A DNA stretch of 23,277 nt from a virus: positions 1 to 23,277 of the IMG/VR virus record IMGVR_UViG_3300021178_000045; one strand, given 5' to 3'. The translations under genes were made by a program, and so were the position numbers. The notes under the pieces are model-generated. The model had not been told where the DNA came from. It was given only the letters and a program-made list of their open reading frames with translations, and ran no database searches. Shown here in pieces: positions 1 through 23,277 of the stretch; the stretch's first letter is position 1; every line of letters begins with the position of its first letter.

Positions 1-158
1 TCCGTCTCTTTTTTGAGAACTTCCAAGGCTTCATCAATACATTTGTTTTCGATCAATTGTCTAGCTCGCTGGACTTTCTCACGCAAAGCGAGAATCACAT
101 TCGCCATGTGAGAATACTCCTCGACAGTCAGCGTCGTATAGTGTTCAACATCCGTCAT
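1..158 (-). CDS. Partial helical protein of unknown function, cut by the window edge
   Basis: The first 52 residues of an ORF that runs off the left end of the window. It starts with ATG at 158, which overlaps the TGA stop of the endolysin gene (ATGA), so it is probably translated by coupling to that gene. The visible part is rich in Glu, Lys, Arg and Leu (MTDVEHYTTL, then a stretch such as VQRARQLIENK) and should form one or two amphipathic helices, perhaps a coiled coil. There is no membrane segment or signal peptide in the visible part. I do not recognise a family. Its position just after the endolysin could suit a lysis accessory gene, but nothing in the sequence proves that. Confidence 0.6.
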   Translation of the reverse strand, partial: MTDVEHYTTLTVEEYSHMANVILALREKVQRARQLIENKCIDEALEVLKKET

Positions 159-556
159 ACCGTGGCTGGAGCCGAATTCGGCTTGCCGTCGCCTTTGATC
201 CAGATCACCTCAGGAACATGGGCATCATCGGTTGAGACGTCCAGATGCACATGATGAGGCTTTCCATTCGTGTCAATGTAGATCCCATATCGCGTAATTC
301 CTACCTGAATCCCCGCTGAGATAATGCGATAGACCTCGTGGTCGTTTTCGACAACCAAATCAACAGCCAGTCCTTGAAGGTGCGCCGAGTCCGAAACTGC
401 TCCAACTGTTGATTCGTTTTGCGCCAATGTACGTAAGCCACTGGTGATTTGGAAAGGTATGCCTGCGATATGTCTAGCTTGATCGAGCTTCGCAACGAAG
501 GTTTCATCAAGGCCAACCACCTCCTCGGGTTTAAAGTAACGATATTCAGGCGGCAT
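155..556 (-). CDS. Endolysin, M15-family peptidoglycan peptidase
   Basis: 133 aa, zinc carboxypeptidase/endopeptidase of the peptidase M15 (D-Ala-D-Ala carboxypeptidase) fold. It should cut stem peptides of the host cell wall at lysis. Visible motifs: QITSGLRT (residues 37-43), SAHLQGLAVDL (57-67), and HHVHLD (101-106). From family knowledge the zinc ligands are His59, Asp66 and His104. No signal peptide or membrane segment is present, so release would need a holin or pore. The ORF is open further upstream to 664, but ATG 556 is chosen because AAAGGAG lies just upstream and the conserved domain begins there. It overlaps the zinc-ribbon ORF before it by 11 bases and the next ORF by ATGA. A virion-associated role is possible; free endolysin is more likely given its size and place. 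Confidence 0.88.
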   Translation of the reverse strand: MPPEYRYFKPEEVVGLDETFVAKLDQARHIAGIPFQITSGLRTLAQNESTVGAVSDSAHLQGLAVDLVVENDHEVYRIISAGIQVGITRYGIYIDTNGKPHHVHLDVSTDDAHVPEVIWIKGDGKPNSAPATV

Positions 557-707
557 TGGTATCTCCTTTGTGTATCCGGTTCGGCGGAATCTCAGGCTTA
601 CTCCAATCCTCGGAAATTTCCACAAGGCATTGAGGACATCGCCAAGACTGACCAAGAGACTCATTCTGCGTCATTTCCATCTCTGACTGACATTTCGGAC
701 ATTTCAT
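546..707 (-). CDS. Small zinc-ribbon protein, 53 aa
   Basis: 53 aa beginning MKCPKCQSEM with a second pair in WRCPQC, giving CxxC-x17-CxxC, the classic four-Cys zinc-ribbon layout. Its ATG (707) overlaps the TGA stop of the 59-aa gene (ATGA), and its 3' end overlaps the endolysin start by 11 bases, so it is embedded in a coupled string. The C-terminal half is hydrophilic and probably disordered. Zinc-ribbon mini-proteins are common in phages, but their function is mostly unknown; nucleic-acid binding or protein docking are the usual guesses. The reading frame is well supported by the motif and the coupling; the function is not. Confidence 0.75.
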   Translation of the reverse strand: MKCPKCQSEMEMTQNESLGQSWRCPQCLVEISEDWSKPEIPPNRIHKGDTNAA

Positions 708-883
708 TCGTTATGGGTAATACCCCTGAATTTTGGCTTTTCAGGAACTTTATGACCCATCTTTTCTGGCAATTTCAATCCCTTGGAAGCCTTATCAAAC
801 TCATTAACTACTTTTGGGCTAATCTCTCCACGTTCTTCCATTGCATGAAACTTACCGCGCTGAGCTTGCGATTTGTATGGCAT
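704..883 (-). CDS. Small conserved phage protein with MPYKSxxQRxxFHA start, 59 aa
   Basis: 59 aa starting MPYKSQAQRGKFHAMEERG. I recognise the N-terminal pattern from small basic proteins often found near phage structural or lysis genes (MPYKSxxQRxFxHA type); their role is not known to me. An AAGGAG site sits 7 bases before ATG 883. The rest is Lys- and Pro-rich and likely disordered. It follows the 75-aa gene by 17 bases and overlaps the zinc-ribbon gene by ATGA. No membrane segment, no Cys. Confidence 0.8.
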   Translation of the reverse strand: MPYKSQAQRGKFHAMEERGEISPKVVNEFDKASKGLKLPEKMGHKVPEKPKFRGITHNE

Positions 884-900
884 TAGTAACTCCTTTCTTA

Positions 901-1128
901 CTATTCTTCATATCGAAGTACTTTCTTAATACCCCAAGAATCAGGTCCATTATCCATAATCCGAATTCCATTGAATCGATGGTTTGGCATTGGCTGATCT
1001 GGCTTAGGACCTCCATCTGAATTCCGGCGCGGAGGATCAAGTTTATCTTGACCACCTCTCTGATCGGCTCCAGTCCCTAACCCTTTTCTGACGGTTTCTT
1101 CATCAATCTTATTTTGTTTCGTTTTCAT
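901..1128 (-). CDS. Hypothetical hydrophilic protein, 75 aa
   Basis: 75 aa, start MKTKQNKIDEETVRKGLGTG, highly charged, Pro/Gly/Asp/Arg-rich, with no membrane segment and no recognisable domain; probably largely disordered, with a short hydrophobic patch near the end (DSWGIKKVLRYEE). Its ATG overlaps the TAA of the preceding 58-aa gene (TAATG), and GGGAG lies 6-7 bases before the start, so initiation is well supported. It is part of a run of five tiny proteins leading into the endolysin. Function unknown. Confidence 0.7.
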   Translation of the reverse strand: MKTKQNKIDEETVRKGLGTGADQRGGQDKLDPPRRNSDGGPKPDQPMPNHRFNGIRIMDNGPDSWGIKKVLRYEE

Positions 1129-1304
1129 TAGGATCTCCCAAACTTATTGTCATAATAGTCGCACTGAATCGTAATGCCCGCTCGTTTCTTTATTTCAGGA
1201 AGTGTCGGTGGTCTAACTTCCTGCGATTTCAATGGTTCTGGTTTTGACACATAATTATCACCAATTGGATTGGGGTTTTTCTGGTTATCAGTCTGGGGTT
1301 TCAT
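1128..1304 (-). CDS. Hypothetical Pro-rich protein, 58 aa
   Basis: 58 aa, starting MKPQTDNQKNPNPIGDNY, hydrophilic and Pro/Lys/Asn-rich, ending in KKRAGITIQCDYYDNKFGRS. The ORF is open upstream to 1364, but GGAGG lies 5 bases before ATG 1304, which is therefore preferred. It overlaps the end of the 78-aa gene by 17 bases. Like its neighbours it begins with MKP and is rich in Pro and charged residues, which could mean old duplication or simply similar composition. No domain recognised. Confidence 0.68.
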   Translation of the reverse strand: MKPQTDNQKNPNPIGDNYVSKPEPLKSQEVRPPTLPEIKKRAGITIQCDYYDNKFGRS

Positions 1305-1524
1305 AAATTCCTCCATAGCGTCTAATTCTTTGTTGCGGTTGTCGTTCCAGCATATCCGGCGCACTCTGAATATCCGCTTTTGCCGCCTCTACTACGTTCG
1401 CAGGATTCTGAGGAAGTCCTGCTTGTTTGTCCTGGACTCCTAATGGCTGATACGTCCCTGATGGATCATGAAAAGTCGAGAAACCTTTACGTGCAAAACT
1501 AGGCTTGTTTGATGGGGGTTTCAT
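1288..1524 (-). CDS. Hypothetical hydrophilic protein, 78 aa
   Basis: 78 aa, start MKPPSNKPSFARKGFSTFHD, followed by a Gln/Pro/Ala-rich middle (NVVEAAKADIQ) and a basic end (QRIRRYGGIYETPD). An AAAGGAG site is placed well before ATG 1524. It is the first minus-strand gene after the plus-strand insert (1542-2092) and restarts the late operon toward the endolysin; no separate promoter for it is obvious, so it may depend on read-through from the genes above 2010. No domain recognised. Confidence 0.7.
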   Translation of the reverse strand: MKPPSNKPSFARKGFSTFHDPSGTYQPLGVQDKQAGLPQNPANVVEAAKADIQSAPDMLERQPQQRIRRYGGIYETPD

Positions 1525-1541
1525 ACGATCTCCTTTAGGCC

Positions 1542-1570
1542 TTGACAGTGCTGCACTTTGGTGCTACACT
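1542..1570 (+). promoter_or_regulatory. Sigma70-type promoter with extended -10
   Basis: Consensus -35 TTGACA (1542-1547), a 17-base spacer, and -10 TACACT (1565-1570) preceded by TGC, an extended -10 (TGn). Transcription would begin near 1577, only about 14 bases before the ATG at 1591. It is the best promoter I see in the window and the only one pointing in the plus direction, which supports the two plus-strand genes as an independently expressed cassette. Confidence 0.75.
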
Positions 1571-1572
1571 TA
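1547..1572. promoter_or_regulatory. Tandem 13-bp operator-like repeats inside the promoter
   Basis: Two adjacent 13-base units, AGTGCTGCACTTT (1547-1559) and GGTGCTACACTTA (1560-1572), agree at 10 of 13 positions. The first contains a perfect palindrome AGTGC-T-GCACT; the second is an imperfect version. They fill the spacer and the -10 element, so a bound protein would block RNA polymerase. The downstream gene carries a ribbon-helix-helix sequence, a family whose members (for example CopG) bind short pseudo-symmetric sites in their own promoters. Autorepression is an inference. Confidence 0.5.
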
Positions 1573-1590
1573 AATTGAGAGGAGAATCCA

Positions 1591-1911
1591 ATGACAAAAT
1601 TACCCAGAGTAATGGCGAACATTCCGAAAGACTTGTACAAGAAATTGAAAGAACGAACCAAAAAGGAGAAAACGACCATGTCCAAATTTATCGTCAAGCT
1701 TTTAAAAGCTTCCATGGTTCTTTTCATGTTTAGTCTCAATGCCTGTAAGCGTGATCCTGGAGGCAATGGAAGCACCAGTTTAATCACTGGCTCAACCCAG
1801 CCACCTCCTGTTATTTCAACAAGTCCAGTCACAAATCCCATTGCTCCCCCATGTACCATTTCCACTCAATGCACAAGTGATTACTCGTTTTGCTGGCAAG
1901 TCTGTAATTGA
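1591..1911 (+). CDS. Ribbon-helix-helix sequence fused in frame to a lipoprotein, 106 aa (short form 77 aa)
   Basis: From ATG 1591 (GAGGAG upstream) residues 4-40 read as a CopG/Arc-type ribbon-helix-helix: a short strand PRVMANIP, helix LYKKLKERTKKEK, turn TTM, helix SKFIVKLLK. The second helix runs straight into a hydrophobic core and a lipobox, SLNAC (Cys52), followed by a Pro/Thr/Ser-rich tail with four more Cys (PPPV, NPIAPPC, CTSDYSFCWQVC). A second ATG at 1678 with AAGGAG nine bases upstream would give a 77-aa protein starting MSKFIVKLLKAS, a textbook type II signal peptide with the lipid-modified Cys at 23. So the gene may make a cytoplasmic or membrane-tethered DNA-binding form and an exported lipoprotein. 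Known phage lipoproteins include o-spanins (Rz1) and superinfection-exclusion proteins; the short Pro-rich form could be either. The upstream SD-like bases also encode Lys and Glu, so dual starts are not proven. Confidence 0.72.
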   Translation: MTKLPRVMANIPKDLYKKLKERTKKEKTTMSKFIVKLLKASMVLFMFSLNACKRDPGGNGSTSLITGSTQPPPVISTSPVTNPIAPPCTISTQCTSDYSFCWQVCN

Positions 1912-1924
1912 AAGGAGATTCCAA

Positions 1925-2092
1925 ATGGAAAAACCAATCGGACAAATGACTTTCGGAGAAATATATTCGGAAATATGCTGGGTTCTATTCATTACTGGCT
2001 CATTGGTTCTCATTTTCGAAAATAGTCATATAGTCCTTTCGCTCCTAAAGCTCCTAGGACAGTTTCTCCTGCTTTTAATCCGTACTTTTTAG
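1925..2092 (+). CDS. Small membrane protein, 55 aa
   Basis: 55 aa, start MEKPIGQMTFGEIY, with AAAGGAG placed 7 bases before ATG 1925. One clear membrane segment spans about residues 14-31 (ICWVLFITGSLVLIF) and a second hydrophobic stretch fills the C-terminus (SLLKLLGQFLLLLI). It follows the lipoprotein gene by 13 bases and shares its promoter. Size and two hydrophobic segments would fit a holin-like or exclusion protein, but neither is shown. The last 83 bases overlap the convergent end of the 445-aa gene; the second hydrophobic stretch lies within that overlap and could partly reflect the opposite strand's coding, whereas the first segment and the ribosome site lie mostly outside it. Confidence 0.55.
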   Translation: MEKPIGQMTFGEIYSEICWVLFITGSLVLIFENSHIVLSLLKLLGQFLLLLIRTF

Positions 2093-3347
2093 CCAGTTCT
2101 GTAAATGCCTGTTGGTTACTAGCTATCCCATAAGCCTGATTTAATCCTATTCGCGTAGGCAACGTTCCAATTGGCAATTGTTTTCCTTGTAATAAAGGTT
2201 CTACGACTTGATTTAAAGTATTTGTTACTTTCTGAGCCGCTTGCGTTGCCTGAGCATAAATAGGTGTTATTTTTCCTTCTGGACTAAACTTTGGGATATC
2301 TCCATTAGCCATTTTTGTTGAAAGAAGTTGATGATAATCTGATAATTCTTGAGGCGTAAGATTAGTCCCATGTTGTCCAATACGATCATTGATTTGATTT
2401 ATGAGAGCCCCGGGATCATTTGGATATTTTGTTGGGACTGTTGAGGGAAGTGGCTGAGCTGCCCCTTGTCCTGATTCTGCTGGATAACTTAATTTTGGCC
2501 GCGTGAATGCTGGTGCATTAGGATTTTCGATGGGTTGATAAGTAGGACTACCTGATTGGATTGGCTGATATTTTATAGAATTTGGTTGTCGGCCAGTAAT
2601 TGGAATTCCTGCTGCTTGAGCATCTTCTGCTGATACACTACTTCCCCAACCACGTCCTTGAATTGCTGGGTGATTCGGATCACCAAACACATTATAAACA
2701 GATCGTTCAGTTCCACCAGGACCAAACTTGTCATTGTAGGCAAAAAGAGCATGAGGATCTCCCGTTTTGGCTCCTGGCTGAATTACTGGTAAATCCGGCT
2801 GTTGAACAGGGATATATTTTGGTTTGGAAAGCTGAGAAGGATATTGATATGGATTTTCATATTGAACTTTCCCAGCTGTTTCAGGAATGTCGTTAGAAAT
2901 ACCAGCTGCTTGATTTTGCATAGCATATTGTGGACTCAAATCTTTTGGTGTATTTGTAATGCCTGCCGCAACTGGATTGGTTGGATTGTATAAACCTTTC
3001 AGGCTCGTATAAGCCCCAAGAACTTCAGGACCAAGAGCTGGGATAGACCCCGCCACTACACCAACTCTTTGAATGGCATTACCAACATTTGGAAATCCAG
3101 CACTCGTTACTTTGCCGCCAAGATATCCTCCGGCTTCAGCAATATCGCCACCTACATTTTGTCTCATTTGAGTTAATTTATTGACTGGATTCATTGCTGC
3201 CGCTTGGCTTAAGGCAAATTTAGCAACATCCATTTGGCTAGAACCATCAGTAGGAGATTCTGCTGCTTGAAATGGTTGCGATGGATCAAAAGCTGGCTTA
3301 TTGCCAGGAGTAAATGGCTGACCTGGATCAAATGCAGGTTTATTCAT
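2010..3347 (-). CDS. Putative virion protein, Pro/Gln/Ala-rich, 445 aa
   Basis: No known domain recognised. The N-terminus has a tandem repeat, NKPAFDPGQPF then NKPAFDPSQPF. Residues about 45-120 are Gly/Ala/Val-rich and weakly hydrophobic (AGGYLGGKVTSAG, VGVVAGSIPALGPEVLGAY), the middle is Pro/Tyr/Gln-rich (QPDLPVIQPG, KYQPIQSGSPTYQPIE), and the C-terminus is helical, ending GALGAKGLYDYFRK. Start ATG 3347 is chosen over the upstream ATG 3380 because GGGA lies at a suitable distance and it overlaps the previous stop by only 8 bases. It is the last of three similar low-complexity genes placed after the fibre genes, where podoviruses often keep internal or ejected proteins; a membrane-active ejection protein is a guess. 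Its last 83 bases are overlapped by the plus-strand membrane-protein gene. Confidence 0.75.
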   Translation of the reverse strand: MNKPAFDPGQPFTPGNKPAFDPSQPFQAAESPTDGSSQMDVAKFALSQAAAMNPVNKLTQMRQNVGGDIAEAGGYLGGKVTSAGFPNVGNAIQRVGVVAGSIPALGPEVLGAYTSLKGLYNPTNPVAAGITNTPKDLSPQYAMQNQAAGISNDIPETAGKVQYENPYQYPSQLSKPKYIPVQQPDLPVIQPGAKTGDPHALFAYNDKFGPGGTERSVYNVFGDPNHPAIQGRGWGSSVSAEDAQAAGIPITGRQPNSIKYQPIQSGSPTYQPIENPNAPAFTRPKLSYPAESGQGAAQPLPSTVPTKYPNDPGALINQINDRIGQHGTNLTPQELSDYHQLLSTKMANGDIPKFSPEGKITPIYAQATQAAQKVTNTLNQVVEPLLQGKQLPIGTLPTRIGLNQAYGIASNQQAFTELAKKYGLKAGETVLGALGAKGLYDYFRK

Positions 3348-4569
3348 AATTTTTCCCATTCCAAGTATACGTATGACCATTTTGAACTACTGTATTTCCA
3401 TGTGGCCCTCCTTGTGAAGATTGATTTTGTCTAATTCCAATCGAAGGAACTGTTCCTTGCAAAATAGCATTCTTTACATTCTCGACATTCTGTTCATTGC
3501 CTTTTGCCATGACCCCTAGAAGATTATTCAGGTTCTGAAGTTTCTGCTGTTGGTAGGCAGGCGTATCTTTTGGTTGAGGAATGAGCGAACTAGCTAAAGC
3601 CTGAACTTCCCCAGCATTAAATCGATGAGAGAGAACCGTATTCAATCCAGTTGCTAAAGGAATCATCGAATTTTGCATATTGGCTGCTTGAGCCGACCCC
3701 AAACGACCGCCTGTTGCTCTGAACACTTCACCTTTGATATTTCCACCCAAACCAAGATTTGTCGGCATATTCTTTTGTAGATTTCCAGCCAAAACTTGTA
3801 AATCACGAATTTGCTGAGAATCCTGGCTTTGCTTGCTCACTTCTCCAGCCACTGTCTTTTTGACTTCCATCGGAATCTGCTGCTGAGCGTTCGCCAAAGA
3901 CTGTTGCTTTTCAGCTAATTCCGTCGGTTGCATTGCTACTTCATTGGCTGTCTTTTGATACGTCAACGGAGCTGTCTGAGCTTCCATGCCTGTTTTAAGG
4001 GCGTTCAATTGACCACCCAACATCTGTTGGTTTGCTTGCCCGAACTTGGAAGGACCATACATCCCAGCTGATTGTGTCATCTGTCCCGTCAAGTCCTGAA
4101 TCTTCTGACCATAACCTGCAAAGTCAGGATGGCCCATGCTTAAGCTTGTGTGAATCGTTCCTCCTGGCGACATTGGATCAATAGCTGGTTGGCCTCCATG
4201 CGGTGACTGAGTAGGTTGAGTTTGTCCAGCTGACTGCCCCTGCGACATATCGGAAACTGATGTCGGAGGCAGTGGCTGTTGGGCTTGGGTTGATGGTTGC
4301 TGAGATTGTTGACCGTTTCCGTAAAGCATATTGTAAAGAGCCGGACCCCCCTCTCCGAAAGCCGCCGCTTTTGTTCCCTGGATACGCAAATAATTTTCAA
4401 GTTCTTGTTGGCGAAGTTTATTATAAGTATCTCCTAAACCAATTGCGGAAGTCCCCATATATTGCTGAGCTTGTTGTTGACGATTAAGAGAGGAATCAAC
4501 AAGAGGGAATGGATTAACAGGTTCTACATATTGAGGATTTCTCTGTGGAATCTGAATTTGATCTGCCAT
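3340..4569 (-). CDS. Putative internal/ejected virion protein, Gln-rich, 409 aa
   Basis: Starts MADQIQIPQRNPQYVEPVNP with AGGAGG six bases before the ATG. Rich in Gln, Ser, Pro and Ala. Residues about 27-80 look helical (LNRQQQAQQYMG, YNKLRQQELENYLRI), followed by a Gln/Pro/Gly linker and a long helical region around 190-370 (ELAEKQQSLANAQQQIP, VMAKGNEQNVENVKNAIL). It ends in a short strand-like tail, HTYTWNGKNYE. No catalytic motif or membrane segment is visible. Gap of 8 bases after the 399-aa gene. Composition and place, between fibre genes and lysis genes, suit a podovirus internal virion protein, but there is no direct evidence. Confidence 0.78.
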   Translation of the reverse strand: MADQIQIPQRNPQYVEPVNPFPLVDSSLNRQQQAQQYMGTSAIGLGDTYNKLRQQELENYLRIQGTKAAAFGEGGPALYNMLYGNGQQSQQPSTQAQQPLPPTSVSDMSQGQSAGQTQPTQSPHGGQPAIDPMSPGGTIHTSLSMGHPDFAGYGQKIQDLTGQMTQSAGMYGPSKFGQANQQMLGGQLNALKTGMEAQTAPLTYQKTANEVAMQPTELAEKQQSLANAQQQIPMEVKKTVAGEVSKQSQDSQQIRDLQVLAGNLQKNMPTNLGLGGNIKGEVFRATGGRLGSAQAANMQNSMIPLATGLNTVLSHRFNAGEVQALASSLIPQPKDTPAYQQQKLQNLNNLLGVMAKGNEQNVENVKNAILQGTVPSIGIRQNQSSQGGPHGNTVVQNGHTYTWNGKNYE

Positions 4570-4577
4570 AAAGCCTC

Positions 4578-5777
4578 CTATAAACCTGCCGAATTTATCC
4601 CGTAATTAGAGGGATTATTATTTGATCCGTTGTAATAATTGGAACCCTGCGGAGGACCACCCCCGAAACCGCTACTTCCTCCTCCGCTACTACTTCCGCT
4701 CCCAAAAGCATTAACTCCACCACGACCTAAATTCAGAGCGGCATTGGCAAAATTCAATCCTGTTCCAATATCATTAATTAGACCATTGCGTTTACCATAC
4801 TGATTCAGATAATTATTATAGGCTGTCTGTTGACGCTGATACATATCCAAATTTTGGTTGTACTGAGTATTTGCAGCCTGATTCGCCAATCCAGAACTAA
4901 CATTCGCATTCTGAAGACCATACTGCTGACCCATTAACTGCTGATATTGATTGGCTGCATTGGCTGTTGAATTCTGATAGTTTTGGGCTGTTGTTTGAGC
5001 TAAGAAGTTCTGAAGTCCCTGATTCTGCTGAAGTGCAGCATTGGCCAATTGTGCCTGATAACCTGACGAATCCTGAGTCCTTCCGGCTTGGGCATTTTGT
5101 GCCTGAATTCCAGGCATGATGTACTTCTGGAAGTAATCAGCATTGGTCCCCTGAAGTTGACTTCCAAGTTGCTGCTGAAACTTCGTATTAGCTGTATTCT
5201 GGTATTCCTGCGTCTGTTGAAGAGCTTGCTGAACCTGGTAGGGATCTTGACCAGACGCAATCAAAGCCCCAAAATGGCTCTTTTCGTCCGCTGTGGCGTC
5301 ACGTCCTAATTGAGATTGAAAGATCCCGTTTACTTGATCTGCAAACTTAGGAGCTTGCTGAAGATACTGATTCTGCTGTTGCTGATAGATGTTCTGAGGT
5401 GTATTGGTCTGCTGTTGAAAATAAGCCGCTACTTGGGCATTCCCACCCGCCACGTTCGCAATATTGGGATCGGTTCCGACATAAGCAGGCGTTAATTGAT
5501 CCAATTCCTGTTGACTCGGATTACGCCCGAACGTTTTTTGGAACTGATTAAATGCATAGACTTGTGCCGCCTGTTGACCACCCCCTGCGCCACCCCATTG
5601 CGGTGGAGTTGTTAAAGGTGTTTGCCCAACCGGAACAGGAGCAATGCTAGCTGATGAATTCCCAGAAGAAGAATTCGTGGTATTGACCTGGCTAGAATCT
5701 CCTGGAAGTAACCCATTGAGTAGATTTCCACCACCATTTACTTGATTTTGTGAATTTGGTTGAAGTTGCATAACCAT
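4578..5777 (-). CDS. Gln/Asn-rich virion protein with two DUF4214-like segments, 399 aa
   Basis: Starts MVMQLQPNSQNQVNGGGNLL, GAGGAG nine bases upstream. After a Ser/Asn/Gly-rich head there are two related stretches: around residues 77-122 (FQKTFGRNPSQQELDQL) and 147-193 (FQSQLGRDATADEKSHFG, then SGQDPYQVQQALQQTQEYQ). These follow the DUF4214 pattern of an LGR-type turn, a helix, then a helix ending in S/T-x-E-Y/F, known from S-layer and haemolysin-like secreted proteins and some phage proteins. The rest is a Gln/Asn-rich helical region (QLMGQQYGLQN) and a Gly/Ser/Asn tail. No Cys and no membrane segment. Probably a virion component; function unknown. Confidence 0.78.
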   Translation of the reverse strand: MVMQLQPNSQNQVNGGGNLLNGLLPGDSSQVNTTNSSSGNSSASIAPVPVGQTPLTTPPQWGGAGGGQQAAQVYAFNQFQKTFGRNPSQQELDQLTPAYVGTDPNIANVAGGNAQVAAYFQQQTNTPQNIYQQQQNQYLQQAPKFADQVNGIFQSQLGRDATADEKSHFGALIASGQDPYQVQQALQQTQEYQNTANTKFQQQLGSQLQGTNADYFQKYIMPGIQAQNAQAGRTQDSSGYQAQLANAALQQNQGLQNFLAQTTAQNYQNSTANAANQYQQLMGQQYGLQNANVSSGLANQAANTQYNQNLDMYQRQQTAYNNYLNQYGKRNGLINDIGTGLNFANAALNLGRGGVNAFGSGSSSGGGSSGFGGGPPQGSNYYNGSNNNPSNYGINSAGL

Positions 5778-5793
5778 TTAAATCATCTCCTCT

Positions 5794-6531
5794 TCATCTG
5801 GCCCTTCTCGCTAATAAAGTGCCATTACCTCCGACAGACCCTGTTGACCATGTTGCAAAATCGTTTAGATAAAATGTGGTTGTCGAAGAAATACTTTCTC
5901 TAACCATCATTCCTTCAGAACACATCGGATTGCCTGCTGTAATTGGGGCTGGCGCGTCCCATTGATTTGTCATAAAAACACACCCCGCTCCGCCATTTTG
6001 TGTAGTCGTAACGCAATAATTAACCCGTGTAAAAACATTAGCTCCTGAAATCTGATCGACGCATCCCATAGGGAATAAATCCCAATCGCCAGCCGTTAAC
6101 GTAACAGCAGCCACTGAACTAAACGCTCCACTTGTTAAAGTGTAGGAATTTAACGCAGTAGTCGATGAAATGTATTCGCCAAGATTCCCAACTGTGGCAT
6201 TGTCATTTGTTGCTGTTGCAGGAAGTTGTCCTCCTGTAATCGTCGTAATTTGTCCAAATGCCGCTGCATCCGTAGCTGCTGTTCCATTGGCCAATCTTGT
6301 AATCTTGAAACTATTCGCATTGGCATTTCCGCCCAATGTCAAAGCAGTAATGGAGGAAGTTGTTACTGTTTCTGAACTAATAATGGCATATTGAATATTT
6401 GGATATTTCAGATCATGATAAATGTTTTGCATTTCTGCATCCATTCCAGGAGGAGTAGGATAAGTATTCTTAGGACCTCCTGCCATAGTCCATCCCGAAC
6501 AAACCATAACAATAAAGATTGACTTTTTCAT
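5794..6531 (-). CDS. Tail-fibre-like protein with N-terminal signal peptide, 245 aa
   Basis: Start ATG 6531 overlaps the TGA of the 800-aa gene (TGATG); an upstream in-frame ATG at 6552 lies inside that gene and is less likely. The first residues, MKKSIFIVMVCSGWTMAGG, look like a Sec signal peptide cut after MA. Residues about 70-100 contain FKITRLANGTAATDAAAFGQ, a pattern common in the linker of phage tail fibres. The C-terminal half (YTLTSGAFSSVAAVTLTAGDWD ending in LLARRAR, residues about 128-245) is beta-rich and Thr/Ser/Gly-rich, as in fibre tips, with four Cys (GCVD, NYCV, AGCVF, PMCSEG) that could form disulfides if exported. Likely a fibre or receptor-binding protein. The signal peptide is unusual for a protein that should be assembled in the cytoplasm. 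Confidence 0.78.
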   Translation of the reverse strand: MKKSIFIVMVCSGWTMAGGPKNTYPTPPGMDAEMQNIYHDLKYPNIQYAIISSETVTTSSITALTLGGNANANSFKITRLANGTAATDAAAFGQITTITGGQLPATATNDNATVGNLGEYISSTTALNSYTLTSGAFSSVAAVTLTAGDWDLFPMGCVDQISGANVFTRVNYCVTTTQNGGAGCVFMTNQWDAPAPITAGNPMCSEGMMVRESISSTTTFYLNDFATWSTGSVGGNGTLLARRAR

Positions 6532-8933
6532 CAGTTTAAAACCGGACGCCAATTCAGCGGATTATATTTGACACGGTGTCCCATGAATCTCCAAGGGGCG
6601 GCAGAAGAATTGTCGCCAATCTTAAAGTCATAGTATTTTCCTATTTTCCCAGGCGGCAAAAGAAAATTTCGCTGAATCAAGGATGCTTTGGAATCAAAAG
6701 CCGTCATGTTGAACACCGTCGAAGTGCTTGAATCAAGTGTGTAGGTATAAGTCAATGTCGTTGACGATTCCCCTAACACAAAATCCGCCTGAATAAATTC
6801 TTTTTGAACCATCGTATCTTCGAAAGAAGGGGGCTGATAAGGATTAAGCGTAGACGGTGCAAAGAAACTCTTGGACCGCCAATAGGAATTAATTGCCGCT
6901 GCATTGTCAGTCGTCACGCCTCCATACTTAAAAATACTTCCGTTTGTCGGACTTCCAAAATAAAGCGCATTGTTTTCAATCTGAAAACCATTAGACGGAA
7001 TATCGTAAATAAGCCACGCCCCATTCAGAAGATCCCAATAGAAAATTCGGTTGTTCGTCGAAACATTGGAACTCGCAGACACTGAAAACCAGATCGCATC
7101 ATTAAAATAGGTCATGTAGGCTTTATCGGAAGCATTCCCTTCAAACCAATTGAATTTGAAATTTTGGAGAATAGGATTCTGTGATGAAGCCGTAATCGTA
7201 AAAGTATCAGACATTTGAAAGTAAGTACCCGTTGAAGCAGTAATAGTTGCATTCAATGTCTGGGCAACCCAAGCAGGGGTACTGGAAGTCACCGTAAAAG
7301 AATTGGTTGAAGCTCGCGTGAAAAATGAATGCGTACCACCGTTTGTCTGTGTCACCGCAGAAAAAGTATCCCAACTTGTTAAGTTCGGTGCATTGTTGAC
7401 TGCGGAATAATAAATACCTGATCCAGTAAGAGTTGTTTGGCCCCCTTGGAAAAAATCAACATAGAAAATCTTAAAAACTCCATCAGTGGCATTCCAAAAA
7501 GTAATAGCATTACCGTTATAATTGAACGTCGAGGAATAAAGATCAAACAAATTATTTGGAGTCCCGTTTATAAAAACCCTAAGATTTACATTTGCTCTAA
7601 CATTATTTGGGCTAGCTGGAATCGTATGTTGTACCCAATTACAATTCGTATTAACCAAAGCAATCCCTGTACTTGCATAGATCGTGTTGTTAACGGAATC
7701 TACGACTCCAACAGTAACCACAGAGACACCCAAACTGGCTTCATAGGCAAATATAGTCCCATCTTTAGCACTAGCTACATGGCATTGACCAATAGAATTT
7801 TGAGAAGTCGCGAAAGTCCAAGCATTATTGGTCCAACTTTGATTTTCAAGAGAATTGTCAGGAGGATTAACATCATTGGTCGATTCTATAACTCCTGAAA
7901 AACCAGAATTATAGGTCGTTGTCGTAAATGATCCAGAATTAAAATCAGCGGAAGTCATTTGTGTCCAAGCATTTGCTTTACGTCGACTAGAAGTTGTTAC
8001 TGTAGGCGTTATCGGTCGGCTGATACGTGTTAAATAATAGCCATCATAAACATAAAAATGATTATCTTGACCTCTGAAAAAGATACCTCCAGGACTCTGC
8101 CCAGCATTGGCCTGAGCTGTTCCTGTGAACTTCGCCCCTGAGTCAAACCCCGAAGAATTCCAGAAAGCATCAGAATTGTCTAGTGTTCCAATCTGATTGG
8201 AAACAATAGTCAGTTGCCAATCGAATTGGTTGGTGAAAGTGGCGTATCCAAAAGACTGATCTTTCCACCAGAAGAGTTTTCCGAAATAATATGCAAGGTG
8301 GGTAATCCGAGAACCAGGACTAGCAATAGGCTCAGTAAAAGCGCTAGAAGGCAATACCCCAACCGTGAATGTGGTAAAAGCAGGAACAGTCTGCGAGACA
8401 TAAATGGTACTTTCATTGCCGGATACTCCTGCCACCACCAACTGAAGTGGCGTAAACGTAAGCATGGTTCCAAGGGGAATACCACTCTGGAAACTCGTGT
8501 TTGCCGCAGATCCATCTGTCTTGACAGCTGTATCTCTGGAACTATCTAGACAATAGGCAAACCCCTGCGAATCCGCACATTGCCAAGTCGCACCAACCGT
8601 TCCTGTCGCCAGCTTGACGAAAGCGGCGTCATTCACTGATCCAGCAAGCTCGGTGTCGTTGCCCCAAAGCTGAACATCATTACCACCAACCTGCTGAAAA
8701 TGATATCCGCCATGAACTGCGCATGTGGAACAGGCAATCGGAAGAGACTGAAAAAGCCCAAATCCATCGCGTTTGAACACAGCCGCTCCCCCTGGCTGTA
8801 AGTTCACATTCAAAAGATCCTGGGCCGCATTAGGGGGAATCTCAGCAGGGTTGTCTAGCGTGTCCAAACCGGCCCCAAAGTTTGAAACGACTATATCCCC
8901 CGAAAAAGCTATTTTAGGCCCTAAAAAGGCCAA
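6531..8933 (-). CDS. Large beta-rich tail/stabilisation-like structural protein, 800 aa
   Basis: Residues 16-60 (VVSNFGAGLDTLDNPAEIPP, AQDLLNVNLQPGG, FKRDGF) follow the pattern of proteins that begin with a glycine-rich 'GL-T-NP--IP---A--L-NV' block and a mention of a positive-sense feature, seen in podovirus tail proteins such as P22 gp10-type and related beta-propeller tail proteins. The remainder is Thr/Ser/Asn/Phe-rich with repeated aromatic-plus-turn units and closes with RFMGHRVKYNPLNWRPVLN. Probably a distal tail tube or stabilisation protein. No ATG or GTG is available: the first start is TTG at 8933 with GGGA six bases upstream. The frame is open further upstream and there encodes a basic then hydrophobic stretch (RIKLLKIALFGTLLAFLG) like a signal peptide. 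It sits between the head-tail adaptor and the fibre gene. Confidence 0.75.
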   Translation of the reverse strand: MAFLGPKIAFSGDIVVSNFGAGLDTLDNPAEIPPNAAQDLLNVNLQPGGAAVFKRDGFGLFQSLPIACSTCAVHGGYHFQQVGGNDVQLWGNDTELAGSVNDAAFVKLATGTVGATWQCADSQGFAYCLDSSRDTAVKTDGSAANTSFQSGIPLGTMLTFTPLQLVVAGVSGNESTIYVSQTVPAFTTFTVGVLPSSAFTEPIASPGSRITHLAYYFGKLFWWKDQSFGYATFTNQFDWQLTIVSNQIGTLDNSDAFWNSSGFDSGAKFTGTAQANAGQSPGGIFFRGQDNHFYVYDGYYLTRISRPITPTVTTSSRRKANAWTQMTSADFNSGSFTTTTYNSGFSGVIESTNDVNPPDNSLENQSWTNNAWTFATSQNSIGQCHVASAKDGTIFAYEASLGVSVVTVGVVDSVNNTIYASTGIALVNTNCNWVQHTIPASPNNVRANVNLRVFINGTPNNLFDLYSSTFNYNGNAITFWNATDGVFKIFYVDFFQGGQTTLTGSGIYYSAVNNAPNLTSWDTFSAVTQTNGGTHSFFTRASTNSFTVTSSTPAWVAQTLNATITASTGTYFQMSDTFTITASSQNPILQNFKFNWFEGNASDKAYMTYFNDAIWFSVSASSNVSTNNRIFYWDLLNGAWLIYDIPSNGFQIENNALYFGSPTNGSIFKYGGVTTDNAAAINSYWRSKSFFAPSTLNPYQPPSFEDTMVQKEFIQADFVLGESSTTLTYTYTLDSSTSTVFNMTAFDSKASLIQRNFLLPPGKIGKYYDFKIGDNSSAAPWRFMGHRVKYNPLNWRPVLN

Positions 8934-8956
8934 AAGCGTCCCAAATAGGGCTATTT

Positions 8957-9739
8957 TTAAGAGCTTGATGCGATTCCAGAAGGACGTACGGTCCTGCCGC
9001 CCCCAAACCGCAATGGCGCATCTTCTTCAAGCCCTAAATACATCTGTGTAACCAAGCTCAGATAAGCATTGGCCTGAGCCCTAAAGATCTTGGCCTTGGC
9101 AACAGTTTCGGCTGTCGGATCAGGCTCTAAAAGAGCCGCCGCACAATCTAATCCCAATCCAGCCAAATAAGGAATCATGCTCGTATTGATAAATGTCCCA
9201 TTCACCGTAAAAGGCTGATCGCTTGCATTGACAAGCTGAGTATGTGGACAAAGGTATTCCACACCCAAAGGATTCTGATTTGTAATTCCCACCGCATTGC
9301 TATAAAGTGTCACGTCCCCAGTTTGCGGAGTCGGATGAAGAATCAAAGAGGGCCCTGTTTGGCTAAGACTAGAATTATTCGAATTCAAATCAATAGCATA
9401 TTCCTGCGGTGTCCCTATCGTCGTAGTCCAATCAATCGATGAATATTTATCGAAATAATCTTTGGAACGATAAACCAGTGGAATGCCTTTATGCGTTACG
9501 CGTAGGATTTGGATGGGCTGAAGCGTCAAACTAGAAGATAATTGATAGCGATATACATTCGCCGTAGGCAATACATAATCCGTGATTCGGCAAATCTTTG
9601 CCTCGTTATTCCAGCGATGCTGTGCCAGATCAATTTGATTATTAATGAGCGTCAAACTATAACGTGTATTGGAAGGATCGTTGATCAGGTTTGAAATATA
9701 GGTCTGAAGATCTGAAAATGTCTGTGGAAAAGAAGCCAT
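8957..9739 (-). CDS. Head-tail adaptor (P22 gp4 / connector-like), 260 aa
   Basis: Starts MASFPQTFSDLQTYISNLIN, then NDPSNTRYSLTLINNQIDLA, the short-helix and paired-helix pattern of phage head-tail adaptor proteins that dock under the portal. The middle is beta-rich (YQLSSSLTLQPIQILRVTHK, SLILHPTPQTGDVTLYSNA), and a C-terminal helical part (ETVAKAKIFRAQANAYLSLV) ends in a Gly/Arg/Ser tail. Its ATG overlaps the stop of the glycosyltransferase before it (TAATG). Family assignment rests on this architecture and on place between head genes and the tail protein; no single signature residue decides it. Confidence 0.75.
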   Translation of the reverse strand: MASFPQTFSDLQTYISNLINDPSNTRYSLTLINNQIDLAQHRWNNEAKICRITDYVLPTANVYRYQLSSSLTLQPIQILRVTHKGIPLVYRSKDYFDKYSSIDWTTTIGTPQEYAIDLNSNNSSLSQTGPSLILHPTPQTGDVTLYSNAVGITNQNPLGVEYLCPHTQLVNASDQPFTVNGTFINTSMIPYLAGLGLDCAAALLEPDPTAETVAKAKIFRAQANAYLSLVTQMYLGLEEDAPLRFGGGRTVRPSGIASSS

Positions 9740-10857
9740 TATTGAGCCACCTCACGAAGAATCTGAAGATATGTTCGAGCTGTCTTTGCCACATTAAAAT
9801 CACGCTTGATTTGATCAAACGCGTTACGTCCAATATCTCTCCTTAGTCCAGGAATTTCAATTAAAAGAGATAAATATTCGATCCAATCTTTTTCGTCGCG
9901 CGCAATAAATCCCGTCTTTCCCTGTTCAATGACTCGCATAAAATCTGGCAAAGAAGAAGCAATGGTTGGGATCTTTAAAGCAGAATATTCCAGCCAACGA
10001 AGATTGGATTTTCCCCGATTGAAATTGTTGTCTTCCAAAGGCGCAATCCCAATATCAAATTTGAAAGAAGATACAAACTTTGGATAGAGATTGATCGGAG
10101 CCCAGCGGGTCGTCCAATACGTTTTATTCCATGTCTTAAAACTATTTGGGACACCATGAATACAGTAGAACCAGACGTTTTCATACTTTCGTAAGATATG
10201 CGAAAGAGGCGAAGCGATCATTTCCAAATCCGATGAATGTGTTGCTCCTCCAACCCATCCGATACGAAGTCGGTTATGCTGCCTTTCTCCCAAATCTTTC
10301 CACTCATTAAAATCGATGGAATTCGGAACAACATGAATAGTAGCGTTCTCAGATCGATACATCTCCGCTAAATAAGGTGTTGAGACAATCAAGCCATCAG
10401 CTTGCCTAATTTGAGAAAGAGCTACTTTTCGAATCGCAGAACCAGGACGCCAAGATTCAAAGGCTGCATTGGTGGATGGAATATCAAAAAGATAATCGTC
10501 CGTTTCAACTAAAAAGGGTTTCTGATGCCGCATTCGCATTTCTTCAAAGAATTCCAATGTATGTTTATAATGAAGCGTTTGCCAAACCACCACATCAGAC
10601 TTCTCGCAAATATCATTCAGATGCTTATACACCACATCCGTATTCGAAATGTAATCACGTTCCCAAGGGTTTTCTTCTAGATGATCAAAAGCAAAAGGTG
10701 AACAGACCGCTTCTACTTTAGGATGCTGACGCATCTTCCAGCAAAAAGAGGCCATCCGATAATAGGATTGACCACAAACCATGGTCGGAATCATTCCGAC
10801 TTTGAATGTTTTAGAGCCGAGCCGCGATTCTTTCTTCGATAGTTCCAAGATAGGCAT
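9739..10857 (-). CDS. Glycosyltransferase, GT-B fold (GT4-like), 372 aa
   Basis: The N-terminal domain starts with a strand FKVGMIPTMVCG (residues 18-29). IVSTPYLAEMY (157-167) and IHVVPNSIDFNEW (174-186) match the linker found in GT4 enzymes. The C-terminal nucleotide-sugar domain has RIGWVGGATHSSDLE (198-212), FDIGIAPLEDNNFNRGKSNL (267-286) and WLEYSALKIPTIAS (288-301), with the GT4-type Glu and Ser positions. It likely transfers a sugar from an NDP-sugar, donor and acceptor unknown. The ORF opens at 10950, but ATG 10857 has AGAAGG eight bases upstream and overlaps the preceding gene by only 47 bases; ATG 10794 would break the first strand. Fourth glycosyltransferase in the island. Confidence 0.88.
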   Translation of the reverse strand: MPILELSKKESRLGSKTFKVGMIPTMVCGQSYYRMASFCWKMRQHPKVEAVCSPFAFDHLEENPWERDYISNTDVVYKHLNDICEKSDVVVWQTLHYKHTLEFFEEMRMRHQKPFLVETDDYLFDIPSTNAAFESWRPGSAIRKVALSQIRQADGLIVSTPYLAEMYRSENATIHVVPNSIDFNEWKDLGERQHNRLRIGWVGGATHSSDLEMIASPLSHILRKYENVWFYCIHGVPNSFKTWNKTYWTTRWAPINLYPKFVSSFKFDIGIAPLEDNNFNRGKSNLRWLEYSALKIPTIASSLPDFMRVIEQGKTGFIARDEKDWIEYLSLLIEIPGLRRDIGRNAFDQIKRDFNVAKTARTYLQILREVAQ

Positions 10858-11533
10858 CTTTGACCTTCTGAACCTTTTCCTGATCACGGCGATCTTCGGT
10901 ATTCCCAGGCAATAGACGGTACTGCGAAAGCAATTGCTTTGCCGGAACAAACTTATAGCCTTTTAGGAAAGCATCCCATTGAAATTTCCAATCATCCAAC
11001 CCCAAATGCGAAAAATCCCCTTCGTCATATTTGATATTGAGCGTCAATCCTTGACGATACGCCATCGTCGAATGGCAAATGAAATTCATCTTATGTTTGA
11101 TCGCGAGTTCTTTATTGAATGGACCAGCAGCCGTCTTACCAACAATCTGACCTAATCCATCAATCGTCTGGAAAGGACCGTAAATCACATCGGCTTTTTT
11201 AAGCTCAAAATAGGCAATCGTATCCCGCGCCCGATTCGGAAGCGAAATGTCGTCAGCATCTAGAACAAGAATCAAGGGAGCTTTGGCTTCCAAATTCCCC
11301 TTATTACGTGCTGCTGAACGCCCGCTATTCTTATCCAAATTAATAAGCCTAACCCGCTCATCTTTCATGCTATGCCATTCCACCAGTTCCCGTGTTCCAT
11401 CCGTAGATCCATCATTGACCACAATAATTTCAAGCTCTTTAATGGATTGACCGCGACAGGATAAAATGGCTTGCGCGAGATAAGTCTCGGCATTGTAAGC
11501 GGGAATCACAAATGAAACACGTGGCGTCTTCAT
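10811..11533 (-). CDS. Glycosyltransferase family 2, 240 aa
   Basis: Classic GT2 (GT-A fold) catalytic domain: VSFVIPAYNAETYL (6-19), EIIVVNDGSTDGT (35-47), SGRSAARNKGN (70-80) and the metal/NDP-binding DAD motif in LVLDADDIS (89-97). The second half, with HSTMAYR and LGLDDWKFQWDAFLKG, carries the usual acceptor-side D-D-W motif (ED-like catalytic base area). Full length for a single-domain soluble enzyme; no membrane helix. Overlaps the preceding 497-aa gene by ATGA (11530-11533), so it is co-translated with it. Donor and acceptor unknown; likely works with its GT neighbours on one glycan. Confidence 0.93.
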   Translation of the reverse strand: MKTPRVSFVIPAYNAETYLAQAILSCRGQSIKELEIIVVNDGSTDGTRELVEWHSMKDERVRLINLDKNSGRSAARNKGNLEAKAPLILVLDADDISLPNRARDTIAYFELKKADVIYGPFQTIDGLGQIVGKTAAGPFNKELAIKHKMNFICHSTMAYRQGLTLNIKYDEGDFSHLGLDDWKFQWDAFLKGYKFVPAKQLLSQYRLLPGNTEDRRDQEKVQKVKDAYLGTIEERIAARL

Positions 11534-13023
11534 GCAACCACTTCCAATTCCGGCTTCTTCATAAGCGATTTCAGCTTCTCCACAAATACATCAGGATTGA
11601 CTTGCGCGACATAGAAATCTTTCCCCTCCTGATTGAACTTCAAATAACGACCGTCCCGAATACGATGAATGAGTTCCTGCTTGAAATCTTTAACGTTCAC
11701 ATTGGCATCAATGTATCCACAATAGGGAGCCTGAACATTTGAAATCACATTCCGTCCATTAATTAGCATCCGACGAATCGGTTCGTCAATCGTTGCAAAG
11801 TCTTTGAATGAAACAAGCATCGAATAATCTTCAACTTTGACGAAAGGATTGGTTCGGAAATCGAGGTCATCAATTTGGATATAAGGCAAGTCCTGTTTGA
11901 TGCTCCGTACCATCGGATGCCAACGTTCATCTACATCCAAAAGAACGCGATATTTCTCCGGCAACTTTGTTTCGGCATCCGTTACATCAGACGGAAGAGC
12001 TAAAATTTCGGGTTCTGGCATACCCATGAACTGAAAGAACTTAGCAAGCCTCTTCTGAGAAAAAATTTCGTTGACGAAATGAATATCCACTTCTTTTTTG
12101 CAATGCTCTAAACAAAGCACCATGCGCGATCCAGGAATCTGTTCCAACGCTTCAATATCCCAAGGCATCCAATATTGAACTTTCACACAATCTGACGGAG
12201 CATTAGCAAAACGAATGTTCTCACCAAATCCAAGATTAAACGCCAATTTATAATCATTATGCCGGAAATCAAAAAACTGATTGAAATCGGCATTCATTAG
12301 CTTCGCGATATGGAGCCCTTTAATCTTGTGCATCGCAGACCCCACCATAATATCCCGTACTGGAATTCCATGCTTATCCTGAACAGTTCGTAATGTCGTT
12401 CGATAATTCTGATCGCTCCATGCCACCCCTGAAATAGAATCTTTGGTTGGAGCCTCCGTAATAAAACCATAACCTTCGATATAAGACCCTTTATGACCTT
12501 TTTCGACAATGGAAAGCCATAAATCCCAATCTTGGGCTCCCTGTAACGATTCATCAAAACCTGGGAAAATCTCTCGTTTCATAGGAAACATCGTCGCAAT
12601 GTAATTCCCGCAAGTCAGAAGATAAGGATCAAAAAGTTGTCCTTCTACCGCTCCTTGTCCATTAGCGAATTCATACCCCGTATAAACAAAATCAACGGAA
12701 TCATCTGACTCAAACTCCTCCATCCAGCGTTTCGCCATTTCAGGTTTGGCATAACAGTCCGCGTCCCAAAATGAGATATACTTTCCCTTCGAATATTTAA
12801 ATCCTTCATTTCTCGCTTTCGGCGCCCCCCCATGATCGATGACCACCTCCTGCGTCTTGTATTTTTCAGCCACCTTTTGAAGTTCGGTGTCCGCGCCGTC
12901 GAAAACGCAAATCACTTCAAAGTCTTTGAAAGACATATCGAAAAGACTTTTTAAACATCGCTCCAACGTCTCAGGATGCTTTTTGTAAATAGGAATAACA
13001 AACGAAAGAAGCGGAATTTTCAT
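11530..13023 (-). CDS. Two-domain glycosyltransferase with N-terminal GT2 domain, 497 aa
   Basis: Residues 1-220 are a GT2 domain: LLSFVIPIYKKHPETLERC (5-23), VICVFDGAD (38-45), GGAPKARNEGF (65-75), and the DxD in ISFWDADCY (83-91), then GAQDWDLWLSIV, matching the acceptor-side W/D motif. Residues about 240-497 form a second domain I cannot place: it reads KVQYWMPWDIEALEQIPGSR, MVLCLEHCKKEVD, LLDVDERWH and FYVAQVNPDVFVEKLKSL, with alternating strands and helices that could be a second Rossmann-like (GT-B-like) domain. Overlaps the 102-aa gene by ATGA at 13020-13023. No membrane segments. Confidence 0.88.
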   Translation of the reverse strand: MKIPLLSFVIPIYKKHPETLERCLKSLFDMSFKDFEVICVFDGADTELQKVAEKYKTQEVVIDHGGAPKARNEGFKYSKGKYISFWDADCYAKPEMAKRWMEEFESDDSVDFVYTGYEFANGQGAVEGQLFDPYLLTCGNYIATMFPMKREIFPGFDESLQGAQDWDLWLSIVEKGHKGSYIEGYGFITEAPTKDSISGVAWSDQNYRTTLRTVQDKHGIPVRDIMVGSAMHKIKGLHIAKLMNADFNQFFDFRHNDYKLAFNLGFGENIRFANAPSDCVKVQYWMPWDIEALEQIPGSRMVLCLEHCKKEVDIHFVNEIFSQKRLAKFFQFMGMPEPEILALPSDVTDAETKLPEKYRVLLDVDERWHPMVRSIKQDLPYIQIDDLDFRTNPFVKVEDYSMLVSFKDFATIDEPIRRMLINGRNVISNVQAPYCGYIDANVNVKDFKQELIHRIRDGRYLKFNQEGKDFYVAQVNPDVFVEKLKSLMKKPELEVVA

Positions 13024-13328
13024 TTACAAACCGTTCCAGTCGAAAGAATGAACTGGCCCACCAACGTATTGGTCGGAAACCCAGCTGTCGAAATACAAAC
13101 CGTCCCGCCTGTATTTCCACCCGCTGTACAATTTGTGCAAAAAACCATTTGTCCAGTAGCTGTCGGCGTTAGAGCATTGATTGCTGCCAATGGCAAATTC
13201 CAAAGCGCAAACCCACCAGAAGCCGTTGCACTCGACATTTGAACAGCACCAATGGTTTGATATTGAGTCGCTGCCCAAACTGAAATACCGCTCAATAAAA
13301 TCAGTCCCGCTATAATCGTTTTTTTCAT
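13020..13328 (-). CDS. Secreted fibre-like small protein, 102 aa
   Basis: Starts MKKTIIAGLILLSGISVWA, a clear Sec signal peptide with a cleavage site before ATQYQ. AAAGGAG precedes ATG 13328. The mature part is Thr/Ala/Gly-rich with LPLAAINALTPTATGQ, a phrase I associate with the tips of some phage or bacterial fibre-like proteins, then VFCTNCTAGG, TVCISTAG and a C-terminal Cys (four Cys in all). Those Cys could form disulfides outside the cytoplasm. It sits between the 77-aa gene and a GT2 gene, to which it is coupled by ATGA. It could be a minor fibre, a decoration protein or a glycosylation target; none is proven. Confidence 0.75.
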   Translation of the reverse strand: MKKTIIAGLILLSGISVWAATQYQTIGAVQMSSATASGGFALWNLPLAAINALTPTATGQMVFCTNCTAGGNTGGTVCISTAGFPTNTLVGQFILSTGTVCK

Positions 13329-13340
13329 TTTTATTCTCCT

Positions 13341-13574
13341 TTATCCCGTTACCGACGTTCCGACTAATGCTGCCAATGCTGCACTAATCACCGGACGATT
13401 GTTTGCAATGGCCTGAGCGTAAGCCGTAATAGTAGCCGCTGAAACATTCCCTTCAAAAACAGGTCGAATGGTTGACATGGTTGTTGTTCCGTCGGAAATA
13501 GACATTTCTGTGTAAGTATTGGTTCCGTCATAAGCAACACTTAAAATCTTGACCGTAAACGTCGGACTAGGCAT
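13341..13574 (-). CDS. Hypothetical small protein, 77 aa
   Basis: 77 aa starting MPSPTFTVKILSVAYDGTN, followed by TEMSISDGTTTMSTIRPVFEG and an Ala-rich helix (ATITAYAQAIANNRPVISAA). AAGGAG lies seven bases before ATG 13574, which overlaps the stop of the preceding glycosyltransferase by 8 bases; an in-frame start at 13601 is poorer. A beta-sandwich-like N-terminal half plus an Ala-rich helix would suit a small head decoration or tail component, but I do not recognise the family. No Cys, no membrane segment. Confidence 0.72.
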   Translation of the reverse strand: MPSPTFTVKILSVAYDGTNTYTEMSISDGTTTMSTIRPVFEGNVSAATITAYAQAIANNRPVISAALAALVGTSVTG

Positions 13575-14388
13575 ATGCAATCTCCTTTTTGAAAGGCGCA
13601 AATTCCGCCTCGTATTTTGTAATCACATTAGGAATTTGTTCTTTCATTTCTTCAAATTCAAACTTGCCGAATTTGATTCCTGAAGGCTCTAGCGTTACAC
13701 GAGGATGATGGGCTGCTAATTCTTCAATATAGGATTCTTCGAAATCGGGATTCTGAGTCCGTAAGCATGTCTTCATCTTTTCAAAACGTCTCTTATAAGG
13801 CTTTAGCTCACAGTAGTGATTAATTTTGATGCCAGAATCCGCTACTTGGAATGGATACTTCGAGAATTCTGTTCCATAATGCCGATAAGCATTGCCGGTG
13901 ATGTCGCGGTGATAAAAATCCTCGTTCACCGACCCGTACCCGCCATAGTAATGGAGCCCGAATTTCTTGGCATGTATATTTTTCCATTGGGTCGCCCGTC
14001 CTTTCGTGATCTGCGTTTTAAAATCACCAGCAAAACTCGTCATCGTGACCCACCAAGCCAAAGACCCCTCTTTTAATTCTGCACCTTTTGTCAAAATCAT
14101 ATCGGGATGCAAAAACATCGCCGCATCACCTGTCATCTTATCAATGCAAACGTTAAACGATTTATTGTAAGCCGCCATATCATGAGGATGAAAATTCGGG
14201 AAATCTATAATGATCAGTTTTTCACACGCATATTTGTCTTTGATGTAATGCAAAAGATCTCGCGTCCCATCATCCGACTTTTCATCAAGCGCATAAATAA
14301 ACTCATGGAAATATGGCAATGCCGCCATAATGGAATAACCAATCCATGGATTTTCATTGAGAACAGGTGCTATCGCTGAAATTTTCAT
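13567..14388 (-). CDS. Glycosyltransferase family 2-like, 273 aa
   Basis: GT-A-like N-terminal half: ISAIAPVLNENPWIGYSI (3-20), FIYALDEKSDDGTRDLLHYI (30-49) with the Asp-Gly-Thr turn, AAYNKSFNVCIDKMTGD (72-88) and MFLHPDMIL (91-99), where HPDM replaces the usual DxD. The C-terminal half is basic and aromatic (HYYGGYGSVNEDFYHRDITG, ALRTQNPDFEESYIEE-like region) and holds no further known motif. The atypical HPD means metal use may differ from ordinary GT2 enzymes. Its ATG overlaps the stop of the small 36-aa ORF (ATGA), and its end overlaps the 77-aa gene. It opens the glycosyltransferase island directly after the capsid gene. Confidence 0.78.
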   Translation of the reverse strand: MKISAIAPVLNENPWIGYSIMAALPYFHEFIYALDEKSDDGTRDLLHYIKDKYACEKLIIIDFPNFHPHDMAAYNKSFNVCIDKMTGDAAMFLHPDMILTKGAELKEGSLAWWVTMTSFAGDFKTQITKGRATQWKNIHAKKFGLHYYGGYGSVNEDFYHRDITGNAYRHYGTEFSKYPFQVADSGIKINHYCELKPYKRRFEKMKTCLRTQNPDFEESYIEELAAHHPRVTLEPSGIKFGKFEFEEMKEQIPNVITKYEAEFAPFKKEIAYA

Positions 14389-14495
14389 TCGTAATCAAGA
14401 ATGATTGCTTCCCTAACTTCTAAACAGTTCCTGTTTACCTGCCGCTGATCAAACGTAGGTTCTGTTGACTGTCTAGAAGCTAGAGTCGCTTTCAT
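14385..14495 (-). CDS. Tiny ORF between capsid and glycosyltransferase genes, 36 aa
   Basis: 36 aa, MKATLASRQSTEPTFDQRQV and then a charged end, EAIILDYE. Its ATG lies 4 bases after the capsid stop and its TGA overlaps the ATG of the next glycosyltransferase (ATGA), which suggests a coupling leader or a real mini-protein. There is no good ribosome-binding site, so initiation would have to come from ribosomes finishing the capsid gene. No domain can be seen. It may be chance. Confidence 0.4.
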   Translation of the reverse strand: MKATLASRQSTEPTFDQRQVNRNCLEVREAIILDYE

Positions 14496-14499
14496 TGAC

Positions 14500-15543
14500 T
14501 TATAACAATTCGTGAACGAACAACAACCGACCAGCGGACGGATTCAGAGCTACGGCCACGCCGTAGATTTTGTACGTCACATCCACAAACTGATCGAAGG
14601 GATCGTTCTTATCGGGTCCACGAGCTACAATCATCTTGACGTTGCCGTCAAGTGATGTAAACCCGTATGCCTGCTGTCCGAAAATAAAGACAGCGTTAAC
14701 CGAATGAGCCGCTACCGCATAGCGCGGAGCCATTGCACTCTGGACAAATCGGACGCCATTGACAGCCATTCCGACTTCACCTTTGTACATGGTCTCTTTG
14801 CTATTTTGATACTGATTCCAGTCCTTCCAATTCGTATCTTTCATCAGCGTATGAAGCGCATTGGGATGCGCATACCCAACGAAATATCCGTCCGCAAACG
14901 GCTTCGCAAAGACAGCGCGAAGTTTTGTGACCGTCTTACGAATCGAATACGTCGAAAGCATCGCTGAGAAAGTCGGAGCCGTCTTACTCACGGCAGAAAG
15001 CCGCGTCACAGACGCTCCAATCACGGCTGGGAATTGGAACTGAATATCATTAGCTTCCGTTCCTGTAGTCGCACAGAATGCAGAAACCAACGAGGACATA
15101 TAGGCAGAGAAGTTGGTCGTCGAGACCTGATTCTTGTTAATGTCCGCTTTGTAAATCCCCATCTGACACATCCGCTCAACCGTTTCAGCCGCCGAATCCG
15201 CTAACCGTTCCATCGCCCCATTGACGGCATCAAAGATGGTCGTCATGGTGGTGAGATCGGTCAGTTTCACTCCGCGTCCGTATCCGGCAATAGTGCCAGA
15301 CACTTTACGAGACGAAAGCGCAATCAACGAATTCGCCGTGCCTTCGGAAAGGGTTGACGAAGCTCCTTTGATACGATTCCATCCGTTGAACGTCGCTGTC
15401 GTGCCTGTGCGAAGCGGAAGTTCATCCCGTTGCGCGAACTCGATCAGCGGGGTTTTCGGAACAAGTGTGGCAATAATCTTCCGTGAAAACCATGAAAGCA
15501 GAAGGTTATTTAACGACGTCGTAGTAGTGTTTGTATCAGCCAT
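14500..15543 (-). CDS. Major capsid protein, N4-gp56 family (HK97 fold)
   Basis: 347 aa forming the phage shell. The N-terminal part (LLSWFSRKIIATLVPKTPLI, DELPLRTGTTATFNGWNRI) has the N-arm plus strand pattern of the family; the middle has FVGYAHPNALHTLMKD; the C-terminus has SLDGNVKMIVARGPDKNDPF, then VDVTYKIYGVAVALNP, the signature ending I associate with N4-gp56-type capsid proteins. It follows the scaffold-like gene by 74 bases. The ribosome site is weak: no GGAG upstream, but a GC-rich GGGCCC palindrome at 15555-15560. Capsid genes usually have strong sites, so coupling or structure may matter here. It lacks a visible cleavable delta domain. Confidence 0.9.
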   Translation of the reverse strand: MADTNTTTTSLNNLLLSWFSRKIIATLVPKTPLIEFAQRDELPLRTGTTATFNGWNRIKGASSTLSEGTANSLIALSSRKVSGTIAGYGRGVKLTDLTTMTTIFDAVNGAMERLADSAAETVERMCQMGIYKADINKNQVSTTNFSAYMSSLVSAFCATTGTEANDIQFQFPAVIGASVTRLSAVSKTAPTFSAMLSTYSIRKTVTKLRAVFAKPFADGYFVGYAHPNALHTLMKDTNWKDWNQYQNSKETMYKGEVGMAVNGVRFVQSAMAPRYAVAAHSVNAVFIFGQQAYGFTSLDGNVKMIVARGPDKNDPFDQFVDVTYKIYGVAVALNPSAGRLLFVHELL

Positions 15544-15617
15544 CTAATCTATCTGGGCCCTGGGCCTGTTATGGCTTATGTCCCAAATCCTTTTAAGCAC
15601 GAATCTTGAAGCGGACG

Positions 15618-16610
15618 CTACTGCTGCCAAAGGCCCCGCGTCATTTCCTTGAGTTGCTCTTCAAAAGCTTTGCCTTCAGGAGAATAAGGATTCACCTGCT
15701 GAGCCTGTTGAAAAGCCGTTTGAGGCGTGATCGGACCTGGCAACGCTGAGACAGACGGTGGTGCGCCACGCCCTAACGTCGGCATGGCACTGCTGGGCTG
15801 TGCTGGAACCTGATTAGGTTCGCCCAATCGCAACCGTTCTTTGACTTCATTCCAAGCGGCTTTATGAGGATTTTTTAAACGCATCATGCCAGGCTCTTCA
15901 TCCAATACCTGATTCACCATGGCATTTAAACGCGGGTCCAAGAAGCGGGGATCGGCTTGCGCCAAATCCGCCACATTCTGCCGCATTCCTTGTAATCGCC
16001 GTTGTTCATCTTCCTGCTGGAACCGATCTCGAAAAGGAGCCAACTTTGTCTCCGCAATCGCCTCGGATAACTTAATCACCGTATCTAAAGGATTTTGCTG
16101 ATAGTCCTGTAAAATACGTTGCTGAAGAGCTTGCGGATCTTGGATAGGAACCACAGGAGCAAGAACTGGCGACATCTGCCTTTCAATCTCCGCTTTCTGC
16201 TGTCCTAGCCCATGCAGTTTCTTCTCGCGTTCTTGATATTCCAGAAGAAGTTCATCAACAGTCTTTTGTTTCTGTTCTACGGCCTCATTAAGTCGCTCGG
16301 AAGAAGCCTTGAGCTTATCTTCGTCCACTGTCCCATCCGGTTTCTGAAACTTCTGTGGAACAACAACAGCAGGTGCAGGTGCACTCGGAGGTTGTTCCGG
16401 TCCTGGAGCCGGAGCCTGCGGAAGCGTCACCGTTACATGCAAATCATTGTCATTCCCTTGAGCCGCTGCCTGCTGAAACATCGCTCGAATCATCTCCTCT
16501 TCGTTCGCCGTCGGTGCTTTCTCTACTGCTCCCGATTGTGACGCTACGAATGGCGGTGGTTTTTGCGCGTTCAGTTCTACGGCTGACTTCATTTCTGTTA
16601 CTTCTGCCAT
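15618..16610 (-). CDS. Scaffold-like protein upstream of the capsid gene, 330 aa
   Basis: A soluble, Pro/Ala/Gln/Glu-rich protein of the size and composition of phage scaffolding proteins, placed directly before the capsid gene as scaffolds are. The N-terminus (MAEVTEMKSAVELNAQKPPP) is disordered, residues about 105-150 form a charged coiled coil (SSERLNEAVEQKQKTVDELL, EYQEREKKLHGLGQQKAEIE), then a longer helical part (LSEAIAETKLAPFRDRFQQE). The C-terminus is helical and basic-acidic (GKAFEEQLKEMTRGLWQQ), where scaffolds usually bind the capsid. AAGGAG precedes ATG 16610. The assignment is from position and architecture; no protease motif is visible. Confidence 0.8.
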   Translation of the reverse strand: MAEVTEMKSAVELNAQKPPPFVASQSGAVEKAPTANEEEMIRAMFQQAAAQGNDNDLHVTVTLPQAPAPGPEQPPSAPAPAVVVPQKFQKPDGTVDEDKLKASSERLNEAVEQKQKTVDELLLEYQEREKKLHGLGQQKAEIERQMSPVLAPVVPIQDPQALQQRILQDYQQNPLDTVIKLSEAIAETKLAPFRDRFQQEDEQRRLQGMRQNVADLAQADPRFLDPRLNAMVNQVLDEEPGMMRLKNPHKAAWNEVKERLRLGEPNQVPAQPSSAMPTLGRGAPPSVSALPGPITPQTAFQQAQQVNPYSPEGKAFEEQLKEMTRGLWQQ

Positions 16611-16630
16611 TTGAATCTCCTTATTGTCAG

Positions 16631-16642
16631 TCCCTCGCGGGA
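16631..16642 (-). other. Small stem-loop between the 123-aa and scaffold genes
   Basis: TCCC-TCGC-GGGA, a 4-bp GC stem with a tetraloop, lies immediately after the stop of the 123-aa gene and before the AAGGAG of the scaffold gene. There is no T-tract, so it is not a terminator. It may mark an RNA processing or stabilising structure, or be chance. Confidence 0.25.
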
Positions 16643-17014
16643 TTATTGACTCTGTCGTAGATCAAGAGGAGCCGCCGTGGATTGAGCTATTCGCTCCGCT
16701 CTTCGGTTCTGGAGTTCCTGATCTTCTCTTTCGGAATTGAGTACATCTCTCGCATCCAAAATCATCTGGACACATCTAAGCAATGTCCTTCGTTCAATGG
16801 CAAAAGTTTCCCAAATTCGCTCTTTATCTGGTTTGGCTAAAAGGTTGTCAAGTTCCATATTCATCTGCTGAATCTTTAAAACGATTTCCATCAACCACAG
16901 CGTCCGAACAGCTTGATCTTGAAGAGCCGCATGAACATCCTCAAGCGATGCTTCCCGATATTGCATCTCAGAAGGTTTGAAAATATCTTGCAACCATTTC
17001 CGAAAAGAAATCAT
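16643..17014 (-). CDS. Hypothetical helical protein, 123 aa
   Basis: Starts MISFRKWLQDIFKPSEMQYR, then a long helix-rich stretch (VRTLWLMEIVLKIQQMNMEL, FAIERRTLLRCVQMILDARD) with heptad-like spacing, and a disordered tail RAERIAQSTAAPLDLRQSQ. One Cys, no membrane segment. Its ATG overlaps the stop of the Cys-rich gene (ATGA at 17011-17014). It may be a small head-assembly factor, since it lies between portal and scaffold genes; I recognise no family. Confidence 0.7.
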   Translation of the reverse strand: MISFRKWLQDIFKPSEMQYREASLEDVHAALQDQAVRTLWLMEIVLKIQQMNMELDNLLAKPDKERIWETFAIERRTLLRCVQMILDARDVLNSEREDQELQNRRAERIAQSTAAPLDLRQSQ

Positions 17015-17622
17015 TCGTCATCATCCTTGGGTTCATTGTCCCAACAGCAACTATTTTCTTCTACCGTATGACCTTTTAGTGAACACCAGCCTGGTCTTCC
17101 TTCGCTGTCAGACCGCATCATGGGTTTGTAATATTCACAGCGAATACACCCATACCCTAAACTATTTTTTGTAGTTCCAAAACCAATCCTGTCATCATCC
17201 AACCGGCCATCAGGACTATAGCGAGCTTCTTGATCTCCGGCATTGGCTATTTCCCAGAAAGCACAGCTTTGGAAATGCGGATTGCTTAAATCTCCTTTGC
17301 GAATGAGACATTCATTGCCTTCCCGCTTATTACAGGGAGAACTTGAACCATCGGACCTGCCGCCGCACAAATAAGCGCCCATCGGGTCATAGCAATTCGG
17401 AAGCCCGCATTTGGTGTCGGAATATTGCGAAACACGCACAGAATCCATGCGCCTTTTTGCCCATTGCACCTCATCTTCAGAAGTGAAAGAACTATCCGGC
17501 ATCGAGAATTTACCGTCACTTATAGGCTGCGTTAATATTTTCCTAATATTCGTTTTTATGGAAATAATGGCTCTACTTTGAAGAGAAACATATTCCCTGA
17601 CAAAATTTTCAAGGGCACTCAT
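17011..17622 (-). CDS. Cys-rich protein with HiPIP-like C-terminal pattern, 203 aa
   Basis: Eleven Cys in 203 residues. An N-terminal helical part (MSALENFVREYVSLQSRAII) is followed by a Cys-rich region: CGLPNC, YLCGG, SPCNKREGNECL, SCAFWE, then GYGCIRCEYY, GWCSLKGHTV and NSCCWD. The last part (CxxCxYY, about 18 residues to GWC, about 10 to CC) resembles the spacing of high-potential iron-sulfur proteins, so a metal or Fe-S site is plausible, but the sequence is not close enough to claim it. Start overlaps the portal stop by ATGA, and it overlaps the 123-aa gene likewise. A Cys cluster of this kind between portal and scaffold genes is unusual in phage head modules. Confidence 0.78.
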   Translation of the reverse strand: MSALENFVREYVSLQSRAIISIKTNIRKILTQPISDGKFSMPDSSFTSEDEVQWAKRRMDSVRVSQYSDTKCGLPNCYDPMGAYLCGGRSDGSSSPCNKREGNECLIRKGDLSNPHFQSCAFWEIANAGDQEARYSPDGRLDDDRIGFGTTKNSLGYGCIRCEYYKPMMRSDSEGRPGWCSLKGHTVEENSCCWDNEPKDDDE

Positions 17623-19847
17623 GGAGCCACTGGTTGTCTGCGAATAGGACGCGGTAAGAAGCTAGGCTGATTACCACGCGGCCCCGATTTCATGCCAGGA
17701 GCGGCCATCGCAGTGCTAGGACTATTATTCTGCATCGGAACTTTATTCGGCGGCGCATGACCAGCTTCTGGTCCAAGAGGACCCATTCCAGGAGGAGGTG
17801 TGCCAGGAGGTGGCGGACCTCCAGGCCCCCCCATTGAAGGCGGCATCATTTGCGGAGCACCACTTACAATTCCAGGCATGTCAGGAAACGGTGGGAACCA
17901 GGCTTTGGCTTCTGGAATGGTCTGCAATTTTTCCAGAACAAATTGAAGGGCAGAAGAGATATTCATACTCCCAGGCGGAAGCATGGTTCCGACCTTGATT
18001 GCATCCATCACCTGCGCTGACTTCACAATCTTATTCTCCATTGAGAAAATTCCCATAGGCCGAAACCGATAGCTTTCCGCCACCATCTCAGGTGGAACAA
18101 ACACAAAGGCCAAATAGCGTGGAATCATGTGCGGAACAGATTGCGGAGGAGCTTGCGGCAATGGCGGCATGCCTGGAGGAGCTGGAGGAGGCGGTGGAGA
18201 TGGAACTTGTAATGTACCAATCTGGACTGGCGTGTCCCCCAAAATCGCTTTCATGTCATCCGGCTGCAAATTTCCGTAAATGAGCGAGTAAATTCGTTCG
18301 CTTGCTTCTACGAGAAACTGACTTTCAATAATCATGCCGTACGCTGCTAAGCGTTCATTAAACATCTGTTTCAAAAGTTCCATTCCACCCAACGTCTGAT
18401 TAGAATCTTTGACACCACCAGAAGAACCCATCGTTACGCGGTTGGCTCCTGTTCGCTCCTGAACCTGTCGTTCAATTTCCATTGTCTCTTTATAGGCCGA
18501 TTGCGAAATGTCGGGGAATTCAAGGGGAGTCAATACCTTGCGGATATCATCACTCACCTGATCTTTGATACGGACAATACCACCAGGCTGACTATTCAAA
18601 TCTTTACGGTTAACAATCGCCTTCTCGAATACGGCGATCATCTTGTTCATAATGAGATTCACGTTATCGACGCGCTGGTTTCGAATCTCGTTAATCTCAT
18701 CTTGTTCATCCAGAATCAGTTCGATCACACCTTTGCCGTATGGCTCGCCAGTGCGAATGTAATCGACTTTGACAATGGAATTATAGCCTTCAACGTTATC
18801 GTTCTCCATGCTGGCCAACAACCACGCTCCAGAGGCTACGAGTATTCGACCAGGAACCAATTCTTCCGCCTGCGGACCCTCCGGCGTCTCAAAATCAATC
18901 CATTTGCGCGGAATCGGAGCTTCCAATTCCCAGATCGTATGCCGCTTCTCATAAGTCGACCAGATGCGCGTGAGATCAATAAACTTGCGATCCGCTTTCG
19001 ATGTGCGTAAGTCATCGTCAAATCGTTCTCCCTCCACCAACCCTTCCAAATCCTGCGAGACATCAAAGAACTTGCCGGACTTGATGCCGTCCATAATCCA
19101 ACCATACGATTTCTTTTCACGATGAAGAATCTTATCCCAGGTCGTTGTATTGGGTTCTGGAAAGATGTTTCGGATATGAACATATTCAGCATTCAAGCAA
19201 TTCTTGATCATCACCTGTTTCGGAGCCATGCCGAAACCCTGAAACGGTGGCGTTCCCATCGGAGCCTGTCCGGTTAACTGCGGTCCGGAGAGCCCCTGCG
19301 CGAAATCCTGCGGACTCTGCGTCATCATCGTTTTTCGCTTGCGAGTCTCAATCCTCTTTTCCCACCAAAGTTTCATAAACCCTGATCCATATCGACACGC
19401 TTCTTTCATGGAATCATAAAAAGCTAAATCAAACTTCGCTTTGTGCATTTCATATTCTGTCGCGTCCTGAATGAGTTCAGCCTGTAAAGCATCCCCATCC
19501 GGACCCGCTTGAACTTCCACAACAGGTTTCGGCGCGAACATGATCTTAAAAATGGAGTTGGCAATAATCTCCACATTCTGAACTGCCACACCCACAAACA
19601 TATGGGACTGCCAAGGTTCTTTTCTTCCAAGCAGGACAGGATCATAGAGGCTATGGTAATTCCTATCGAATTTGTCCCATTGAGCGTGATAACGCGTACT
19701 GCGCCAATCCCAACTGGCTCGATAAAAACTCTTCACATAAGAAACCAATTCTTCTTTACGCTGAATTGCTAATTGCGAATCCCCAGGCCTCGCCGCCTGA
19801 AGCGGAAACAGGTTATTATCCGGCTGATTAGGAAGGCCCTGAACCAT
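17619..19847 (-). CDS. Portal protein, P22-type, 742 aa
   Basis: Forms the dodecameric head vertex through which DNA enters and leaves. Family-type stretches: KPVVEVQAGPDGDALQAE with EYEMHKAKFDLAFYDS (about 107-145), RYGSGFMKLWWEKR, YVHIRNIFPEPNTTTWD, EQDEINEIRNQRVDNVNL (381-398) and ERTGANRVTMGSSGG (464-478). The C-terminus is a long Pro/Gly/Met-rich tail (PPPPPAPPGMPPLPQAP, GGPGGPPPPGTPPPGMG), longer than a usual portal end. ATG 19847 is chosen: it overlaps the stop of the 51-aa Cys protein (TAATG), whereas the open frame further upstream has only a TTG (19874). No strong ribosome site, so translation is likely coupled. Confidence 0.9.
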   Translation of the reverse strand: MVQGLPNQPDNNLFPLQAARPGDSQLAIQRKEELVSYVKSFYRASWDWRSTRYHAQWDKFDRNYHSLYDPVLLGRKEPWQSHMFVGVAVQNVEIIANSIFKIMFAPKPVVEVQAGPDGDALQAELIQDATEYEMHKAKFDLAFYDSMKEACRYGSGFMKLWWEKRIETRKRKTMMTQSPQDFAQGLSGPQLTGQAPMGTPPFQGFGMAPKQVMIKNCLNAEYVHIRNIFPEPNTTTWDKILHREKKSYGWIMDGIKSGKFFDVSQDLEGLVEGERFDDDLRTSKADRKFIDLTRIWSTYEKRHTIWELEAPIPRKWIDFETPEGPQAEELVPGRILVASGAWLLASMENDNVEGYNSIVKVDYIRTGEPYGKGVIELILDEQDEINEIRNQRVDNVNLIMNKMIAVFEKAIVNRKDLNSQPGGIVRIKDQVSDDIRKVLTPLEFPDISQSAYKETMEIERQVQERTGANRVTMGSSGGVKDSNQTLGGMELLKQMFNERLAAYGMIIESQFLVEASERIYSLIYGNLQPDDMKAILGDTPVQIGTLQVPSPPPPPAPPGMPPLPQAPPQSVPHMIPRYLAFVFVPPEMVAESYRFRPMGIFSMENKIVKSAQVMDAIKVGTMLPPGSMNISSALQFVLEKLQTIPEAKAWFPPFPDMPGIVSGAPQMMPPSMGGPGGPPPPGTPPPGMGPLGPEAGHAPPNKVPMQNNSPSTAMAAPGMKSGPRGNQPSFLPRPIRRQPVAP

Positions 19848-20002
19848 TAATTCGATCTCATATGTTTGGCGCAAAGATACGTTTGCGCTGGAGCTTTTAG
19901 TTCAAAACATCCTTCTTCCACGCACATCGCATCCGTTTTTTCTGTCTGCTTCGGCAATTCCAATTCCGGTGACTCTTTTTCTTTCGAATCAAACCCAAAC
20001 AT
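19847..20002 (-). CDS. Small Cys/His protein before the portal gene, 51 aa
   Basis: 51 aa, starting MFGFDSKEKESPELELPKQT, with a C-terminal cluster MCVEEGC and YLCAKH, giving C-x4-C-x11-C-x2-H, a plausible zinc-binding knuckle. TAGGAGGG precedes ATG 20002, a strong ribosome site, and its TAA overlaps the portal ATG (TAATG). The acidic N-terminus (KEKESPELEL) looks disordered. Its role may be to feed ribosomes to the portal gene as well as to make a small metal-binding protein. Function unknown. Confidence 0.75.
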   Translation of the reverse strand: MFGFDSKEKESPELELPKQTEKTDAMCVEEGCFELKAPAQTYLCAKHMRSN

Positions 20003-20010
20003 AATCCCTC

Positions 20011-20961
20011 CTATTCCCGAGGCGTCGGTTTATACAAAGACTTAGGAGGCGTCTCACCAGAAAACTTAAACATCGGAGCACCCCCACCTTCCACCTCCGT
20101 AAATAACGTTTGCGGCAATGCCGAAGAATCATAATCTCCCGAGTCATCTGACGGAATATCCTGGACATTTAAGTCGGTCTTATAAGAAACTGGGCCTTTT
20201 CCGCCCATTCGACCAAAAGTTCCGTTACTATCAGGATTATCGCTATTTGCCGGAGTTCCATCCCCTGCCCCTCCCGCTTTCCAAAATGTCTGAGGAAGAC
20301 CCTCATCCGTTTGGACATGCTTCCACGGAGCAAACTCATCACGAGAATCTTCTTCGTGTTTAATGGCTGTTTCTGAATCTTCATCACTAGAACCGGATTC
20401 GTCCTTGTATCGGGTCTGGGTCGATTCTTCTCCCCACACCGGTACATCTTCCGAATACCCTTTTTTACCGGTAATGTAATTAAAATCAACCGCCGGACCC
20501 GTATTAGACCCTACATATCCTTCCGCACCATCCACAGGAGCTAATTCAAGAGGAGCTTGCTTGGTCGGAAGATTAGGATTCTTAGAATAGTTCGGCGGAC
20601 GCCGTTTGGACAATTCCCGATAATAGGTATCCACGTCCTGATCTGCCGCCGATTCTTCATGCTCATCCCCAATCCCGCCACCCGCATCAGGAGTCGCATA
20701 TTTAGCCGCCGTTCCCGCATCATCTTGATTCGTATTGCCCTTGCCAGCATCCAAACCACCCATATACGGAGCGTTTCCAGAATTATCGGTCACAGAAGTC
20801 CGATATTGTCCTTTTGGACCGGATGCTAAACGGGTAGTCTCTCCCGCTCCACCGCCAGATTCCCTCGGACCATTCGTCGGAGCACCATCTTTGTCCCCTG
20901 CAAAAACATCATCATCCGTTCCTTTGCTGCGTTCCGTCACCATGTCACTTTTTTTCGCCAT
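20011..20961 (-). CDS. Acidic Gly/Asp/Ser-rich disordered protein, 316 aa
   Basis: Very polar: Gly, Asp, Ser, Thr, Glu, Lys and Pro dominate, few hydrophobics, no Cys. Repeated short phrases such as DNSGNAPYMGG, GDEHEESAADQD and DDSGDYDSSALPQTLF. TAGGAGGG precedes ATG 20961. It lies between terminase and portal genes. Such composition suits a disordered head-assembly protein or linker, and I recognise no family. The phrases LPQTFWKAGG and LPQTLFTEVEGG resemble each other and may be a short repeat used as a docking motif. Confidence 0.75.
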   Translation of the reverse strand: MAKKSDMVTERSKGTDDDVFAGDKDGAPTNGPRESGGGAGETTRLASGPKGQYRTSVTDNSGNAPYMGGLDAGKGNTNQDDAGTAAKYATPDAGGGIGDEHEESAADQDVDTYYRELSKRRPPNYSKNPNLPTKQAPLELAPVDGAEGYVGSNTGPAVDFNYITGKKGYSEDVPVWGEESTQTRYKDESGSSDEDSETAIKHEEDSRDEFAPWKHVQTDEGLPQTFWKAGGAGDGTPANSDNPDSNGTFGRMGGKGPVSYKTDLNVQDIPSDDSGDYDSSALPQTLFTEVEGGGAPMFKFSGETPPKSLYKPTPRE

Positions 20962-20969
20962 ATACCCTC

Positions 20970-21164
20970 CTAGGGATCAATTGTTTTTCGGTACGGATTG
21001 CGCTCGTCATAACAGGCCCTGCAATACGCCGTCCCTCGATGCAGAATCTCCGCCGTGTGTTTCCCATAAATACATTCAAACATCAAAAAATTAGGCTGAA
21101 TCTTCGGTAGTTCTCGCTGAATCTCAATTTGTTTCTGATGCTGTTGCGGCCATTGCGTTCTCAT
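20970..21164 (-). CDS. Small Cys/His protein after terminase, 64 aa
   Basis: 64 aa, starting MRTQWPQQHQKQIEIQRELP, then FECIYGKHTAEILHRGTAYC and RACYDERN. C-x5-H and C-x2-C give a possible zinc site. ATG overlaps the terminase stop (ATGA at 21161-21164); its TAG overlaps the ribosome site of the next gene. Mini zinc proteins next to terminase occur in some phages (HNH or zinc-ribbon types), but this has no HNH motif. Function unknown. Confidence 0.68.
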   Translation of the reverse strand: MRTQWPQQHQKQIEIQRELPKIQPNFLMFECIYGKHTAEILHRGTAYCRACYDERNPYRKTIDP

Positions 21165-22633
21165 GCCGCATCACTCACACGCTTATCTATCGCATGCGCC
21201 CATCTTGGACCATAGTCGCGACTGTTAGATGCCCAGTCATATACCTGTTTTGGATGCCACGTCTGGCCTTGTCCTACCTGATAACGTGGCTTTCCTTCCA
21301 TCGATGCCGTCTCCGAATCAAGAGGCACATTCTGATGCCCCGAATTGGGTTTGACAAGATCGGGATGAAAACAATAGGCCAAAGCGTCCACAAGATCATC
21401 ATGCTCCTTCGATTTATCATCCACACGATAGGCATAAATCTGTGCCCGCAACAGGCCCATATCGGGGTGGATATGAATACTTCTAGCTTCCCAACGTCCC
21501 ACAAGTCCGCCAATACGATTGTCCGACCATTTGGCCTGTCCGTGATGCTGAAGCTCCACATACTTGAAATCAAATAGCTGATACCGCGCAATCGCTTCTC
21601 TCAAGCTGTATTCCAGAGCTTGCCCCTTTCGTCTTTCGACTCCCAAAACATCCGGTTTCTGATGCTGAAGCGTCTTCACAAGCTCTTTAACGACTTCCCC
21701 AGGATCTTCTCGCCTAATTCCTTTGGCTTCCAGCACCCAAGCCTGGTTCCCATGCGTAAACCCAACCGTCACAATCGCCGTATAATCCCCGTCATTTTCA
21801 GAATAAGCCGGATCACACACCGTTACTTTCCTGGCCCAGCGCATCCCTTCCGGCATACTCGTATACAACGTTTCAAACTGTTTTTTGAACGGTTGCGTGG
21901 CAGGATCGATTCTCTGTAGCAGATATTCTCTAGCGAAGTTGATACTGCCCATCTCTTGCCGCTTTAGGGCCAAGGCTTTCTCCGACCAGAGAAACGGAAA
22001 GAGCGCTTTACCGTTATAGAGCGCTGGCTTTTTCCATTGAGTGTACGCCTCATTCTTCTCGAGTTTTTCAAGCAGATCGCCAAAATTGACGGGTGTTCCG
22101 ACAGTCACCAGCTTAGTCTTTTCCATGGCCATCCCCGTAATAACCCCAAAATAGGCCCGTTCCTGGTCCTCATCCGTCATGCCCCCCAAATCCTTCAGCG
22201 GATCATCCACAATAATATCGTCAGGATGCCGACCACGGCTCGAAGTGCCAAACCCTAACCCAGAAATAAAACTGCCGTTCGAAAAACTAAGCTGATCGGT
22301 TCCCCAGATTTCTTTTGTCGTCGGACGAAGCGGAGCCAGGAATTCATTGTTCTCCACCGTCAACCGTAAATCTCGGATGAGTTTTCGGCATTGATCTTCG
22401 GAATAACTGATGAGCAGGATTTCTCTCTTGCCCCTTATGACCCGCCAGAGCGGATACGCAATCGACCAAAAATGGCTTTTGCCATGACCTCTGGGAGCCT
22501 GAACCAAAAGCCGGTCATGATTCAAAATCAACTCTTCCCAATCCTGATAGTGCGTCGGCCATTTCATGCCCAGGAATTTTCTGGTGAAATACTCTAAGCT
22601 TCCCTGCGCCAAGAGCCACGGCGTCGCATTCAT
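21161..22633 (-). CDS. terL: Terminase large subunit (ATPase and nuclease)
   Basis: 490 aa motor that packages DNA into the prohead and cuts it. ATPase: Walker A QAPRGHGKS (45-53), Walker B DDIIVDDP (138-145), coupling motif VTVGTP (176-181). RNase H-like nuclease: Asp274 in TVCDPAY, Glu333 in GVERRKG, and HDDLVDALAY (411-420) with Asp412/Asp413/Asp416. All key residues are present, so it should be active. The ATG overlaps the TerS-like stop (TAATG) with GGAAG seven bases upstream. Its length is typical. The packaging type (cos or pac) cannot be read from it here. Confidence 0.95.
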   Translation of the reverse strand: MNATPWLLAQGSLEYFTRKFLGMKWPTHYQDWEELILNHDRLLVQAPRGHGKSHFWSIAYPLWRVIRGKREILLISYSEDQCRKLIRDLRLTVENNEFLAPLRPTTKEIWGTDQLSFSNGSFISGLGFGTSSRGRHPDDIIVDDPLKDLGGMTDEDQERAYFGVITGMAMEKTKLVTVGTPVNFGDLLEKLEKNEAYTQWKKPALYNGKALFPFLWSEKALALKRQEMGSINFAREYLLQRIDPATQPFKKQFETLYTSMPEGMRWARKVTVCDPAYSENDGDYTAIVTVGFTHGNQAWVLEAKGIRREDPGEVVKELVKTLQHQKPDVLGVERRKGQALEYSLREAIARYQLFDFKYVELQHHGQAKWSDNRIGGLVGRWEARSIHIHPDMGLLRAQIYAYRVDDKSKEHDDLVDALAYCFHPDLVKPNSGHQNVPLDSETASMEGKPRYQVGQGQTWHPKQVYDWASNSRDYGPRWAHAIDKRVSDAA

Positions 22634-23166
22634 TAGGCCGCTTCCGTATCGAGTGCGCGTCTGGCCAGTTGTTTGAGTTCCGATTCGACTTCAGGAGTGA
22701 GCTGAGGAAGGTTAAAAACGTTGATCTGCGTGCCAGGAGCCGTCTGCTTGTAAGCTCCTTCTATCTTAGCCAGTTCCGCTAAACTTTTATGCTGGCTGTC
22801 TTCTAACCGACCGCCTTCATAGAAGTTCTCCACGTGCTTTGCCGCAATCCACGCAGGCGTCGGAATTTCGCAGAGGGCTTTAACTTTCGCGTCTTCTTCG
22901 CGAAAACAAGATAACTTTTTAATGAGGCTCTCTCCTTTTTCAATTCCAATGCCAGATGCTTCTGATGCTTTAGAGACATCCCAGCTATGCGCCCGAAGTT
23001 CCCGCAAAAAACGGAGGTCGTTAAGGCTAAGCCTTTTGAAGATGAGTCTGTCGATTGTGGCAGGATTTCCGTCTTCGTCGAATTTAAGGGGGACAATAGC
23101 TTCTTTGCCACGGATCTTGATCTTGCGGGCTTTGTCATTAACGACCTTTTCAAGATTCTCTTTCAA
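22633..23166 (-). CDS. terS: Terminase small subunit-like protein, 177 aa
   Basis: Located directly before terL with a TAATG overlap. Residues about 45-85 read as a helix-turn-helix: LSLNDLRFLRELRAHSWDVS then KASEASGIGIEKGESLIKKL, as in small terminase DNA-binding domains. A helical middle (AKHVENFYEGGRLEDSQHKS) and C-terminal part (LTPEVESELKQLARRALDTE) would serve oligomerisation and TerL contact. The start is TTG at 23166; no ATG or GTG is available before an in-frame stop and no ribosome site is clear, so the true start is unsure. Assignment rests on the helix-turn-helix and its position. Confidence 0.75.
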   Translation of the reverse strand: MKENLEKVVNDKARKIKIRGKEAIVPLKFDEDGNPATIDRLIFKRLSLNDLRFLRELRAHSWDVSKASEASGIGIEKGESLIKKLSCFREEDAKVKALCEIPTPAWIAAKHVENFYEGGRLEDSQHKSLAELAKIEGAYKQTAPGTQINVFNLPQLTPEVESELKQLARRALDTEAA

Positions 23167-23201
23167 AACGGACGTGAAGTGGCTCTGCGCTGTCCTTCAC
23201 G

Positions 23202-23256
23202 CCGATTGCTCTCGGGCAGAAAGCAAATCGGAAAATCAAACGCTCTCAGCCCGAGA
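23202..23256. other. Overlapping inverted repeats upstream of the terS-like gene
   Basis: CCGATTGCT (23202-23210) pairs with AGCAAATCGG (23222-23231) with one bulged base and an 11-base loop. TCTCGGGC (23210-23217) also matches GCCCGAGA (23249-23256) exactly, so the two hairpins compete. No T-tract follows on either strand, so it is not an intrinsic terminator. A third pair, GTGAAG (23174-23179) and CTTCAC (23195-23200), lies next to the start. This non-coding stretch of about 110 bases could be a packaging or regulatory site, or the edge of another gene; no protein is visible in it. Confidence 0.35.
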
Positions 23257-23277
23257 TTGCGCTATCTATAGCATGAA

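Follow-up and report, generated by a model that had tools for sequence, protein, structure and literature searches.

Organization of the locus and its counterparts in related viruses

The window analysed here is a stretch of 23,277 bases, a virus record with matches to portal, capsid, terminase and endolysin, with its major late genes on the minus strand. The same virus is represented at ~100% identity by another IMG/VR contig, G001 (37.6 kb), and the putative early genes seen on it are for the most part oriented like the plus strand of the window. G001 also carries, outside the window (L012:18417-19574), a gene for a DegT/DnrJ/EryC1-type aminotransferase (E 1e-66), which is unusual cargo for a phage, and within the window several ORFs between 9739 and 14388 look glycosyltransferase-like by eye. 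A run of tiny late-strand ORFs of 53-78 aa occupies 546-1524 (minus), several of them with good ribosome sites and one matched at 50% identity in a related virus.

On the plus strand, an open frame of 106 codons (1591-1911) encodes a protein in which a predicted ribbon-helix-helix (RHH) domain is followed by a predicted export signal and a tail rich in Cys. The ORF is genuine and constitutes a small accessory gene with its own promoter, inserted in the late-gene block of a phage known only from metagenomes. Its codon usage is only weakly gene-like. The promoter (1542-1570, plus) reads TTGACA-N17-TACACT with a TG-extended -10, and the combination of a perfect TTGACA with such a -10 occurs just four times in the virus, the other three occurrences lying in the early control region. 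RNA synthesis is predicted to start at about 1577, leaving a leader of ~14 nt before ATG 1591, which follows an AGGAG ribosome site (1580-1584, plus) at a spacing of 6 nt. Since the promoter and the Shine–Dalgarno (SD) sequence place the RHH part at the front of the message, this part should be translated. A hydrophobic 55-aa ORF (1925-2092, plus) begins 13 nt past the RHH gene, preceded by an AAAGGAG sequence at 7-nt spacing, and runs into the 3′ end of the opposing late gene. It is probably the second gene of the same transcript; it has no family match, and searches brought up no relative beyond its own virus.

Two 11-mers, AGTGCTGCACT (1547-1557) and GGTGCTACACT (1560-1570), lie 13 bp apart and straddle the promoter of ORF 1591-1911, forming a candidate operator (1547-1570, plus). 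An exact GTGCTRCACTT has no further occurrence in L012, a 19.6-kb stretch of G001. RHH repressors usually bind tandem short sites, and judging from these repeats the gene is possibly autoregulated. An operator held in common with the early control region was considered and rejected, as GTGCTRCACTT is absent there and TTGACAAACTTGTCAA-type dyads are found instead. This putative control region (L012:13560-13830 in G001, outside the window) has divergent TTGACA promoters overlapping the dyads. Amid them lies a 55-aa ORF (L012:13598-13765, minus) that is RHH-like by eye and has no Pfam hit, and a 139-aa ORF adjoining the region (L012:13865-14284) has a match to the RyR domain (PF02026, E 5.9e-9).

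Two related contigs, G002 and G005, are roughly 70-80% identical to the window in DNA and 86-90% in terminase. The RHH gene is absent from both, and at this position 83-188 bp separate the flanking late genes. In G002 the interval contains a promoter-like TTGACC-N17-TAAGAT sequence, with a different 6-bp dyad (CCTAGC-AATCC-GCTAGG) in its spacer, together with an ORF (L013:6950-7075, plus) for a peptide of 41 aa that is hydrophobic at the N-terminus and finishes in the Cys-rich sequence DCSCQSCVGY. The G005 interval, 83 bp long and only loosely alignable, has TTGATA-N17-TATAAA and a possible hydrophobic peptide of 21 aa without a convincing ribosome site. Promoter-like sites matching at least 9 of 12 positions have a background rate of ~0.9 per kb per strand, and three of them in the same place and the same direction are therefore unlikely to be a chance finding. 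The comparison suggests that the counter-strand interval is a slot for accessory genes, equipped with a promoter, in which small hydrophobic cargo is swapped. Like a moron, ORF 1591-1911 has a promoter of its own and is not found at this position in close relatives. However, no terminator-like site was found after the plus-strand genes, and for this reason we call the gene moron-like rather than a full moron.

The probable ribbon-helix-helix domain and export signal

Profile searches bore out the RHH similarity that a preliminary description of this DNA had proposed. Pfam RHH_5 (PF07878) matches residues 5-42 (1603-1716, plus) over nearly the whole of its 43-position model, with E 5.3e-4 for the full-length query and 7.4e-5 for residues 1-42 alone, and Arc-like repressor families rank first in a PHROGs search (E down to 6e-4). 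The Pfam RHH scores of 20-23 bits (20.1-22.9) stay below the curated gathering cut-off of 26. Because the scores are weak, shuffle and swap controls were run. Composition-preserving shuffles of the 106-aa protein gave no Pfam hit in seven out of seven cases. Residues 1-30 alone reach 12.3 bits against the RHH profile, and joining residues 1-29 to other lipoprotein signal peptides abolished the match in all seven constructs, compared to 22.5 bits with the native continuation. As replacement from residue 30 onwards abolishes the match, residues 30-42 must themselves carry RHH-specific signal; the same stretch would double as the n-region of a signal peptide.

A structural model of fragment 1-44 as a monomer contains helices at 13-26 and 30-43 (mean pLDDT 79) and no strand, although a monomer is not informative about the strand-forming N-terminus. 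Taken singly, the fragment's fold matches in the PDB are weak (E 4-9), and we take at least 17 of the 21 to be RHH proteins, among them Arc, AmrZ, ParG, CdbA, AvtR, MatP and VapB. The full-length model, calculated without relatives, is uninformative: it is a single low-confidence helix from 13 to 52 (pTM 0.30) in which the RHH is not seen, and a fold search with this model returned no match. Residues 5-42 are a probable DNA-binding RHH domain, which would dimerize.

The second helix (helix B) passes without a break into a hydrophobic stretch that ends in SLNAC. The hydrophobic h-region (residues 40-51) and the lipobox-like sequence (residues 48-52) extend over 1708-1746 (plus), followed by a predicted exported tail of 55 aa (1744-1908, plus). 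Charge and composition switch sharply at the hydrophobic stretch: residues 1-42 have a net charge of +10 with 38% charged residues, while residues 52-106 have a net charge of 0, 7% charged residues, 44% Ser/Thr/Pro and 5 Cys. The lipobox announced in the preliminary description is present as a sequence but it is non-canonical, since Asn at position -2 breaks the strict PROSITE PS51257-type pattern and a match is obtained only when the pattern is relaxed at -2. The 106-aa protein matched none of the Pfam lipoprotein-site models. Even the relaxed lipobox is rare: among 1309 ATG-started frames from these viruses, 8 contain it (0.6%), and when only frames with an SD-preceded ATG are counted, it is found in a single one out of 180, which is ORF 1591-1911. 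In view of the composition switch and of this rarity, we hold export of the tail to be likely and lipidation at SLNAC plausible. The hydrophobic core of ~12 residues fits a cleaved signal and is short for a permanent membrane anchor. Two Lys fall within the most hydrophobic 19-residue segment (hydropathy 1.63); cleavage is therefore as likely as tethering.

The proposed combination of an RHH sequence with an export signal is supported by independent tests. The fusion is probably real and unusual, and it is known from one virus. The sole homologue of the 106-aa protein is that of the near-identical contig G001; searches of phage, plasmid, viral-contig and genome collections gave no homologue beyond the virus itself. 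This includes 50,697 phage records screened by tblastn at E up to 1, which yielded no match, and a plasmid collection where matches appeared only at E above 1. Scans of viral sequences that used the terminase alignment, the 55-aa neighbour ORF or the small protein flanking the gene as query revealed no further carriers. One genome match (L018) was rejected as an unrelated lipoprotein that shares ACKRDPGGNG by chance. Searches of open-licence literature turned up no description of an RHH-lipoprotein fusion. The earlier remark that no phage family with this arrangement was known agrees with the empty searches of the 50,697 phage records.

Possible products of the gene

Our tentative explanation is that of a moron-like counter-strand gene encoding a membrane-targeted RHH fusion, which would repress its own synthesis and whose tail would be engaged in envelope work. 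The sigma-70 promoter would produce a transcript from ~1577 that is translated from ATG 1591. The product would consist of a minimal RHH (approximately residues 5-42), a segment for targeting to the inner membrane and export, and a nearly uncharged, Cys-rich extracytoplasmic tail. Given the strongly positive N-terminal part (+10 over residues 1-42), the full-length form should insert with its N-terminus inside and its C-terminus outside, and an RHH dimer would thus be held at the inner face of the membrane. There it would probably use the GTGCTRCACTT repeats to damp its own promoter; the tail might, for example, change the surface of the infected cell.

A second potential start lies within the sequence for helix B. 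As described earlier, the frame contains two ATGs that each follow a GGAG-type site, AGGAG being 6 nt upstream of ATG 1591 and, for ATG 1678, 9 nt upstream (AGGAG at 1664-1668; the whole feature at 1664-1680, plus). Initiation at both would make this a two-product gene, with an RHH-bearing form from 1591 and, from 1678, a 77-aa lipoprotein whose 22-residue signal peptide starts inside helix B. This shorter form would have a signal peptide of ordinary length and layout, with a positive n-region (MSKFIVKLLK) and the h-region ASMVLFMFSLNA. In the 106-aa form the n-region comprises ~39 residues, so that the ordinary n-region/h-region arrangement is a property of the 77-aa form only. An internal ATG with an SD is also rare, with a single case among the 6564 codons checked in other genes of this virus, and a spacing of 9 nt is usable. 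On the other hand it exceeds the 6-7 nt usual here, and Asn at -2 of the lipobox weighs against the lipoprotein as such. Moreover, the AGGAG/AAGGAG preceding ATG 1678 coincides with Lys and Glu codons, and 40% of synonymous recodings of this Lys/Glu-rich stretch produce it. Weighed together, this rate and the rarity of internal ATG and SD combinations make ATG 1678 a possible second start. The two ATGs with their AGGAG sequences are confirmed, but the two-product gene derived from them is no more than possible, because codon choice alone provides the SD-like site so often; we regard it as somewhat unlikely, yet as a serious rival of the membrane-targeted fusion. In its most elaborate form, one gene would yield a membrane-tethered RHH autorepressor together with a secreted lipoprotein initiated in helix B; this one amphipathic helix would then serve as n-region as well, and transcription could be subject to feedback from precursor export. 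Such a scheme is rather improbable.

If only the start at 1678 were functional, the gene would produce a lipoprotein alone and the RHH-like part would serve as a leader or be what remains of a gene fusion. The 77-aa form does by itself resemble a complete small phage lipoprotein. However, the promoter and SD directly precede ATG 1591, and residues 30-42, which belong to the lipoprotein in this reading, carry RHH signal; we consider it doubtful. An equally doubtful alternative takes the opposite course: the protein would stay in the cytoplasm as an RHH regulator, its hydrophobic and Cys-rich tail being incidental rather than exported. The RHH is indeed the better supported half of the protein, and neither the strict lipobox nor any lipoprotein-site model was matched. 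Against this stand the sharp switch to a tail with 5 Cys and 44% Ser/Thr/Pro, which is typical of exported segments, a relaxed lipobox that is rare by chance, and the hydrophobic peptides that occupy the slot in the relatives. That the plus-strand ORF is no gene at all and only the shadow of a late-operon antisense frame (1521-1865, minus) is very improbable, for although this frame has no internal stop and ends in an overlap with the ATG of the next late gene (ATGA), its codon score is below that of the plus ORF, no SD was seen before its GTG, the relatives have just 83-188 bp between the flanking late genes, and the RHH match, the promoter and the SD all favour the plus strand.

Returning to the membrane-targeted, self-repressing fusion, if it works in the way we propose, a phage would have built a very small membrane-linked regulator of ~100 residues from a minimal RHH, and one helix could have two folding fates. 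It would also mean that the counter-strand promoter slot of a late operon swaps small hydrophobic-protein cargo between related viruses, which would offer a simple case for studying how phages gain genes acting on the envelope.

Relation to known systems

The N-terminal part resembles the CopG/Arc RHH regulators (RHH_5 PF07878, RHH_1 PF01402 and the Arc-like PHROG families) in residues 5-42, in the predicted helix boundaries and in the short repeats over its own promoter. It differs from them in that the scores are below the cut-off and helix B is directly continued by the export signal, with the Cys-rich tail behind it. The DNA-binding domain of ToxR/CadC-type transmembrane regulators is a winged helix. 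The layout of these proteins, which have been surveyed (PMC10269533), is the same as that proposed here, i.e., a cytoplasmic N-terminal DNA-binding domain, a hydrophobic segment and a C-terminal part outside; in contrast, the protein described here is phage-encoded, has only ~100 aa, and combines an RHH with a short lipobox-like hydrophobic segment. RHH domains are not mentioned in the main text of that survey (PMC10269533).

Rz1-type o-spanins are likewise short, proline-containing, lipoprotein-like proteins, and ORF 1591-1911 lies ~1 kb from the endolysin gene. However, it is located on the strand opposite to the lysis and late genes, has its own promoter and is not adjoined by a recognisable inner-membrane spanin; judged by position and strand, membership of this class is not supported.

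Small phage lipoproteins such as Llp of T5 and Cor of T1-like phages mediate superinfection exclusion (PMC9586334). The product of ORF 1591-1911 is similar to them as a small lipoprotein-like product of an accessory gene, and early expression would fit its promoter. It differs by its N-terminal RHH part, and membership of the Llp/Cor group is not supported, as tblastn at E up to 1 gave no sequence match in the 50,697 phage records. By analogy and without sequence similarity, Llp-type superinfection exclusion is nevertheless the nearest functional precedent for ORF 1591-1911.
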